A stretch of DNA of 64,000 nucleotides from Prevotella sp. Lineage in GTDB: Bacteria; Bacteroidota; Bacteroidia; Bacteroidales; Bacteroidaceae. Position numbers and translations under genes: made by a program. Position 1 is the stretch's first letter. Each line of letters begins with the position of its first letter. The notes below the pieces were generated by a model. The model worked only from the letters and a program-made list of their open reading frames with translations, did not search any database and was not told the DNA's origin. Below, piece after piece: positions 1 to 64,000 of this stretch. The stretch spans positions 186,001-250,000 of the forward strand of contig JAFUTI010000023.1 in the NCBI GenBank assembly GCA_017471465.1, read 5' to 3'.

Positions 1-454
1 CAGCCATCTGGCGGTTATAGAACTGCCACGTCTCGGGTGTGGTATAAGGATGCTCTGTGACGCCGAAGTTCAACATCCAACGGGTATAGGCCCGCAGTTC
101 GTAATAGCCTGAGTAGAGCGAGTCCTGCAGTACAAACTGTCCGCAGGTATGGCCCTCGGGTGCCACGATGATGTTCTGGCGCTCCACGAGCAGACCGTCG
201 GGCGAGAGCAGCTCGACATAGAGGATGCGGCTCATGTCTGTCGGCTTCAGGTTGTCGGCACGGACGACATAGGCCTTATACCACAAGGTATCGCCCACGA
301 AATAACACTGGTTGTCGGTATGCATATAGACCTTCTCCTGAACTTGGGAGACGGAAGACTGTTCAAGACGTTCGCGGATATCGTCAAGAGACCCGGCTTT
401 CAGGTTGATGGTTGTCAGCAGCAGGACGGCCAACAGGCAGGAAAAATGCTTCAT
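1..454 (-). CDS. Secreted MG2/macroglobulin-like protein, N-terminal part (gene runs off left edge)
   Basis: Only the first ~151 residues are inside the window. Translation starts with a signal peptide (MKHFSCLLAVLLLTTINLKA) followed by YMHTDNQCYFVGDTLWYKAY, a pattern typical of the large Bacteroidetes envelope proteins that begin with an MG2-like beta-sandwich and often end in a TonB plug-like domain. Those proteins are exported to the periplasm or outer membrane; their substrate is generally unknown. It is transcribed divergently from the TonB receptor at 548, with 93 bases between the two start codons. The family assignment rests on the N-terminus only, so the full domain order cannot be stated. 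Confidence 0.6.
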   Translation of the reverse strand, partial: MKHFSCLLAVLLLTTINLKAGSLDDIRERLEQSSVSQVQEKVYMHTDNQCYFVGDTLWYKAYVVRADNLKPTDMSRILYVELLSPDGLLVERQNIIVAPEGHTCGQFVLQDSLYSGYYELRAYTRWMLNFGVTEHPYTTPETWQFYNRQMA

Positions 455-511
455 TTAGTCAATGGTTTAGACTTTTGACGCGAAAAAGGCCAGAAAGTTT
501 AATTTTTTGAT

Positions 512-519
512 TACCTTTG
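512..519 (+). promoter_or_regulatory. Bacteroidetes -7 promoter element (TACCTTTG) for the TonB receptor
   Basis: TACCTTTG matches the TAnnTTTG consensus of the primary Bacteroidetes sigma factor and lies 28 bases before the ATG at 548. No clear TTTG -33 element at the usual spacing is visible. No cobalamin riboswitch-like leader fits in the short gap. Confidence 0.5.
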
Positions 520-547
520 CACCGTTTTTTTTCAAAATAACCGTTTT

Positions 548-2572
548 ATGTACAAACCACAGTTCAACAAGCGCCGTGTGCTCGTGTTCCACCAGTTCGG
601 GAACAAGGGTTGGTCGCTCTTCAGCTGTCTCGGTCGCGAGGTCGTCTGCTCGGTCCTCTCAGTGTCGACACTCACCTACGCGTCGGCAGAGAGCATCAGC
701 ACACAGCCCGTGACGGCCGACACCGTCGCCACGACGACAGCCCGCGAGCTGACACTCGACGAGGTCAGTGTGACCGGATCGAGGGCGCCCCTGACGAAGA
801 GTCAGGCTGCGAGAATGGTCACTGTACTGGACCGTGCTGACATTCAGCAGGCGCCGGTACAAAGTATTAACGATTTGCTGAAGTACGCCGTCGGCGTAGA
901 TGTCCGCCAGCGAGGGCCCATTGGCGCGCAGACCGACATCACGATGCGAGGCGGCACACAGGAGCAAATCATCATCCTGCTCAACGGCATCAACATCTGC
1001 GACCCGCAGACCGGCCACAACGTGCTGGACCTGCCCGTCGACCTGAGCGACATCCTGCGCATAGAGGTGCTCGAAGGTCCTGCCGGCCGCATCTATGGCA
1101 CCTCCTCACTCGTCGGTGCCATCAACATCGTGACAGAAAAGAAGCTCAAGCAAGTGATGGCGCAAATGGAGGGGGGCTCATTTGGTTACGCCAAAGTCTC
1201 GTTCAAGTATGACGGTATCTCTGCCTCCTACGCACGCAGCGACGGCTACAGCCGCTGCAAGGCGGGCGGGCTGAACAGCGACTTCAGCGGCGCGAAAGCG
1301 TTCTACCAAGGTCACTACCGGGGCGAGAACAGTCACGTCAGCTGGCATCTGGGCCTTACCGACAAGGGTTGGGGCTCTGCCACGGCATACGCCTCGCCCA
1401 AATGGCAGGCCGACGACCAGTACGAACACACCACGAAGCTGCTGGCCGACATCCAGAGCGACACCCGCTGCGGGGCCCTGAACATGCACGCCAACATCTA
1501 CTGGAACCAGCACCAGGACCGCTATGAGGGCTATCGCGGACGCCCCGACCTGCTGAAATACAACTATAACCGCACCGACGTCTTTGGTCTGTCGCTGAAC
1601 AGCTATTTCGACTGGGTGGCGGGACGCACGGCCTTCGGCGCCGAACTGCGCAACGAAAACCTGCTGAGCGGCAACCTCGGCGAACCGCTCACCCGCCCGC
1701 ATCACATCAACGGCACCGACCGCGACTACACGCTGGGCCTGAACCGCACCAACATCAGCGGTTTCGTAGAGCACAACGTGCTGCTGCGTAACCTGACGGT
1801 GTCGGCCGGTCTCGTCGTGGTGAAGAACACATGGACCGACATGAACCCCACCATCTATCCCGGCATCGACGCCAGCCTGCGCTTAAACCGCCACTGGCAA
1901 CTACACGCCAGCTACAACACGTCGCTGCGCATGCCTTCGTTCACCGAGATGTACTACAAGCTGCAGGGCTATGCCGCCAATCCCCATCTGAAGCCCGAGG
2001 AGATGCAGGCCATTGAGGCAGGCGCTTCTTTCAACGCTTCTCATTTCACGTTTCACACCGCACTATGGCGCCACTACGGTCGCAACATGATAGACTGGAT
2101 TATGGACACAAGACAGGGTGACGACGCCACCTGGCAGAGCGTGAACCACACCCGTCTGAACAGTGTCGGCATCGAGGCGTCGGCAGAGTACAAGGTCCGA
2201 CGCGCTACATTCAACATCAGCTATAGCTACATCGATCAGGAGAAAGACCTGGAGCAGGGCGTCATATCACAGTATGCCCTGGAGTATCTGCGCCACAAAC
2301 TGGTGGCTGGCCTGTACCTACCGCTGTACAGCGACCTGTGGCTAAAAGTCAGTCTGCGCTGGCAGGACCGTGTCGGTCAGTACACCGACTTCGATGGTTC
2401 CGTATGCGACTACGAGCCTTACGCACTGGCCGACACCCGCCTGTCGTGGCAGAAGCCGGCCTACGAGCTTTACGCAGAAGCCGACAACCTGCTGGACACC
2501 ACCTACCGCGACTACGGTCTGGTGCCACAGCCCGGCCGCTGGCTCATTGCCGGCATCCGTCTCAAGCTATGA
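548..2572 (+). CDS. TonB-dependent outer-membrane receptor (BtuB-like)
   Basis: 674 residues. After a long N-terminus the protein has a TonB box/plug region (LTLDEVSVTGSRAPLTK near residue 69, RGGTQEQIIILLNGINICDP near 138, LEGPAGRIYGTSSLVGAINI near 175) and a C-terminal beta-barrel ending in an aromatic-rich strand (GRWLIAGIRLKL). This is the layout of small BtuB/FecA-type receptors that import siderophores, cobalamin or similar ligands using TonB energy. The segment before the signal-peptide core is unusually long and basic (FNKRRVLVFHQFGNKGWSLF), resembling extended signal peptides. No SusD partner follows, which argues against a SusC role. The ligand is unknown; cobalamin is one possibility. 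Confidence 0.85.
   Translation: MYKPQFNKRRVLVFHQFGNKGWSLFSCLGREVVCSVLSVSTLTYASAESISTQPVTADTVATTTARELTLDEVSVTGSRAPLTKSQAARMVTVLDRADIQQAPVQSINDLLKYAVGVDVRQRGPIGAQTDITMRGGTQEQIIILLNGINICDPQTGHNVLDLPVDLSDILRIEVLEGPAGRIYGTSSLVGAINIVTEKKLKQVMAQMEGGSFGYAKVSFKYDGISASYARSDGYSRCKAGGLNSDFSGAKAFYQGHYRGENSHVSWHLGLTDKGWGSATAYASPKWQADDQYEHTTKLLADIQSDTRCGALNMHANIYWNQHQDRYEGYRGRPDLLKYNYNRTDVFGLSLNSYFDWVAGRTAFGAELRNENLLSGNLGEPLTRPHHINGTDRDYTLGLNRTNISGFVEHNVLLRNLTVSAGLVVVKNTWTDMNPTIYPGIDASLRLNRHWQLHASYNTSLRMPSFTEMYYKLQGYAANPHLKPEEMQAIEAGASFNASHFTFHTALWRHYGRNMIDWIMDTRQGDDATWQSVNHTRLNSVGIEASAEYKVRRATFNISYSYIDQEKDLEQGVISQYALEYLRHKLVAGLYLPLYSDLWLKVSLRWQDRVGQYTDFDGSVCDYEPYALADTRLSWQKPAYELYAEADNLLDTTYRDYGLVPQPGRWLIAGIRLKL
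2029..2063. repeat. Degenerate period-7 array inside the TonB receptor gene
   Basis: Five consecutive 7-mers read TTTCAAC, GCTTCTC, ATTTCAC, GTTTCAC, ACCGCAC. The array is in frame and encodes FNASHFTFHTAL in the barrel. It belongs to the set of similar arrays described in the findings. Confidence 0.5.
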
Positions 2573-2579
2573 AACGAGA

Positions 2580-2607
2580 AAGAGGCTCGCCAAGTGGGGA
2601 GCCTCTT
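2580..2607. terminator. Bidirectional hairpin between the TonB receptor and dnaA
   Basis: AAGAGGCTC and GAGCCTCTT form a 9-bp stem around a 10-base loop between two convergent genes. The right arm runs into the dnaA stop codon. A short T-rich stretch follows on the plus strand, so it could end transcription from the receptor; its action on dnaA transcripts is inferred. Confidence 0.6.
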
Positions 2608-4012
2608 ATTTCTTCAGTTTAAAGGAGTTTTCTATACTGCTGACCTCAGCCGAAAAAGCCTTGTCGACCTTCAGCCGCTGCTCTACCGTCGAACAGCTGT
2701 GGAGCACTGTAGAATGATCGCGTCCACCGATGAGCTGACCAATACGTGAGGCAGGCATCTTCGTGTATTTCTGTGCCAGGTACATCGAGACCTGACGCAC
2801 CAGCACGTAGTCGTGCTTGCGACTCTTGCTGAAGACATGCTGCTGGGCGATGCCATAGTGGCCGCAGACTTTCTCAAGAATATCGTCGATGGTCAGCGGA
2901 TGATTATCGACCTTGACGGCACGCTTGATGACACGTTCTGCCAGACGCATGTCGACAGCACTGTTATAGACGATACTATAGGCCATCAGGGAGTTGACGA
3001 CACCCTCCAGGTCGCGCACTGAGCCGTTGGCTGTCTCAGCAATGAACTGGATGACGTCAGTGGGTATTCTCAGACCATCGCGTTTGCACTTAGCATTGAG
3101 GATGTCAATACAGAGCTGCAAGTTGGGCTTCTCCAGTTCGGCAATAAGTCCACAGGAGAAACGCGTCAGCAGACGGTCCTTCACGCCGGCAAGGTCTACT
3201 GGCGGCCGGTCGCTGGCCAGAATGATCTGCTTGCCCAGACGGAACAGGTGGTCGAAGATATAGAAGAACGTATCCATCGTCTTCGTGGCTCCTACCCATT
3301 CCTGGATATCATCGACTATCAGCACGTCGATGGTCTGATAGAAGTTAATGAAGTCGTTGGTGGTATTACGGCGCACAGCATCAGTGAACTGTACCTGGAA
3401 CAGACGGGCCGAGACGTAGAGCACGCGCTTCTGCGGATACAGCTCCTTACAACGGACGCCAATCGCATTAATCAGATGTGTCTTGCCACAGCCCGAAGGA
3501 CCGAAGACGAAGAAGGGATTGAACGTCGACTTTCCCGGATGCTCGGCAATAGAGAGACCGACGGTGCGCGGCAGTTTGTTGCTGTCACCCTCGATGAAGG
3601 TCTGGAACGTCTTGTGGATATCCAACTGAGGATTGAGGTCACGAGGGACGGCGTCTATCACCGTCGGCGACTGGTTGCCGCGGCTTTTGGGCTGTGGCAC
3701 GTCGATGTCGGCAGGCTGCTCGGCAGCCACATCCTGTGTCAGACGGTGCGCTTTGTCGGTAACGATGCGGTAGTTGAGCTTGACCTTCGCCTTGAAGCTA
3801 TTGGTCAGTGCCCAGTACATCAACCTGATATAATATTGTTCCAGATACTCACAGAAGTAGGCGCTGGGAACCTGCAACAGCAATGTGGCGTCGCTCTCCG
3901 AGAAAGACTCGAAGACGATGGGCTCGAACCACGTTTTGAACTGTTGCTCAGTGACGTTCTGCCGAATGAGTTGGAGGCAGTTGTCCCAAAGCGCCTTATG
4001 ACTGTTATTCAT
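2606..4012 (-). CDS. dnaA: Chromosomal replication initiator protein DnaA
   Basis: 468 residues, normal length for the family. Domain I starts at the N-terminus (WDNCLQLIRQNVTEQQFKTW). The AAA+ core has Walker A GPSGCGKT at 171-178 and Walker B LIVDDI at 231-236, and domain IV carries the DNA-binding signature GGRDHSTVLH near 429-438. DnaA binds the origin and opens it for replication. The start is the ATG directly before domain I. Downstream it converges on the TonB receptor; upstream is a 285-base AT-rich gap. I looked for classical DnaA boxes (TTATNCACA) in that gap and did not find any, so the origin is probably not here. Confidence 0.97.
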   Translation of the reverse strand: MNNSHKALWDNCLQLIRQNVTEQQFKTWFEPIVFESFSESDATLLLQVPSAYFCEYLEQYYIRLMYWALTNSFKAKVKLNYRIVTDKAHRLTQDVAAEQPADIDVPQPKSRGNQSPTVIDAVPRDLNPQLDIHKTFQTFIEGDSNKLPRTVGLSIAEHPGKSTFNPFFVFGPSGCGKTHLINAIGVRCKELYPQKRVLYVSARLFQVQFTDAVRRNTTNDFINFYQTIDVLIVDDIQEWVGATKTMDTFFYIFDHLFRLGKQIILASDRPPVDLAGVKDRLLTRFSCGLIAELEKPNLQLCIDILNAKCKRDGLRIPTDVIQFIAETANGSVRDLEGVVNSLMAYSIVYNSAVDMRLAERVIKRAVKVDNHPLTIDDILEKVCGHYGIAQQHVFSKSRKHDYVLVRQVSMYLAQKYTKMPASRIGQLIGGRDHSTVLHSCSTVEQRLKVDKAFSAEVSSIENSFKLKK

Positions 4013-4297
4013 CTGGCGTACTCTTGTTTTTTCGAAATAAAAATATTATAGCAAGGTTTAATAATTCCCTGATTGTTTTGTGGTGCAAAGTTCGGAAATT
4101 TTTCCCAATCTGCAAAATTTGGTTATTTTTTACACGAAGAGGTTTCCCACGTAACCCGCTTGATTTTCAGTATTTAACACGTTTCACAATTTTTCGCGAA
4201 AAAAAAGGTCTTGCAAGAATCGATGTCTTTACTTTTCAGCACTTTACGAACATTGCAATCGGACTTTCCGAAGATTTATTATTTAGACAAAATAAAA
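4013..4297. other. AT-rich intergenic region upstream of dnaA
   Basis: 285 bases with no reading frame of note. A minus-strand GAACTTTG (plus-strand 4086-4093) resembles the -7 element with one mismatch and could serve dnaA. Several T- and A-tracts occur, but no DnaA box cluster or strong hairpin is evident. Confidence 0.4.
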
Positions 4298-5200
4298 TTA
4301 CTTGTCTTTTTTGCCGAAAACTGAGAAGTGGATATAGCGTTTCGGATGCGCCTTGAAATCAATCATCAACGAGTCGGCATGAGCCATCGTCGCGTTCAGG
4401 TTATTATACAGTTCTGCATCACGTAACAGCAGACCCACCGTACCCTCCTTGCTGTCGAGTCTGGCCGTCATCTGCTCCACGTTCTGCAGCGTACGGTCCA
4501 CCTTGGCCATCGTGGCAGCCAGGTTCATCTCGTTCAGGGTGCGCGTCAGCGTGTCGGCATTGGCCATCACGCCCGTTGCCTTGCTCATCAGCACGGGCAA
4601 CTGGTGGTTCAGGCTGGCCGTCAACTGGTTCAGACCGGCGGCCGTCGTTGTCAGTCCGGCTGTAATGTCTTCAATGTTGTGCAGCGAGTGGCCGATAGTG
4701 GGGTCAGCCAACAGCGCATTGACAGAGGCGAGGATAGAGTCGAGCTTAGGCAGCATCTTTTCTATCTGCGGCACCATGTTGGCGGCCTTGCCCATCACGC
4801 CAGCCTGTTGGGCTCCCATGATGGTGTCACCCACTGCCAGTCGCGAGGCGGTCATATCCCCCAGTCTCAGTTCAAGTCTCACGTTGCCCAGCAGGTCGCT
4901 GGCAATCTCGGCACAGGTACCCTGTGGCAGTTGCATGTCGGCATCAAGTCCCAACGTGGCAACAATATGGTCAGGGCGGTTGTAATCGTAGTTGATACTC
5001 TCCACGGTTCCCACCTTCACGCCATTGCAGTAGACGGGGCTGGAAGCTGACAGTCCTGTCACGTCGCTGAACTGTGCCATATACTTGTTACCGGCAGAGA
5101 GCATGCTCAGTCCCTTCAGGAAATTCATGCCGAAAAACAGGACTACCAGGCCGACGATGGCCACCAATGCTATCTGTACTTCCTTTGTAAAAAACTTCAT
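4298..5200 (-). CDS. MCE/MlaD-family lipid-transport substrate-binding protein
   Basis: 300 residues. One N-terminal membrane helix (IALVAIVGLVVLFFGMNFL) is followed by an MCE domain (LSASSPVYCNGVKVGTVESI) and a long helical tail rich in leucine and threonine (about residues 140-285). Proteins of this family form periplasmic rings that carry lipids between inner and outer membranes. The gene lies 5 bases downstream of the amidase gene and is clearly co-transcribed with it. Partner MlaE/MlaF genes are not in the window. The exact lipid cargo cannot be told from the sequence. Confidence 0.88.
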   Translation of the reverse strand: MKFFTKEVQIALVAIVGLVVLFFGMNFLKGLSMLSAGNKYMAQFSDVTGLSASSPVYCNGVKVGTVESINYDYNRPDHIVATLGLDADMQLPQGTCAEIASDLLGNVRLELRLGDMTASRLAVGDTIMGAQQAGVMGKAANMVPQIEKMLPKLDSILASVNALLADPTIGHSLHNIEDITAGLTTTAAGLNQLTASLNHQLPVLMSKATGVMANADTLTRTLNEMNLAATMAKVDRTLQNVEQMTARLDSKEGTVGLLLRDAELYNNLNATMAHADSLMIDFKAHPKRYIHFSVFGKKDK

Positions 5201-5205
5201 ATCAG

Positions 5206-6396
5206 TTATTTCTTGTTCTTGTTTGCTTTGTATTCACGGATGGCCTCGTTGACATTGACCTTCTTCCCGTCCTTGAACGCAATGATAAATGCCTGCGGGA
5301 AACGGTCGGCCAGCTGTTTGCGAAGCTGGTATATCTCGGCATAGTTCTCAGAGGCACCGACCGTGTATTTATACATACCGCCCTCTTCATAGCAGTCGGT
5401 ATCGGCGACGCCCTTGAGTTGCTGGCTGCCGGCTTTCAGCCTGACAGAACTGGCTAAGATCTGCACCTTGAATATTGGTGCAGACGACTCGGCTGATTCC
5501 GGCGTTGCCGGGGTCTCCGGCGCTGCCGGATTCTCTGGTGCTGCAGGAGTCGCGGGAGCCGGCCGGTCCACGGGTTCTGCCGGTGCCGGCTTATAAGGCA
5601 CTTTTATGCCGGGTGCCACCTTATTCTTATAGGCCACAAAGGCGTTATAGAATCCGCGTGTGTACTGCTGCAGGGCAAGGTCACTGTTCATGTACTGTTC
5701 CTCGTCGAGGGTCGAGATGAAACCGAGCTCCATCAAGCAGGCGGGCATCGACGTCAGGCGAAGGACGGCGAGATTGTCCTGTTGTACGCCCTTGTCCTGA
5801 CGGTGTGTTGCCGCACAGATATTCTTCTGCATGAACTTGGCCAGCTGGATGCTGTTCTCCATATTCTTGTCCTGTATCAGTTCAAAGAGGATATTACTTT
5901 CAGGCGAGTTGGGGTCGAAGCCCTCGTAATGCTGCTGATAGTTATCCTCGTAAAGGATGACGGCGTTCTCACGCTTGGCCACCTCCAGATTCTCGATATA
6001 GCCCTGTTTGTTACCATTGCGGCGGCTGCGTCCTAAGGTGTAGGTTTGATAGCCTCGTGCGACATGGCCTTTCGGCAGGGAATTGATATGGACTGAGACA
6101 AAGAGGTCGGCCTTGGCCTTGTTGGCAATCTCGGCCCGCTGCCACAGTTCCAGGAAACGGTCTGTCTTGCGGGTGTAGACGACATTCACGTCAGGGCAGT
6201 TCTGTTCAAGGATACGCCCGAAAGCCAGGGCATAGCGCAGTGTCAGCGTCTTCTCATACGACATCTTGCCCAATGCGCCGAAGTCCTTTCCGCCGTGACC
6301 GGCATCGATCACGACCGTAAAAGCCTTCTTCGCACCGTCTGCCGACAGGGCGAAAGCGAGTGTCAAACAGAAAAATATCAACAGCCTTTTATACAT
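5206..6396 (-). CDS. Secreted N-acetylmuramoyl-L-alanine amidase (Amidase_3)
   Basis: 396 residues with a signal peptide (MYKRLLIFFCLTLAFALSADG). The catalytic domain shows VVIDAGHGGKDFGALG near residue 30 and VSVHINSLPKG near 105, the zinc-binding motifs of AmiA/AmiC-type amidases that cut the peptide off peptidoglycan during cell separation. It is followed by a Pro/Ala/Glu-rich linker (about 270-305) and a C-terminal SPOR-like segment (FKVQILASSVRLKAGSQQL), which would bind denuded septal glycan. First gene of the pair with the MCE protein. The pairing of an amidase with an MCE protein suggests joint envelope maintenance, which is inference. Confidence 0.92.
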   Translation of the reverse strand: MYKRLLIFFCLTLAFALSADGAKKAFTVVIDAGHGGKDFGALGKMSYEKTLTLRYALAFGRILEQNCPDVNVVYTRKTDRFLELWQRAEIANKAKADLFVSVHINSLPKGHVARGYQTYTLGRSRRNGNKQGYIENLEVAKRENAVILYEDNYQQHYEGFDPNSPESNILFELIQDKNMENSIQLAKFMQKNICAATHRQDKGVQQDNLAVLRLTSMPACLMELGFISTLDEEQYMNSDLALQQYTRGFYNAFVAYKNKVAPGIKVPYKPAPAEPVDRPAPATPAAPENPAAPETPATPESAESSAPIFKVQILASSVRLKAGSQQLKGVADTDCYEEGGMYKYTVGASENYAEIYQLRKQLADRFPQAFIIAFKDGKKVNVNEAIREYKANKNKK

Positions 6397-6440
6397 CGGT
6401 GTGCAAAGTTACTGCTTTTTAACGAAAAAACCGACAAACA

Positions 6441-6818
6441 TCAGTCGGTTTTATCATTTATTAAATGTAGCTCCACGCCTGCCCCCTCGCAGTCGGCACC
6501 CATTGGCGGGGTTACTTTCGTCAGCCACAGGTCGATGGAAGTGATTTTGGGGAAGTCGCGAAGCAGCGCCTTGACAATGCGTCCGGCAACATGTTCCAGG
6601 AGCTGAGACGGCACTGTCATCTCACTGCGGACAAGCTGGCAGACGGCGGCATAGTCGAGGGTGTCGCCGACGGCATCAGTCTCCATGGCCTGCTGCCAGG
6701 GATAGCCGATGCGGAGGGTGACAAGGAAGTCGCCACCCACAATACGCTCCTGAGGCAGAACGCCATGGAAGGCCCTAAGCCTCAGTTTCTCTATCCGTAT
6801 GTACGTCTGTATCTGCAT
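6441..6818 (-). CDS. folB: Dihydroneopterin aldolase
   Basis: About 125 residues from the ATG at 6818 (MQIQTYIRIEKLRLRAFHGV). FolB converts 7,8-dihydroneopterin to 6-hydroxymethyl-dihydropterin in folate synthesis. The pattern GVLPQERIVGGDFLVTL is the usual start of the fold, with later DYAAVCQLVRSEM and the final strand SIDLWLTKVTPPMGAD. An upstream in-frame ATG would add 8 residues but lies further inside the preceding gene; the internal start fits the family better. Even so the start lies 44 bases inside the end of the upstream gene, suggesting translational coupling. The next folate enzyme, folK, is at 49.4 kb. Confidence 0.9.
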   Translation of the reverse strand: MQIQTYIRIEKLRLRAFHGVLPQERIVGGDFLVTLRIGYPWQQAMETDAVGDTLDYAAVCQLVRSEMTVPSQLLEHVAGRIVKALLRDFPKITSIDLWLTKVTPPMGADCEGAGVELHLINDKTD

Positions 6819-7341
6819 CGGGGATATCGACCAGATCGGCATTGTTCGTATATTTCTTCAAGGCTCGCTCCACACCGATCTTCCATGTGTTGATACTCTC
6901 ATCGCGCAACTCCAGCGAGCTGACGAGCTTGATGACATGGTCAATGGGCATACCATAGCGCAGTACACCCGAGATGAGCTTGGCATAGTTCCAGTATTCG
7001 GGGTTGAACTTCTCCGAGAGTCCTTCGACGGTCGTCTTGTAGCCGCGCTTGTTCTCGAACTGGAAGTCGTAGCGTTTCGTGCCGTCGGGGTTCACCTGCT
7101 TCAGAATCTTTCCGCGGGTCACCGTCTTAGGCAGGACGATACCCTCTTCGTCGTCCTGCAGCCCGGTGAAGATCTCATAGGGCCGTCCGTCGAGCAGTCC
7201 AACGAAGGCGACCCATTTCTCTTTGTTATTCTGGAAACGTACCACGTCGCACTCCAGCACCGGCGGGCGCACTTCAGTCACCTTGGGACGCACCTCGCTC
7301 TGCTCGGCATTTCCGTTGTTGGTATTCTGTTCCTGTGTCAT
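6775..7341 (-). CDS. Stand-alone protein resembling the C-terminal domain of B12-dependent (class II) ribonucleotide reductase
   Basis: 188 residues. The core (ECDVVRFQNNKEKWVAFVGL, RPYEIFTGLQDDEEGI, RYDFQFENKRGYKTTVEGLS, NPEYWNYAKLISGVLRYGMP, INTWKIGVERALKKY) reads like the last ~150 residues of adenosylcobalamin-dependent ribonucleotide reductases of Bacteroidetes, as I remember that family. The large catalytic barrel is absent: the first 30 residues are low-complexity (MTQEQNTNNGNAEQ) and the sulfatase gene follows upstream. It may be a remnant of a lost nrdJ or a domain kept for another role. The frame is intact and has its own ATG, which favours expression. The family call is from memory and needs a search. 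Confidence 0.6.
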   Translation of the reverse strand: MTQEQNTNNGNAEQSEVRPKVTEVRPPVLECDVVRFQNNKEKWVAFVGLLDGRPYEIFTGLQDDEEGIVLPKTVTRGKILKQVNPDGTKRYDFQFENKRGYKTTVEGLSEKFNPEYWNYAKLISGVLRYGMPIDHVIKLVSSLELRDESINTWKIGVERALKKYTNNADLVDIPDADTDVHTDRETEA

Positions 7342-7374
7342 AAAAACTATTTTTGATGTCTATTATTTTGGTTT

Positions 7375-8790
7375 CTATTCATCGGCAATGGGATAGTTGG
7401 GCGACGGTGTACGCATCTGACGCATCCGCTTGTCCAACGCCTTGACAACCTCCGGGTATTCTGCCGACAGGTCGCGCTGTTCGCAGGGGTCGTCCTTGAT
7501 ACGGTAGAGTTCCAGCGGAGCCCCCCTCTTCACTGTCACGGCCTTCCAGCCACCACTGCGGATGGCGCGCTGCTTGCCGGGGAACTCCCAGTAGAGATCG
7601 CGGCTGTCGGTATCGATGTCGTCGCCGAAGAACAGCGGCGAGATGTCCATACCGTCAATATTTCGAGGTACGAGGTGCGAGGTCTGAGCTACGTCATCTC
7701 CTGCTGCTATTTTCGCCAGTGTCGGCATGAAGTCGGGGAAGTAGACGAGGTTCTCTATCTGGCGGGCAGGCACGCGTCCGGGCTGGTTGACGATGAGCGG
7801 CACGCGGATGCCGCCCTCGTAGAGCTGACCCTTGCGGCCTTTCAGACCGGCGCCACAGTTCAGTTCCTTCAACGGCGCCATCACGGCAGCTCCGTTGTCG
7901 CTGGCAAAGATGACCAGCGTCTTCTCACGCAGTCCGAGGGCATCGAGGGTGCCTAACAGTCGGCCGATGTTGTAGTCCATGTGTGTCACCAGAGCGGCAT
8001 AGCGTTTGGTGTTCGCCGACCAGTCTCCCTGCTCGTCATACCACGACGTGTCATCGATATTATACGGTTCGTGGGGCGCGTCGTAGCCGAGGAAGAGGAA
8101 GAACGGGCGGTCTTGGTTACGGTGGATGAACTGGATGGCGTCGTCGGTGGAAATCTCGGTGTTGTGGCGCACGTGGGCATCGTTCTCGTTTTCGCGGATG
8201 TTTATCAGACTGTCGCCGTGGAAGCGGTAGTAAGGATAATAATATGGCGCATTGCTGTGGACGGTGGCGATGGTCCAGCCGTAGAACTCGTCGAACCCCC
8301 GGTGGTTGGGTGCTGACTGCGGGTCATAGCCGTCGAGATGCCATTTATTTACCAGACAGGTGCGGTAGCCGGCTTTCGAGAGCACCGTGCCGAGGGTGAC
8401 ATCCTCGGGCAAGAGATTGGCGCGGCGAACGATGGTGGTGTCGCCCTTGGGATTGATTTTCAGGCCTGTCAGTCCACCGGCATAGCACTGGTTGTCGCGG
8501 ATGCGGGTGTTCCCGCTGTTCTTTCCCGTCATCAGCGAGCAGCGCGACGGCGAGCTGATGCCGCTGCCGGCGTATGCCTGCGTAAAGGAGGTGCCGGTTC
8601 GTGCCAGCCGGTCGATGTTTGGCGTCTGGATATACTGGTTGCCATAGCAGGCCAGGTCGCCATAGCCCATGTCGTCGGCCAGGATAAAGATGATGTTCGG
8701 ACGCTCGGGCGTCGCCTTCTGCGGCTGGTCGCCGGTGGCCTGCGCCTGCTGTGCCAACAGGGCTCCCAAAGTCATCAATGCGCTCTTCAT
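7375..8790 (-). CDS. Secreted sulfatase, serine-type active site
   Basis: 471 residues from the ATG at 8790; a longer frame upstream reads through the promoter region and lacks family similarity. A signal peptide (MKSALMTLGALLAQQAQA) is followed by the sulfatase core: metal-binding ILADDMGYGD at ~36-45, the signature S-S-P-S-R at 79-83 followed by CSLMTGK, and later NKWHLDG and FASDNGAA. Sulfatases hydrolyse sulfate esters using formylglycine made from Cys or Ser; here the modified position is Ser79, so an anaerobic maturase (anSME) is needed and must be encoded elsewhere. The substrate, probably a sulfated host or plant glycan, cannot be named. A period-7 array sits in frame near residue 370. 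Confidence 0.93.
   Translation of the reverse strand: MKSALMTLGALLAQQAQATGDQPQKATPERPNIIFILADDMGYGDLACYGNQYIQTPNIDRLARTGTSFTQAYAGSGISSPSRCSLMTGKNSGNTRIRDNQCYAGGLTGLKINPKGDTTIVRRANLLPEDVTLGTVLSKAGYRTCLVNKWHLDGYDPQSAPNHRGFDEFYGWTIATVHSNAPYYYPYYRFHGDSLINIRENENDAHVRHNTEISTDDAIQFIHRNQDRPFFLFLGYDAPHEPYNIDDTSWYDEQGDWSANTKRYAALVTHMDYNIGRLLGTLDALGLREKTLVIFASDNGAAVMAPLKELNCGAGLKGRKGQLYEGGIRVPLIVNQPGRVPARQIENLVYFPDFMPTLAKIAAGDDVAQTSHLVPRNIDGMDISPLFFGDDIDTDSRDLYWEFPGKQRAIRSGGWKAVTVKRGAPLELYRIKDDPCEQRDLSAEYPEVVKALDKRMRQMRTPSPNYPIADE
7661..7688. repeat. Period-7 array inside the sulfatase gene
   Basis: Four 7-mers in a row: TTTCGAG, GTACGAG, GTGCGAG, GTCTGAG. The same units recur in the fkp gene (24620) and, in the other orientation, in the tRNA nucleotidyltransferase gene (62058). 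Read on the coding strand it gives QTSHLVPR within a loop-like stretch of the protein. Confidence 0.65.
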
Positions 8791-8800
8791 GCCGTTTTTG

Positions 8801-8832
8801 TTTGCAAATTTACGAAAATATTTGTAACTTTG
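8801..8832 (+). promoter_or_regulatory. Promoter of the nitroreductase gene (TTTG-N20-TAACTTTG)
   Basis: TTTG at 8801-8804 and TAACTTTG at 8825-8832, separated by 20 bases, fit both elements of the Bacteroidetes consensus. The start codon follows 19 bases later. Confidence 0.75.
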
Positions 8833-8851
8833 CGCCGAAAAACGAAAAAAA

Positions 8852-9613
8852 ATGAAGAATCTACTCAACCGCCGTACTATCCGCAAGTATACCGACCAGC
8901 CTGTCAGCGACGAACTGCTGAACCGGCTGATGGGGGAAGCGGCCCGCACACAGACGATGGGCAACCTGCAACTCTACTCCGTCGTCGTCACCCGCGACAA
9001 AGAGATGAAAGAGAAGCTGGCACCCGCCCACTTCAACCAGCCGATGGTGAAGGAAGCACCTGTGGTGCTGACTATCTGTGCCGACTTCAACCGCACCAGT
9101 TTCTGGGCGAAATGCCGTAAGGCAGAGCCTGGCTACGACAACTTCCTGTCGTTCATCAACGCCGCTACCGACGCCCTGCTCTACACGCAAACGCTCTGTA
9201 ACCTCATGGACGAGGAGGGGCTTGGCTACTGCTATCTCGGCACCACCGTCTATCAGCCGCAGCAGATTATCGAGACCTTGCACCTGCCTAAGCTCACGAT
9301 GCCCGTGGCCACGCTCACCGTGGGGTGGCCTGCCGAGGAACCGGCCCTTTCCGACCGTCTGCCTCTTGAGAGTTTCGTTCATCAGGAACGCTACGACGAC
9401 TATACGGGCCATGACATCGACACCTATTATTATAATAAGGAGCATCTGCCCGAGAACCTGCACTTCGTGGAGATCAACCACAAAGAGACTCTCGCCCAGA
9501 TTTTTACGGATATCCGTTATACGCGAAAGGACAACGAGGCGATGTCGAGAGAGCTACTCGCCACCCTCGTCCGACAGGGATTCCTTGATTCGTTTACAGT
9601 TTATGGTTTATAG
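8852..9613 (+). CDS. Nitroreductase-family flavoprotein (NfsA-like)
   Basis: 253 residues. The N-terminal RRTIRKYTDQPVSDELLNRL and the following ARTQTMGNLQLYSVVVTRD match the FMN-binding start of nitroreductases; GLGYCYLGTTVYQPQQI and ATLTVGWPAEEP fit the central and nucleotide-binding parts. Such proteins reduce nitroaromatics or quinones with NAD(P)H. The C-terminal ~65 residues (YYNKEHLPENLHF onward) are typical of the larger NfsA-like branch. It is transcribed away from the sulfatase. The last codons and stop lie inside a TTTATGG-type 7-base array, so the very end of the protein (FTVYGL) is made from repeat sequence. Confidence 0.88.
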   Translation: MKNLLNRRTIRKYTDQPVSDELLNRLMGEAARTQTMGNLQLYSVVVTRDKEMKEKLAPAHFNQPMVKEAPVVLTICADFNRTSFWAKCRKAEPGYDNFLSFINAATDALLYTQTLCNLMDEEGLGYCYLGTTVYQPQQIIETLHLPKLTMPVATLTVGWPAEEPALSDRLPLESFVHQERYDDYTGHDIDTYYYNKEHLPENLHFVEINHKETLAQIFTDIRYTRKDNEAMSRELLATLVRQGFLDSFTVYGL

Positions 9614-9696
9614 TTTATGGTTTATGGTTTACAGATGATTACCTGGCAAGCCTTTCTGCCTATAGTCATATTATCTGTAAACCATAAACTATAAAC
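9593..9696. repeat. TTTATGG heptamer array with inverted counterpart between convergent genes
   Basis: Six 7-mers at 9593-9634 (TTTACAG, TTTATGG, TTTATAG, TTTATGG, TTTATGG, TTTACAG) face a shorter inverted copy at 9673-9696 (CTGTAAA, CCATAAA, CTATAAA). The arms could pair over about 24 bases with one 7-base bulge around a ~36-base loop. Lying between the convergent nitroreductase and MFS genes, it could act as a two-way terminator, though the stem is AT-rich. Confidence 0.7.
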
Positions 9697-9706
9697 AACA
9701 AAAGGA

Positions 9707-11161
9707 TTACTCCACCACGATGGGCTTGTACTTCGGCACGAGCGTCTTCATGATGCACCAGCCAATGAGGTAGGCCACGGCACAGATGCAGAACACCACC
9801 ATATAGGCAGCTGGCTTACCTTCGAAACCGAAGAACGAGAAGGCGCTGCCCTGAGCGGCGGCCCAGGTGAAGAACTGGCCGGAGCCCATGTTGATAGCCA
9901 TCGAACCGAGGCCACCCGTCATCGTTCCAAGACCGACGATAGTACCGATGGTCGACTTGGGGAACATGTCGCCGATAGTCGAGAAGAGATTGGCCGACCA
10001 AGCCTGATGACCGGCACCGAGCAGGCCGATAAGGATGGCAGGCCACCAGGCACTATAGGCGCCGAGGGGCTGTGCCAGCAGTCCGAGCACGGGGAAGCAG
10101 GCGAAGATGAGCATAGCGCGCATACGGCCCAGATAGGGATTCATGCCGCGCTTCTCGACGAAGTACTTCGGCAGATAGCCGCCACCGATGGAGAGGACGG
10201 TGACGATGAAGTAGAGGGTGAAGATGAGCAGGATACCCATCGTCGAGTCACTGGTATAGCCATACTGGTCGCTGAAGTAAGCGGGAGCCCAGAAGAGGAA
10301 GAACCACCATACACCGTCGGTCATGAACTTACCCACGAGGAAAGCCCATGTCTGCTTGAAGGTGAAGCACTGGAAGAACGGGATGGCCTTCTCCTCCTTC
10401 TCGGCATCGCGGTCCTGCACGTCGGCCAAGTCGTTGTCCTGCTCAATATAGTTCAGCTCAGCCTGGTTGACGCGCTTGTTCTGGCGCGGTTTTTCGTAGA
10501 GCCACATCCACAGGCCCATCCACACATAACCCAGCACACCGATGATGATGAAAGCCATCTCCCAGCCCCAGGCACGGGCCAACAGGGGGATGGTGGCGGG
10601 AGCAGCCAGCGCACCGACAGAGGCGCCGCTGTTGAAGATAGAGGTCGAGAAGGCGCGGTCCTTCTTAGGGAAGTACTCTGCCGTAGCCTTGATGGCGGCG
10701 GGGAAGTTGCCAGCCTCACCGACGGCGAGAATCAGACGACAGGAGAGAAACAGCCAGACGGAGATGGTAGCGATGGCTACGGCAGCATCTGAGCCTGCCT
10801 GCACCAAGCGCAGGGTCTCAATAGAGTCATAGCCCTCGACGCTCATTGTCATCCATCCGCAACCGGCGTGGAGTACGGCACCCGTCGACCATACGAAGAT
10901 GGCGATGAGATAGCCTTTCTTCGTGCCCATCCAGTCGATGAACTTTCCGGCGAAGAGGTTGGCGATGGCATAGAACAAGGAGAACATACCGGTAATGAAG
11001 CCATAGTCGGCATCGGTCCAGTGGAAGTCAACGGCAATAAAGTCCTTCCAGGTTAATGACAGGACCTGACGGTCCATGTAGTTGACGGTGGTTGCCAGGA
11101 AGAGCAACGCACAGATGACCCAACGGAAGTTGGACATTTTGGTTGTTTGTACGGGTGTCAT
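9707..11161 (-). CDS. MFS hexuronate transporter, ExuT-like (anion:cation symporter family)
   Basis: 484 residues with about 12 membrane helices. The start FRWVICALLFLATTVNYMDRQVLSLTW and GEAGNFPAAIKATAEYFPKKDRAFSTSIFNSGASVGAL are hallmarks of the ACS group that includes ExuT and other hexuronate importers. It sits in the inner membrane and would import galacturonate or glucuronate with protons. It is the third gene of an operon, 2 bases after kduI, so uronate uptake is the natural reading. The central loop (about 235-255) is strongly charged. Confidence in the family is high, in the exact sugar moderate. Confidence 0.9.
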   Translation of the reverse strand: MTPVQTTKMSNFRWVICALLFLATTVNYMDRQVLSLTWKDFIAVDFHWTDADYGFITGMFSLFYAIANLFAGKFIDWMGTKKGYLIAIFVWSTGAVLHAGCGWMTMSVEGYDSIETLRLVQAGSDAAVAIATISVWLFLSCRLILAVGEAGNFPAAIKATAEYFPKKDRAFSTSIFNSGASVGALAAPATIPLLARAWGWEMAFIIIGVLGYVWMGLWMWLYEKPRQNKRVNQAELNYIEQDNDLADVQDRDAEKEEKAIPFFQCFTFKQTWAFLVGKFMTDGVWWFFLFWAPAYFSDQYGYTSDSTMGILLIFTLYFIVTVLSIGGGYLPKYFVEKRGMNPYLGRMRAMLIFACFPVLGLLAQPLGAYSAWWPAILIGLLGAGHQAWSANLFSTIGDMFPKSTIGTIVGLGTMTGGLGSMAINMGSGQFFTWAAAQGSAFSFFGFEGKPAAYMVVFCICAVAYLIGWCIMKTLVPKYKPIVVE

Positions 11162-11163
11162 AG

Positions 11164-12159
11164 TTATTTAATGTCGATTACGGGAATATTGTCTTTGTCA
11201 TTATAGTACAGGTTCTCACCAGCCATACCCCAGATAAAGGTATAGTAGTAGGTGCCGGCAGCAGCATGCATCGACCATTCGGGCGACATGATGGCCTGCT
11301 CGTTGTGCAGCCAGACGACACGGCTCTCCTGCGGCTCACCCATGATGTGGGCGATGGTCTGACCCTCGGGCAGGTTGAAGTAGTAGTAGGCCTCGATACG
11401 GCGGCCGTGGGTGTGCGGCGGCATCGTGTTCCACGCAGCACCGGGGTTCAGCTGTGTCAGACCGAGCTGCAGCTGGCAGGGGCCTTCCTCCAGCACGTCG
11501 TTGACAATCAGCTTATAGACGGTGCGGTTGTTGCACTCTTCGAGCGAACCGACGGGCCCCCAGACAGCAGCTTTCAGCGAGCCCTTACGGCCGTCGAGCG
11601 TGATCCACTGCGTCTTGTAGTGCTGGTGAGCAGTGGCACTGTTCAGGTAGAACTTGGCAGGCTTCTTGGCATCCTTCGAACGGAAGAGCACCTCCTTGTT
11701 CACATCGACAGACTGGCCTTTCTTGTCCTTGCCGATATGGCCACGACCGATGTAGAGGGCCTCCTTGGGCGACAGGGCATACTCCTTGCCGTCGACGATG
11801 ACCCAGCCGTCGCCCTCGCCGCAGTTCACGACGCCAAGCTCACGGTTGTAGAGGAAGTACTTGTCCTTGATGCCGGGGTCTACGTCGAGTCCCAGCTCCA
11901 GGAAGTTCTCCAGTTTCAGGTCCTTGCTAACAGGCATCGCACCGCCATAGATGAAGCGGTCGTAGTGCGAGTAGGTCAGGTTAATCTTGTCGGCCTCCAT
12001 CACCTTCTCCATGACGAAGCGGTCGCGCAGGGTCTTGGTGTCGTAGTGCTTCACGTCCTCCGGATGACAGGCCGTCTGGAAGTTCACACTCTGCTGGGCG
12101 CTTGCCGAAACGAATGTCCCGACTAACAGCGCGATTGAAAGAAATGTTCTCTTTTTCAT
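11164..12159 (-). CDS. kduI: 4-deoxy-L-threo-5-hexosulose-uronate ketol-isomerase (KduI) with a signal peptide
   Basis: 331 residues. KduI converts 5-keto-4-deoxyuronate to 2-keto-3-deoxygluconate precursors in pectin and glycosaminoglycan breakdown. The metal-site motif [16 protein letters not shown] (His249, His251, Glu256) and [13 protein letters not shown] near the C-terminus are characteristic. Unlike the usual cytoplasmic enzyme of about 278 residues, this one starts with [21 protein letters not shown], a clear cleavable signal peptide, so it should act in the periplasm. It is the middle gene of an operon between a PTS-IIC-like permease and an ExuT-like transporter. Isomerisation before uptake would fit this order, which is inference. 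Confidence 0.9.
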
Positions 12160-12205
12160 ATTTTCAAATTTTAAACAATATACTGTCTTACGATGGAAAC
12201 GAATT

Positions 12206-13573
12206 TTATTTGGAATTCTTTTCCTCAGCGACGATGCGCATGCGGTTCCACACGACCATAGCGACGGTGATAATTGTCAGCACGCCCATGCCAATCCACT
12301 TCAGGTATTTCACACAGGCATAGATGACATAGCCGAAGAGCGACGAGGCGAAGTCCATGGCACCAGCCTGGAAGCCCTCGGGAATCAGGGCGGCCTTGTC
12401 CTGCGTTGCCTCATACACGGTGTTGGCGGCCAGCGTGAAGGCGGGAGCCATGTCGGTGACGAACCACAGTCCGATACCGACGGCGACAATGCCTATGATG
12501 AGTGTCTTCACCACATTGCCTTTCGTATAGGGCAGCACCATCACGAAGACGTAGAACATACCGGCCAGTGAGGCCAGCGGCAGGAACTCATTGCCGGGCA
12601 GCGCCACGGCCATCAGCAGGGCCAGCGGGATGAGGATCAGCGAGGCTACCAGCGTCGTGGGGTGGCCGATTACCAAGGCGGGCGACATACCGATATACAC
12701 CTTCTTGCCGGCCCACTTCTTCTGTACCACCTCCTGCGTCTTCTCGGCGATGGGTTTCAGACCGTCGATGAACAATTTCGTGATACGGGGAATCAGCTCC
12801 ATCACGGCACCCATCGTCACACCGAGGAAGAGCACCTTCTTGATGTCCATCTGAGCTACGGCACCTATCAGCGCACCCACGATGACACCCAGTACGATGG
12901 GCTCGCCCAGCACGCCGAACTTCCGCTTCAGGCCCTCGGCGTCGATGTCGAGCTTCGAGAATCCGGGGATACGGTCCAACAGCCAGTTGATGCCGATGGC
13001 AAACAGCGTGAAGCTCTGGCAGAAAGGCTGCGGGATGGAGATGCCGTCCATGTCGTCGTAGTAGCCTTGGAACTTGTCGGCTGTCAGGTCGGCCATCACG
13101 AGGGTGATGATGTAGCAGACGATGGCGGCGAAGTAGCCCCATGCCAGACTCTGGTCCATGACGAAATAGGCTACGGCACCGATGAAGGCGAAGTGCCAGT
13201 AGTTCCACAGGTCGATGTTCACCGTCCGCGTACACTTCGTGATGAGCATCAGGAAGTTGACGCCCAGACAGATGGGAATGATGAGCGCTCCCACCGCCGT
13301 GTTGTAAGCCACGGCAGCGGCGGCAGGCCATCCCATGTCGAACACGCCGAGCTGCAGGTCGTAGAGACGGGAGATTTCCGACAGCGGATTACCAAAGTTA
13401 GTAGTCAGCAGGGCGGTGACAATGCCGAGGCCGACGAAACCGACGCCTACATAGAGGCCGGACTTCAGCGACTTGCCGAACTTCATGCCTATGCACAGGC
13501 CAATGATAGTAAAGAGGATAGGCATCATCACCGAAGCGCCCAGAGAGATAATGTAACTGAAAACTTGTTCCAT
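12206..13573 (-). CDS. Orphan galactitol-type PTS permease (EIIC-Gat)
   Basis: 455 residues, close to the 451 of E. coli GatC, with about ten or more hydrophobic segments ([20 protein letters not shown] at the start). Features such as [25 protein letters not shown] and [17 protein letters not shown] match the Gat family IIC. In a normal PTS it moves the sugar while IIA and IIB phosphorylate it. No IIA, IIB, HPr or EI gene is nearby, and Bacteroidetes generally lack the PTS, so it may work as a simple secondary transporter. First gene of the operon with kduI and the MFS gene, which points to a uronate-related substrate rather than galactitol. Confidence 0.88.
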
Positions 13574-13612
13574 TGTTATAGTAAATTGTTTGTTTTAGCG
13601 TAGAATACGCTG

Positions 13613-13620
13613 CAAAAGTA
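13613..13620 (-). promoter_or_regulatory. -7 element (TACTTTTG) for the uronate operon
   Basis: On the minus strand TACTTTTG fits TAnnTTTG and lies 39 bases before the IIC start codon. The -33 element is not obvious. Confidence 0.5.
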
Positions 13621-13663
13621 CTAAAATTTTTTTAATTACAGCCACTTTTTGAGAGAAATATTG

Positions 13664-13671
13664 TATCTTTG
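13664..13671 (+). promoter_or_regulatory. -7 element (TATCTTTG) for the M6 peptidase gene
   Basis: TATCTTTG lies 34 bases upstream of the start codon at 13706 and fits the Bacteroidetes consensus. No TTTG at the standard distance was seen. Confidence 0.5.
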
Positions 13672-13705
13672 TACCCTCAAAAAAAACTTTTAAGGCCAAG
13701 AGCGT

Positions 13706-15214
13706 ATGATGAACAAAAGAATTCTTGTCGTCCTGCTGGCGCTTCTCACCATCAGCAACGCCGCCACGGCACAACGCCGCGGCGTAGGCTGCTGGCGCGG
13801 GAAACCTCTCCGACATACAGAGGTAAGAGCGCGACAGCTAGGGCTTTCGACGACCGACGACCGCGAAAGGTTCATCGGCACGAAGCGCGGCCTGGTCATC
13901 CTGGCGGCTTTTAACGACCTGGAATTCAGACTGGCCAACAACAGGGAGAAATACGACAACATCCTCAACACCGTAGGCTACAGCAACGGGAAGTTCATCG
14001 GCAGCGTCACCGACTACTTCCGCGACCAGAGCGGCGGCCTGTTCAATCTGGTCTTCGACGTGGTAGGCCCCTATACCCTGGAGAGCGGTTATGCCTACTA
14101 TGGCGCCAACGACAAAGACGGCAACGACAATCGTCCCGGACAGATGGTGAAAGAGATGTGTCAGCAGGCCGATGCCGACGTCAACTTCGCCGACTACGAC
14201 TGGGACGGCGACGGCTTTGTCGACGAGGTCTTCGTCGTCTATGCCGGCAAGGGCGAAGCCAACGGCGGTAGCGACGACACCATCTGGCCCCACATGTGGA
14301 GCCTCAGCGAAGCCATCGGCCACACGCTGCACTTGGACGGCGTGCAGGTCGACGTCTACGCCTGCAGCAGCGAGCTCGACGGCAAGGGCAACATCTGCGG
14401 CATCGGCACCTTCTGCCATGAGTTCACCCACTGCATGGGACTGCCCGACTTCTACGACGTCTACTACGACGGCCATTTCGGCATGGGCGACTTCGACCTG
14501 ATGTCGGGCGGCAGCTACAACGGCGACGGATTCTGTCCCGCCGGCTACACGGCCTACGAGAAGATGGTATGCGGCTGGCAGGACCCCGTCGTGCTGTCCG
14601 ACGAGGACGTCGACGTGGAGCATCTGCAGCCCCTCAGTGAGTATGGCGAGTCCTATATCCTCTACAACGACGCCCATCCTGACGAGTACTATCTGATAGA
14701 AAACCGGCAGAAAACCCGCTGGGACGCAAAGCTTCCCGGCGCCGGCCTGATGATAACGCATGTGGACTACGATGCCGAAATATGGGCCAACAACATCCCC
14801 AACAGCATCCTCACGCTGTCGAAAGCCCACAGAGACGGTCTCACCGTAGGCAATGACCACCAGCGCATGACCATCTTCCATGCCGACGATAACGACGACT
14901 ACACCGTCAGCGACCTATACCCCTGGCTGCGTAACGACTCGCTGACGGCAACATCGCATCCTGCCGCCACGCTCTACAACATGAACTCAGAAGGTACGAA
15001 CCTGATGCAGGGTGCCATCCTCGACATCAAGAAGAATAGCGACTACACCATGCGCTTCCACTACCGCGCTCCCCGTCCCGTGGCCGACGCCATCAGCGAC
15101 GTCAGCGCCGACCAGTGCGGGCAGCCCGCATACTACGACCTGGCGGGGCGACGGGTCAGTCAGCCCCGACGCGGACTCTATATCGTCGGCGGCAGGAAAG
15201 TGGTGGTGCGCTAA
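13706..15214 (+). CDS. Secreted M6-family zinc metallopeptidase with C-terminal GLYIV tail
   Basis: 502 residues. A signal peptide (MNKRILVVLLALLTISNAATA) leads to an M6 (immune inhibitor A-like) peptidase: FYDYDWDGDGFVDE-type calcium-binding text reads here as ADYDWDGDGFVDEVFVVYAG, followed by the zinc site HEFTH at 238-242 and GLPDFYD. These enzymes cleave extracellular proteins. The C-terminus (YYDLAGRRVSQPRRGLYIVG then GRKVVVR) is the same tail seen in the secreted proteins at 18.0, 20.5 and 39.1 kb, likely a sorting signal. Either of two adjacent ATGs may be used. Its stop overlaps the convergent murF-alr stop by 4 bases. Confidence 0.9.
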   Translation: MMNKRILVVLLALLTISNAATAQRRGVGCWRGKPLRHTEVRARQLGLSTTDDRERFIGTKRGLVILAAFNDLEFRLANNREKYDNILNTVGYSNGKFIGSVTDYFRDQSGGLFNLVFDVVGPYTLESGYAYYGANDKDGNDNRPGQMVKEMCQQADADVNFADYDWDGDGFVDEVFVVYAGKGEANGGSDDTIWPHMWSLSEAIGHTLHLDGVQVDVYACSSELDGKGNICGIGTFCHEFTHCMGLPDFYDVYYDGHFGMGDFDLMSGGSYNGDGFCPAGYTAYEKMVCGWQDPVVLSDEDVDVEHLQPLSEYGESYILYNDAHPDEYYLIENRQKTRWDAKLPGAGLMITHVDYDAEIWANNIPNSILTLSKAHRDGLTVGNDHQRMTIFHADDNDDYTVSDLYPWLRNDSLTATSHPAATLYNMNSEGTNLMQGAILDIKKNSDYTMRFHYRAPRPVADAISDVSADQCGQPAYYDLAGRRVSQPRRGLYIVGGRKVVVR

Positions 15215-17679
15215 TCCTGATAATAGACGCGCTTCACACGGTTCGACACCCCCGTCAACACCTCGTAGGGGATGGTGTCGATGGTGTCGCTCAGCACCGT
15301 GACAGGTAGGTTGTTGCCGAAAATCTCTACCTTGTCGCCCTCGTGGCAGTCGATGTCTGTGACGTCGATCATCGCCACATCCATACAGATATTTCCCACA
15401 TATTCAGCACGCTGTCCGTTTACCATGCAGTAGCCGTGACGGTTGCCGAGGTGGCGGTTCAGCCCGTCGGCATAGCCAATAGGTATGGCGCCTATCACGC
15501 TGTCGCGCTCCAGGACGGTGCGGCGGCTATAGCCCACGGAGTCGCCCGCCTTGACGTGGCGCAGCTGCAGGATGGTGGTCTTCAGCGTACTGACGGTCGA
15601 GAGCATCTCGTTATTGCGGGGATTGACACCGTAGAGACCGAGACCCAGTCGGCACATGTCCATCTGGCGGTCGGGGAAGTGCTCAATGCCGGCGGAGTTG
15701 TCAATATGGCGCAGTATCTTGTGGCTGAAAGCGGCCTGCAGACAGCGGCTGCCCTCGTCGAAGAGCTGGAACTGGCGGGCCGAGAAGTCGTCGAACGTGT
15801 CGCTGTCGCTCCCCACGAAGTGGGAGAACACGGAGCGGGGGATGACGGCCTGCTGATGGCGCAGGCGGTCGATGAGCTCGTCTATCTCGTCGGGATTGAA
15901 TCCCAGCCGGTGCATGCCCGTGTCGAGCTTGATGTGTACAGGCCATCCCGCGATGCCCTCCTTACGTGCCGCCCTGACTAGCGCGTCGAGCAGGCGGAAG
16001 GAGTAGACCTCCGGTTCGAGGTCGTAGTCGAACATCGTCTTGAAGGCCGTCAGTTCCGGGTTCATAATCATGATATTGGCGGTGATGCCGGCACGGCGCA
16101 GCGTCACGCCCTCATCGGCGACAGCCACTGCCAAGTAGTCGACGCGGTGGTCCTGCAGCGTCTTGGCCACTTCGACGGCTCCGGCGCCGTAGGCATCGGC
16201 CTTCACCATGCACACCATCTTCGTGTCAGGCTTCATCAGCGAGCGGTAGTAGTTCAGGTTGTCGACCACGGCACTGAGGTTCACCTCAAGGATGGTCTCG
16301 TGCACCTTCTGCTCCAGCTGCTCCGTGATACGCTCGAAGCCGAAGCGGCGTGCCCCTTTCAGCAGGATGACCTCGTCGTGCAGCTGGTGGAAGGCCGTGC
16401 TGGCCAGGAAGTCGTCGGTAGTGGCGAAAAACGATTTCTCGCCCATGAGGAAGGCTTGCGACTGGGCGGTAATCTCCTCGCCAATGCCGATGAGCTTCTG
16501 GATGCCCCGTTTCTGACAGAGGTCGTTCACCTGCCGGTACAGTTCGTCGGGCTGTTCGCCGCTCTGGTAGATATCGCTCAGGATGAGTGTCTTCCCTCTC
16601 GCATCTCTTCTCTCTCCTCTTCTGTTCATGAAGTCGAGGGCGATGTCGAGCGAGTTGACGTCGTTGTTGTAGGAGTCGTTGATGAGGGTGCAGCCGTGCT
16701 GGCCCTGCTTCACCTCCAGTCGCATGGCGATGGGGTCGAGACGGGGCATCCGCTCGGCCAGCGTCTCAGCCGCCAGTCCCAGGTGGAGGACGGTGGCCGC
16801 ACAGATGATGCTGTCGTCGATGCTGGCATCGTCGGTAAAGGGTATGGTGTAGTCACCCTGCTCACCCTTGTAGACGTAGGTGATGTGGGTCGACTGGTCG
16901 GCTATCGTCTGATCCTTGACGAAGAAGGGGGTCTGACTGTCGCTGCGCGACCACCCTATCTTCTCGCCACGGTACTGCAAGCGGCGTATGCAGCGGCTGA
17001 CGGTGTTGTCGTCCGACGGGTATACCAGCGCCTCGGTGTCGCGCATCAGCTCCAGCTTCTCCAGGCACTTCTCCTCCATCGAGCGGAAGTTCTCCTGATG
17101 GGCACTGCCCAGAGAGGTGAGCACACCCACCGTCGGCTGGATGATGTCGTGCAGCGCCATCATCTCGCCAGGCTGACTGATGCCTGCCTCGAAGATGCCT
17201 ACCTCCGTCTGCTCGTTCAGCAGCCACACGGAGAGCGGCACGCCTATCTGCGAGTTGTAGCTGCGGGGCGAGCGGACAATGCGCTGCGAGGGCAACAGCA
17301 GCTGGTAGAGCCACTCCTTCACCATCGTCTTACCGTTCGACCCCGTGATACCCACCACGGGGATGTTGAACTCGTCGCGATGGCGCTCGGCCAGCCGCTG
17401 CAGGGCCGCCAGCGTGGAGGGCACTTTCAGGAAATTGGCGTCGGCATAGTCGTCGAGCTGCGGTAGGGTCTCCACCACAAACGACCGCACGCCGCGGCGG
17501 TAGAGGTCGGCAATATAGCGGTGACCGTCGTTGCGCTTCGTGCGCAGGGCGAAGAAGAGCGTCTCCTCGGGGAAGCACAGCGAACGACTGTCGGTCAGCA
17601 GCCAGCGCACGTTAGCATCTTGGTCGCCATAGCGGCGAGCACCTATCAGTGTGGTAATCTTTTCAATGGTATATGTCAT
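15211..17679 (-). CDS. murF-alr: Bifunctional MurF ligase / alanine racemase
   Basis: About 822 residues from the ATG at 17679 (MTYTIEKITTLIGARRYG). The N-terminal half is MurF, which adds D-Ala-D-Ala to the UDP-MurNAc-tripeptide, with the ATP loop GITGSNGKTMVKEW near residue 107. The C-terminal half is a PLP alanine racemase beginning near residue 450, with the PLP lysine in MVKADAYGAGAVEVAK. The fusion supplies D-Ala to its own pathway and is common in Bacteroidetes. An insertion-like stretch NRRGERRDARGK in the MurF part is encoded by a CT-rich period-7 array. Nine further upstream residues are possible but would start almost on the promoter. Confidence 0.95.
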   Translation of the reverse strand: MTYTIEKITTLIGARRYGDQDANVRWLLTDSRSLCFPEETLFFALRTKRNDGHRYIADLYRRGVRSFVVETLPQLDDYADANFLKVPSTLAALQRLAERHRDEFNIPVVGITGSNGKTMVKEWLYQLLLPSQRIVRSPRSYNSQIGVPLSVWLLNEQTEVGIFEAGISQPGEMMALHDIIQPTVGVLTSLGSAHQENFRSMEEKCLEKLELMRDTEALVYPSDDNTVSRCIRRLQYRGEKIGWSRSDSQTPFFVKDQTIADQSTHITYVYKGEQGDYTIPFTDDASIDDSIICAATVLHLGLAAETLAERMPRLDPIAMRLEVKQGQHGCTLINDSYNNDVNSLDIALDFMNRRGERRDARGKTLILSDIYQSGEQPDELYRQVNDLCQKRGIQKLIGIGEEITAQSQAFLMGEKSFFATTDDFLASTAFHQLHDEVILLKGARRFGFERITEQLEQKVHETILEVNLSAVVDNLNYYRSLMKPDTKMVCMVKADAYGAGAVEVAKTLQDHRVDYLAVAVADEGVTLRRAGITANIMIMNPELTAFKTMFDYDLEPEVYSFRLLDALVRAARKEGIAGWPVHIKLDTGMHRLGFNPDEIDELIDRLRHQQAVIPRSVFSHFVGSDSDTFDDFSARQFQLFDEGSRCLQAAFSHKILRHIDNSAGIEHFPDRQMDMCRLGLGLYGVNPRNNEMLSTVSTLKTTILQLRHVKAGDSVGYSRRTVLERDSVIGAIPIGYADGLNRHLGNRHGYCMVNGQRAEYVGNICMDVAMIDVTDIDCHEGDKVEIFGNNLPVTVLSDTIDTIPYEVLTGVSNRVKRVYYQD
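16594..16621. repeat. CT-rich period-7 array inside murF-alr
   Basis: Units CCCTCTC, GCATCTC, TTCTCTC, TCCTCTT follow each other in frame. Read on the coding strand they give the basic segment RRGERRDARG between two MurF helices. Similar CT-rich arrays occur at 45834 and 62646. Confidence 0.5.
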
Positions 17680-17703
17680 TGTTCGATTTGTTTTTTGTTG
17701 CTG

Positions 17704-17711
17704 CAAAAGTA
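17704..17711 (-). promoter_or_regulatory. -7 element (TACTTTTG) for murF-alr
   Basis: Minus-strand TACTTTTG lies 24 bases upstream of the ATG at 17679, supporting that start over the one at 17706. Confidence 0.55.
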
Positions 17712-17755
17712 TATAAAAATCATTGAACAGCCAAACATATTCACCGAAAAGTGAT

Positions 17756-17788
17756 AAAAACGCGGAACGGCTGGTTGGCCGTCCCGCG
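17756..17788 (-). terminator. Rho-independent terminator after the small-peptide cassette
   Basis: On the minus strand a stem of CGCGG(G/A)ACGGC paired with GCCGTTCCGCG (one mismatch) around a 6-base loop is followed directly by TTTTTAT. It lies 25 bases past the stop of the 56-residue peptide gene and closes the cassette cluster. Confidence 0.85.
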
Positions 17789-17813
17789 TCTAAAGGTTTC
17801 TGACTGATTCTAA

Positions 17814-17984
17814 TTATTCCTCGTCGTCATCCCACCAGCTGCCGCTACCGCGGGAACCGGACAGGGTACCGCCTCCAGAATATTCTGAGGCTCCACCCAA
17901 GTTGGCATCGGTGGATGCAGCGATCATGGTCATGGTCTGTATCTTCAATACTTTCACTTCAGGGATATTATATATTTTTTTCAT
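17814..17984 (-). CDS. Small peptide A (56 aa), conserved leader and Gly/Ser-Trp-Asp tail
   Basis: Starts MKKIYNIPEVKVLKIQT, then MTMIAASTDANLGGAS, then a Gly/Ser-rich run and the end SWWDDDEE. A strong ribosome site AAGGAGG precedes the ATG by 8 bases, so translation is likely. It begins 20 bases after the stop of the large secreted-protein gene and is followed by a terminator. Its first ~24 residues align with small peptide B at 20293 (MKKIY-IP-EV-I-T-MAST), while the rest differs. There is no standard signal peptide or lipobox. The shape, conserved leader plus variable tail, recalls peptide precursors, but no processing enzyme is nearby. Function unknown. Confidence 0.75.
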   Translation of the reverse strand: MKKIYNIPEVKVLKIQTMTMIAASTDANLGGASEYSGGGTLSGSRGSGSWWDDDEE

Positions 17985-18004
17985 TGTACTGTCCTCCTTT
18001 TTCT

Positions 18005-20148
18005 TTACTTAACAACCTTTTTGCCATTCACGATATACAGGCCCTTCGTGGGCTGGCTGACGCGCTGACCCTTCAGGTTGTAGACCTCATTGTTCACTTT
18101 TCCATTATTCATTAGCAAGGTGCTGATACCCGTTGCCTCGTTGTCGAGGCTGATGTTCAGTGAACGTGCAGAGGCACCTGCTACTTTGAAGTAACCGCGG
18201 AAAGCGGGCAGCGTAGCGGCATTGGTAGTAATCTTCACCAGCGAGCCGTTGTTATAAGCATAGTAGCTGTAAGAGCCATCGCTGGCAGGAATAGTGGTAG
18301 CAGCCAGTGTACCGATGAAGTCGACGCCGCTGACTGTTGTGCCGAGGTCAGCCGGTGTAGCAGCAATACTCTTGCCGGTCTCGCTCAGCGTCAGGCCGGT
18401 AGCTGTGGGCACCACGAGGTAGGCCTTGTTGGCCTCAGGGGCATCTACCGATGTGAAGTGCAGCGTGCTGCCATCGACACTGCTCAACTCGTAGAACGTG
18501 CCCAGCGTAGCGGCCTCAGCAGCTGTCAGTGCGAAGGGCAGGCAGACGGTTGTGGTAGTGCTGGCCGCGAACGCACGGTCGTAGGTGGGTGCTGCAGTAG
18601 CAGTGAAGGCTGCAGGAGCCTTGAAGGGATAGCCGTCGGAGATGGCGAGCTGGGCGCAAGCATCAGAGACGATGATATTAAAAGCGCCTGTCACCATACC
18701 AGTTTCAGCCACGACAAAACAGTTGGGGTTAGTAGGTATTAGCTGGGTTGTTGCAGTGATGCCTGTGGCATCAATGGCTGTGGCATTTGCATCGGCAAGA
18801 GCAGCGATTGCTGCAGAAGAAAGTGGCCCCTTACCAGCAACAGTATAGCTGTAAGGTCTTGACGGATCAACGACAACAATATTTGTAATGTCTAAAGTCT
18901 GACTATATTCAGCTTTCACACCTATCAACTTAGCCTGACCGCCACATGCTGCCTTAATGTCGGATACAGAAATACAGTAATAGTCTCCTTTCTTAACGAG
19001 TTTATGATTAGTATCCTGAACACCACCCCATTGGCCATTCTGCTTCACGCCGTCCTTTGTCAGAATATAGCCATCAGCTGTAGGGGTAAAATCAGACTCC
19101 TTGACCATGAAAAGGCGAGGCTCACCACTTGACACATAAAGTCTCAGCTCACTATAATCAGCAAGGTCAACATACTCATCCTGCGTAGCATTCCCATCGC
19201 CCATTGGGGTTTCAATGCCTGTCCCATAAACCGTAGTAACACTTCCTGTTTTCCACGTTTCATCTTTAAAATACTTACGTTCCAGAGTTCCAACAGCCAC
19301 TTCATTGCCAGGAGTACTGGTTATGACACTTGATGTGATACGAACACCGGTGATAGTCATTGTACCAGCAGTGTTACAATTCCATGCCAGTTTGGTAATT
19401 CTGTTTGCTTGACCTTGATAGCCTGTAAAATCTACGTTGTATTTACTTCCATACCAAGTATTCAAGACACCATTTTCGTCATCAGTAATCTGCAATGTCT
19501 GTACAATATCGTCACCAGAACGGAGCAGTTCTATTTTTGTAACGCTCGAAAAATCCACATCGTCTAATACAATGGAAAAAGTACCATTGCCCGCACTCGT
19601 CATCTCTCCGGTTTGGTCGTTATAAGTCAGATTAACGTCGGCCTCAATCTCTGTAGGGTCTAAAACACAAATACCTGTTTCATCGTAAGATATTGTAGTG
19701 GGCTTCCTCAAATACGGCTTGCTTGTAATTTTTACCGAGCCACTACCCGAAGCACCGCCAAATTTAATGCTGGTAATCTGTGAAAGATCTAAATCCTTGG
19801 TTTCCGTCCTTTCCGATAAAACCAAATTTTTCTCACCTGCGGAATAAAAAGCGATAGTTGCAGTTACTGTGCTGCCTGTCATAAAGCAGACACGGTATGG
19901 TCCATCGACATAGTCACTGGTGGTGAAATGAAGAGACTCATAGTTGGCTAACTGGCCGGCATCAAATGTAAACAAGTCCATTAGGTTTGAATTGCTTTCA
20001 GTCCAGGAGTATACACCTGTCTCTGCGTTCCAAGAACCCTTATCGGCTGGAGTGCCATAAGTGGCATAGAGCTTAGTAGCTTTTACCCCCCCCCCACTGC
20101 GCCGAATAGCAGGGCGAGAGCGAGTAACGATTTTGTAATTTTTCTCAT
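18005..20148 (-). pseudogene. Large secreted protein with G10 tract in the signal-peptide codons; currently out of frame (phase OFF or frameshift)
   Basis: The ATG at 20148 opens MRKITKSLLALALLFGAVGG, then a run of ten G (plus strand C10 at 20086-20095) leads straight to a stop. With 8 or 11 G the frame continues as VKATKLYATYGTPADKG into the long frame that ends at 18005, giving about 713 residues with a signal-peptidase site after VKA. The body is predicted beta-rich and unlike known enzymes; the C-terminus is YNLKGQRVSQPTKGLYIVNG then KKVVK, a likely surface-sorting tail. The paralogue at 20475 has G8 at the same position and is in frame. An internal ATG at 19981 lacks a signal peptide. 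Slippage-driven ON/OFF switching or a homopolymer sequencing error are the two explanations. Confidence 0.8.
20086..20095 (-). repeat. Poly-G tract of 10 in the signal-peptide region
   Basis: Ten consecutive G on the coding strand, located after codon 18. Lengths of 8 or 11 would put the gene in frame; 9 and 10 give early stops. Tracts of this length are prone to slipped-strand errors during replication. Confidence 0.9.
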
Positions 20149-20191
20149 TGTGATAAATAGTTTTAAATTTTGTTAGTGATTATCTTTGGTG

Positions 20192-20199
20192 CAAAGGTA
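20192..20199 (-). promoter_or_regulatory. -7 element (TACCTTTG) for the G10 secreted-protein gene
   Basis: Minus-strand TACCTTTG lies 43 bases upstream of the ATG at 20148. A TTTG lies 17 bases further upstream, slightly closer than the usual 19-20. The element indicates that the second cassette has its own promoter in addition to read-through. Confidence 0.6.
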
Positions 20200-20235
20200 G
20201 GTACAAACCATTAAAACAAAGAATCGAAATATCTC

Positions 20236-20269
20236 ATATCGCCACCCCATCAGCGTGGAGTGGCGATAT
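20236..20269 (-). terminator. Hairpin after small peptide B
   Basis: ATATCGCCAC pairs perfectly with GTGGCGATAT around a 14-base loop that can itself pair partly (CCCAT...GTGGA). It lies between the stop of peptide B and the promoter of the next cassette. The following minus-strand bases are only moderately T-rich. Confidence 0.6.
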
Positions 20270-20292
20270 TACTATCTGTTAGGCGACTTTAA

Positions 20293-20457
20293 TTACAAGC
20301 CGAAACCGTCGATGCCAAAGTTAAACTCACGGCTGAGGATATCTTCAGAATCTGTAATCTCCGGTGCGTTATTCACGTCCATCGTGCTGGCCATAATCAG
20401 CTGATGGGTCTTAATCTCTACAACCTCTGTTGCGGGGATAATATATATCTTTTTCAT
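20293..20457 (-). CDS. Small peptide B (54 aa), conserved leader and acidic/Phe-Gly tail
   Basis: Starts MKKIYIIPATEVVEIKTHQL, then IMASTMDVNNAPEITDSE, ending DILSREFNFGIDGFGL. A GGAG lies 10 bases before the ATG. It begins 17 bases after the stop of the 557-residue secreted protein, the same arrangement as peptide A after its large partner. The leader shares MKKIY, IP, EV, the spacing to a central Thr, and an AST motif at the end with peptide A. The tail is different and has no tryptophan. No lipobox, no clear membrane helix. Function unknown; candidate secreted or processed peptide. Confidence 0.75.
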   Translation of the reverse strand: MKKIYIIPATEVVEIKTHQLIMASTMDVNNAPEITDSEDILSREFNFGIDGFGL

Positions 20458-20474
20458 ATTGCTGTACTCCATGA

Positions 20475-22148
20475 TTATTTGATTACCACTTTCTTACCAT
20501 TTACAATGTACAGGCCCTTTGTGGGCTGGCTGACGCGCTGGCCCTTCAGGTTGAAGACCTCATTGTTCACTTTTCCATTATTCATTAGCGAAGTGCTGAT
20601 GCCCGTTGCCTCGTCAGCAAAGCCAATGAAGTCGCGAGCGGAAGCAGGTATTACCAGATAAGCCTTACCAGCAGGGACTTTCACACCATCAGCAAGCTTA
20701 TAGAAGCCAACACCGTTTGTACCGTTAGCCAGCACGTAGATGGTGCCGTCACCCTCAACAGTGCCGTTAGAAACCTGCAAATCAGTATCAATGCCATCAG
20801 CAGCAACATCAAAGGTGGGTGCATAGCTTCCAGCGGCTGCGGCCTCAACGACAACACCCTTGCCAGCGGGAACATTAGTAACCTCAGTAAGCGTCACCTT
20901 GCCAGCAGAATACTTAGCAGCATAAGCAGTAACACCATTCAGCTTAGCATTTTTATACAAGCTACCGAAGGTTGCGAACTTTGCATCACCAACAGCTATA
21001 GTGCGATAGAGGAGCATATCGGTAACAGTAACATTAGAATAGTTGGCACCCTTGATGCAATTCAGTCTTGCAAGGCCATCCCAATCGGCAGCAATTGCCT
21101 TGATATCTAACGTGAATTTATTTTCATCAATTGTCTGATATTTCTCTGTTGCCCAAGTGTTACTGTTATTCGGATTAATATCAATCATCTCAGAACTGGC
21201 CAAGTCTGCACCAATCTGACCACTGGACGTCTTACGATTCATACAATAACGGGGTTTACCAGCAGAAGTAAGTACAATAAACTGGTCAAATTCATTCAGT
21301 TCGGCATAGGTGTTCATATCAACTCCACTTGTTCCATAAGGAAGACCTGTGCTTGCATTAAGGACATAATCTACATTATTATTAGCCATTCCTTTCGTCA
21401 GTTTGGTATAGCCATCCTGATATACAAAGCCATTAATAGCATCAGTTATTGCTGTTCCTGCATTAGAAAGCTTGGTTTCATCTGTTTCAGGTGATGATTT
21501 TAGAATTTCAGCCTGAGCAGCTGTAATGGCGTCTGTTAAAACCTGGAAGCTCGCAGCCGTTTTAGCAAAAGAATTTTGAGCATTACCTAAATCAATAACA
21601 ATTTGCAAATTTGCTTTGGGCACTGCCAGAGGATCGGTAGGTTCAATGACATACATCTTGGAGAATTGGAAATAAGCAACATCAGTCGCCGAAGATGTCC
21701 ATGGACCCTTTGCACCTTGTAGCCTGGCTCCTGTTGGAATTTTCACACAGTATGTGCCATTTCCTGTTACATTTGAACTAGCTGACCAATCAGAAACAGA
21801 TTCTTTTCCTTCTACTGGTTTAATATACCAATCTTTACGAGCATTTGCTGTCGGATCCCAAAAGAAGATGCGAACTGGATGTGCTGTAGCAAAATTAGTC
21901 ACCTCAAAATAGATGTAGTCATACTTATTTACATTGGCATTAGTAGTCTGAGAACTTGCATCCGATCCAAAAATGGTAACATCTTTAACGTCAATTGGAT
22001 AAGTAGCAGGAATAGAAGCAACCCAAGCTTCTGTTGTACCATTAGCAGCTTCCAGATCCTTCAGATCTGTTTCTGTCTGTGCTTTTGCCCCCCCCACTAC
22101 GCCGAATAACAGGGCAAGAGCAAGTAATGATTTAGTAATTTTTCCCAT
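20475..22148 (-). CDS. Large secreted protein with G8 tract in the signal-peptide codons (in frame)
   Basis: 557 residues. Signal peptide MGKITKSLLALALLFGVVGG then AKA|QTETD; its codons include eight G in a row (plus strand C8 at 22088-22095). The mature protein has two beta-rich stretches around a helical segment (about 190-250) and ends with FNLKGQRVSQPTKGLYIVNG then KKVVIK, the tail shared with three other secreted proteins here. No catalytic motif is recognised. It is the paralogue of the out-of-frame gene downstream: both ends are nearly the same while the middles differ. The length of the G tract predicts that +1 or -1 slippage would silence it. Likely surface-exposed or released; role unknown. 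Confidence 0.85.
   Translation of the reverse strand: MGKITKSLLALALLFGVVGGAKAQTETDLKDLEAANGTTEAWVASIPATYPIDVKDVTIFGSDASSQTTNANVNKYDYIYFEVTNFATAHPVRIFFWDPTANARKDWYIKPVEGKESVSDWSASSNVTGNGTYCVKIPTGARLQGAKGPWTSSATDVAYFQFSKMYVIEPTDPLAVPKANLQIVIDLGNAQNSFAKTAASFQVLTDAITAAQAEILKSSPETDETKLSNAGTAITDAINGFVYQDGYTKLTKGMANNNVDYVLNASTGLPYGTSGVDMNTYAELNEFDQFIVLTSAGKPRYCMNRKTSSGQIGADLASSEMIDINPNNSNTWATEKYQTIDENKFTLDIKAIAADWDGLARLNCIKGANYSNVTVTDMLLYRTIAVGDAKFATFGSLYKNAKLNGVTAYAAKYSAGKVTLTEVTNVPAGKGVVVEAAAAGSYAPTFDVAADGIDTDLQVSNGTVEGDGTIYVLANGTNGVGFYKLADGVKVPAGKAYLVIPASARDFIGFADEATGISTSLMNNGKVNNEVFNLKGQRVSQPTKGLYIVNGKKVVIK
22088..22095 (-). repeat. Poly-G tract of 8 in the signal-peptide region
   Basis: Eight G on the coding strand at the same codon position as the G10 tract of the paralogue. 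This length keeps the reading frame open. Confidence 0.9.
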
Positions 22149-22187
22149 TGTGATAATAGTTTTAGATTAATAAAATGAAAGTGGGTG

Positions 22188-22195
22188 CAAAGGTA
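22188..22195 (-). promoter_or_regulatory. -7 element (TACCTTTG) for the G8 secreted-protein gene
   Basis: Minus-strand TACCTTTG followed by GCACCC, 39 bases before the ATG at 22148. The leader after it is similar to the leader of the paralogue downstream. Confidence 0.6.
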
Positions 22196-22288
22196 AATAG
22201 AAAAAAATGTCACAGCAAATCGTAGTGTCTCGTTTGTTTTTCTATTTGTTTCAAAGCAAAAAAACAAATCTTTTTCTTGTATTTCGCA

Positions 22289-22647
22289 ACATAACCCACA
22301 CCTCTTACACCTGGCACTTAACTTGCTGAGTATCAATACCGATTATGAGCCTGGAGGTCGCACCAGAGGTGACACCAGAGGTCGCACCACTAAGTTTTTA
22401 CTACCGCAGATTTCACTGATTTCACAGATTTTGGCTGCACATGGTTGGTATGTGTCTTCGCGGCGGGAAATTTTTGTCTCGCGGCGTAACAGAAAATTGT
22501 CGCGCCGCCACATTTCAGAAAAACGGAAGCGATTAGGTGCGACCTTAGGTGTCACCTCTGGTGCGACCTTAGGTGCGACCTACTCAGACAAAAACAGCCC
22601 TGATACTCAGTGGGTTAAGTGCCAGGTGTAAGAGGTGCGGGTTATGT
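22289..22647. repeat. Inverted-repeat element 1 (359 bp, 47-bp terminal arms)
   Basis: The arms 22289-22335 and 22601-22647 are inverted copies with 4 mismatches in 47; both contain CACCTCTTACACCTGGCACT. Inside the arms lie short blocks of GTCGCACC and GACACC near the left and their complements (GGTGCGACC, GGTGTCACC) near the right, so the whole unit can fold into a long stem. The centre holds unrelated AT-rich and GCGGCG-containing sequence. It fills the gap after the GSCFA gene, ending 3 bases from that gene's stop. No transposase is inside. A second full copy is at 36159 and a single arm at 32219. Confidence 0.85.
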
Positions 22648-22649
22648 AG

Positions 22650-23489
22650 CTATTCTACCTGAAAACCGGGATACTTACTGGCCAGCGCGGCCAGGCGCTC
22701 CCCAGTCTGCTGCTTAAAGGCTTGGTAGTCGGCGCTGTCGGGGTTGTAGGGACGGTGACCAAGGGCTGCCTTCAGGGGAGCCCACTCGCGGAGGAACTGG
22801 CGGGCGGCGTCGCTCAGACAGGTCTCGGTGAGCCGCTGCCAGATATACGCTACGGCCTGCGACGACGGGTGGAGCATGTCGTCGGCATAGAAGCGGTAGT
22901 CGCGCAGCTCGTCCATCAGCAGCTCGTAGGCGGGGAAATAGGAAAGGTGAGAAGATGAAGAGGTGAAGGAGTGAAGGAGGTGGTCGATGGCCAGCAGGAG
23001 TGTGGCCTTCGAGAGCTGACTGCCATGATAGCCATACTTGCGGTAGCGGATGGGGCTGACGGTGAGGACGACCTGCACGTCGGGACGGTAGCGACGGAGC
23101 AGGTCGACACACTGGCGGAGGTAGTCGGCACACTCATCGACGCTGAGCTGCTCCTCCTGGAAGAGGGCAGCCGGGCGCTTCTGGCAGTTGTCGACAATCT
23201 CGCCCGTCTCGCGGAGACGGTAGACGTGGTTGGTGCCGAGGGTGAGGAAGACGACACGCGGGAGTTCTCCCCCTGCCTCCGCGCGAAGGGGCAGCCAGCG
23301 CTCCAGGGCATGCAGCACCGAGGCGGGGTTGTACATCGTGCCGTAGGGGTTGACGGTGGCCCGGAACTTGTTTTCAACGAAGCGCCGGCCGATGCTGTCG
23401 GCGAAGCACGAGCCCACGAAGAGCATCTCTTCGCACGGCTCAATCCGAAAGTCCGGTTGCGGAATATCAACAACAGTCCTGAACTCCAT
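22650..23489 (-). CDS. GSCFA-domain protein
   Basis: 279 residues. The N-terminus contains EMLFVGSCFADSIGRRFVEN, the defining motif of the GSCFA family, followed by ATVNPYGTMYNPASVLHALE and VFLTLGTNHVYR. The fold resembles SGNH/GDSL hydrolases, but the biochemical role is not established. It starts 20 bases after the fkp stop codon on the same strand, so it is probably co-transcribed with fucose salvage. The stretch HSFTSSSSHLSYF is encoded by a period-8 repeat and looks like an insertion in a loop. Confidence 0.9.
   Translation of the reverse strand: MEFRTVVDIPQPDFRIEPCEEMLFVGSCFADSIGRRFVENKFRATVNPYGTMYNPASVLHALERWLPLRAEAGGELPRVVFLTLGTNHVYRLRETGEIVDNCQKRPAALFQEEQLSVDECADYLRQCVDLLRRYRPDVQVVLTVSPIRYRKYGYHGSQLSKATLLLAIDHLLHSFTSSSSHLSYFPAYELLMDELRDYRFYADDMLHPSSQAVAYIWQRLTETCLSDAARQFLREWAPLKAALGHRPYNPDSADYQAFKQQTGERLAALASKYPGFQVE
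22937..22983. repeat. Period-8 array inside the GSCFA gene
   Basis: GTGAAGGA occurs twice in direct succession (22963-22978) with two degenerate copies to the left. It encodes the Ser-rich stretch SFTSSSSHLS. It resembles the 7-base arrays but with a period of 8. Confidence 0.45.
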
Positions 23490-23517
23490 AACTCCTGATT
23501 CTTAACTCTTAGCTTCT
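23490..23517. repeat. Period-7 array across the fkp stop codon
   Basis: AACTCCT, GATTCTT, AACTCTT, AGCTTCT occupy the gap between fkp and the GSCFA gene; the fkp stop (23509-23511) is inside the array. Confidence 0.5.
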
Positions 23518-26082
23518 GCTAATCTGCAGCCCCGTCGTCGACAGCGTCATATCGACGAAGCGGGCATTCGGGTTACGGCGGTTCTCGTTCAAGACACGCT
23601 TGATGCGGGCAGCAGCCTCAGGGTCCTTAGCCACCATGTAGAGGTAGCCGCCGCCACCGGCTCCCGGCAGCTTGTAGCCCAGACAGAGGTCGTCGACGAG
23701 GCTGGTCAGGGCGCTGACCTCGGCGGGGTTGGTGCCGCTGTCGAGCCGCTGGTTCTGCGTCCAGTTCTGGCGTACGAGGAGTCCCATCTGCCGGAAGTCC
23801 TGCCGCTGAATGGCGTCGTACATCTGCAGTGTGTGCTCCTTCATCCGCCGCAACAGTTGCAGCTGGTCGCGGTCGTTAAGGAACATGCGTCGCACAATCT
23901 CGGCCAGTATCTGCTTGGCAGTACGCGTGATGCCGGTGTAGTATAAGAGGTGACAGGAGGCATACTCAGGCTGGGTGTAGAGGGCGTCGGGCAGCCAGCG
24001 TACCAGCGGGTCCTGGACGAAGCCGCAGGCCGTCTGCAGCAACTTCACGCCGCCGAGCACGCCGCCAAACTGGTCCTGCCAGCCGCCGCCGGTGGTCAGC
24101 AGCTGTTCGAGCTGCAGGGTACGGTAGCCTATCTCGTTCTTGTCCCACCCCAGTCCGCAGAAGTCGCTCAGAGCGCCCAGCACCGTGGCGGCCAGGATGC
24201 TGCTGGTGCCGAGGCCGCTGCCGGCGGGGATGGCCGAGAGCAGTGTCAGCTCGATGCCGCAGCCGAACTCCTTGAGGTGAGCTGAGAGCGACGAGAAGTG
24301 AGAGGCGGGCGAGAAGCCTGCCAGCACCAGTGCGGCCTTGGGGATGGAGAAGGGCGAGCCCACCTTGTTGTACTCCTTCAGCTGCTCATAGGTTTCCACC
24401 ACCTCGGAGGCGCCGAGGTCGATGCTGCGCAGTTTGATGTGGGGCTCGCGGCAGGGCTTTATGTAGACCTGCAGGGGCGGCTGGCCGTTGAGCTCGATGG
24501 CCAGGTTGACCACGCTGCCACCCTCCATCAGACAGTAGGGCGGCGTGTCGGTCCATCCTCCGGCAATGTCGATGCGCACTGGTGAGCGTCCCCACACAAT
24601 CTGGTCGTCGCAGATAGTTTTTCGAGGTACGAGGGGCGAGGTGCGAGGTACGAGATCACCAAGCAATCCGTCGCGCAGCAGGGCAAAGGCCTGCTGGCTG
24701 TCGCCACGGAACATGGCGTCGTGGATGCGCGTCATCAGCGGGGCATCGGCAGGCAGCGCTGACGGCAGGGGTATCTGCTCGTCGCGGAAGCGCCGTGCCA
24801 CGTCGTTCAGGTCGAGCTGGTAGAAGACGCTGTGCTGCCAGTTGGCAGCCATCGCCGACAGGTTCTCGCGCTGGAAGGCGCGACGCTGTGCAAAGAGGCG
24901 GCGCAGGTTGGCACGTTCCGCCAGCGCATTGCTGTCGACAGGGTCGTCGATGCGGTAGCGGCGCACCTCGTAGTCACTGTCGCCGACGGGAGTGACGTCG
25001 ATACACTCTCCCGGCTCCAGGCTGAAGGCCCAGTCGCCGCGGGGCACGCCTGTTATCACATGGTCGTGCGTCAGCTTCCAGTTCTTTCCGACGTAGGAGT
25101 TCTCTATCCAGATATTGGAATTCTCCTCGGTAAAGTCCACCTCCGTGACGGAGTTCTGCACGAAGATGGAGGGATGAGGCTTGCGGTCGAGATGAATGAT
25201 TGCGCGCTGATCGTTCACCAGGTTCTGCACGGCCAGTGTCGACGAGATCATCTCACGACTGGTGCCGAAGTGGTAGAACTCGCCGCCGGGCAGGGGGACG
25301 ACAGCCACCGTCAGCTGGCGTAGTTCGGGGTCGTCGATCAGAGGGTCGGTGCCCAGCGTGCAGCCAAACTCGCCATAGAGGTCGTAGGGGCCGTCCTCGC
25401 AGCGCCGCATCAGCAGCCTCACTGCCTTGTCCGACAACATCCACAGGCCGATGTCGGTCAGGTAGTAATGGTCGCGCTGCAGGTCGTTCAGCGTCTGCAC
25501 CGACGGTTTTTGCAGCATCTGCTTCAGTACGGCAGGCGACTGGCGACTGCTGACAAAGACACCGTGGTGGGTAGCCGTCGCTGCCGGCAGCCACAGCCCG
25601 TAGCAGACGACGTCGGCCTGCGGCACAGGCTGCAGGGGCTGCGTGGCCCGGATGAGGACATCGCCGCTGACCACCATCGTGTGGATATCGTCGGGGGCCA
25701 TCGCCATCAGCCGACGGTAAAGGGGCAGCTGCAGGTCGAGCAGCGTCTGATCGAAGCGCTGGCCACGCTCCCAGCGGAAGACCGGCACGGGCATGAGCAC
25801 CTTACCCTGCACGGCGTAGGAGGGCAGACGGCGGCTCTGACCGCCGGCATGTATGAGGATGCGCTTCTCCTGCGCGAGCCAGGAGTCGGTGGGTGACTCT
25901 TCAGGCTTCGCTTCTGACGTTTCACTTGAACAGGCCTGTTGCAAGAGCCAGGCCGTGCCGCCGCCACTGCCCAGACGGTGGCCTACAGGGTCGCACGTAC
26001 AGAAATACTCGTCGCGGCTCAGACCTGTGATATCGTGAAAGCAGTCGACCAAATTAGGGGGTAAGGATAGTAGTATCTTCAT
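23509..26082 (-). CDS. fkp: Bifunctional L-fucokinase / L-fucose-1-phosphate guanylyltransferase
   Basis: 857 residues. The N-terminal half is the GDP-fucose pyrophosphorylase (LGSGGGTAWLL at ~37-47, ILIHAGGQSRRLPSYA), the C-terminal third a GHMP kinase (IVWGRSPVRIDIAGGWTDTP, IPAGSGLGTSSILAATVLGA, KLPGAGGGGYLYMVAKDPEA). Together they turn free L-fucose into GDP-fucose for surface glycans. The sequence follows the Bacteroides fragilis Fkp closely, but that protein has 949 residues; about 90 are missing, mainly from the linker after DVTPVGDSDYEV (~residue 355). Both catalytic halves look complete. Divergent from fucP, the fucose importer. Two period-7 arrays lie in the gene, one in the interdomain linker. 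Confidence 0.95.
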   Translation of the reverse strand: MKILLSLPPNLVDCFHDITGLSRDEYFCTCDPVGHRLGSGGGTAWLLQQACSSETSEAKPEESPTDSWLAQEKRILIHAGGQSRRLPSYAVQGKVLMPVPVFRWERGQRFDQTLLDLQLPLYRRLMAMAPDDIHTMVVSGDVLIRATQPLQPVPQADVVCYGLWLPAATATHHGVFVSSRQSPAVLKQMLQKPSVQTLNDLQRDHYYLTDIGLWMLSDKAVRLLMRRCEDGPYDLYGEFGCTLGTDPLIDDPELRQLTVAVVPLPGGEFYHFGTSREMISSTLAVQNLVNDQRAIIHLDRKPHPSIFVQNSVTEVDFTEENSNIWIENSYVGKNWKLTHDHVITGVPRGDWAFSLEPGECIDVTPVGDSDYEVRRYRIDDPVDSNALAERANLRRLFAQRRAFQRENLSAMAANWQHSVFYQLDLNDVARRFRDEQIPLPSALPADAPLMTRIHDAMFRGDSQQAFALLRDGLLGDLVPRTSPLVPRKTICDDQIVWGRSPVRIDIAGGWTDTPPYCLMEGGSVVNLAIELNGQPPLQVYIKPCREPHIKLRSIDLGASEVVETYEQLKEYNKVGSPFSIPKAALVLAGFSPASHFSSLSAHLKEFGCGIELTLLSAIPAGSGLGTSSILAATVLGALSDFCGLGWDKNEIGYRTLQLEQLLTTGGGWQDQFGGVLGGVKLLQTACGFVQDPLVRWLPDALYTQPEYASCHLLYYTGITRTAKQILAEIVRRMFLNDRDQLQLLRRMKEHTLQMYDAIQRQDFRQMGLLVRQNWTQNQRLDSGTNPAEVSALTSLVDDLCLGYKLPGAGGGGYLYMVAKDPEAAARIKRVLNENRRNPNARFVDMTLSTTGLQISRS
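24620..24654. repeat. Period-7 array inside fkp
   Basis: Five 7-mers: TTTCGAG, GTACGAG, GGGCGAG, GTGCGAG, GTACGAG. The coding strand reads DLVPRTSPLVPRK in the linker before the kinase domain. Same unit as at 7661 and 62058. Confidence 0.7.
25896..25930. repeat. Weak period-7 array near the 5' end of fkp
   Basis: ACTCTTC, AGGCTTC, GCTTCTG, ACGTTTC, ACTTGAA. It encodes the hydrophilic stretch CSSETSEAKPEESP between LLQQ and WLAQEKR, where the B. fragilis protein has an unrelated loop. Degenerate, so less certain than the others. Confidence 0.4.
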
Positions 26083-26102
26083 CGTTTTACCGTTTTCTTT
26101 TG

Positions 26103-26110
26103 CAAAATTA
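26103..26110 (-). promoter_or_regulatory. -7 element (TAATTTTG) for fkp
   Basis: Minus-strand TAATTTTG lies 20 bases before the fkp ATG and is divergent from the fucP promoter. Confidence 0.45.
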
Positions 26111-26153
26111 CAAATTATTTCTTAAAAAATGTGCTTTTATCATTCTTTTTTAT

Positions 26154-26161
26154 TACTTTTG
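26154..26161 (+). promoter_or_regulatory. -7 element (TACTTTTG) for fucP
   Basis: TACTTTTG lies 30 bases before the chosen fucP start at 26192. Upstream in-frame ATGs at 26129 lie before this promoter and so cannot be used from it. Confidence 0.55.
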
Positions 26162-26191
26162 CCCTGCCTAAAACAAACAAACGACAAAACG

Positions 26192-27520
26192 ATGAAACAT
26201 CAGAAGTACGAAATCTTCGGAGAACTGAGCAGTGGCCAGATTCTGCCCTTCATACTCATTGCGTGCTGTTTCGCCCTCTGGGGCTTCACCAACGATATGA
26301 CTCCCGTCATGGTCAGCACCTTCTCGAAAGTGTTCCATTTGAGCACCTTCGAAGGCAGCATGGTGACCATAGCCAATTACCTGGGCTATCTCGTCATGGC
26401 CATCCCGGCGGCAATCCTTATCAGTAAATACAACTTCAAGGCTGGCGTACTCATGGGCCTGGGCATCTATGCCGTCGGCGCCTTGCTCTTCCTGCCGGCG
26501 AAGTTCATCGGCAACTTCTCGCCATTCCTTGGTGCCTACTTCACGATGACCTGCGGACTGGCCCTGCTGGAGACCTGCTGCCATCCGATGGTCTACTGCA
26601 TGGGGAGCGAGAGCACCGGCATCAGGCGCCTGAACCTGGTACAGACCTTCAACGCCATTGGTGCCGTCATCGGTATGTTCATCACCCGCAATGTGATACA
26701 GGATGGCATCAGCCCGATACCTACCGCCGTTCGTTTGCGTATGCCGGTGAAGCAGTTTGAGGTCATCAAAGACCACGACCTAACGGTGCTCATACAGCCC
26801 TATATCCTCATCAGCGCCATTGCCATCCTACTGCTGGTGCTCATACGCATACAGAACATGAAAGTGTTTAACGACGACAAGGAGACCGGCAGTCTGCGAC
26901 AGGAGATCTCGGAGCTGCTCAAAAACGTCAACTACCGCGAGTCGGTGGTGGCACAATTCTTCTATGTGGGCGCTCAGGTGTGCTGCTGGGCATACATCAT
27001 CCAGTATGGCATGCGTATCTTCATGGCAGAGGGAATAGCTGAGAAAGAGGCCGAACTGATAGCACAGAAGTACAACATCGCCGCCATGGTTGCCTTCGCC
27101 GTTTTCCGCTTTATCTTCACATGGCTGCTGCGTTACTTCAGCGCCGACCGTCTGCTGGCGGTCATGGCTATCGTTGCCATCGTGCTTACCTGCGGCACGA
27201 TACTCTTCACCGACCGCAACGGGCTCTATTGCCTCATTGCCATCAGCGCCTGCATGTCGCTGATGTTCGCCACCATCTACGGAATGGGACTGCGCGGAAT
27301 GGGAAAAGACGTCAAACTGGCAAGCGCCGGCATGACGATGGCCGTCTTCGGCGGTGCTGTCTTCCCCGCCATCCAAGCTGTCATCATCGACTCCCATATC
27401 ACATTGTTAGGCATGTCGTCGGTCAACCTGTCGTTCATCGTACCGGTTATCTGCTTTGTCGTGGTAGCCGTCTTCGGACACAGGGGCTACGTCAGGCATC
27501 ACATCCTGGGCGTCGTCTGA
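26192..27520 (+). CDS. fucP: L-fucose:H+ symporter (FucP family)
   Basis: 442 residues from MKHQKYEIFGELSSG. Twelve or so membrane helices; FALWGFTNDMTPVMVSTFSK matches the FucP signature in helix 1, and GLALLETCCHPMVYCMGSES matches the conserved substrate region. FucP imports fucose with protons across the inner membrane. Divergent from fkp, which converts the imported fucose to GDP-fucose, so the two genes form a salvage unit. The gene end overlaps the convergent yfhO-like gene by 29 bases. Confidence in the family is high. Confidence 0.93.
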   Translation: MKHQKYEIFGELSSGQILPFILIACCFALWGFTNDMTPVMVSTFSKVFHLSTFEGSMVTIANYLGYLVMAIPAAILISKYNFKAGVLMGLGIYAVGALLFLPAKFIGNFSPFLGAYFTMTCGLALLETCCHPMVYCMGSESTGIRRLNLVQTFNAIGAVIGMFITRNVIQDGISPIPTAVRLRMPVKQFEVIKDHDLTVLIQPYILISAIAILLLVLIRIQNMKVFNDDKETGSLRQEISELLKNVNYRESVVAQFFYVGAQVCCWAYIIQYGMRIFMAEGIAEKEAELIAQKYNIAAMVAFAVFRFIFTWLLRYFSADRLLAVMAIVAIVLTCGTILFTDRNGLYCLIAISACMSLMFATIYGMGLRGMGKDVKLASAGMTMAVFGGAVFPAIQAVIIDSHITLLGMSSVNLSFIVPVICFVVVAVFGHRGYVRHHILGVV

Positions 27521-29993
27521 CCGTCAGGACGACGGCCAGCACGATGAGCAGCAGGAGGATGCCGAGTGAGACGTAGGCCACGGTCTCGGTCGTGTCCAGC
27601 GACTTGGGGAAGAAGGCCAGCTCCACCTGGTGGCGTCCCGGCGCTACAGTCAGTGCACGCAGCACGTAGTCGACACGTCCCAACTCTGCCGGCTCACCGT
27701 CGATGGTAGCCGTCCATCCTGGATAGTAAATCTCCGAGAAGACCACTACCCCACCTTTAGCCGACGTCACGTCGTACGTCAGACGGTTAGGCTCGTATGC
27801 CGTCAGCGTCACAAGACTTGCCGAGTCGGCAGCCGACGCATCAACCGCCTTCAGCAGCTCACCGAACTTCTTGTCGGCAACAGCCTCATGGCGCAGGTCA
27901 AGTTTGGCGATGGCATCCAGTTCCTCGTTGGCATTGTCGACCAGCCGAACGCGGTCGACGAACCACGCATTGCCGTAGGCGTAAGGATTAGCCACGGGCA
28001 CGGTCTTACCCGACTGCAGCGGTAGTATGAAGTAGCGGGTGTTGAGCATGTTCAGCACAGGGTAGAGGCTGTCGCCGCGGACCTGTGTCATATCACCGGC
28101 AGCACCGGCCACAGCCTGGTAGGCCTGCTGCATCTCCGGCGAGATGTAAGCTTCAATCAGTTCCTGATAGCGGCGCAGCTTGGCGGCATGGTAACCGCCA
28201 ATCGACTTATGATAGTACGACGTCTCGTTCTCGTTGAACGTGTTCGATGCCAGGTTCAGCACACGGTAGTCAAGTGTCTTGTCGGCAAGGATAATCTCGT
28301 CGGTCTCGCTCTTGGGCTGAGCCATCTCACGCTCAGTCTTCGGCACAAACATCTCGTCGTTCAGGTAGCGCTTGTTCACCTGCCACAGATCGAAGAGGCA
28401 GAGCACCATCAGGATGGCCGTCATATACTCCACGCGTAACTTCCTGGCCCTGTAGAGCAACAGGCAGAGAACACCGATGAGGACGATGAAGAACGAGCGC
28501 CAGGCATCGCTGGTGAACATCGCCCGACGCATCTCCGTCAGGTTCTGCAGCAACGGTGCCAGCTGGTCGGCAGGTATCTGCGACATCGCCTGCATCTCTG
28601 ACGACGACACATAATTGCCGAAGAACACGTCGGGCATCACGGCAAAGAGCAGGGCGATGCCACCGGTGAGGGCGAAAGCCACATACACAAACTTCATGTT
28701 CTTGCTAAGTGTCTCCGGCTCGTCGACAACCTTCTTCAGCGCCAGCATCGCCAGCAGGGGGATGGTGAACTCGGCAATGACCAGGATGGAGGCCACGGTA
28801 CGGAACTTGGCGTACATCGGCACGTAGTCGAGGAAGAAGTCGGTCAGACCCATGAAGTTCTTACCCCACGACAGCAGGATGCTCAGCACCGTAGCAGCGA
28901 GCAACGCCCACTTCATCGGTCCCTTGACGATGAACAGGCCCAAGACAAACAGGAAAAGCACAAAGGCGCCCACGTAGACAGGGCCCTGCGTGCCGGGCTG
29001 CTCACCCCAGTACTGTCCCAACTGCTGATAGATACCAATGTAGTTGTTGTCGGCATGAGCCATAGCCGTCTTATTGGCAGCCAACGGCTGCGAAGCACCA
29101 CCCTTCGTATTGGGCACAAGCAGCGTCCACGTCTCGCCGATGCCATACGACCACTGTGTGATGTAGTCGCGCTCCAATCCGCTATTGGTCTGGTTGCCCG
29201 TGTCGGCCTTCACCAATTCGCTCTTTCCGCGCATCGACTCCTGACCATACTGCCATGTGTGGTAGAGATTCGACAGATTGACCAGCACACCTAACAGACC
29301 GCCAACGATACAGGCTGCCGTAGCCTTCAGCCAGTGTACATAGCGCTTCTCGCGTATGGCCTCCACCAAATAGGCCAACCCCATAAAGAGTATGATAAAC
29401 AGATAGTAGTAGGTCATCTGTACGTGGTTGGCAAACACTTCGAAGGCGGCAAAGATGCCCGTCAGGGCCAGTCCCCACAGATACTTTCCACGATAGGCCA
29501 GCACCACACCCGCTATCATCGGCGGCAGGTAGGCCAATGCCCACACCTTCCAGATGTGGCCGGCAGCTATGATAATCAGGAAATAGGTAGAGAAAGCCCA
29601 CATCACCGAGCCCAGCGTCGCCAGATACCAGCGGAAGTCGAAGGCCCGCAACAGGATATAGAAGCCCAGGAGATAGGCAAAGACGTACCACACATTCTCA
29701 GGGAGCCACAGGTGGTAGGCACTGATGGCCGTGCTCAGCGTGTCGCTACTCTTGTAGGACGGTGCCATCTGGTAGGTCGGCATGCCCGAGAACAGCGCGT
29801 TCGTCCAACGGGTGCGCTCGCCCGTGCGCTGCTGATATTCCGCCATCTCCTGACCGGAACCGCGTCCTGCCGACGAGTCGTGACGGTAGAGAATACGTCC
29901 CTCGATGTCGGCGGGAAAGAAATAGGCAAATGCCACAACAACAAACAATAACACTACCACGATGTCGGGTAGCCACTTCTTCAATATGGTCAT
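27492..29993 (-). CDS. YfhO-family membrane protein
   Basis: About 833 residues from the ATG at 29993 (MTILKKWLPDIVVVLLFVVV). Multiple membrane helices in the first two thirds and a periplasmic C-terminal part that ends with two helices (VAYVSLGILLLLIVLAVVL). Motifs such as NALFSGMPTYQMAP, EVFANHVQMTYYYLFIILFM and VLNMLNTRYFILPLQSG are typical of Bacteroidetes YfhO, a GT-C-fold relative proposed to modify cell-envelope polymers with sugars. Substrate unknown. The frame extends 131 residues further upstream but those residues are antisense to mtnN and lack family similarity. Confidence 0.9.
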   Translation of the reverse strand: MTILKKWLPDIVVVLLFVVVAFAYFFPADIEGRILYRHDSSAGRGSGQEMAEYQQRTGERTRWTNALFSGMPTYQMAPSYKSSDTLSTAISAYHLWLPENVWYVFAYLLGFYILLRAFDFRWYLATLGSVMWAFSTYFLIIIAAGHIWKVWALAYLPPMIAGVVLAYRGKYLWGLALTGIFAAFEVFANHVQMTYYYLFIILFMGLAYLVEAIREKRYVHWLKATAACIVGGLLGVLVNLSNLYHTWQYGQESMRGKSELVKADTGNQTNSGLERDYITQWSYGIGETWTLLVPNTKGGASQPLAANKTAMAHADNNYIGIYQQLGQYWGEQPGTQGPVYVGAFVLFLFVLGLFIVKGPMKWALLAATVLSILLSWGKNFMGLTDFFLDYVPMYAKFRTVASILVIAEFTIPLLAMLALKKVVDEPETLSKNMKFVYVAFALTGGIALLFAVMPDVFFGNYVSSSEMQAMSQIPADQLAPLLQNLTEMRRAMFTSDAWRSFFIVLIGVLCLLLYRARKLRVEYMTAILMVLCLFDLWQVNKRYLNDEMFVPKTEREMAQPKSETDEIILADKTLDYRVLNLASNTFNENETSYYHKSIGGYHAAKLRRYQELIEAYISPEMQQAYQAVAGAAGDMTQVRGDSLYPVLNMLNTRYFILPLQSGKTVPVANPYAYGNAWFVDRVRLVDNANEELDAIAKLDLRHEAVADKKFGELLKAVDASAADSASLVTLTAYEPNRLTYDVTSAKGGVVVFSEIYYPGWTATIDGEPAELGRVDYVLRALTVAPGRHQVELAFFPKSLDTTETVAYVSLGILLLLIVLAVVLTVRRRPGCDA

Positions 29994-30021
29994 AACTTGC
30001 AAGTTTTTTTGTTTCTGCGTG

Positions 30022-30050
30022 CAAAGGTACAAAAATTTTTCGTACCTTTG
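30022..30050. promoter_or_regulatory. Divergent -7 elements for yfhO-like gene and mtnN
   Basis: Minus-strand TACCTTTG at 30022-30029 lies 28 bases before the yfhO-like ATG; plus-strand TACCTTTG at 30043-30050 lies 18 bases before the mtnN ATG. The two face away from each other with 13 bases between, so RNA polymerase binding at one may exclude the other. Confidence 0.65.
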
Positions 30051-30068
30051 TAGCCAAAACCACAGAAA

Positions 30069-30719
30069 ATGATGAAAATAGGAATTATAGTAGCTATGGA
30101 CAAGGAGTTGCAGCAGCTGCAGCAGCTCTTTACCGACGGTTCGGTGCGCGTCGAGAAATGCGGCATCGGCAAGGTGAACGCCGCCCTCGGCGCACAGCGT
30201 ATGATCAATGAGTTCCAGCCCGACGTCATCATCTCCAGCGGCTGCGCCGGCGGCAACGGCGACGACATCAACATACAGGACGTCGTCGTCAGTGCGGAAC
30301 TGACGTACCATGACGTCTACTGCGGTAAAGCAATCGACGACACCACCGTCTACGGACAGGTGCAGGGGCTGCCAGCACGCTACCAAGCCGACTCATGGCT
30401 GTTGGAGAAAGCCAGAAGTCTGGATTGCGGTGTGAAGATACACCCAGGACTGATCGTCACCGGCGACTGGTTTGTAGACTCCCGTGACAAGATGCGCGAG
30501 ATAGTAGGTCACTTCCCCGAGGCCAAGGCCGTCGATATGGAGTCGTGCGCCATCGCGCAGACCTGCTATATAAATAAGGTGAAATTCATCTCCTTCCGCG
30601 TCGTCAGCGACATCCCCCTGCGCGACACCGACGCCTCGCAGTATCACAACTTCTGGGACACCATTGCAGCTAACTCATTCCAAGTCACCAAAACATTCGT
30701 AGAATCACTATGGAAGTAA
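30069..30719 (+). CDS. mtnN: 5'-methylthioadenosine/S-adenosylhomocysteine nucleosidase
   Basis: 216 residues. MKIGIIVAMDKELQQLQQLF and ISSGCAGGNG fit the phosphorylase-like fold; VTGDWFVDS and KAVDMESCAIAQTCY carry the catalytic and ribose-binding Met-Glu pair. The enzyme cuts adenine from methylthioadenosine and S-adenosylhomocysteine. It overlaps luxS by 10 bases, forming the classic pfs-luxS unit of the activated methyl cycle. Either of two neighbouring ATGs may be used. Confidence 0.95.
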   Translation: MMKIGIIVAMDKELQQLQQLFTDGSVRVEKCGIGKVNAALGAQRMINEFQPDVIISSGCAGGNGDDINIQDVVVSAELTYHDVYCGKAIDDTTVYGQVQGLPARYQADSWLLEKARSLDCGVKIHPGLIVTGDWFVDSRDKMREIVGHFPEAKAVDMESCAIAQTCYINKVKFISFRVVSDIPLRDTDASQYHNFWDTIAANSFQVTKTFVESLWK

Positions 30720-31204
30720 TACAGAGCTTTACCATCGACCACACACACTTGAAGCCAGGCATCTACGTCTCGCGCGAAGACAAAGGGTTCACCACCTACG
30801 ACCTGCGCATCACCGAACCCAACAAGGAGCCCGCCGTGGCACCAGCCGCCATCCACAGTCTGGAGCACCTCATGGCCACGTGGTTTCGCAACTCACGGGT
30901 GAAGGACGACGTCGTCTACGTCGGACCAATGGGATGTCTGACAGGTATGTATATCATCATGACAGGCACCTATACCATCGAAGATATGCGCCAGCTGACC
31001 ATCGAGTGTCTGGAATGGATACTCACCCAGACGGAGGTGCCGGCCACGCAACCGGAATCGTGCGGCAACTACCTGCTCCACGACCTACCTATGTGCAAGT
31101 GGGAGAGTGCCCGCTACCTCGACCGTCTGCAGCACAATTTCCACAGCGAGTACACCAAGCTACAGGTCACCCTCGACGACGGAAAAATCTTTGCCGACGC
31201 ATAA
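30710..31204 (+). CDS. luxS: S-ribosylhomocysteine lyase (AI-2 synthase)
   Basis: 164 residues. The metal site HSLEH (His49, His53) and MGCLTGMYIIM with the active-site Cys near residue 79 are in place, as is the late CGNYLLHDLPMCKWES with the third ligand Cys. LuxS splits S-ribosylhomocysteine to homocysteine and the AI-2 precursor DPD. Translation is coupled to mtnN through a 10-base overlap. Whether AI-2 is used as a signal here cannot be judged from the window. Confidence 0.96.
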   Translation: MEVIQSFTIDHTHLKPGIYVSREDKGFTTYDLRITEPNKEPAVAPAAIHSLEHLMATWFRNSRVKDDVVYVGPMGCLTGMYIIMTGTYTIEDMRQLTIECLEWILTQTEVPATQPESCGNYLLHDLPMCKWESARYLDRLQHNFHSEYTKLQVTLDDGKIFADA

Positions 31205-31255
31205 AATAGGGTTCATTCAGCTTCAGCCATACCTGCTCAAGTATTTAAAATACTG

Positions 31256-32146
31256 TTATAAACCATTGACGGTCTCAGCAGTGAGTCCTGTGGCCTCGGC
31301 AATCTGATCAATGGTCATCACATTCATGGACTTCAGCTTGCGCGCCGTATCGAGCTTACCTTGCTCAATGCCCTCAGCACGACCCTCAGCACGACCCTCG
31401 GCACGACCCTCAGCAAGTCCTTGCTTATAGCCGTGACGAATGGCACCACGCTCGTTGTACACAGCATCCCAGTAGTACTCGTAGGCTCTCAGTTCCGCTT
31501 CGTTATAGGCCGACTTCTCCAGTATTTTCAAAGCCTTGCTGGTGTCGGGGTTCTCTAACAGTTCGGCGGGAATCTCGTCGGTGTCACGGTCAATCTCAGT
31601 AAGGAAGCGTAGCCACAATACGGCCATCTTGCGCTCCTTGATGGTCTGCGGCTTAAACTTCGGCAGTTCGACGAACACGAAGCGCAGCCCCTCGATGATG
31701 CGGTCGCTGTGCTCCACATTCACGATGGCATAGTCGTGGTAGAACTCGTCGGGACCGGCATCGAAACCAACATCATTGATGAGATTCAGCGCATAGACGG
31801 GCTGTAACAGCGAGTAGTCCTCGCTCGTGCCGAGCTGCTTCACCACGGCCTTAGCTGCGTTGAGAATGACACGCTGCTGGAACTCGTTGTTCCAGTTCAT
31901 CTGCATCTCAACGATAAAATGGCGACCGCCCGTCTCACGGCAGCGCACGTCGACAATACTGTTCTTCTTACCGGGGTTCTCGGGAACCATCTCCGGCGTG
32001 AGGTATTCCACATGCTCTATCCGTTTCCCCTCGTCAAGGGGCAGCAGGGCGTTAAGCAGGCTCATCACCAGGTCAGGATGTTCGCCGAACACCTTCTTGA
32101 AGGTCAGGTCGGCCTTCGGATTCAGATATTTTCCTTTCATTTCCAT
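31256..32146 (-). CDS. Rpn-family / PD-(D/E)XK nuclease family transposase
   Basis: 296 residues. KYLNPKADLTFKKVFGEHPD and the nuclease core NSIVDVRCRETGGRHFIVEMQM match the Bacteroidetes Rpn-like proteins, recombination-promoting nucleases usually labelled PD-(D/E)XK transposases. The C-terminal region has four copies of EGRA encoded by a 12-base tandem repeat, and ends with a small helix-turn-helix-like part (MTIDQIAEATGLTAETVNGL). Two starts (MEMK or MKGK) are possible. Its first ~80 bases and upstream region are duplicated at 36005-36190. No terminal repeats directly flank both sides. Confidence 0.88.
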   Translation of the reverse strand: MEMKGKYLNPKADLTFKKVFGEHPDLVMSLLNALLPLDEGKRIEHVEYLTPEMVPENPGKKNSIVDVRCRETGGRHFIVEMQMNWNNEFQQRVILNAAKAVVKQLGTSEDYSLLQPVYALNLINDVGFDAGPDEFYHDYAIVNVEHSDRIIEGLRFVFVELPKFKPQTIKERKMAVLWLRFLTEIDRDTDEIPAELLENPDTSKALKILEKSAYNEAELRAYEYYWDAVYNERGAIRHGYKQGLAEGRAEGRAEGRAEGIEQGKLDTARKLKSMNVMTIDQIAEATGLTAETVNGL

Positions 32147-32251
32147 CAGATTTTGCTATTCTATTGTGCAAAGATACGCATTTTCTGCGAAACGGCAAAG
32201 TGTTTTCAAGAAAAATAGGTGACACCTCTTACACCAGGCACTTAACTACCT
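32065..32251. repeat. Block A of a ~186-bp duplication (5' end of Rpn gene, promoter and one inverted-repeat arm)
   Basis: Nearly identical to 36005-36190, with roughly a dozen differences. It covers the first 27 codons of the Rpn gene, its promoter, and the arm of the inverted-repeat family. Confidence 0.9.
32169..32176 (-). promoter_or_regulatory. -7 element (TATCTTTG) for the Rpn gene
   Basis: Minus-strand TATCTTTG lies 22 bases before the first ATG. The same element is kept in the duplicated copy at 36119-36126. Confidence 0.55.
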
Positions 32252-32254
32252 GAA
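32219..32254. repeat. Single arm of the inverted-repeat family (element 3, incomplete)
   Basis: GGTGACACCTCTTACACCAG followed by GCACTTAACTACCTGA matches the left arm of element 2 with a few changes. No matching right arm is found before the next gene, so the element is truncated or a solo end. Confidence 0.75.
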
Positions 32255-32297
32255 AAAAACTGCTTGCTGTTAAGGCTATTCAAGAAAATGACTACGG

Positions 32298-34484
32298 TCA
32301 GCCGCCCCGTCTGCTTTCCTCCGACGCTCCACTGCTACGGCGTATCTTAAGCACCTGCTTGCCCCACTGTAGCATATAACGGACTGACAAGCCCACACGA
32401 TGAGGGGAGAGCTGCGATTGCTGGCTGCTCTGTACGCTGCCGGTCTCAATGCTGTTGGTAGTGCGGGGAATACAGATGTAATTCAAGGTCAGTGTCAGAC
32501 TGCGGCGGAACAGCTGCTTGGTCAGGCGGACCGACAGCTGCCAGTGTTCACCGGAATGATAAGTCAACTGCTCGCACGGCGAGTCGTACATACCACCGAG
32601 CCTGACATTGACGTCGTGCGGAAGTATGTACGTGGCAGCTATCGAAGCATGGAACTGGTTGCCCGTCTGACCGAGATTCTGATAGCTGCTCGTCTGACGG
32701 AAATAGTCCAGGCTTCCGTTGAGCATCAGCCGCTTCGCAAAGCGTTTTGTAGCACCAGCGGCCATGCGAAGTGTATGGACGCTCTCGCCGTTGACATAGG
32801 AGGAATAGTACAAGTCAGGCACATCGGCTTCGAAATAAACCTGTCTGAACATACTGTTACGCCCCCATGACAGACTGACCCAGTAGCCATGCCACAAAGT
32901 GAGCGTACCGCTGATATATTCGGAAGTGGCGGGTTGCAGGAAGGGGTTACCCATAGAATACTGGTATTCTGACTGCCAGTGTACGGTGGGATTCAGCATC
33001 GGCAGCATCGGCATAATGACGCCACGGGCGTATGACAGGCGGAGGCTATGCCCCTTAAGCGGGTTGATAAGATATCCGAATTGGATATTCGGATAGAGAT
33101 GATCGTAGTGACTGCGTTGATTACGCTCGGACGCCACCATCGAGCGTGGATCAATAGTGCGGTGCTCATAACGTAGCCCCACCGTTCCTGAGAACGTCCT
33201 GTATTGGAATTGCCAGCTGGCATAGGCGGCATAATCTTGTTCGCAATAGGTGTAAAGATCGGTAAAGGTGGCAAAAGGCACGTCGGCACCATTCTGTGTC
33301 AAGCGGTTGCGAGTGTCATCTTCGTTGCGCCAGAAAGAGGCCAGCAAGCCTGCTTTCAGTGCCCCCCACTTACCCGGCAGTTTCTGTTCACCGTCGGCCT
33401 GTACCTCCCAATGCCGGCGTCTAGTGTCCGTCGCCGAGGCGGTACTCCACAACGCCGGATGGTTCTCGCGCTGGTTCACGCCGGCAGACTTCACATGATA
33501 TTGATAGTCCGTGGCCGACAACGTCAGGTGTCCCTTCCCCCAGAGGTGCGTGTAGTCGACTGTACCACGCCCGGCGTTTGTACGGCTGTCGTTGCTACCA
33601 ATGTTCCGATAAGCCGACTCGGCACCACCAGAAGCAATGACCGTGGTTTGCTCGGCGAGGCTGCTTTCTAAGGTGTTATGGGTGTAATAGACTTCAGCCG
33701 TCAGGTAGTCGTTCTTACCGAGGTCGTAGCCTATGCCGAATGTCGCGTCGCCGTTTTTCGGGTCGTTCGTCGTCGTCTGTCAGATGCTTGTCTGCAGCCC
33801 TGAGCTAAGAAAGGAGTTGTTGTTCTCGGCGTCTATCTCAGAGTGGGAAAAGGTGTAATTGCCATTGCCATACACCGACCAACGGCCATAGCGTACCTGC
33901 AGGTTGGCGGTAGGCAGACCGTAGGTATACAGCCCGATAGTCTGGTAGGTGGTGCCACCGAGCGTCAGCTGCCCACCGTCATCCATGCGGCGCGTGGTGA
34001 TGCGGACGATAGCCATACCTGCCTCCGTGGCATTGACATCAGCACCCGCAGCCTCAACGACCCGGACTTCCTTGATGTTCCTGACGTCGAACGACCGCAG
34101 ATAGGACATCAGTGCCTCGCCGGTGAGCCTCACCTGCCGGCGGTTGACATAGACGCGTGCCACATCTTTACTATATACCTTGATCCGTTCGCCTGCCACC
34201 TCCATGCCTGGCAGGAAAGCCAACGCCTCTTCCAGGTTCATGCCCTGCAACTCAGAGATGGCCGCCATATTCACGCTGTAGCCTTCGGCATCGCTCTTCA
34301 CGGCATTGCTAAGAACGACAACTTCGCGGAGGGTGTCAGTCTTTTCCTTCATCAGAACAGTATCAGGAATTTCCAGAATGTTTGTTCCAAACGATTTCGG
34401 AAAATAAAAGATGGCTATCATTAACGCACCAAATTGCCAGGATGACAACATTGTCATAATTACGATGATAAAAGCTCTTTTCAT
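32298..34484 (-). pseudogene. Outer-membrane beta-barrel protein (TonB-receptor-like, PF14905 type) split by one in-frame TGA
   Basis: From the ATG at 34484 (MKRAFIIVIMTMLSSWQFGA) to 32298 there is one continuous frame of 729 codons except for TGA at 33780-33782. Before it lie a plug-like domain (TLREVVVLSNAVKSDAEGYS, EEALAFLPGMEVAGERI, VRNIKEVRVVEAAGADVNAT) and the first strands; after it the frame goes on directly with QTTTNDPKNGDATFGIGYDL and the rest of the barrel. The last residues (LKIRRSSGASEESRRGG) lack a typical final aromatic. A single CGA to TGA change would explain the stop. The usual carboxypeptidase-like N-terminal domain is absent. Likely a recently inactivated gene, or read through. 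Confidence 0.8.
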
Positions 34485-34620
34485 AATGACATTTTGTTTT
34501 AAAATAAAAATCGACGGCAAAATTAAGCTTTTTGCTGACATTTACTACAAAAAATGCCATACACTATTTACACCAAGCTAAAAGCCAACTGATTTTCAGG
34601 ACGTTAAAACGTTACACATT

Positions 34621-35970
34621 TTACACTTCCTTTCCTAATGAATGAATTTTCTCATCAAAACACTTTGCACTTGAGTCCGACCCAAACAGTTTCTTTGACA
34701 AGCGAGCTTTCCGATTTGTCAGTGCCTGCGGTGAGCAATCCAATAAGATAGAAATCTCCGACGGTAGAAAATGATTCTTCACAAGAACACACAAGAAAAG
34801 GTTGGAGAAACTCAACTCAGGATCCAACTGACACAAAGCATTTACAAAATTCTGATGGTATTCTTTTGTTGTTTCCAAGAAGGAATGTAGCTCATCATCA
34901 GTAGCCCGAACTCCCATTAACGCCTTTTTGTGCAGTCTTTTGACAATCTCAGATTTCGCAATCTTATACTCGACATCATTATTCATCCAATCATCGCCTT
35001 CTCCATTTAACTCTGATAATTCACGTTTCAAAGTATCCAGCTGCCTTTGTTTCTCTATAATGACCGCCTGATTTTGAACAGATTCCTTTTTAAACGTTTC
35101 AATCTGTGACAACAGTTCCTGAACCTGAACAAGCCCAAAGTTATAGCGAGTATTCAATGCATTCATCTCTGCCAACATTCGTGTTTTTTTCTTATAAAAA
35201 AACAAATATAAGACAATGAGAATAAAAGACAGCAGTAAGCACAATGCAACGCTCAGTGCCAGATAGAATCTTGACTGTGTGTTAGCAAGTTTTGTTTGCA
35301 AATGCCTTGTGTGTAGTGCTTGTAGAGTCTCCAAGGCACTTCCAACTTGATATGAATGATATTTGAATGACGAATCACTAACACTATAATCAGGTATGGA
35401 ATCATTTGCCAAACAGCAATGCGTATATATCTTACACCAAGATCCGTTTTTCAGAAGTGAGCTATCTTCCAACTCTATCTTGTGATAGGCTATTTTTTTC
35501 TGTGCCAAACAATTATTTCTAATGAGCGTATCGCCTTGTTGGGTGAAGAGAATAGCTTTGTCAAGATAGGGAACAGCTTCACGGGGGACATTCGAATAGT
35601 TCAGAAGTTTTCCTAAATGAGCAAAAACCAAGGAGAACAAAGAGTCATTTTGGCCACCAGGCAATTGGTCGGATGTATCTATTGCTTCCATATAGCACTC
35701 TATGGCGATACTTCGTTCTCCCTTCTTGTCAAAATAGCGCCCCAGCAGATAATATGTCAACGTTCGTTCTAATGATCCTGTTCGTTCATCATAGGCATCA
35801 AGCAAAGCCAGACATGCGGAATCACTGTTGAAGATTGCCTCCATACGGCCTTCTTTGTAAGCCTGCACAAGGCCAACTCCTACAGAATCTGAACCGCAAG
35901 AGATAAGTAGGTATTGAAGTGTTGCTATCGACAAGTAGACAACATAGAACAGACGACAAGAACGCATCAT
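34621..35970 (-). CDS. Membrane-bound TPR-HTH regulator (Bacteroidetes sensor type)
   Basis: 449 residues from the ATG at 35970. A lipoprotein-like signal (LLISCGSDS, Cys25) is followed by TPR-like helices in the presumed periplasm (LTYYLLGRYFDKKGERSIAI, 72-91), one membrane helix at ~236-259 (LALCLLLSFILIVLYLFFY region) followed by KKK, a coiled coil (~265-330) and a C-terminal helix-turn-helix-like end (FLPSEISILLDCSPQALTNR). This layout is common in Prevotella as a one-piece regulator sensing envelope signals. The longer upstream frame runs into the duplicated Rpn segment and an inverted-repeat arm and is not counted. Target genes are unknown; the neighbouring broken barrel gene is a candidate. 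Confidence 0.75.
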   Translation of the reverse strand: MMRSCRLFYVVYLSIATLQYLLISCGSDSVGVGLVQAYKEGRMEAIFNSDSACLALLDAYDERTGSLERTLTYYLLGRYFDKKGERSIAIECYMEAIDTSDQLPGGQNDSLFSLVFAHLGKLLNYSNVPREAVPYLDKAILFTQQGDTLIRNNCLAQKKIAYHKIELEDSSLLKNGSWCKIYTHCCLANDSIPDYSVSDSSFKYHSYQVGSALETLQALHTRHLQTKLANTQSRFYLALSVALCLLLSFILIVLYLFFYKKKTRMLAEMNALNTRYNFGLVQVQELLSQIETFKKESVQNQAVIIEKQRQLDTLKRELSELNGEGDDWMNNDVEYKIAKSEIVKRLHKKALMGVRATDDELHSFLETTKEYHQNFVNALCQLDPELSFSNLFLCVLVKNHFLPSEISILLDCSPQALTNRKARLSKKLFGSDSSAKCFDEKIHSLGKEV

Positions 35971-35981
35971 ATTACTTTTCT

Positions 35982-36086
35982 TTACGTGTGAGCAAACGAT
36001 GATATCACCAGGTCGGGATGCTCGCCGAACACCTTCTTGAAGGTCAGGTCGGCCTTCGGATTCAGGTATTTTCCTTTCATTTCCAT
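35982..36086 (-). pseudogene. Truncated 5' fragment of an Rpn-family gene
   Basis: Encodes MEMKGKYLNPKADLTFKKVF then GEHPDLV, identical to the start of the Rpn gene at 32146, then diverges (ISSFAHT) and stops after 34 codons. The homology breaks at about 36005. The fragment retains its promoter at 36119-36126, which now points at the TPR-HTH regulator gene 12 bases downstream. Confidence 0.85.
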
Positions 36087-36190
36087 CAGTTTTTGCTATT
36101 CTATTGTGCAAAGATACGCATTTTCTGCGAAACGGCAAAGTTGTTTTCAAGAAAAGCAGGTGACACCTCTTACACCTGGCACTTAACTGC
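36005..36190. repeat. Block B of the ~186-bp duplication
   Basis: Copy of 32065-32251. It ends inside the left arm of inverted-repeat element 2, which here is complete. Confidence 0.9.
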
Positions 36191-36474
36191 TTGAAAATCA
36201 AAGCCAAATTTACGGAGGGTAGTCGCACCAAAGGTGACACCTATAGTCGCACCAAAGGTAGCACCCGGATATCATGCCAGACCGTGAAACATTTCTGAGA
36301 GGCCGCGAGATTTTTCTGAGAGGCCGTGAAATTTTCGGCTTTGGCGTGAAACATTGGCGAAAGGGTTGGTGCGACACATGGTGCGATCTTTGGTGTCACC
36401 ATTGGTGCGACTAAGCCACAAAAAATAAGCACTGATATTCAAGCAGTTAAGTGCCAGGTGTAAGAGGTGTCACC
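36159..36474. repeat. Inverted-repeat element 2 (316 bp, 42-bp terminal arms)
   Basis: The arms 36159-36200 and 36433-36474 are inverted copies with one mismatch; the outer 36 bases are perfect (GGTGACACCTCTTACACCTG and onward to GCTTGA). As in element 1, the inner flanks carry GTCGCACC and GACACC on the left and complementary blocks on the right, and the core differs entirely (three CCGTGAAA/GCGTGAAA-type repeats). It fills the gap between the Rpn fragment and a secreted-protein gene. No coding capacity of note. Confidence 0.88.
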
Positions 36475-36516
36475 ACATTTCAGCCGAATTCAGGTCACGG
36501 GCTCGTAATATCCACT

Positions 36517-37110
36517 TCATTTCCCACTTGATTTGAACAGACGGTAGAACCAGCTTCGTTTCTTCTTAACCTGGATCTCAGGAGGTCCTAAGCGGTCGTC
36601 GCCAGTATAAGGAATCACGTATATGGTTTCAACCTTCTTGCCTTTAATCTTTCTGAGGTACTTCATTGACTTCGGCTTACCCATCTGCAAGCACTTCTTG
36701 TTGACAAACACCTTCTCTACGGGACGTCTAAAAACCGTAAATCCGTTATCTGCCTCACTAACAGAGACTAAAAAGCCCAGTATCCTTGCCAAATTATACT
36801 TCCGGAACTGGGAAATACGACTGACATAAACGGTGTCTGACAATCCTTTGCCTCCAAAATGCTGTCTGGGGATAATGAAATGTCTTAATGTATCACCTTC
36901 CTGTTTGTTCCACACTCGGACGTTACGATAAGTGCCATGAAAACGTACAGGTAGTGTATCGCCATCGTAAACATTCCTGACAGCTATATGACGAATCGTA
37001 TCGCGACTACTGACATAGACGTGAATAGTATCCGATGCCTGTGTACATATTGGAAATGCGCACAGGCATGAAAGAATTGAGCACACTATTAGGTAGAATC
37101 TACCCCTCAT
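36517..37110 (-). CDS. Secreted basic protein of unknown function
   Basis: 197 residues with a signal peptide (MRGRFYLIVCSILSCLCAFP then ICTQA). The body contains repeated DT(I/L)-type strands (DTIHVYVSSRDTIRHIAVRN, DGDTLPVRF, EGDTLRHF, SDTVYVSR), suggesting a small beta-rich domain, and a basic C-terminus (KKKRSWFYRLFKSSGK). I do not recognise the family. It lies 14 bases after the typA stop codon on the same strand and may be read through from typA. Confidence 0.6.
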   Translation of the reverse strand: MRGRFYLIVCSILSCLCAFPICTQASDTIHVYVSSRDTIRHIAVRNVYDGDTLPVRFHGTYRNVRVWNKQEGDTLRHFIIPRQHFGGKGLSDTVYVSRISQFRKYNLARILGFLVSVSEADNGFTVFRRPVEKVFVNKKCLQMGKPKSMKYLRKIKGKKVETIYVIPYTGDDRLGPPEIQVKKKRSWFYRLFKSSGK

Positions 37111-37124
37111 AATATTATTTTATT

Positions 37125-38927
37125 CTACTGCTTGTTAGCTTTCTTCCGCTGGTCGTGGTCGAGGATGGTCTTGCGCATACGCATGGACTGTGGCGTCACC
37201 TCAACAAGCTCGTCCTCCTTGATATATTCCAGACATTCCTCCAACGACATGACGGTCTTGGGGATGATGCGTGCCTTGTCGTCGGTACCCGAAGCACGGA
37301 CGTTGGTCAGCTGCTTGGCCTTGCAGACGTTGATGACGAGGTCGTTGTCGTGGACGTGCTCGCCGACGACCTGTCCCATATAGACATCCTCACCGGGATC
37401 GATGAAGAACTTACCACGGTCCTGCAGCTTGTCGATGGCGTAGGCAAAGGCATTGCCCGTCTCAAGGGCAATCATCGAACCGTTGACGCGACGCTCAATC
37501 TCGCCCTTGTAGGGCTGGTACTCCTTGAAGCGGTGGGCCATGATGGCCTCGCCCTGAGAGGCTGTCAGCACGTTGGTACGCAGACCGATGATGCCGCGCG
37601 AGGGGATGTCGAACTCAATATTCGTGCGCTCGCCCTGACTCTCCATCGAGGTCATCTCGCCCTTGCGGCGGGTCACCATGTCAATCATCTTCGAGGCAAA
37701 CTCCTCGGGGACGTTGATGGTAAGTTCCTCGACGGGCTCGCACTTCACGCCGTCCACCTCTTTATATATAACCTGGGGCTGCCCCACCTGCAGTTCGTAG
37801 CCCTCACGACGCATCGTCTCGATGAGCACAGAGAGGTGTAGCACGCCACGGCCGGAGACGACCCACTTGTCGGTAGAGTCCTCAAACTGCTCGACACGCA
37901 GGGCGAGGTTCTTCTCAAGCTCTTTCTGCAGACGGTCGTTGATATGGCGCGAGGTGACGAACTTACCCTCACGACCGAAGAAGGGCGAGTCGTTGATGGT
38001 AAAGAGCATCGACATCGTCGGCTCGTCAATGGCAATGGGAGGCAGCGGCTCGGGGTTCTCGACGTCGCAGATGGTGTCGCCAATCTCAAACTTCTCGAGT
38101 CCGATGACGGCACAGATGTCGCCGCAGTCTACCTGCTCAATGCGCTGGTGGCCCATACCGTCGAAGGTATGCAGTTCCTTGATTTTCGTCTTCTCCATCG
38201 AACCGTCGCGGTGGGCGATCGTCACCTGCTGACCGTCCTTCAGCTTGCCGCGATGGACGCGCCCCACGGCGATACGGCCCGTATAGCTGCTATAGTCCAA
38301 AGAGGTGATGAGCATCTGCGGTGTACCCTCAATCTGCTGCGGTGCGGGGATGACCTCGACAATCTTGTCAAGCAGATAGGTGATGTCAGTGGTCGGCTTC
38401 TGCCAGTCCTCGCCCATCCAGCCGTTCTTGGCCGAACCGTAGACGACGGGGAAGTCAAGCTGGTCTTCGGTGGCGTTCAGCGAGAACATCAGGTCGAACA
38501 CCATCTCGTAGACCTCCTCGGGACGGCAGTTGGGCTTGTCGACCTTGTTCACGACAACGATGGGCTTCAAGCCTATCTCCAATGCCTTCTGCAGTACGAA
38601 ACGCGTCTGCGGCATCGGGCCTTCGAAAGCATCGACGAGCAGCAGACAGCCGTCGGCCATATTCAGCACGCGCTCCACCTCGCCACCGAAGTCGGAGTGT
38701 CCCGGCGTGTCGATAATATTAATCTTCACACCCTTCCAGGTGATACTGACATTCTTGGAAAGGATAGTGATGCCACGCTCACGCTCAAGGTCGTTAGCAT
38801 CCAACACCTGGCTCGACAGATTCTGTCCCTCACGAAAGAGATTTCCTGCCAGCATCATCTTGTCCACAAGCGTCGTCTTGCCGTGGTCTACATGCGCAAT
38901 AATTGCGATATTTCTGATATCCTGCAT
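37125..38927 (-). CDS. typA: Ribosome-associated GTPase TypA/BipA
   Basis: 600 residues from MQDIRNIAIIAHVDHGKTTL. GTPase motifs: AHVDHGKT (P-loop), RGITI, DTPGHSDFGGEVER and NKVDKPN; then EF-G-like domains II, III and V and the BipA-specific C-terminus (MAHRFKEYQPYKGEI, ECLEYIKEDELVEVTPQSMR). TypA aids 50S assembly and translation under stress. Normal length. An alternative ATG 27 bases upstream lies close to the promoter, so the shorter start is preferred. Confidence 0.97.
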   Translation of the reverse strand: MQDIRNIAIIAHVDHGKTTLVDKMMLAGNLFREGQNLSSQVLDANDLERERGITILSKNVSITWKGVKINIIDTPGHSDFGGEVERVLNMADGCLLLVDAFEGPMPQTRFVLQKALEIGLKPIVVVNKVDKPNCRPEEVYEMVFDLMFSLNATEDQLDFPVVYGSAKNGWMGEDWQKPTTDITYLLDKIVEVIPAPQQIEGTPQMLITSLDYSSYTGRIAVGRVHRGKLKDGQQVTIAHRDGSMEKTKIKELHTFDGMGHQRIEQVDCGDICAVIGLEKFEIGDTICDVENPEPLPPIAIDEPTMSMLFTINDSPFFGREGKFVTSRHINDRLQKELEKNLALRVEQFEDSTDKWVVSGRGVLHLSVLIETMRREGYELQVGQPQVIYKEVDGVKCEPVEELTINVPEEFASKMIDMVTRRKGEMTSMESQGERTNIEFDIPSRGIIGLRTNVLTASQGEAIMAHRFKEYQPYKGEIERRVNGSMIALETGNAFAYAIDKLQDRGKFFIDPGEDVYMGQVVGEHVHDNDLVINVCKAKQLTNVRASGTDDKARIIPKTVMSLEECLEYIKEDELVEVTPQSMRMRKTILDHDQRKKANKQ

Positions 38928-38951
38928 AACTGTTTTACGTAAAATCGGGTG

Positions 38952-38959
38952 CAAAGGTA
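38952..38959 (-). promoter_or_regulatory. -7 element (TACCTTTG) for typA
   Basis: Minus-strand TACCTTTG lies 24 bases before the chosen ATG and overlaps the alternative upstream ATG at 38954, which argues against that start. Confidence 0.6.
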
Positions 38960-39051
38960 CGAAAAGTCGAGCGAAAAACCAAATCTATTTGAGGTTTTCC
39001 GAACGAAAAGACCAAACCTTCTTATGACGACAATCGTTTGCGGTCAGTATC

Positions 39052-41253
39052 TTACAAGACTTTCTTTCCGTTGACGATGTTTATGCCTCGCCGCAGACTA
39101 TTGTAGCGGCGGCCATACAGGTCGTAGATGCTATTCGCTATTCTCTCATCACTATTGACCAGCGCAGCGCTGACACCGGCAGGGCCGGCAGGGTTGGTAT
39201 AGTCGACACTGCGGAGCGTTGCCGACGCCGTGCTGCCACCAACGGTGATATTGAAGACGAAGTTGGCATTGGCAGATGTGCCTTGAGCGTTCTTACGGTA
39301 ACGCAGGGTCTGACGGATGGTGTACTGGCTGCCCTCGCTACAACGGCCAGGATACTGTCCCAGGGCGAAGGTCAGCGTATTGGGGGTGAACTCAGAATAG
39401 ACAATGCCCGACGGATAGCTCATGACAATGCCTGTCGCGCCGAACCAGTGGCCGTAGCCATTAGCGGTAGAGCCCCTCTGCTGAAGCGTACCGTCGGCGT
39501 TGGCAGCGTAGAACATCACCTTGCCACTGCCGGGGCCACGCTCGTCCCATGCCTGCATCTTCGAGGCGATGGCGGAAGGCTGCATCTGCAGAGCTGTGCC
39601 CAGGGCAGCTGCGGTACGTCCGCCGACAGTCACAGAAGTGGCGTAATAGTCGCTGGCCGAACGTGGGAAGCTGACGTCGTAGGTGAAGGTGATGTCGGCA
39701 ATCTCGCGACCGTCGATGATGGCATCGGTGTATATCAGGGCATCGTCGGTGAGGTCGGTACCTTCGAGACGGAACTTATAGGGCCACATATCGTCGTTCT
39801 CAATCGTGTCGTCCCACTTATGGGTGAAGTAGTTCTTCAACGCGGGCGAGATGACGAGCCACAGCCGCTTGACACCGTCGGGGACGGTAAATCCGTAGTC
39901 CTCGGTAACGACGTTCGTACCCTGACAGTAGACGCTGTCCTCAGAGAAGTAGCGACGCGTACCATCGTTCATCAGGGCAACGTAGCCCATGCGGAAACCA
40001 CGGCTGCCGCTCACACCACCACTAACGTAGTTACGACTGCCGCTGGCATTGGCTGGGAGTTTCTCGTAGACCGACTCGCCATTGTAGAACTCACCCGGGT
40101 CGCTGTCGAGGAGCTGGGCACCCACGCCAAGGCCGGTAAGCGAGGTCGTAATCTGAGTGCCGGCAGCCGGCACCTGCAGGGGGATGACATTAAAGCCTGT
40201 ACCCTGCGGACAGCTGGCCAGTGCCACCTGGTACTGGCCATCGCCGGTCGGCACACAGCGGTATTCGAAGTTGCCGATATACGGGTCACGGTAAGGCTTG
40301 CACGCCTCAAGGTCCCAGGTGGCACAGCGGCAGGCATACTCGAAATAGAGTTTGTAGAGGTCGCGTGCCGAGAGGTTCTTGAGTTTCATCAGCGCCTGGT
40401 TGAAGTCGCTGCCCTCGTGGTCTCTCTGCCCCTCCATAGGCTGGCGCCAGACCTGTGCCACGGTGGTGACATCATCGTAATACTCGTTGATGAAATAGTG
40501 GAACCAGTAGGACTGGTAGCGGTGCCATTCATGTGAGAAGGCATAGTTGTGGGAATGACGGAAGATGGGTGTCCAGGGACCGTAGCTCTGGGTGAACATC
40601 TCCTCAGGGTACGACTGGGCGGCCTGCCACTGTGCCGTCTGCTCCCAGATGGCCTGACCGTTGCCGCAGGCCAGATGAAAACCGGTGTTGTCGGTCGTGG
40701 AGTTCTGATGGTTGTTATGCTCGGCGAAACACATGTAGTGGAACGAGTGACCCACCTCGTGGGCCACGCTATGGCCTACTGGCTTGCAGGGAGCGGGATT
40801 CACCCAAAGCGCATTGATCTGGAAGTCGTAGCCAGAACCGTAGCAAGCCCACTCGCTGGAGTGCAGAATGAGCACCATCATCTTGTACTTATTAAGATTG
40901 GTGGTCATCGTGTCGACAAATCCCAGATTTTGATACTCCAAATTGTAGAAAGCCTGGCACTTTGCCAGCATGTCGTCTATATCGACATAGTAGAAATCAC
41001 TCTTGGACAGGTCGGACGGCTTCTGGGTGCCATAGCCGTTGTCCCAGAAGATGATAATGTCATCATTCTCTACGGAGCGGGTCTTCGACCACGTATACTC
41101 GGCATTGGGGTCGCTCTCCTTATAGAGCATGTTGCCCGACCATCGCCACTCCTGAGGGACGTAAACGGTCTTGGCACCGCTGCTGACCTTAGCACTGCAG
41201 ACGAGCAGGAAAGCCATCAGACTCATGACAAAGAGAAAAAACTGTTTCATCAT
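39052..41253 (-). CDS. Secreted HExxH protein with DUF6055- and DUF4859-like domains and GLYIV-type tail
   Basis: 733 residues with a signal peptide (MKQFFLFVMSLMAFLLVCSA). The first half (about 25-350) has a zinc-peptidase-like motif VAHEVGHSFHYMCFAEH near residue 162 and fits the DUF6055 group as I recall it; a central beta-domain follows, then a C-terminal DUF4859-like domain (ITFTYDVSFPRSASDYYATS, GHWFGATGIVMSYPSGIVYS). It ends YDLYGRRYNSLRRGINIVNG then KKVL, a variant of the tail in three other secreted proteins here. Substrate unknown; a role in glycan or glycoprotein degradation is plausible. Divergent from the GH127 genes. Confidence 0.75.
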   Translation of the reverse strand: MMKQFFLFVMSLMAFLLVCSAKVSSGAKTVYVPQEWRWSGNMLYKESDPNAEYTWSKTRSVENDDIIIFWDNGYGTQKPSDLSKSDFYYVDIDDMLAKCQAFYNLEYQNLGFVDTMTTNLNKYKMMVLILHSSEWACYGSGYDFQINALWVNPAPCKPVGHSVAHEVGHSFHYMCFAEHNNHQNSTTDNTGFHLACGNGQAIWEQTAQWQAAQSYPEEMFTQSYGPWTPIFRHSHNYAFSHEWHRYQSYWFHYFINEYYDDVTTVAQVWRQPMEGQRDHEGSDFNQALMKLKNLSARDLYKLYFEYACRCATWDLEACKPYRDPYIGNFEYRCVPTGDGQYQVALASCPQGTGFNVIPLQVPAAGTQITTSLTGLGVGAQLLDSDPGEFYNGESVYEKLPANASGSRNYVSGGVSGSRGFRMGYVALMNDGTRRYFSEDSVYCQGTNVVTEDYGFTVPDGVKRLWLVISPALKNYFTHKWDDTIENDDMWPYKFRLEGTDLTDDALIYTDAIIDGREIADITFTYDVSFPRSASDYYATSVTVGGRTAAALGTALQMQPSAIASKMQAWDERGPGSGKVMFYAANADGTLQQRGSTANGYGHWFGATGIVMSYPSGIVYSEFTPNTLTFALGQYPGRCSEGSQYTIRQTLRYRKNAQGTSANANFVFNITVGGSTASATLRSVDYTNPAGPAGVSAALVNSDERIANSIYDLYGRRYNSLRRGINIVNGKKVL

Positions 41254-41292
41254 TTTTCAACTTATTATTCGTGTTCAGTAATTATTTTCCTG

Positions 41293-41300
41293 CAAAAGTA
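41293..41300 (-). promoter_or_regulatory. -7 element (TACTTTTG) for the HExxH protein gene
   Basis: Minus-strand TACTTTTG lies 39 bases before the ATG at 41253. Confidence 0.5.
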
Positions 41301-41437
41301 CTAATTCTCGACGAACTATCCTATAACAATCGGCCAAGAAAATAAAAAAAAGTCAAAAAACCAACTATCAGACATCCCTTTGGACGTTTTTTTATGTACT
41401 TCAGACGATTTTGTCACGCGGAAAGAAATTTAATTCG

Positions 41438-41445
41438 TACCTTTG
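41438..41445 (+). promoter_or_regulatory. -7 element (TACCTTTG) for the GH127 pair
   Basis: TACCTTTG lies 22 bases before the ATG at 41468. The ATG at 41450 would almost coincide with the transcription start, so 41468 is taken as the start codon. Confidence 0.6.
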
Positions 41446-41467
41446 TGCCATGAATCAATTGCAGAAG

Positions 41468-44260
41468 ATGAAAAAGATAACAATGGCTGGCATCATGGCT
41501 GTACTGATAGCCACAGGGGCGTCGGCCAACAATAACCGCAGCATCGTGAGTGTAGAATCCGTCAACACGACGACACTCGTAGGCTATGCGCCACAACTGC
41601 CCTATCAGCTATGGGTGAAATATTCTGACGGCTATGGCGAATACCGTCAGGTGAAATGGTTCAACGCGTCGGAGGCTGCAGAGAAGGCGGAAGCCAATCC
41701 TGCCATCAACCCCGTCGGCACCACCTATAAGATACGTGGGGTCATCATTGGCGACAACACAACATCTAACGGCTACCCCATATCGGCAGAGGTGAAGGTC
41801 GTGAGCAGTGACAAGCGCAACGTGATGAACAATCGCCCCATTGCCGAGACACTACCTCTCAACGAGGTTAGTCTCGACGGCAAGAACCGTCTGACATGGA
41901 ACCGCGACCTCGACATCGACCAGCTCATCAGCCTGCCAGTCAAGCAGCAGCTGTACAACTACCGCGACACCTACGGACTGTCCACAGAAGGCTACCCTGA
42001 GGCCGACGGATGGGACTCACCGACAACCAAGCTGAAGGGTCACGGCTCAGGCCACTACATGTCGGCAATGGCAATGGCCTTTGCCAGCTGTCAGGACAAG
42101 ACGAAGAAAGACATCCTGCGCAAGAATATTATCGAGATGGTCAATGAGCTGCGCCGCTGCCAGGAGCTAACCTTTGTATGGAACGAAGAACTGGGACGCT
42201 ACTGGGAAGCACGCGACTTCGCCCCTGAAGAAGAGCTGAAAGAGATGCAAGGCACATGGGCCGACTTCGACCGCTATAAGAAGGACTGCAAGAAATACGG
42301 CTACGGCTACCTGAACGCCATCCCCGCCCAGCACTGCGTACTGATAGAGATGTATCGCGCCTACAACAACGAGAGCTGGGTGTGGGCACCCTACTACTCC
42401 GTACACAAGCAACTGGCAGGACTCATCGACATTGCCACCTACATCAACGACAAGCCGACGGCCGACAAGGCACTGCTCATAGCCAAGGACATGGGACTGT
42501 GGGTGTGGAACCGCCTGCACTACCGCACCTACGTGAAAAGCGATGGGCGACAGGATGAGCGCCGTGCACGGCCAGGCAACCGCTATGAGATGTGGAACAT
42601 GTACATTGCCGGCGAGGTGGGCGGCATGGCTGAGTCGCTGGCACGCCTGTCGGAGATGACGGGAACAGTAGAGGAGAAGAGACACCTGCTGGAAGCTGCC
42701 AACTACTTCGACAGTCCGGCGTTCTTCGACCCGCTGGCCAAGAACATTGACGTCATCCGTACGCGTCACGCCAACCAGCACATACCCATGGTGACGGGCG
42801 CCCTGCGCTCGTTCCGCAGCAACGACAACCCCTACTACTACAATCTGGCACAAAACTTCTGGACGATGATTCAGGGACGCTACCGCTATGCCATGGGCGG
42901 CGTGGGCAATGGCGAGATGTTCCGTCAGCCCTACTCACAGATGACATCCATGTGCACGAACGTCACGCATTGGGGAGGACACGAACAGAACGAACCCACG
43001 ATGAACGAGACCTGCTGCGCCTACAACCTGGCTAAGCTGACGAAGGAGCTGAACTGCTTCAACCCCGACGATGCGCGCTATATGGACTACTATGAGCGCG
43101 TGCTGTACAACCAGATTGTCGGCTCAGTAAACCCGCGTCAGTACCAGACGGTCTACCAGTATGCCGTAGGTCTCGACGCCTCGAAGCCCTGGGGCAACGA
43201 GACGCCGCAGGCCACCTGCTGTGGCGGTACAGGCGTTGAGAACCATGTAAAATATCAGGAGGCTGCCTATTTCGTCAGCGACAACACGCTATGGGTAGCA
43301 CTGTATTTACCCACAACGGCCAAATGGGAGAAGAAAGGCGTCGTCATCAAGCAGGAGTGTGAGTGGCCAGCAGAAGAGTCGACCATCCGCATTGAGCAAA
43401 CTCTCTCCTCTAAGTTCGCGATGAAACTGCGCGTTCCCTACTGGGCCACGCGAGGTTTCGACATCAAACTGAACGGCAGGAGTATCGCCAAGAGCTACCA
43501 ACCCAGCAGCTACGTGGAGATCCCGTCCAGACAGTGGAAGGCTGGCGACGAGATAAAAGTGGTGATGCCATTTACCAGACACATAGACTTCGGCCCCGAC
43601 AAGATGGAAGGCTACTGGATAGGTGCCTTTATGCGTGGGCCGCTGGTGATGGCTGCCACCGGCATCAAGACATGGGACGAAGCAACGGCTGACGTGAACC
43701 ACGACCTCAGCAACTTTATCCCAGACTATGACGGCGACAAGCACCTGACACACTATTTCCGCATCAACCTCCCTGAGTCAACGTCGACAGCACTGACCAA
43801 AGACGCTCCCGTAGACAAATCACAGCTCCGCGAACTGCTGCTGATAGCCAAGAGTCGCAGCGAGGAGCAGGAGGCATGGAACGCCATGACGGTGAAAGTG
43901 TCGGAATATGCACCCTGGGCCATTCACGGTTTCGCCCGCATGCAACAGCAATACGCCAAGGCTCAACCCTATATGGATGCGCCAGAAAAAAGCTATACGC
44001 AGGAAGAGATCGACAACGTGGCCTCAGCCCTGAATGCCATTGTCAACGCCATGCGACCTGGCAACCTGCCGGAACTGGAAGATTTGGACGGCTTGCAGCG
44101 CTTGCTCGATCAGGCCAACAAGCTACCTAAGGACGATGAAAAAGTGAAGGATGCCGTTTCCTACGCTGGCATGGTCATCCGTTATGTCAGCGACGGCAGT
44201 GGCACGATGGACATGATTCAACGAGCCACCAGCCAGTTGGAAGAAATATTGAAACAATGA
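41468..44260 (+). CDS. Secreted GH127/GH146-type beta-L-arabinofuranosidase
   Basis: 930 residues from MKKITMAGIMAVLIATGASA. After the signal peptide comes a bacterial Ig-like segment (SVESVNTTTLVGYAPQLPYQ; YSDGYGEYRQVKW) and then the DUF1680-type catalytic (alpha/alpha)6 barrel. The active-site cysteines and glutamate are visible in NETCCAYN (~residue 514) and ATCCGGTG (~583), the zinc-thiolate centre in which Cys is the nucleophile. Such enzymes release beta-L-arabinofuranose from arabinans, extensins or pectic side chains. Tail region after ~800 is helical and of unknown role. Co-transcribed with the next GH127 gene, 15 bases apart. Confidence 0.88.
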   Translation: MKKITMAGIMAVLIATGASANNNRSIVSVESVNTTTLVGYAPQLPYQLWVKYSDGYGEYRQVKWFNASEAAEKAEANPAINPVGTTYKIRGVIIGDNTTSNGYPISAEVKVVSSDKRNVMNNRPIAETLPLNEVSLDGKNRLTWNRDLDIDQLISLPVKQQLYNYRDTYGLSTEGYPEADGWDSPTTKLKGHGSGHYMSAMAMAFASCQDKTKKDILRKNIIEMVNELRRCQELTFVWNEELGRYWEARDFAPEEELKEMQGTWADFDRYKKDCKKYGYGYLNAIPAQHCVLIEMYRAYNNESWVWAPYYSVHKQLAGLIDIATYINDKPTADKALLIAKDMGLWVWNRLHYRTYVKSDGRQDERRARPGNRYEMWNMYIAGEVGGMAESLARLSEMTGTVEEKRHLLEAANYFDSPAFFDPLAKNIDVIRTRHANQHIPMVTGALRSFRSNDNPYYYNLAQNFWTMIQGRYRYAMGGVGNGEMFRQPYSQMTSMCTNVTHWGGHEQNEPTMNETCCAYNLAKLTKELNCFNPDDARYMDYYERVLYNQIVGSVNPRQYQTVYQYAVGLDASKPWGNETPQATCCGGTGVENHVKYQEAAYFVSDNTLWVALYLPTTAKWEKKGVVIKQECEWPAEESTIRIEQTLSSKFAMKLRVPYWATRGFDIKLNGRSIAKSYQPSSYVEIPSRQWKAGDEIKVVMPFTRHIDFGPDKMEGYWIGAFMRGPLVMAATGIKTWDEATADVNHDLSNFIPDYDGDKHLTHYFRINLPESTSTALTKDAPVDKSQLRELLLIAKSRSEEQEAWNAMTVKVSEYAPWAIHGFARMQQQYAKAQPYMDAPEKSYTQEEIDNVASALNAIVNAMRPGNLPELEDLDGLQRLLDQANKLPKDDEKVKDAVSYAGMVIRYVSDGSGTMDMIQRATSQLEEILKQ

Positions 44261-44275
44261 AAATCCGATAACAAT

Positions 44276-46714
44276 ATGAAAAAACTCCTATTCTTTTATT
44301 TATTTTTCACGCTGCACGCTTCACACTTCACCAGCCATGCAGTGGCGCAAAAGGGCTACCCCATCACACCCGTACCCTTTACTTCGGTAAAGGTAACCCC
44401 AGGCACCTTCTGGGGACAACGACTCGACGCCAGCCGGAAGGGCACCATACCCCTGGCTTTCTCGAAGTGCGAGGAGACAGGACGCTACACCAACTTCTCG
44501 AATGCCGCCGAGCACCTGAAAGACCCGTCAAAGGTGTTCAAGGTTGGGGGACTGGCCTTCGATGATACCGACCCTTACAAGACCATCGAGGGTGCCAGCT
44601 ATCTCCTGCAGACCTATCCCGACAAGAAGTTGGTTGCCTATATCGACTCCGTGCTCGATGTGATAGCCTCAGCACAGGAGCCCGACGGCTATCTCTACAC
44701 CTCACGTACACAGAATCCCCAACAGCCGCACGAGTGGGCTGGCGACAAGCGATGGAGCAAGGAAGAAGACCTGAGCCACGAGCTCTATAACCTCGGACAC
44801 ATGGTGGAAGGGGCCATTGCCCATTACCAAGCTACAGGAAGCAGAAAATTCCTCGACATCACCATCCGCTATGCCGACGTGGTGTGCAAGGAGGTGGGCC
44901 CGAAGCCTGGGCAGGCCTGTGTGGTGCCTGGTCATCAGATTGCCGAGATGGCACTGGCAAAGCTCTATCTGGTGACAGGCAACAAGAAGTACCTCGACGA
45001 GGCAAAGTTCTTCCTCGACTACCGAGGCAAGACTACCATCGTACACGAGTACTCACAGGCCCACAAGCCTGTTGTCAATCAAGACGAGGCTGTAGGCCAT
45101 GCCGTCCGTGCCGCCTACATGTATGCCGGCATGGCCGATGTGGCAGCGCTGACAGGCGACGAAGGCTATATCAAGGCCATCGATGCCATCTGGGACAACA
45201 TCGTCCAGAAGAAACTCTACATCACCGGTGGCATCGGTGCCACCTCCAACGGTGAGGCCTTCGGCAAGAACTACGAACTGCCCAACATGTCGGCCTACTG
45301 CGAGACGTGCGCTGCCATCGGCAATGTCTACGTCAACTACCGCTTGTTCCTGCTGCATGGCGATTCCAAGTATTACGATGTCCTGGAGCGCACACTTTAC
45401 AACGGTCTCATCAGCGGCGTGTCGCTCGACGGCGGCGGATTCTTCTATCCGAACCCGCTGGAGTCAATGGGCCAGCACCAGCGTCAGCCGTGGTTCGGCT
45501 GCGCCTGCTGTCCCTCAAACATCTGCCGCTTCATACCCTCTCTGCCCGGCTATATCTATGCCGTGAAGGACCGCAACGTCTACGTCAACCTGTTCCTGTC
45601 TAACAAGAGCAATCTCACTGTCGGCGGCAAGAAGGTGGCTCTGAGCCAGACAACAGAGTATCCTTGGGATGGCGACATCACCCTGACTGTCGACCAGAAC
45701 AGTGCCGGCCTGTTTACCATGAAGATCCGGATTCCTGGCTGGGTGAAGAATCAGACAGTTCCCTCTAACCTCTATCAATATACCGACGGCAAGCGCCTTG
45801 GCTATACTATTAAGGTGAATGGACAGGAATATTCTCTCACCTCTCACCGCTCACCTCTCACCTCTGATGGCTACTTCACCATCTCCCGCAAGTGGAAGAA
45901 AGGCGACAAGGTACAGATTCACTTCGACATGGAGCCGCGTACTGTCCGTGCCAACAACAAGGTGGAGTCCGACCGCGGGATGATTGCCGTAGAGCGTGGA
46001 CCACTCGTCTATTGCGCCGAACATCCTGACAACGACTTCGACATCATGGGGGCCCTCGTCAACCAAGAGCCCAAGTTCGCCGTTGGCAAAGGCGAGATAG
46101 CAGGCACACCCATCCTGACACTCACCACCGATGCACAGACCCTGAACTTCAACAAGCAGGGCAAGCTGGAGACAACGGATCAGACGCTGAAGCTCATTCC
46201 TTATTACGCATGGTGTCATCGCGGCAGCGGAAAGATGCGCGTCTGGCTGCCTCAAGACCTAAACGCCACCAACCCTTCACAGCCTGCCACCCTTGCCTCG
46301 GAAAGCAAGGTCAGCAGTTCATCGCGGATTCCTGCCATTTCCTCTATCAACGACCGTCTGGTGCCCAAGAACGAGAACGACCGCTCCGTGCCCTATACCC
46401 ACTGGTGGCCGAAGAATGGCACGACAGAATGGCTGAGCTATGAATTCCCGCAGGAGAGCACCGTCCAGAGCTGTACCGTCTATTGGTACGACGATGGTCC
46501 CTGGGGCGGATGCCGTGTGCCTCAGTCGTGGCGCATCCTCTACCAAGACGCTCAGGGGCAGTGGCAGCCTATCAGCGGTGCCGACCATTACCCCACAGAC
46601 AAGGGCAGCGCCTGTACCGTCAACTTCAACCCTGTGAAAACAAAGACGTTGCGCCTGGAGATTGTACTCCCCGCCGACAATTCCGCCGGACTATTCGAAT
46701 GGAGCGTCAAATAG
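44276..46714 (+). CDS. Secreted GH127-family beta-L-arabinofuranosidase
   Basis: 812 residues. Signal peptide (MKKLLFFYLFFTLHASHFTS then HAVAQ), then the catalytic barrel with CETCAAIG (~residue 341) and GCACCPSN (~410), closely matching the Glu/Cys zinc site of Bifidobacterium HypBA1. A beta-sandwich domain follows, and the last ~120 residues (LSYEFPQESTVQSCTVYWYD, CRVPQSWRILYQDAQGQWQP) form a discoidin-like carbohydrate-binding segment. With the preceding enzyme it would strip arabinofuranose from plant glycans. Two period-7 arrays are in frame: one in the signal peptide, one encoding SLTSHRSPLTSD in a loop. Confidence 0.92.
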   Translation: MKKLLFFYLFFTLHASHFTSHAVAQKGYPITPVPFTSVKVTPGTFWGQRLDASRKGTIPLAFSKCEETGRYTNFSNAAEHLKDPSKVFKVGGLAFDDTDPYKTIEGASYLLQTYPDKKLVAYIDSVLDVIASAQEPDGYLYTSRTQNPQQPHEWAGDKRWSKEEDLSHELYNLGHMVEGAIAHYQATGSRKFLDITIRYADVVCKEVGPKPGQACVVPGHQIAEMALAKLYLVTGNKKYLDEAKFFLDYRGKTTIVHEYSQAHKPVVNQDEAVGHAVRAAYMYAGMADVAALTGDEGYIKAIDAIWDNIVQKKLYITGGIGATSNGEAFGKNYELPNMSAYCETCAAIGNVYVNYRLFLLHGDSKYYDVLERTLYNGLISGVSLDGGGFFYPNPLESMGQHQRQPWFGCACCPSNICRFIPSLPGYIYAVKDRNVYVNLFLSNKSNLTVGGKKVALSQTTEYPWDGDITLTVDQNSAGLFTMKIRIPGWVKNQTVPSNLYQYTDGKRLGYTIKVNGQEYSLTSHRSPLTSDGYFTISRKWKKGDKVQIHFDMEPRTVRANNKVESDRGMIAVERGPLVYCAEHPDNDFDIMGALVNQEPKFAVGKGEIAGTPILTLTTDAQTLNFNKQGKLETTDQTLKLIPYYAWCHRGSGKMRVWLPQDLNATNPSQPATLASESKVSSSSRIPAISSINDRLVPKNENDRSVPYTHWWPKNGTTEWLSYEFPQESTVQSCTVYWYDDGPWGGCRVPQSWRILYQDAQGQWQPISGADHYPTDKGSACTVNFNPVKTKTLRLEIVLPADNSAGLFEWSVK
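44304..44338. repeat. Period-7 array in the signal-peptide codons of the second GH127 gene
   Basis: TTTTCAC, GCTGCAC, GCTTCAC, ACTTCAC, CAGCCAT. The last three bases CAC are kept in four units. It encodes LHASHFTSHA. Confidence 0.6.
45834..45868. repeat. CTCTCAC array inside the second GH127 gene
   Basis: CTCTCAC, CTCTCAC, CGCTCAC, CTCTCAC, CTCTGAT: the clearest of the intragenic 7-base arrays. In frame it gives SLTSHRSPLTSD between two beta-strands. Confidence 0.75.
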
Positions 46715-46765
46715 CGCACGTGTGTGGAGCTTAAACAACTTCGAATGTAATCTGTTGTAAAAAAA

Positions 46766-46797
46766 TTTGGCCGTTCAAAAAAAAAGCTGTACCTTTG
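46766..46797 (+). promoter_or_regulatory. rpsO promoter (TTTG-N20-TACCTTTG)
   Basis: TTTG at 46766-46769 and TACCTTTG at 46790-46797 with a 20-base spacer: a full match to the Bacteroidetes consensus. An ~85-base leader precedes the rpsO start and might host autoregulation, which is typical of rpsO in other bacteria. Confidence 0.8.
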
Positions 46798-46887
46798 CAG
46801 CCGCATTTGAGGAAGCCCCCGTCAGTGATGAGGATGGAAAGGACTTTTGAAAGATGTGTAATATTAACAATTTAATTCATCAAAACC

Positions 46888-47157
46888 ATGTATCTAGACA
46901 AGGAAAAGAAGGTTGAGATTTTCAGCCAGTACGGCAAGAGCGCTACCGACACCGGTTCGGCAGAGGCTCAGATTGCATTGTTCACCTATCGTATCAAGCA
47001 CCTGACGGAGCACCTGAAGAAGAACCACAAGGACTTCGGTACCGCCCGTTCGCTGACCATGCTGGTAGGCCGTCGCCGCAAGCTGCTGAAATACCTCTAT
47101 GTCAACGACATTAACCGCTACCGTGCCATCGTAAAACAGCTCGGTCTGCGTAAGTAA
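46888..47157 (+). CDS. rpsO: 30S ribosomal protein S15
   Basis: 89 residues, normal length. TGSAEAQIALFTYRIKHLTE, HLKKNHKDFGTARSL and LLKYLYVNDINRYRAIVKQL cover the S15 family pattern. It binds 16S rRNA early in small-subunit assembly. Own promoter upstream and a strong terminator 25 bases downstream mark it as a single-gene unit. Confidence 0.98.
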   Translation: MYLDKEKKVEIFSQYGKSATDTGSAEAQIALFTYRIKHLTEHLKKNHKDFGTARSLTMLVGRRRKLLKYLYVNDINRYRAIVKQLGLRK

Positions 47158-47181
47158 TCGCGTTGTCAAGACACCACTGAT

Positions 47182-47214
47182 AAAACCGCGTAGGGAAATC
47201 CCTATGCGGTTTTA
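47182..47214 (+). terminator. Rho-independent terminator of rpsO
   Basis: AAAACCGCGTAGGG and CCCTATGCGGTTTT form a stem of about 14 pairs (one G-T type mismatch) around an AAAT loop, ending in TTTTAT. Confidence 0.85.
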
Positions 47215-47226
47215 TGGTTTTACCCC

Positions 47227-47256
47227 TTGGTGAACAAGAAAAATGCCGTATCTTTG
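47227..47256 (+). promoter_or_regulatory. Promoter of the small lipoprotein gene (TTG-N19-TATCTTTG)
   Basis: TTG at 47227-47229 and TATCTTTG at 47249-47256, 19 bases apart. The ATG follows 42 bases later. Confidence 0.65.
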
Positions 47257-47298
47257 CAGCAAGAAAAAGAATTATTCACCCTTTAACACATTACTGTT

Positions 47299-47859
47299 AT
47301 GAAAAAGATTTACGCCATACTCCCAGCACTCATCGCCACGCTGATGACGCTGACATTCACATCCTGTGATGAAGACTACGACACCGCCTACACCCTGGAG
47401 GGCACGTGGAAAGGCGAGATGCACATCAATTCACGCTATGGAGGCCGCACCTACAGTTCCACCTATACCATCATCGACTTCCAGCGCGACAACAGCTGGT
47501 CGAGCGGCGTGGGATACTGGGTCGACTACTACTCTGATGCCCCTTGGGACTACGTGGCTAACCACATTGACTGGCGGGTGGTGAACGGCGAGGTCAGGAT
47601 CTACTTCCGCGAAGAAGGTACCACACTTTACATCCGCGACTATGTACTCAACGACAACCGCTTCCGTGGCACCCTCTACGATGACGGCCAACGCGTTGAC
47701 TTCACGCTCTACCACACCTCGTCACCCAACTGGAGCAGCTACCACTGGGGCTACGACGACTATTACTACGACGACTATTACTACTCGCGCACGACACGCG
47801 GTGCTGTCAGCGACTCGACAACCACCGAAAAGCCGCAACGGTTTATCGGAACGAAATAG
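47299..47859 (+). CDS. Tyr/Asp-rich lipoprotein of unknown function
   Basis: 186 residues. Signal with lipobox (LMTLTFTSC, Cys23) followed by an acidic DEDYD stretch that would favour surface export in Bacteroidetes lipoproteins. The body is a small beta-barrel-like domain (LEGTWKGEMHINSRYGGRTY, STYTIIDFQRDNSWSSGVGY, GEVRIYFREEGTTLYIRDYV) and a C-terminal run of Tyr and Asp (WGYDDYYYDDYYYS). Lipocalin-like or DUF-type proteins of this kind are common in Prevotella. Function unknown. Confidence 0.75.
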   Translation: MKKIYAILPALIATLMTLTFTSCDEDYDTAYTLEGTWKGEMHINSRYGGRTYSSTYTIIDFQRDNSWSSGVGYWVDYYSDAPWDYVANHIDWRVVNGEVRIYFREEGTTLYIRDYVLNDNRFRGTLYDDGQRVDFTLYHTSSPNWSSYHWGYDDYYYDDYYYSRTTRGAVSDSTTTEKPQRFIGTK

Positions 47860-47871
47860 ATATTAAAAAGA

Positions 47872-47895
47872 GGTGGCTCATAAGCCACCCCTTTC
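47872..47895 (+). terminator. Short hairpin after the lipoprotein gene
   Basis: GGTGGCT and AGCCACC with a 4-base loop, followed by CCTTTCATTT. First of two hairpins in the gap to the convergent GH28 gene. Confidence 0.6.
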
Positions 47896-47900
47896 ATTTC

Positions 47901-47947
47901 ACAATCCACACAAAGGGTCTGACCCTTTGTGTGGATTGTCGGCTTTT
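47901..47947. terminator. Long perfect hairpin between lipoprotein and GH28 genes
   Basis: Arms 47901-47917 and 47923-47939 are perfect 17-base inverted copies around TCTGA. On the plus strand CGGCTTTTTT follows. It can stop transcription from the lipoprotein gene, and by its symmetry possibly from the GH28 gene too. Confidence 0.85.
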
Positions 47948-47949
47948 TT

Positions 47950-49416
47950 CTATTTGAGAAGCGTGATATTGACGTTCTGTTTCTTGATATTCTTGCAGTT
48001 CTGGAAGGTTGCGTCCTGATGGGCAGAGATGTCGACATTGCTGAGGGTAATACCATCGATGGGCATCTCAGGCAGGCCATTGAACTCCATAGCATAACCA
48101 GCATTGTGGCAGACGACATTACGGATATCAATATTGCGGAAGATAGGTGTCTCCTCGGTGACAGGTACAGCCTGGACAGCTGGCTGTTCGCCTTCGGCAA
48201 GCACTTCAGACACAGACTTGCCGCCATAGTACATGTTGAAGGTCAGGGCATAGGTAGTGATGTCTGTCATTGAGACACCGTCGATGAAGATATTCTCGAC
48301 GATGCCACCACGGCCGCGAGTGGACTTGAAGCGCAGACCGACATCGGTGCCGACGAACTGGCAGTTGCTGACCTTGATATTGCGGACACCAGCGCTCATC
48401 TCAGAGCCCACGACAAAGCCGCCGTGTCCTGCGAAGACGGTACAGCCATCGACGATGACATTGGCACAGGGGATACCGCGGCGACGACCGTCGGCATCCT
48501 TTCCGCTCTTGATACAGATACCATCGTCGCCGGCATCGAAGCGCGAGTTGACGATGAGGGCGTTGGTGCACGACTCCAGGTCGAGGGCATCACCATTCTG
48601 CGCATAGGCAGGGTTACGCACAAGGACATTGTCGATAATGATATTCTGGCACATCAGCGGATGGAGGTTCCATGCGGGGGAATTCTGGAAGATGACACCC
48701 TGTAGGAGGACGTTCTTGCAGCTGACGAGGCCAACCATGACAGGACGCAGGAAGCGCTTAATGGCCTGCCACTCATCTTCGGTCGTAGCATTGGGCACAT
48801 TCATATTGGCACCTTGCTCACCGCGGGCATAGCCCTCGGACGGAACCCAATAGTCCTTTTTCATCTCTTTACTGCCGGGGATTGCCAGCAGCCGTTTCCA
48901 ATGACTGTCTGAGACCTTGGAGCGCTTCACGGGACGCCAGTACTGACCATTACCATCAATGACGCCATGACCGGTGATACTGATGTTGGTGGCACCGTTG
49001 GCTGAGATGGGCGACTGACAGCGGCGGGTGTCGAGTCCCTCGAACGAGGTCTTGACGAGGGGGTAGAGGCTCTCGTCGGCAGCGAACTGTATGACAGCTC
49101 CTGCCTCCAGATGGAGGTCGATATTCGATCGCAGTACGATGGGACCGGTATGCCAGACGCCACGGGGCACGACGAGGTGGCCACCGCCCATCTTGTAGAG
49201 CTGGTCGATAGCCTTGGCAAAGGCATCGGTATAGAGTTGCTGACCGGTAGGGTCGGCCCCGAAATCTTTCAGCGACACCTTGGCATCGGGAATAACAGGT
49301 GCTTTCATCTCTGCCATCTTAAAGGGCAGGTTGTCGGTGTACTGTTTGTACGGGTTCTGGGCATTCAGGCAGAGTGCTACTGAAAGGCAGAGTCCCAAAA
49401 GAAGGCTTTTTCTCAT
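47950..49416 (-). CDS. Secreted GH28 polygalacturonase-like enzyme
   Basis: 488 residues. Signal peptide MRKSLLLGLCLSVALCLNAQ, then a right-handed beta-helix. All GH28 motifs are visible: NGDALDL (first catalytic Asp), AGDDGICIKSG (Asp pair), GHGGFVVGSE (His) and RFKSTRGRGG. These enzymes hydrolyse galacturonan or rhamnogalacturonan in pectin. The product uronates could feed the 9.7-13.6 kb operon, though KduI acts on unsaturated products of lyases rather than directly on galacturonate. Single gene, convergent with the lipoprotein gene. Confidence 0.95.
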   Translation of the reverse strand: MRKSLLLGLCLSVALCLNAQNPYKQYTDNLPFKMAEMKAPVIPDAKVSLKDFGADPTGQQLYTDAFAKAIDQLYKMGGGHLVVPRGVWHTGPIVLRSNIDLHLEAGAVIQFAADESLYPLVKTSFEGLDTRRCQSPISANGATNISITGHGVIDGNGQYWRPVKRSKVSDSHWKRLLAIPGSKEMKKDYWVPSEGYARGEQGANMNVPNATTEDEWQAIKRFLRPVMVGLVSCKNVLLQGVIFQNSPAWNLHPLMCQNIIIDNVLVRNPAYAQNGDALDLESCTNALIVNSRFDAGDDGICIKSGKDADGRRRGIPCANVIVDGCTVFAGHGGFVVGSEMSAGVRNIKVSNCQFVGTDVGLRFKSTRGRGGIVENIFIDGVSMTDITTYALTFNMYYGGKSVSEVLAEGEQPAVQAVPVTEETPIFRNIDIRNVVCHNAGYAMEFNGLPEMPIDGITLSNVDISAHQDATFQNCKNIKKQNVNITLLK

Positions 49417-49427
49417 TGTAGTAGTAT

Positions 49428-49838
49428 TTAGTTATTGTATATTTCTCGTAAGGGAATCATCACGAAATCGCGCTCACGCATAAGCGGATGGGGAATCTTC
49501 AGGTCTGGATCATCAACGGTCAGGTCGTCGTAGAGCAGGATATCAATATCTATCGGGCGGTCGGCGTACTGACGGGTGGTCTTGCTCTTCCGGCCTAGCT
49601 CTCGCTCAATGCGTTGTGTCAGCATCAGCACTTCGCGAGGTGTCTTTTCGGTATGACAAAGAACGACGGCATTGAGGAAACTGTGGTTGCTCTCAAATCC
49701 CCACGGCTTAGTTTCTATGAGCGACGAACGGCGCGACACCAGCCCTACCCGTTCCTCAATGAGCTGAATGGCCCGATTGATGTTGCTTTCTCTGTTGCCG
49801 AGATTACTGCCTAATCCCAGATAGACCTTATGCGTCAT
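49428..49838 (-). CDS. folK: 6-hydroxymethyl-7,8-dihydropterin pyrophosphokinase
   Basis: 136 residues from MTHKVYLGLGSNLGNRESNI. The family signature RPIDIDILLYDD is present, with FLNAVVLCHTE and IPHPLMRERDFVMIPL. FolK adds pyrophosphate to the product of FolB in folate synthesis. A longer frame upstream overlaps queA; the chosen start lies 15 bases after the queA stop. Last gene of the ftsX-to-folK block. Confidence 0.95.
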   Translation of the reverse strand: MTHKVYLGLGSNLGNRESNINRAIQLIEERVGLVSRRSSLIETKPWGFESNHSFLNAVVLCHTEKTPREVLMLTQRIERELGRKSKTTRQYADRPIDIDILLYDDLTVDDPDLKIPHPLMRERDFVMIPLREIYNN

Positions 49839-49852
49839 AACCCTCACCCTTC

Positions 49853-50995
49853 CTAATCGTCGAGGATCAGCATGCCATCGCCATAGCATCCAAACTGATA
49901 GCCATTATTAACGGCCAGGTCATAGGCCTCCATAATGAGGTCGTAACCGCCGAAGGCTGCCGTCAGCATCATCATCGTCGACTCAGGGTGATAGAAATTG
50001 GCAAGCAGTGCATTGGAGAGCCCAAACTCGTATGGTGGGAAGATAAACTTGTTGGTCCAGCCATCGTATGGCTTCAGCAGACCGTCAGTGCCAACGGACG
50101 ACTCGGTGGCACGGGCCGTACTGACGCCAACAGCGCACACGCGACGCCCCTGCGCCTTCGTGTCGTTGACCAGACGGCAGCACTCTTCACCGATGATAAT
50201 CTGCTCAGAACTCATTTTGTGCTTCGTCAGGTCTTCCACCTCTATGGAGTCGAAACATCCCAGTCCACAATGGACGGTGAGATAGGAGAAGTTATAGCCG
50301 CGAATCTCCATCATCTTCATCAACTCACGACTGAAGTGCAAGCCCGTGGCCGGCGCCGTGACAGCACCCTCATGGCGGGCGAAGATAGTCTGGAAGTTCT
50401 CCATATCGTCGGCGTCAGCAGAACGGTGGTCGACGATGTAACGTGGCAGGGGCGCCTCGCCCAAGGCAAACAGCTCGCGCTTAAACTCCTCGTGATCGCA
50501 GTCGTAGAGGAAACGCAGCGTACGTCCGCGGCTTGTAGTATTGTCGATAACCTCGGCAACCATGGGTCCGTCATCCTCAAAGAAGAGTTTGTTGCCGATA
50601 CGTATCTTGCGGGCGGGTTCGACAAGCACATCCCACAGGCGTAACTCCTCATTCAGCTCACGCAGCAGGAACACCTCAATCTGGGCATCGGTCTTCTCCT
50701 TGGTGCCGTAGAGACGGGCGGGGAACACCTTGGTATCGTTAAAGATAAACGTATCGCCCTCGTCAAAATAGTTGACCAGGTCGCGGAATGTCATAAACTC
50801 TTTCGTGTCCTTGCCCTCTGCGTCTTTCTTATACATCTCTATCTCCTGACGCTTGCGGTGAATGACCATCATCCGCGCCTTGTCACGGCTGTAAACACGC
50901 TCTATCGTGCCATCCTCATTCGTGAAAGCACGGTGAGGCGGATAAAGAGCCACTTGCTCTTCGGGCAATCTGAATTTGAATTGTGATAGTTTCAT
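49853..50995 (-). CDS. queA: S-adenosylmethionine:tRNA ribosyltransferase-isomerase
   Basis: 380 residues. KLSQFKFRLPEEQVALYPPH, DTFIFNDTKVFPARLYG, EGAVTAPATGLHFSRELM and YLTVHCGLGCFDSIEVEDLT match QueA, which builds epoxyqueuosine on tRNA. Slightly longer than E. coli QueA (356). Third-last in the block from ftsX; the gap to truB contains a period-8 array. Confidence 0.96.
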   Translation of the reverse strand: MKLSQFKFRLPEEQVALYPPHRAFTNEDGTIERVYSRDKARMMVIHRKRQEIEMYKKDAEGKDTKEFMTFRDLVNYFDEGDTFIFNDTKVFPARLYGTKEKTDAQIEVFLLRELNEELRLWDVLVEPARKIRIGNKLFFEDDGPMVAEVIDNTTSRGRTLRFLYDCDHEEFKRELFALGEAPLPRYIVDHRSADADDMENFQTIFARHEGAVTAPATGLHFSRELMKMMEIRGYNFSYLTVHCGLGCFDSIEVEDLTKHKMSSEQIIIGEECCRLVNDTKAQGRRVCAVGVSTARATESSVGTDGLLKPYDGWTNKFIFPPYEFGLSNALLANFYHPESTMMMLTAAFGGYDLIMEAYDLAVNNGYQFGCYGDGMLILDD

Positions 50996-51008
50996 ATTTT
51001 GATTTTTC

Positions 51009-51057
51009 GTGATGACGTAATGACGTTTTGACGTTATGTCCGTTATGTCGTGATGAC
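51009..51057. repeat. Period-8 array across the truB stop codon
   Basis: TGATGACG, TAATGACG, TTTTGACG, TTATGTCC, GTTATGTC, GTGATGAC run through the gap between truB and queA and include the truB stop codon (51043-51045) and its last codons. Confidence 0.6.
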
Positions 51058-51744
51058 CACCTGGTCAAGCCAGGCAGGAAAAGTGTCGAACGTCTGGCAG
51101 TCTTCGATACGGACGTTACCCACACGGGTCCGGCAGAGGGCCGTCAGGAAGGCGCCGCTGCCTAAAGCCTGACCGATGTCGCGCGCCAGGGAACGGATAT
51201 AGGTACCCTTCCCACAGACGACACGGATGCTCATCTGCATCGTCACGGGGTCAAAGCCCGTCAGCTCTATCTCATCGATATGCACAGGTTTGGGAGCCAG
51301 GTGATGGTCGACACCCTTACGTGCCAGTTCGTATGCTCTGTCGCCTGCTACCATACAGGCAGAGAAGAGAGGCGGCTCCTGCATGATATCACCGACGAAT
51401 CTGGCAAGCACGCTTTCTATCAGCTGACGCGTGATATGGCGTGTCGGATAGGTCATGTCGACGGTGTGCTCACGGTCGAACGATGGTGTGGTCGCCCCTA
51501 ACTGCAGGGTGGCGGTATATTCCTTGTCGTGCAACTGCAACTGTTCTATCTGCTTCGTGGCTTTCCCCGTGCATAGAATGAGGACGCCGGTAGCCAGAGG
51601 GTCGAGGGTGCCGGCATGGCCCATCTTCACCCGCTTGACGTGCAGTTTCTTCGACACGAGATAGCGGATGTGAGCCAAAGCACCAAACGATGACATGCGG
51701 TACGGCTTGTTGATATAAATGAATGTCCCTTCGTTGAAGTTCAT
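51043..51744 (-). CDS. truB: tRNA pseudouridine-55 synthase
   Basis: 233 residues. VKMGHAGTLDPLATGVLILC holds the catalytic Asp; KEYTATLQLGATTPSFDREH and KGTYIRSLARDIGQALGSGA are family motifs. TruB makes pseudouridine 55 in tRNAs. Short form without a C-terminal PUA domain, usual for Bacteroidetes. Its start overlaps the uppP stop by one base. Confidence 0.96.
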   Translation of the reverse strand: MNFNEGTFIYINKPYRMSSFGALAHIRYLVSKKLHVKRVKMGHAGTLDPLATGVLILCTGKATKQIEQLQLHDKEYTATLQLGATTPSFDREHTVDMTYPTRHITRQLIESVLARFVGDIMQEPPLFSACMVAGDRAYELARKGVDHHLAPKPVHIDEIELTGFDPVTMQMSIRVVCGKGTYIRSLARDIGQALGSGAFLTALCRTRVGNVRIEDCQTFDTFPAWLDQVVITT

Positions 51745-52601
51745 TAGTCAACCATTGCAAGTGAGTGACCCGTCAGAAGCAGCACGATGATTATCGTACC
51801 GACAATGATACGATAGATACCAAAAGCCTTGAAGCCATATTTGGCAAGGAAGGACACGAACCACTTCATAGCCAACAGTGCCACCACAAAAGCGACAACG
51901 CAACCTAAGAGCAGCATCATCATATTGTGTGAAGTAGCCCACACGGCATCTTCCTTCACGAGATCAAGCAGGTCGAGCAGTGTAGCACCCGCCATGGTAG
52001 GCACGGCGAGGAAGAACGAAAACTCAGCAGCACGCTTACGTGTCAGACCCTGTGTCATACCGCCCACGATAGTTGCCATCGAACGGGAAACCCCCGGGAT
52101 GACCGAAATACACTGGTAAAGACCGATGTTAAACGCACGCTTCTCATTGACCTTCACATCATCAGTGCCTTTATTGAACAGCTTGTCGCAGAACAGCATG
52201 AACACACCGCCGACAACCAGCATAACGGCCACCACTTCAACACTGTCGAGGAGCCAGTCAAGCAGGCCTGATTTCTTAGCTGCCAGTCCGATAATCACAG
52301 CTGGTAAGACGCCGACAAAAAGCAGCCAGTAAAAGTAGTACTTATGCTTCAAACGCTGCCATAGTGAGCTTCCCTCAGGGGCAGGCGTATTGTCGAGCTT
52401 GAAAAAACGCTTCCAGTAGAGACAGACGACGGAAAGGATGGCACCAAACTGGATGATAAACGTGAAGGCATGGACAAAGGGATCGCCTTGTTCTATACCC
52501 AACAGATTCTGCGTAATAATCATGTGTCCCGTAGAAGAGACAGGAAGGAACTCTGTGAGTCCCTCAACAATTGCGATAATAACGGTTTCTATCCACGTCA
52601 T
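51744..52601 (-). CDS. uppP: Undecaprenyl-diphosphate phosphatase
   Basis: 285 residues, about eight membrane helices. The BacA/UppP signatures VEGLTEFLPVSSTGHMII and SVIPGVSRSMATIVGGM are intact. It recycles the C55 lipid carrier for peptidoglycan and O-antigen synthesis at the inner membrane. Coupled to truB by a one-base overlap and 18 bases after DUF3098. Confidence 0.97.
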   Translation of the reverse strand: MTWIETVIIAIVEGLTEFLPVSSTGHMIITQNLLGIEQGDPFVHAFTFIIQFGAILSVVCLYWKRFFKLDNTPAPEGSSLWQRLKHKYYFYWLLFVGVLPAVIIGLAAKKSGLLDWLLDSVEVVAVMLVVGGVFMLFCDKLFNKGTDDVKVNEKRAFNIGLYQCISVIPGVSRSMATIVGGMTQGLTRKRAAEFSFFLAVPTMAGATLLDLLDLVKEDAVWATSHNMMMLLLGCVVAFVVALLAMKWFVSFLAKYGFKAFGIYRIIVGTIIIVLLLTGHSLAMVD

Positions 52602-52619
52602 TTATGACCTCCTTCTGAG

Positions 52620-52844
52620 CTAATCCTTACTCTTGTGAACTACTGCGTAAATCATCGACAGGAAGCCAATCAGGCACACCACAGGGGCCACCACGATGCG
52701 GCGGGTACTGAAAATGTCGGGGTTATAAGCCTCCTCTGTCGAACTGCCGCCACTCATCAGGATAAAGCCAATGATAACGACAGCCATCCCCACTGCAAGC
52801 AGGATGAAATTCATGCGACCAAACGCCAAGTCTCTTTTTTCCAT
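52620..52844 (-). CDS. DUF3098 small membrane protein
   Basis: 74 residues with two membrane helices (FILLAVGMAVVIIGFILMSG and VAPVVCLIGFLSMIYAVV). DUF3098 proteins are found between ftsX and uppP across Bacteroidetes, exactly as here. Molecular role unknown; likely linked to cell division or envelope work through its neighbours. Confidence 0.92.
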   Translation of the reverse strand: MEKRDLAFGRMNFILLAVGMAVVIIGFILMSGGSSTEEAYNPDIFSTRRIVVAPVVCLIGFLSMIYAVVHKSKD

Positions 52845-52847
52845 ATC

Positions 52848-52875
52848 ATTTCTGATTCTTAATTCTAAATTTTAT
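52848..52875. repeat. Period-7 array across the ftsX stop codon
   Basis: ATTTCTG, ATTCTTA, ATTCTAA, ATTTTAT lie between ftsX and the DUF3098 gene; the ftsX stop (52865-52867) is inside. Confidence 0.5.
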
Positions 52876-53743
52876 AAAGGTCCTGCGCACGCATCTTGAG
52901 AAAGTGGTTTACTGAGATATACGAACACAGCGACGTAATAACCAAACCGAAAAGCACGACGGCCAAAGCCGTGACAGCCAACACCTCCCAGCTGATGACA
53001 GCTGTAAGACTGGGCTCATACCGGTAGAGGCTCCACACACCCGCACCCAGGACAAGGCACGCCAGCAACGCGGAAACGAGCCCCACGACCAGGCCTACGC
53101 CCATAAACGGACGACGGATGAAAGCCCACGAGGCTCCCACCAGCTGCATCGTGTGAATAAGGAAGCGCTGCGAGTAGACACGCAGACGCACCGTATTGCT
53201 CACCAGTTCGTAGCTGATAAACGTCAGCAGCAGGGCCAGCACCAGCAGCACCAGACTGACTTTCTGCAGATTCACATTCACACGGTCCATCAGGTCCTCC
53301 TGATAGGCGACGTCGGTCACCTTGGAGTTCTTCCGAAGCTCACGAACAATCCAGCGCAGTGAGTCGCGATTGGCATATTCGCCCTTCAACTGCAGTTCCA
53401 ACGTGGCCACAAAGGGATTCATGCCGAGAAACTCCGACGGGTCGCTTCCCATAGCCGCCGTCTGTTCTTTCAGGGCCTGTTCCTTACTGACATAATCAAT
53501 ATTGCGAGCGTAGGGCCGGTGATACAGGTCACGACACAGCCGGTGGGCATCGTTCACGCTCACCGTGTCGCTCAGCATGACCGTCACCGTCAGATGCTCC
53601 TTGACATAATTAGAAAGGTTATGGGCCGTGAGTACCGAAAACACCACAAGACCCAGCAATATCAGCACCATCGTCGTACTGATACACAGTGTCACAACCT
53701 GTAAGCCGTGCCGGCGACGGGTCGTCCTTCTATTTCTGCTCAT
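52865..53743 (-). CDS. ftsX: Cell-division protein FtsX
   Basis: 292 residues from MSRNRRTTRRRHGLQVVTLC. One N-terminal membrane helix, a periplasmic domain (VKEHLTVTVMLSDTVSVNDA, YVSKEQALKEQTAAMG) and three C-terminal helices match FtsX, the permease partner of FtsE that activates septal amidases. ftsE is not adjacent. The longer frame upstream passes through the divergent promoter region. First gene of the block down to folK. Confidence 0.95.
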   Translation of the reverse strand: MSRNRRTTRRRHGLQVVTLCISTTMVLILLGLVVFSVLTAHNLSNYVKEHLTVTVMLSDTVSVNDAHRLCRDLYHRPYARNIDYVSKEQALKEQTAAMGSDPSEFLGMNPFVATLELQLKGEYANRDSLRWIVRELRKNSKVTDVAYQEDLMDRVNVNLQKVSLVLLVLALLLTFISYELVSNTVRLRVYSQRFLIHTMQLVGASWAFIRRPFMGVGLVVGLVSALLACLVLGAGVWSLYRYEPSLTAVISWEVLAVTALAVVLFGLVITSLCSYISVNHFLKMRAQDLYKI

Positions 53744-53776
53744 TGACTTGACGTACGTAAATCTTGAAATCGCGTG

Positions 53777-53824
53777 CAAAGTTACAAATAAATTTTTGGA
53801 AAAAAAAACTTTTTCGTAATTTTG
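53777..53824. promoter_or_regulatory. Divergent -7 elements for ftsX and the radical SAM gene
   Basis: Minus-strand TAACTTTG at 53777-53784 serves ftsX; plus-strand TAATTTTG at 53817-53824 with TTTG at 53795-53798 (18-base spacer) serves the radical SAM gene, whose ATG follows 8 bases later, implying a very short leader. Confidence 0.6.
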
Positions 53825-53832
53825 CACCCATT

Positions 53833-54597
53833 ATGAGTACAATCATCTATCCTTCGCCCATCTTCGGCCCCGTACAGAGCCGTCGGCTGGGTATTTCCTT
53901 AGGCATCAACCTGCTGCCAGCCGACGGTAAAGTATGCTCCTTCGACTGCGTTTACTGCGAGTGTGGTTTCAACAAGGACCATCGTCCCACCCTGCCCCTC
54001 CCCACCCGTGAGGAGGTTGCCAAGGCACTAGAGAAGAAACTGCTACAAATGCAGGAGGACGGCCAGATGCCCGACGTGCTGACCTTTGCCGGCAATGGTG
54101 AGCCCACCTGCCATCCCCACTTCGCCGAGATCATCGACGATACCATCCGTCTGCGTGACCTGTACTGCCCCGCAGCCAAGGTGTCGGTACTCAGCAATTC
54201 TACGATGATTCATCACCAGCGTGTCCATGATGCCCTTTTGCGGGTCGACAACAACATTCTGAAGCTCGACACCGTCGATGCACGTTTCATCCGGCAGGTA
54301 GACCGTCCCGTAGGCACCTACGATGTCGAACACATCATCGAGAGGATGAAGGCCTTCAAAGGCCATGTCATCATCCAGACAATGTTCCTACGGGGCACCG
54401 GTATCGACAACACCAGCGACAGCTACGTCGGCCCCTGGCTGCAGGCCGTCAAGGAGATAGCCCCGCAGCAGGTGATGATCTACACCATCGACCGCGAGAC
54501 GCCCGACCAAAGTCTGCAGAAAGCGAGTCGCGAACAACTTGACGTCATTCGCGACCGCGTTGCCGCCATGGGAATCCCCTGCACGGCATCCTATTAA
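53833..54597 (+). CDS. Radical SAM protein
   Basis: 254 residues from MSTIIYPSPIFGPVQSRRLG. The iron-sulfur motif is CSFDCVYCECG (~37-47, CxxxCxxC), followed by LTFAGNGEPTCHPHFAEII, the glycine-rich SAM site. Proteins of this group are widespread and conserved in Bacteroidetes, often labelled radical SAM or wyosine-like, but the reaction is unsettled. Convergent with lpxA, 24 bases apart. It stands alone from the ftsX block. Confidence 0.9.
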   Translation: MSTIIYPSPIFGPVQSRRLGISLGINLLPADGKVCSFDCVYCECGFNKDHRPTLPLPTREEVAKALEKKLLQMQEDGQMPDVLTFAGNGEPTCHPHFAEIIDDTIRLRDLYCPAAKVSVLSNSTMIHHQRVHDALLRVDNNILKLDTVDARFIRQVDRPVGTYDVEHIIERMKAFKGHVIIQTMFLRGTGIDNTSDSYVGPWLQAVKEIAPQQVMIYTIDRETPDQSLQKASREQLDVIRDRVAAMGIPCTASY

Positions 54598-54621
54598 GAG
54601 ATACAGTTGCTTAACTGTCGT

Positions 54622-55401
54622 TTACATCCTCGAGATGATGCCGAGTTTGGTGGCTTGCAGGAACTCGATGATGTGACGGATTTCAGGACCGTCGGGCACC
54701 TGGTCGACAATCTGGTTGATAGCATCGAAGAGGGAGGTGCCGCCGTTGAACACCAACCGGTAGGCATTGGCAATATGCTTCAGCGTCTTCTCTTCGACAC
54801 CGTGCTGACGACCAACGGCGAAATTCACGCCGCCGTAGGTATTCTTCTTCGTGGCGATGATATAGGGCGGAATGTCACGCGAGAAGGTGGTGCCAGCCTG
54901 CACCATAGAGCCGCGGCCGACGCGGGTCTTCGCGTTCTCGATGACTGACGATGAGAAGATGACGCCGTCCTCAATCTCACAGTCGCCGGCAATCTTCGTT
55001 CCATAGCCGAAGACACAACGGTCGCCCACCTTGGTGTCATGCGAGATGTGGGCACCCTCCATCAGCACGTTCTCGTTGCCGATAATAGTCTGCCCGCCAC
55101 TGTGGGTAGCACGGTTGATAACTACGTTTTCACGGATGACATTGCCGTCGCCGATGATACACTCCGAGCGTTCGCCACGGAACTCGAAGTCCTGCGGCAG
55201 GGCGCCGATGACGCTGCCCTGGTGAATCTTGTTGCCCTTACCCATGCGCGTACCGTTACAGATACTGACAAAGGGGAAGATGATACAGCCATCGCCGATT
55301 TCCACATCGTCCTCGATATAGACAAAGGGGAAAATCTTACAGTTGTCGCCGATTTTTGCCTTGGGGCTTATTTCGGCCTTAGGGGATATTTCGCTTGCCA
55401 T
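54622..55401 (-). CDS. lpxA: UDP-N-acetylglucosamine O-acyltransferase
   Basis: 259 residues built of hexapeptide repeats (left-handed beta-helix) with the catalytic region NVVINRATHSGGQTIIGN and HISHDTKVGDRCV, and a helical C-terminus. LpxA performs the first acylation of lipid A synthesis in the cytoplasm. The start has a duplicated EISPKA motif from an 18-base direct repeat, which replaces one helix turn. Follows the RND operon on the same strand, 12 bases after the outer-membrane factor gene, so it may share its transcript. Confidence 0.95.
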   Translation of the reverse strand: MASEISPKAEISPKAKIGDNCKIFPFVYIEDDVEIGDGCIIFPFVSICNGTRMGKGNKIHQGSVIGALPQDFEFRGERSECIIGDGNVIRENVVINRATHSGGQTIIGNENVLMEGAHISHDTKVGDRCVFGYGTKIAGDCEIEDGVIFSSSVIENAKTRVGRGSMVQAGTTFSRDIPPYIIATKKNTYGGVNFAVGRQHGVEEKTLKHIANAYRLVFNGGTSLFDAINQIVDQVPDGPEIRHIIEFLQATKLGIISRM

Positions 55402-55413
55402 AACTTTTCTCTT

Positions 55414-56799
55414 TTACTTTGCACCACCGCCTAAAGCTTGGTACAGGTTAACTACTGCTTGCATCTTGTTGAACTGGTCGGTGACCTCACTGATCTCGGC
55501 ATTGAGCAGATTGGACTGCGCCGAGATAACCTCCAGATAGGTAGTGTTCGACGACGACTCCATCAACTTCTTCGTATCCTCGACATTCTGCTTCAGCACA
55601 GCCACCCGCTTCGAGTCGAGGGCGCCCTTCTCAGCCGACGAGTTATAGGTGACGAGGGCGTTCGACACCTCGTTGCCGGCTTTCAACACGGTATTCTGCC
55701 AGGTGTTGTACTTCTGTTCATACTGCATCTTGGCCACCTTCAGGCCAGCTACAATCTGTCCATGCTGGAAGATCGGCTGCACCAGTGAGCCGACAGCCGA
55801 CCACAACATCTTACCGGGGTTGATAAGACCGTTGTTGTTGGTGAAGGCGCCTGTACCGGTGATGGTGATGCTGGGATAGAAGCGCGAGCGGGCCTGCTGC
55901 ACATCGTAGAAGCACTGGGCCAACGCCATCTCAGCGGCGTGCACGTCGGCACGGTTGTTCAGCAGATTGATGCTCACACCGGTAGCAAACTGCGAGGGCA
56001 GCGACTGGTCAGCCAGACGGCCACGGCTGATGGTCTGTGCCGGCTGGGCTATCAGCAGCGACAGGGCATTTTCGGTCTCACGGATCTGACGCAACAGGTC
56101 TACCTTCTGAGCCTGCACGCTGTAGTAAGCGGCTTCGGCACTCTGCACGGCAGTAGAGCGGTAGCCGACGCGGTTCTCGTGCATGAACTGCATTTTCTCC
56201 CAGGTCTCCTTCGTCAACTGCTCCATTTCGTTGACAATCTCCACCTGACGGTCGAGCATCAGCAGCGTATAGTAGAGGTTGGCTATGCCGGTGACGATGC
56301 CGCACTGGGCAGCCACCTGATAGTCCTTGGTAGCCATTAGCTGCATCTGTGCCGAACGCTTGGCGTTAAGCAGATTGCCGAAGAGGTCGACACTCCACGA
56401 GGCAGAGACAGGCACCTGGTAGGACTTGGTCGTCACCGAGGGGTCGGTCTGTAGCGTGGCAATCGTTCCCTGAGGCGTCAGCGCTATCGACGGCAGGAAG
56501 GCCAGACGGGCACATTTCAGTGCCTCATTGACAATCTGCACGTTCAGGGCTGCGTTCAGCAGGTCAGGATTCTTCTCCAGTCCCTGCTGGATGAGTGCCT
56601 GCAGCTGGGGGTCGGTGAAGAGCTGACACCAGGGCAGGTTGCCAAACGACTCATCGTCTTCAGCCTGAAGGGCACCGTTCAGGGCCACGGGGTCGCGGAC
56701 GATACCGTCGGCAACGACATCAGGACGGTCGTATTTGTTGTAGAGACCGCAGCTGCTGAGAAGCAGCGTTGCGGTCATGCATATCATTATCTTCTTCAT
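55414..56799 (-). CDS. RND efflux outer-membrane lipoprotein (TolC/OprM/NodT type)
   Basis: 461 residues with a lipobox (LLLSSCGLYNKY, Cys17). Two OEP repeats give the trimeric channel (ALIQQGLEKNPDLLNAALNV; VDLFGNLLNAKRSAQMQLM; RADVHAAEMALAQCFYDVQQ). It completes the tripartite pump with the two genes upstream, 4 bases after the pump gene. Substrates cannot be inferred. Confidence 0.95.
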   Translation of the reverse strand: MKKIMICMTATLLLSSCGLYNKYDRPDVVADGIVRDPVALNGALQAEDDESFGNLPWCQLFTDPQLQALIQQGLEKNPDLLNAALNVQIVNEALKCARLAFLPSIALTPQGTIATLQTDPSVTTKSYQVPVSASWSVDLFGNLLNAKRSAQMQLMATKDYQVAAQCGIVTGIANLYYTLLMLDRQVEIVNEMEQLTKETWEKMQFMHENRVGYRSTAVQSAEAAYYSVQAQKVDLLRQIRETENALSLLIAQPAQTISRGRLADQSLPSQFATGVSINLLNNRADVHAAEMALAQCFYDVQQARSRFYPSITITGTGAFTNNNGLINPGKMLWSAVGSLVQPIFQHGQIVAGLKVAKMQYEQKYNTWQNTVLKAGNEVSNALVTYNSSAEKGALDSKRVAVLKQNVEDTKKLMESSSNTTYLEVISAQSNLLNAEISEVTDQFNKMQAVVNLYQALGGGAK

Positions 56800-56803
56800 A
56801 GTC

Positions 56804-59800
56804 TTACTTCTCTAATTCATAATCAACAGGGCGATGTGCATACTGGGCAATCTCGGTAGCCACCTCTTCGTTCTCATCCTCGTTCTCGAACTTCATAGGA
56901 CGGAACTTCTCCTGGATGCTCTGGAAGATGACGAACAGCGTAGGAACGACAAACAGCTGGCAGACAGTACCAACGAGCATGCCGCCGACGGCAGCAGCAC
57001 CGAGCGTCTGGTTACCATTCTTGCCCACACCTGAGGCGAACATCATAGGTAGCAGGCCGATGACCATAGCCAGCGACGTCATCAGGATAGGACGCAGACG
57101 GGCGGCAGAGCCGAGGATGGCTGACCATGATACGGCCATACCGAGTTGTCGGCGCTCGAGGGCGAACTGGATAATCAGGATGGCGTTCTTAGCCAGCAGA
57201 CCAATCAGCATGATGAGCGAAATCTGCATGTAGATATCGTTGTTATGACCGAAGAGCTGGGTGAAGAGGAAGGCACCTGCCAGTCCGAAGGGCACGGAGA
57301 GCACCACTGCCAGCGGCAAGATATAGGACTCGTACTGTGCCGACAGGATGAGGTAGATGAAGATGAAGCAGAGAACGAAGATGAGTGCCGTGGAGTTGCT
57401 CGACTTGGCCTCCTGTCGTGTCAGTCCCTGATAGTCGTAGGTGTAGCCCGTGGGCAGCATGTCGGCAGCCACCTCCTCAACGGCCTTGATGGCCTCGCCG
57501 GTGGAGTAGCCGTCGGCCACGGTAGCGGTGACGGTGATGGAGGTGAACATGTTGAAGCGGCTGATGTTAGTCGGGCCGTAGACACGCTCTATGGAGCAGA
57601 ACTCCTGCACAGGTGCCATACCCTTCGGCGTGCGCACATAGACGCTGTTGAGCGACTCAGGCGTCATACGGGTCTCTGGCGAGCCCTGTACCATGACGCG
57701 GTAGAGCTTGCCGTAGGCGTTGAAGTTTGAGGCATACAGACCGCCGTAGTAACCCTGCAGGGTGGTGAGCACGGTGGAGGGCGAGATGCCCGACTGCTTA
57801 CACTTGGCCACGTCGACGTGAATCATGTACTGCGGGTAGTTGGGGTTGTACGACGTCTGGGCCATCTGTATCTCCGGACGCTTGTTGAGCTCAGCCAGAT
57901 AGTCCTTGGTGATGTCGAAGAACTTCGTGAGCGAACCGCCGGTGCGGTCCTGCATCACCAGCGACACACCAGAGTTGGCCGAGAAGCCGGGAATCATAGG
58001 CGGTGCGAAAGCCAGGATGGAGGCGTCCTTGATATGGGCGGTCTTCAGGTATATCTGTGCCAGCACACCGTTGGCCTCGTATGGATTGAGGAAGAAGCGG
58101 TAGATACCATCGCCCTGCCACAGTCCGCTGAGTTTCCACCAGAAGCCCTTCTGGCGCTCTGCAAACGGCTTCAGCTTGATAATAAAGGTAGCCTGGTCGG
58201 AGCCGGCACCGGCAATGAAGTTATAGCCCTGAATCTGCTCACGGCTCTGGATGGCGGGGTCGGCAGCGAGGATGGAGTCCACCTGGTTGATAATCTGCGT
58301 GGTACGTGCCACCGACGTTGCCGGGGGCATGGAGATAGTGCAGAAGATGGTACCCGTGTCCTCATCGGGCACGAGGCCGGTCTTCGTGGTAAACATGGTT
58401 GTTGCCAGCACGGCGATGCCGATGACGACGGTCACGAAGATGGCCACGGGCTTCTTCACCAGCTTCTCAACAGTCTTTTTGTACTTGCCGGTAGCGGCAT
58501 TGAAGGCCGTGTTGAACGAGGCGTGGAAGCGGTCGATCATCGACATCTTCTTCTCGTGGCCCTCCTTGTCGTGCGGCTTGAGGAAGATGGCACACAGGGC
58601 TGGCGACAGCGTCAGGGCGTTCAGTGCCGAGATGAAGATGGAGACGGCCATCGTCACGCCGAACTCACGGTAGAACGTACCCGTCGTACCGCCGATGAAC
58701 GACACGGGGATGAACACCGAGGCCATGACGAGCGTGATGGAGATGATGGCACCCGAAATCTCGTTCATGGCGTCGATAGAGGCCGTCAGCGGTGACTTGT
58801 AGCCCTGGTCGAGCTTGGCGTGGACGGCCTCAACCACTACGATGGCGTCGTCCACCACGATGGCGATGGCCAGCAGCAATGCCGACAGCGTCAGCAGGTT
58901 GATGGAGAAGCCGAAGACCTCGAGGAAGAAGAACGTACCGATGAGCGACACCGGCACGGCGATGAGCGGGATGAGCGTCGAGCGCCAGTCTTGCAGGAAG
59001 ACGTAAATCACGATGAACACCAGGATGAGGGTGAACACGAGGGTAAAGACCACCTCCTCGATAGAGGCGTACAGGAACTCGGTGACGTCGTAGTTGATCT
59101 TATAGTACATGCCCGGGGGGAACAGCTTAGCCTGCTCCTCCAGCTCGGCCTTCACCTGTTTGGCTATCTCGTTGGCGTTGGAGCCGGCAATCTGCTGCAC
59201 CATACCCATGACCGACGGGATGTTGTTGTTCTTCATCGACACGGAGTACTGCAGGCCGCCCAGCTCGATACGGGCCACATCCTTCAGCTTCAGCGTCTGG
59301 CCATTGGCATCGCTGGAGATGATGATATTACCAAACTCCTCCTCGGTCTTCAGACGACCGGTGTAGCGCATGGCATACTCGTAGGCCACGGGCGACTGCT
59401 CGCCGAAGGTGCCCGGGGCGGCCTCGATGTTCTGCTCGGCCAGCACACCGCTGATGTCACTCGGCATCAGGTTGTACTGCTTCATCACGTCGGGCTTCAG
59501 CCAGATACGCATGGAGTAGGTCTTCACACCTGGCGACTGCACGTCGCCCACGCCCTGGATACGCTTGATGGCGGGCACGACGTTGATGTTGTTGTAGTTG
59601 GTCAGAAACTGGTCGTCGTAGCGGCCGTCAGAGGTCAGGGTGAACATCAGCACCTGCGAGGTCTGGCGCTTCATGACCGTCACACCGATGCGGGTAACCT
59701 CGGCAGGCAGCAGGGCCTGCGCCTGACTGACGCGGTTCTGAACGTTGACCGCACACATGTCAGGGTTCAGTCCCTGGCGGAAAAGGATAGAGATGCTGGC

Positions 59801-60061
59801 CGAACCACTGGAGGCCGACGAGCTCATATAGTCCATGCCCTCCACACCGTTGATGCTCTCTTCCAACGGGGCCAGCACGGAGTTCTTCACAGTCTCTGCA
59901 TCGGCACCGGGATAGCTGGTGAACACCACGACGGTAGGTGGTGCAATATCCGGATACTGCTCAATAGGCAGCGTGGCAAGTCCGATAAAACCCAGCAGGA
60001 CGATGACAATGGAGATCACCGTCGACAGCACCGGGCGCTTGATAAATGTTGTAAAAGTCAT
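56804..60061 (-). CDS. RND multidrug efflux pump, AcrB/HAE1 family
   Basis: 1085 residues. N-terminal FIKRPVLSTVISIVIVLLGF, a first periplasmic loop, the proton-relay pair in AIAIVVDDAIVVVEAVH (helix 4), and the second half with SAQYESYILPLAVVLSVPFG are typical for HAE1 pumps. The protein exports hydrophobic compounds across the envelope with proton drive. Middle gene of a three-gene operon. No TetR- or AcrR-type regulator is adjacent. Confidence 0.97.
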   Translation of the reverse strand: MTFTTFIKRPVLSTVISIVIVLLGFIGLATLPIEQYPDIAPPTVVVFTSYPGADAETVKNSVLAPLEESINGVEGMDYMSSSASSGSASISILFRQGLNPDMCAVNVQNRVSQAQALLPAEVTRIGVTVMKRQTSQVLMFTLTSDGRYDDQFLTNYNNINVVPAIKRIQGVGDVQSPGVKTYSMRIWLKPDVMKQYNLMPSDISGVLAEQNIEAAPGTFGEQSPVAYEYAMRYTGRLKTEEEFGNIIISSDANGQTLKLKDVARIELGGLQYSVSMKNNNIPSVMGMVQQIAGSNANEIAKQVKAELEEQAKLFPPGMYYKINYDVTEFLYASIEEVVFTLVFTLILVFIVIYVFLQDWRSTLIPLIAVPVSLIGTFFFLEVFGFSINLLTLSALLLAIAIVVDDAIVVVEAVHAKLDQGYKSPLTASIDAMNEISGAIISITLVMASVFIPVSFIGGTTGTFYREFGVTMAVSIFISALNALTLSPALCAIFLKPHDKEGHEKKMSMIDRFHASFNTAFNAATGKYKKTVEKLVKKPVAIFVTVVIGIAVLATTMFTTKTGLVPDEDTGTIFCTISMPPATSVARTTQIINQVDSILAADPAIQSREQIQGYNFIAGAGSDQATFIIKLKPFAERQKGFWWKLSGLWQGDGIYRFFLNPYEANGVLAQIYLKTAHIKDASILAFAPPMIPGFSANSGVSLVMQDRTGGSLTKFFDITKDYLAELNKRPEIQMAQTSYNPNYPQYMIHVDVAKCKQSGISPSTVLTTLQGYYGGLYASNFNAYGKLYRVMVQGSPETRMTPESLNSVYVRTPKGMAPVQEFCSIERVYGPTNISRFNMFTSITVTATVADGYSTGEAIKAVEEVAADMLPTGYTYDYQGLTRQEAKSSNSTALIFVLCFIFIYLILSAQYESYILPLAVVLSVPFGLAGAFLFTQLFGHNNDIYMQISLIMLIGLLAKNAILIIQFALERRQLGMAVSWSAILGSAARLRPILMTSLAMVIGLLPMMFASGVGKNGNQTLGAAAVGGMLVGTVCQLFVVPTLFVIFQSIQEKFRPMKFENEDENEEVATEIAQYAHRPVDYELEK

Positions 60062-60068
60062 AGTTGTC

Positions 60069-60110
60069 TTAACTTTTATCTCTTAACTTTTAACTATTAA
60101 CTATTTCTTC
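60069..60110. repeat. TTAACTT array across the acrA-type stop codon
   Basis: TTAACTT, TTATCTC, TTAACTT, TTAACTA, TTAACTA, TTTCTTC: six 7-mers between the adaptor and pump genes, with the adaptor stop codon (60101-60103) inside. The array occupies most of the gap and would lie just before the pump start codon in the mRNA. Confidence 0.75.
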
Positions 60111-61270
60111 ATGGCTCCGACGATGTCGCCGGCTGTCATAGCCTTGGCCTGCTCGTCGATCTTCTGCTGGTAACGCTCGGGCGTGATGGGCACAATCTCC
60201 ATCTGGTCGCTCAGCTTGGTGATACCGTTGGTGACATACTTGTCGCCCACCTTCAGACCGTCGGTCACAACGTAGTTGATGCCGTCGTTCTGGGGAGCCA
60301 CCTTGATCTCAGTGTACGCCACCTTGTTGTCCTTGCCAAGGGTGTAGACGAACTTCTTGTTCTGCACCTCCATGACACAGGCCTGCGGGATGACAATAGC
60401 CGAGGCATTGTCGTGAGGAATGACGATGGCACCCGAGGCACCGCTCTTCAGCAGCTTCTCAGGATTGGGGAACACGGCTATCATCTGCACCGAGCCCGTC
60501 GCCTGGTCTATCACACCGCTCATCTTTGTCACCTTACCTTCATGACCGTAGATGGTGCCGTCGGCCAGCTGCAGCTTCACCGCTGGCAGGGACGACAGGA
60601 CATCACCCGTCTTCGACATCTCCAGGGCATCCTTCTCGGTCATCGAGAAATAGACCTCCATCGACGAGATGTTGCTGACGGTTGTCAGCACATTGGCAGC
60701 GCTAACCAGCGTACCTACTTTATAAGGAAGGGTGCCTACGACACCGGCTGCCGGACTCTTGACATAGCAGAAACTCAGCATCTCCTTGGCTGAGGCCAGG
60801 GCTGCCTGAGCCTGAGCCAGACCGGCCTTTGCCTGCTCATACTGGTTGGTGGCCGACTGCAATTCGAAGTCGCCGATAACCTTGTTCTCATAGAGCTTCT
60901 TGGAATTCTCGAACGACAGCTTAGCAGTGTTGCACGCTGCCTGAGCCGTATTGACAGAAGCCTGGGCCTGACGCACCTGGGCCTGATAGGTCACGTTGTC
61001 AATCTCAAAAAGCACCTGGCCGGCACCTACCGTCTGACCTTCCTTCACATTAATACGAGTGACGAATCCGCCTACCTTCGGGCAGATCTGTACGTCCTGC
61101 ACACCCTTGATAGAGGCAGGATAGGTGGCCTGCGATGAAGCATTGCTCGTACCAACCGTCACGACGGGATACTCATTGTCACCAAACTGCGGACGTCCGC
61201 CGCTCTTACCGCCACAGGAAGCGAGCAGCAAAGCAGAGGCCGCAAACACCAAAATCTTGTTTTTCTTCAT
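60101..61270 (-). CDS. RND efflux periplasmic adaptor (membrane fusion protein)
   Basis: 389 residues. Lipoprotein signal (LVFAASALLLASCGG, Cys19), barrel-sandwich hybrid (INVKEGQTVGAGQVLFEIDN and SPAAGVVGTLPYKVGTLVSA), an alpha-hairpin (~95-165) and beta-barrel domains. It bridges the AcrB-like pump and the outer-membrane channel encoded next. First gene of the operon. Confidence 0.96.
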   Translation of the reverse strand: MKKNKILVFAASALLLASCGGKSGGRPQFGDNEYPVVTVGTSNASSQATYPASIKGVQDVQICPKVGGFVTRINVKEGQTVGAGQVLFEIDNVTYQAQVRQAQASVNTAQAACNTAKLSFENSKKLYENKVIGDFELQSATNQYEQAKAGLAQAQAALASAKEMLSFCYVKSPAAGVVGTLPYKVGTLVSAANVLTTVSNISSMEVYFSMTEKDALEMSKTGDVLSSLPAVKLQLADGTIYGHEGKVTKMSGVIDQATGSVQMIAVFPNPEKLLKSGASGAIVIPHDNASAIVIPQACVMEVQNKKFVYTLGKDNKVAYTEIKVAPQNDGINYVVTDGLKVGDKYVTNGITKLSDQMEIVPITPERYQQKIDEQAKAMTAGDIVGAMKK

Positions 61271-61348
61271 ACTTTAATATGCTTTTGTAATCTGTTATTC
61301 TGCAAAACAGGGAGAAAACCTGCGAGTCTTTAATTAGTTTTCAGCCTG

Positions 61349-61382
61349 CAAAGGTAAGAAAAAAGTAGTAATCGGATGCAAA
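61349..61382 (-). promoter_or_regulatory. Promoter of the RND operon (TTTG-N22-TACCTTTG)
   Basis: Minus-strand TACCTTTG at 61349-61356 with TTTG at 61379-61382. The leader to the adaptor ATG is about 70 bases. The spacer is slightly long. Confidence 0.55.
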
Positions 61383-61454
61383 AAGGAACATTCTTTTTAG
61401 TCTTTTTTGCACTTTATCACTATTTTTCTAAGACAGCACTTTTTACCACCACCA

Positions 61455-62957
61455 TCAAACGATGCCCATCGCCTTGGCTTTCTGCAACAGCAACGCCATC
61501 AACGGCTCACGCTCGTTCTCCACCTTATTATCGAGGACGGCATCCTTGAGATACTGTTTCAGCGTCCCTACCTCGCGGGAAGGTTTGAGATGGAAAAGTT
61601 CCATAATCTCATTGCCGTCGATGACGGGCTGCAGCAGCCGTTTGTAGTCCTTCTCTTTCAGGTCGGCCAGCTTTTCGCGAACCATCCGGAAATTCTCAAG
61701 AAACAGCTTCTTCTTACCTTCGTTCTTCGACGTAATATCGGCCTCACAGAGCGTCATCAGGTCGTCGATGTCATCGCCGGCATCGTTCAGCAGACGGCGC
61801 ACAGCCGAGTCAGTGACCTCGTTGTCGGCAATGACCTGCGGACGCATGTGCAGGTCAACGAGTTTCTGCACATACTTCATCTCAGGGCCCAGCGGCAGCT
61901 TCAGACGGCGGAAGATGTCGGGCACCATCTTGGCACCGATATAGTTGTGGTTGTGGAAGGTCCACCCCACGGTAGGCTCCCACCGCTTCGACTTCGTCTT
62001 TCCGACGTCGTGGAGCAAGGCGGCCCAGCGCAGCCAGAGTCCTGAGGCGGAACTATTCTCGCACCTCGTACCTTGTACCTCGTACCTCGCAACATTCTCC
62101 AGCACCTCCAGCGTGTGATAGAAGTTGTTCTTATGGGCCCGCCCGTTTTTCTGCTCTACGATATCGAGGGCTGCCAGTTCGGGCAGGATGATGCCGAGCA
62201 GTCCCGTGCGCTGCAGGTCGACGAATCCCTTACTGGGGTGCGGCGACATGATAATCTTGTTCAGCTCCACCTCGATACGCTCGCCGCTGACAATTTTGAT
62301 ACGGTCGGCCATGCGCTCCAGCGCCTCAAACGTCGCATCCTCAATCAGGAAGTTCAGCTGGGTGGCAAAGCGGATGCAGCGCATCATGCGCAACGGGTCG
62401 TCGCTGAAGGTCACTTCAGGGTCAAGGGGTGTGGCGATGATACCGTCTTCCAGGTCGGCCAGACCGTCGAAGGGGTCGACAAGCTCGCCGAAACGGTCGC
62501 GGTTCAGGCAGATGGCCATCGCGTTGATGGTGAAGTCGCGGCGGTTCTGGTCGTCCTCCAGCGTGCCGTCCTCGACGATGGGCTTGCGCGAGTCGTGGCT
62601 GTAGCTCTCGCGGCGGGCACCGACGAACTCTACTTCAATCTCCGTTCTCTCCTCACCGCTCTCATCTCTCCCCTCTCCTCTCTCCTCCACAAACTTCACC
62701 TGCGCCGTGCCGAAATTCCTGAACACGCTGAGATGGGCACGGCGGCCTAAGCGGCGCTTCAACTCCTTGGCCACCTCAATGCCACTGCCCACGACCACCA
62801 CGTCGACATCGTTGCTGGGACGTTCCAGAAAGATGTCACGCACATAGCCACCCACTACATAACACGCTACGCCGAGGGTGTCGGCAACATCGCCTATCTG
62901 ATGGAACAGCGGCAGGTCTAACAGCTTGGCTAACTCTTCGTCTGAATAGAATTTCAT
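61455..62957 (-). CDS. tRNA nucleotidyltransferase (CCA-adding type) with HD domain
   Basis: 500 residues. The polymerase head has VVGGYVRDIFLERPSNDVDV and RRDFTINAMAICLNRDRFGE; the HD domain has LLHDVGKTKS near residue 318 and LHMRPQVIADNEVTDSAVRR. Such proteins add or repair the CCA end of tRNAs. Two repeat arrays are in frame: one gives VEERGEGRDESGEERTEI in the head, the other VARYEVQGTRCENS just before the HD motif. Both look like insertions relative to the usual family length. Confidence 0.93.
   Translation of the reverse strand: MKFYSDEELAKLLDLPLFHQIGDVADTLGVACYVVGGYVRDIFLERPSNDVDVVVVGSGIEVAKELKRRLGRRAHLSVFRNFGTAQVKFVEERGEGRDESGEERTEIEVEFVGARRESYSHDSRKPIVEDGTLEDDQNRRDFTINAMAICLNRDRFGELVDPFDGLADLEDGIIATPLDPEVTFSDDPLRMMRCIRFATQLNFLIEDATFEALERMADRIKIVSGERIEVELNKIIMSPHPSKGFVDLQRTGLLGIILPELAALDIVEQKNGRAHKNNFYHTLEVLENVARYEVQGTRCENSSASGLWLRWAALLHDVGKTKSKRWEPTVGWTFHNHNYIGAKMVPDIFRRLKLPLGPEMKYVQKLVDLHMRPQVIADNEVTDSAVRRLLNDAGDDIDDLMTLCEADITSKNEGKKKLFLENFRMVREKLADLKEKDYKRLLQPVIDGNEIMELFHLKPSREVGTLKQYLKDAVLDNKVENEREPLMALLLQKAKAMGIV
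62058..62092. repeat. CTCGTAC array inside the tRNA nucleotidyltransferase gene
   Basis: CTCGCAC, CTCGTAC, CTTGTAC, CTCGTAC, CTCGCAA: inverted orientation of the arrays at 7661 and 24620. Coding strand reads ARYEVQGTRCE. Confidence 0.75.
62646..62687. repeat. CT-rich period-7 array in the tRNA nucleotidyltransferase gene
   Basis: TCTCTCC, TCACCGC, TCTCATC, TCTCCCC, TCTCCTC, TCTCCTC. Encodes the charged stretch GEGRDESGEERTE. Confidence 0.6.
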
Positions 62958-63295
62958 TTGCGGATTACTGGAAAACAGGCTGCAAAGTTACAAAAAAAGC
63001 TTGTAAAGAACAACGGATTTTGGAAGATTAACGCAATTCGACCTAAAATAAAGGCAAAACGGGGAAGAACAAGGAAATTCAATATTGAGGGTAACGCAAA
63101 ATATGGAGGATTGGTGAAGGAGTTAGGTTTCCAAATCGTAACCCTGAAAGCACCTCTTACCGCCCGTTGGTACCCTCCCCGAGATACTCAATCTCGTGGT
63201 CCCTCCCTTATTCCGCAAACTGCTACATTTTGCATAGCGATGGATACCCCAAAAGACAGTAGTTTTGCAGCCCAAAATTAAAAAAGGAGTAAGAA
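62958..63295. other. Intergenic region before the recombinase gene
   Basis: 338 bases, more AT-rich than the core genes, with no convincing gene or tRNA. A minus-strand -7-like sequence for the tRNA nucleotidyltransferase lies near 62983-62990 (TAACTTTG), and TAGTTTTG at 63260-63267 is a candidate -7 element for the recombinase. This is where the junction between chromosome and a mobile element would be expected; no repeat can be paired because the other end lies outside. Confidence 0.45.
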
Positions 63296-64000
63296 ATGAG
63301 AAGTACATTCAACATTTTGTTCTACGTGAACAAGAGTAAGGAGAAGAACGGTGTGGTACCTGTGATGGGACGTGTGACAATTAACGGCAGTCAGAGCCAG
63401 TTCAGTTGTAAGAAGACCATCCCGCTTGACATGTGGGATGTGAAGGGAAACTGTGCCAAGGGCCGAAGTAAGGAGGCTTTGCAGATTAACCGCGAGTTGG
63501 ACAACATCAAAGCGCAGATCATCAAGCACTATCAGTACCTGTCAGACCGCGAGGCTTTTGTGACGGCTGAGATGGTGCGCAACTCCTATCAGGGATTTGG
63601 CAGCGAGTACGAGACAATATTGAGTGCTTTCGACAAGGACATCGCCAGTCTGAAGAAACGTGTGGGAAAGGACAGAGTTGCCAGCACACTTTGGGCTATG
63701 GAGCGTTCACGAAAGGACGTGGCTGAGTTCATCCAGTCGCATTACCGTCGGAGAGATATGTCTTTGCTGGAATTGACACCAGAGTTCATCAAGGATTTTT
63801 CTGCCTATCTCAGTACGGATAGAGGACTGGCAAGCGGTACTATCTGGCAGCGTTGTATGTGGCTGAAGGGCGTCGTGCTGAGAGCACATTATAACGGTAA
63901 GATACCCCGTAACCCCTTCGCGCAGTTCCATATCAGCCCCAACTGCAAGGAAAGGGAGTTTCTGACCGAAGACGAACTGAAAGCCGTTGTGACGCATGAG
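63296..64000 (+). CDS. Tyrosine recombinase/integrase, N-terminal part (runs off right edge)
   Basis: 235 residues are visible. RSTFNILFYVNKSKEKNGVV and CKKTIPLDMWDVKGNCAKGR are the arm-type DNA-binding start of Bacteroidetes integrases, followed by a SAM-like core-binding domain (LLELTPEFIKDFSAYLSTDR, GLASGTIWQRCMWLKGVVLR) and the start of the catalytic domain (REFLTEDELKAVV). The catalytic Arg, His and Tyr lie beyond the edge. A good ribosome site (AAAAAGGAG) lies 7 bases before the ATG. Probably the first gene of an integrative or conjugative element, or a shufflon-type recombinase. Confidence 0.85.
   Translation, partial: MRSTFNILFYVNKSKEKNGVVPVMGRVTINGSQSQFSCKKTIPLDMWDVKGNCAKGRSKEALQINRELDNIKAQIIKHYQYLSDREAFVTAEMVRNSYQGFGSEYETILSAFDKDIASLKKRVGKDRVASTLWAMERSRKDVAEFIQSHYRRRDMSLLELTPEFIKDFSAYLSTDRGLASGTIWQRCMWLKGVVLRAHYNGKIPRNPFAQFHISPNCKEREFLTEDELKAVVTHE

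What the first reader, a model, noticed from the sequence alone, without database searches (positions are those of the whole stretch)
18005..20148. Poly-G (G10) ON/OFF switch in the signal peptide of a large secreted protein
Seen: the start codon at 20148 opens a good signal peptide, but ten G in a row put the frame onto a stop right after codon 21; a tract of 8 or 11 G joins the signal peptide to a ~690-residue frame with a sorting-type tail and a clean signal-peptidase site. The paralogue just upstream has G8 at the same codon position and is in frame. Known: homopolymer slippage is a classic phase-variation device in Campylobacter, Neisseria and Bordetella; Bacteroidales are known mainly for DNA inversions. 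Inference: this is a slippage-controlled surface protein, now OFF in this sequence.
Basis: partly seen in the sequence, partly recalled or inferred. Interest (0 to 1): 0.85.

Follow-up and report, generated by a model that had tools for sequence, protein, structure and literature searches.

The report
Poly-G switch in Prevotella signal peptides
A run of ten G's inside the export signal of a large secreted protein of a gut-type bacterium puts the gene out of frame, and the same run sits at the same codons in secreted genes of related Prevotella species, mostly in frame and sometimes not, which is what a slippage-driven on/off switch would leave behind, although switching itself has not been seen.

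Summary
In detail: ATG at 20148(-), G10 at 20086-20095, stop after codon 21, then an otherwise intact 693-residue frame with a shared C-terminal tail; the upstream neighbour has an in-frame G8 at the same codons. It is not a one-off. The tract occurs at the same codons of the same signal-peptide type 15 times in 14 stretches of 84,980 species genomes, all labelled Prevotella, Prevotellaceae or Bacteroidales. Of these 15 plus the target, 11 are in frame and 5 out of frame, each of the five followed by a long open frame. Two homologues of the target carry G8 in frame. In the window's genome, signal peptides with G8 or more number 4 against 0.15 expected from signal-peptide codon usage. Other signal-peptide types carry the tract too, including one TonB-dependent (SusC-like) receptor out of frame. 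Best reading: slipped-strand phase variation of secreted and surface proteins, here OFF. Reversibility and mixed populations, which define phase variation, could not be tested (one genome per species, no reads). The mechanism is of a known kind; this setting (signal-peptide poly-G in Bacteroidales) did not turn up in nine literature searches of an open-access library.

The parts
20086..20148 (-). Signal-peptide start codon to end of the G10 tract; the frame stops after codon 21
   Evidence: signal peptide judged by eye, no prediction program was available
20086..20095 (-). G10 homopolymer, the only G10 in the 2.40 Mb assembly
18005..20086 (-). Open frame of 693 residues after the tract: unnamed N-terminal domain, CBM-like second domain (model residues about 136-255), shared C-terminal tail
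18008..18150 (-). C-terminal tail ending GLYIVNGKKVVK, shared with the neighbour and, in similar form, with the other tract-bearing genes of this signal-peptide type whose ends were read
20192..20220 (-). Bacteroidota-type promoter: TTTG, 17 bp, TACCTTTG; the TAnnTTTG element begins 51 bp upstream of the ATG
   Evidence: TAnnTTTG lies within 150 bp of the ATG in 13 of 15 other tract-bearing genes against 4% of random window 150-mers. Promoter consensus recalled.
20475..22148 (-). Neighbour gene with in-frame G8 in the same signal peptide (557 aa), same tail, different middle
22088..22095 (-). G8 tract of the neighbour, in frame

Best explanation
A slipped-strand poly-G switch (contingency locus) at the end of a Sec signal peptide. 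Replication slippage changes the tract length; with G8 the signal peptide is fused to a secreted, probably polysaccharide-binding, surface protein (ON), while G7, G9 or G10 in most of these genes stop translation a few codons later (OFF). The window gene has a promoter and an intact frame after the tract and is OFF in this assembly. The same device sits in other secreted genes of related Prevotella that share the signal peptide and tail, and in some genes with other signal peptides, including TonB-dependent SusC-like receptors. Shown: tract, frames, recurrence, excess over codon usage, presence in homologues whose synonymous sites are saturated. Inferred: slippage rate, reversibility, benefit, surface location, glycan binding.
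For: Recurrence: 15 tracts in 14 stretches of genome contigs; with the target 16, of which 11 in frame (10 G8, 1 G9) and 5 out of frame (one G7, three G9, one G10). In 398 genomes of the genus, own included, a narrower pattern hits 9 genomes at 10 places, reversed control 0; 9 of these 10 places are the same as. Frames after the five OFF tracts: 693, 691, 608 and 564 residues closed by a stop, and 479+ running off the stretch. Homologues in both states: the target's N-terminal domain occurs with G8 in frame in L084 and L087; L092 (G7, OFF) has a 70% DNA match over 1 kb inside a 721-residue gene of G256 that begins with an in-frame G8. Excess: signal peptides with G8+ in the genome, 0.15 expected, 4 seen; GGG is 5.8% of Gly codons and C7+ runs in the 256 genes sampled are 0 against about 11 expected. 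Saturation: pS 0.67 to 0.77 over whole alignments with the three closest homologues, yet two of them have G8. Broader: in G362, 6 of 12 G8+ tracts lie in signal peptides; one TonB-dependent receptor is OFF (G9) and another ON (G8).
Against: No within-species length variation could be examined. The tract is optional: close homologues of the target have G5, G6, GGA GGA or no Gly pair. Gly codons in signal peptides are GGG-rich anyway (17.6% of 108), so part of the tract may come from codon bias. Most of the 77 G8+ tracts classed in seven genomes are not in signal peptides. Only 9 of 398 genomes have the tract by the narrow pattern. One G9 (L094) is in frame, so length alone does not give the state. 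dN/dS measures the long-term past, not the present state.
Confidence: 0.62

Rival explanations
1. Mutation-prone tract without an evolved switch: the GGG-rich signal peptide reaches G8 by codon bias and drift, slips now and then, and the OFF copies are recent loss-of-function alleles of dispensable genes.
For: GGG enrichment in signal peptides; shorter, interrupted or absent tracts in homologues; the review warns that 7C/7G tracts arise by chance and that homopolymer change without spontaneous reversion is not phase variation.
Against: 4 seen against 0.15 expected from signal-peptide codon usage; long C runs are rare in genes of the same genome; G8 present in homologues at saturated synonymous distance; 6 of 24 decided signal-peptide tracts are OFF and each has a long open frame after it.
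Confidence: 0.24
2. Sequencing or assembly error in the homopolymer; the gene is really in frame.
For: The genome is a 53-contig assembly, 63% complete, and the frameshift sits exactly at the longest G run; no reads could be inspected.
Against: The rest of the window is largely covered by long open frames (ORF list, by eye; not a formal frameshift test); five other species assemblies, with record names of different projects, show out-of-frame lengths at signal-peptide tracts.
Confidence: 0.09
3. Polymerase or ribosome slippage on the G tract makes some in-frame protein even from out-of-frame copies, so the tract sets a dose rather than a strict ON/OFF state.
For: Transcriptional slippage at poly-A tracts of Buchnera is mentioned in PMC2831843 (passages). 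Nothing here tests it.
Against: I found nothing on slippage at poly-G in this group, but did not search for it; it would not by itself explain differing genomic lengths.
Confidence: 0.05

Closest known systems
SSR phase variation (contingency loci) of surface structures in Neisseria, Campylobacter, Helicobacter, Bordetella
   Same: Homopolymer near the 5' end of a surface or secreted protein gene; length decides the frame; several loci per genome; in-frame and out-of-frame copies found. (Comparison partly from recall, partly from the review.)
   Different: Bacteroidales host; the tract encodes the Gly-Gly of a signal peptide shared by otherwise different genes; switching not shown.
Homopolymeric tracts at the 5' ends of prokaryotic genes (Orsi et al. 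2010, PMC2831843; passages seen)
   Same: Short homopolymer close to the start that makes inactivation efficient.
   Different: That work finds poly-A and poly-T overrepresented and poly-G/C generally underrepresented; here it is poly-G, against a rare GGG codon.
Invertible DNA elements of Bacteroides (capsule, glycan-use loci; review passages)
   Same: ON/OFF control of surface proteins in Bacteroidales; SusC-like genes among the targets.
   Different: The model needs no recombinase or inverted repeat; a homopolymer slippage device inside the coding sequence.
Slippage-controlled sialidase NanH3 of Gardnerella (mentioned in the review passages, and in a reference list; that paper not read)
   Same: Repeat slippage controlling a secreted protein of a host-associated bacterium.
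   Different: Different phylum and protein.

Membership tests
SSR-mediated phase variation | State set by sequence variation at one locus in the coding sequence | tested here: met
   G10 puts the frame onto a stop; homologues with G8 are in frame
SSR-mediated phase variation | Tract longer or commoner than sequence composition predicts | tested here: met
   0.15 expected against 4 seen in signal peptides (crude signal-peptide rule, non-random sample). Counter-result: the dinucleotide shuffle of the window alone is not remarkable
SSR-mediated phase variation | Reversible switching in both directions | not testable with these tools
   Needs cultures or reads; criterion from PMC11868660 section 6
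SSR-mediated phase variation | Switching rate high enough to see variants without selection; mixed lengths in a population | not testable with these tools
SSR-mediated phase variation | OFF copies otherwise intact | tested here: met
   Frames of 693, 691, 608, 564 and 479+ residues after the five OFF tracts; 483+ for the SusC-like one
Type IX secretion cargo | Match to a sorting-domain model at the C-terminus | tested here: inconclusive
   No sorting-domain model among the hits at E up to 10 for the isolated tails (NCBIfam, 3 tails; Pfam, 2 tails); models may not cover all tails
Type IX secretion cargo | Secretion machinery in the genome | tested here: met
   SprA (TIGR04189) over cut-off in 8 of 8 genomes, 0 of 14 controls, and in the genome of L086
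Carbohydrate-binding module | Beta-sandwich fold of CBM type | tested here: inconclusive

The most novel reading that the evidence does not exclude
Rumen and gut Prevotella carry a genome-wide set of poly-G contingency loci embedded in signal peptides. A shared signal-peptide cassette, possibly spread between genes by gene conversion together with a shared tail, makes many different secreted glycan-binding proteins and some SusC-like receptors independently ON/OFF switchable, so that each cell displays a different mix of surface proteins without any recombinase.
Probability: 0.4. Interest if true: 0.8.

Novelty: new variant of a known kind. Interest (0 to 1): 0.6.

Why it matters
Bacteroidales are described as varying their surfaces by DNA inversion (review passages). 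A homopolymer switch in the signal peptide of secreted proteins and SusC-like receptors would be a second, recombinase-free route in common gut bacteria. Such switches are easily mistaken for pseudogenes in metagenome-assembled genomes, and the idea is directly testable from existing short reads.

Tried and rejected
Naming the protein: no Pfam hit at E 0.01 for the whole frame or at E 10 for two N-terminal parts and the tails; NCBIfam only sub-cut-off matches to NF033147 (19.1 of 50 bits) and, for the tail, NF052315 (12.6 of 100 bits). Relatives by the search for related loci in genome contigs: none. A loose pattern (ATGA, 32-62 bases, G8) in 398 genomes matched in 294, but the listed places (a capped list) are mostly not signal peptides by eye, so it was not used as evidence. 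A DNA search with the OFF gene of L092 in 398 genomes found no near-identical orthologue: besides itself a 70% match in G256 and two weaker partial ones. Synonymous sites are saturated, so dN/dS could be computed only for some comparisons: 0.24 and 0.36 over whole frames, 0.14 to 0.66 in parts. AlphaFold of the full frame is weak beyond about residue 258; Foldseek's first six rows by E-value have TM-scores of 0.2 or less.

Literature: nine searches of an open-access library. In the listings I saw no report of homopolymer phase variation in Prevotella or other Bacteroidales; several searches listed only part of their hits. Opened: PMC11868660 (passages and section 6), PMC2831843 (passages), PMC11388281 (passages). 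Not opened, though they hold some of the words: PMC12632263, PMC6847099 and the rest. The library lacks most subscription journals.

Full report
What is there. On the minus strand the start codon at 20148 opens a typical signal peptide (judged by eye), MRKITKSLLALALLFGAVGG, whose last codons run into ten G (20086-20095); the frame then stops after codon 21. From the end of the tract another frame is open for 693 residues and ends in the tail VYNLKGQRVSQPTKGLYIVNGKKVVK. A promoter of the Bacteroidota type (TTTG, 17 bp, TACCTTTG; consensus recalled) begins its inner element 51 bp upstream of the ATG, so the gene is probably transcribed. The upstream neighbour (22148-20475) has eight G starting at the same distance from its ATG and is in frame. 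It shares the signal-peptide DNA (61 bp, 88.5%) and tail DNA (130 bp, 90%) with the target and 40% protein identity over 183 columns at the C-terminal end; the rest gives only short, weak matches. The two genes look like different cargo between shared ends.

Is the tract more than chance? By dinucleotide shuffles of the window, no: 4 overlapping G8 matches against a mean of 1.30, reached in 9 of 100 shuffles. That model ignores codons. In 464 kb of the same genome (window plus 20 stretches, some taken because they hold tracts), GGG is 5.8% of Gly codons. Keeping the proteins and codon usage of 256 genes, G8 is seen 3 times against 0.37 expected, G6 8 times against 14.7, and C7 or longer 0 times against about 11. 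Signal peptides are richer in GGG (17.6% of 108 Gly in codons 9-27; 12% in signal peptides without a tract). Using the latter codons, the expected number of signal peptides with G8 or more is 0.03 in the sample and 0.15 scaled to the genome. The whole assembly has 10 tracts of G8 or more, of which I count 4 in signal peptides: the target, the neighbour, C3:35689 and C8:1446. The script also flagged C28:5593, which I rejected by eye because its N-terminus does not look like a signal peptide. By my own arithmetic a Poisson mean of 0.15 gives four or more with a probability near 2 in 100,000; the signal-peptide rule was crude and the sample not random. The C8 gene has only a 78-residue frame, so its state is left undecided.

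Recurrence in other species. A pattern for this signal-peptide type with G7 or more hits 9 of 398 genomes of the genus (own included) at 10 places, with 0 hits for the reversed control. In all of them the tract begins 53 bases after the ATG. In the 84,980-species genome collection a similar pattern gives 15 tracts in 14 stretches, all labelled Prevotella, Prevotellaceae or Bacteroidales; 4 of the 14 titles name ruminant gut sites, and the RUG names are recalled as rumen genomes. Nine of these 15 are the same as. With the target there are 16 distinct tracts: 10 with G8, all in frame; one G9 in frame (L094); and five out of frame: G7 (L092), G9 (L085, L086, L090) and the target's G10. The frame after the OFF tracts is long: 693 (target), 691 (L090), 608 (the L085 gene read in full from G156), 564 (L092) and at least 479 residues (L086, which runs off the stretch); the four that could be read to the end finish with the same kind of tail. 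One ON call (L088) rests on only 92 codons before the stretch ends. That G8 means ON is partly tautological, since most of these genes share the phase after the tract; the informative fact is that out-of-frame lengths occur in species representatives whose genes are otherwise undecayed.

Homologues of the target. A profile of the N-terminal domain hits 40 of 398 genomes at E 1e-10. The close homologues give G8 in frame in G338 (L084) and G362 (L087), interrupted G6 in G051, G5 in G401 and G050, GGA GGA in G107, and no Gly pair in G285; a second G401 copy was not read. Synonymous sites between the target and the three closest homologues are saturated (pS 0.67 to 0.77 over whole alignments, 0.65 to 0.89 in parts), while amino-acid change is constrained (dN/dS 0.24 and 0.36 over whole frames where computable, 0.14 to 0.66 in parts over four homologues). 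So the G8 in two of them is not simply left over from common ancestry at silent sites, unless the signal-peptide DNA is exchanged between genes, which the shared ends of the window pair make possible. A second family shows both states: L092 (G7, out of frame) matches, at 70% DNA identity over 1 kb, a 721-residue gene of G256 that begins with an in-frame G8.

Wider survey. Seven genomes were chosen because they carry such a tract. All G8+ tracts of six and 21 of 30 of G228 were read; one of the 21 was dropped as a repeat of another. That left 77 distinct tracts, most of them outside signal peptides. G362 stands out: 6 of its 12 lie in signal peptides of several types, including a TonB-dependent receptor out of frame at G9 (L180, 483 codons open after it) and another in frame at G8 (L184). 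Both frames match the Pfam CarboxypepD_reg-like and Plug domains, the N-terminal layout of SusC (recalled). Adding the neighbour, the C3 gene, the G256 gene (L110) and the five other G362 genes to the 16 gives 24 decided signal-peptide tracts, 18 in frame and 6 out of frame. Left out of this count: the C8 gene (undecided), L169 (tract 83 bases after the ATG, past the signal peptide), and two flagged short frames rejected by eye (C28 in G000, L212 in G228).

Mechanism and verdict. The best explanation is slipped-strand ON/OFF switching of secreted proteins (0.62). The main rival is a mutation-prone tract without an evolved, reversible switch (0.24). The review of phase variation requires reversibility and a minimal rate, and warns of chance 7C/7G tracts (PMC11868660 section 6); neither reversibility nor rate could be tested here. 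Assembly error at this single locus remains possible (0.09), but out-of-frame lengths at signal-peptide tracts in five other assemblies make it unlikely as a general explanation. Orsi et al. found 5' homopolymers to be a general inactivation device, but of A and T, with G and C generally underrepresented (passages). Nine literature searches listed no homopolymer phase variation in Prevotella or other Bacteroidales (listings mostly, open-access papers only). I therefore call it a new variant of a known kind.

Noticed in passing
L180 (tract G362:C92:4342-4350) and L184 (tract G362:C154:16100-16107): Signal peptides of two TonB-dependent (SusC-like) receptor genes carry poly-G: G9 out of frame with 483 codons open after it, and G8 in frame.
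   Followed up: partly
window 20293-20472 (-) and 17814-17984 (-): A small ORF of about 56-59 codons with a MKKIYxIP... core follows each of the two large secreted genes; role unknown.
   Followed up: no
window 18005-20148 and 20475-22148: Neighbouring genes share near-identical signal-peptide and tail DNA but different middles, as if cargo were swapped between fixed ends or the ends were homogenised by gene conversion.
   Followed up: partly
window 22260-22640: Intergenic stretch with several direct and inverted copies of GGTCGCACC-like motifs upstream of the neighbour gene, seen by eye.
   Followed up: no
L021 (tract G000:C2:82566-82574): G9 in frame in an N-terminal extension ahead of a lipoprotein-like signal sequence (FSIAVLVLTFLPFLSAC).
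   Followed up: no
L025 (tract G000:C18:44130-44137): G8 in frame in the N-terminal domain of a TonB-dependent receptor, after the signal peptide; the frame after it matches the Pfam Plug domain.
   Followed up: partly
L152 and L170 (tracts G338:C4:1521 and G338:C33:4809): G8 and G10 tracts outside long frames, both followed by TAAGAGCCAAGCC, apparently a repeated element.
   Followed up: no
L201 and L210 (G228:C26 and G228:C94 contig ends): The same G9 tract with identical flanks lies near the ends of two contigs, so a repeat may break this assembly there.
   Followed up: no
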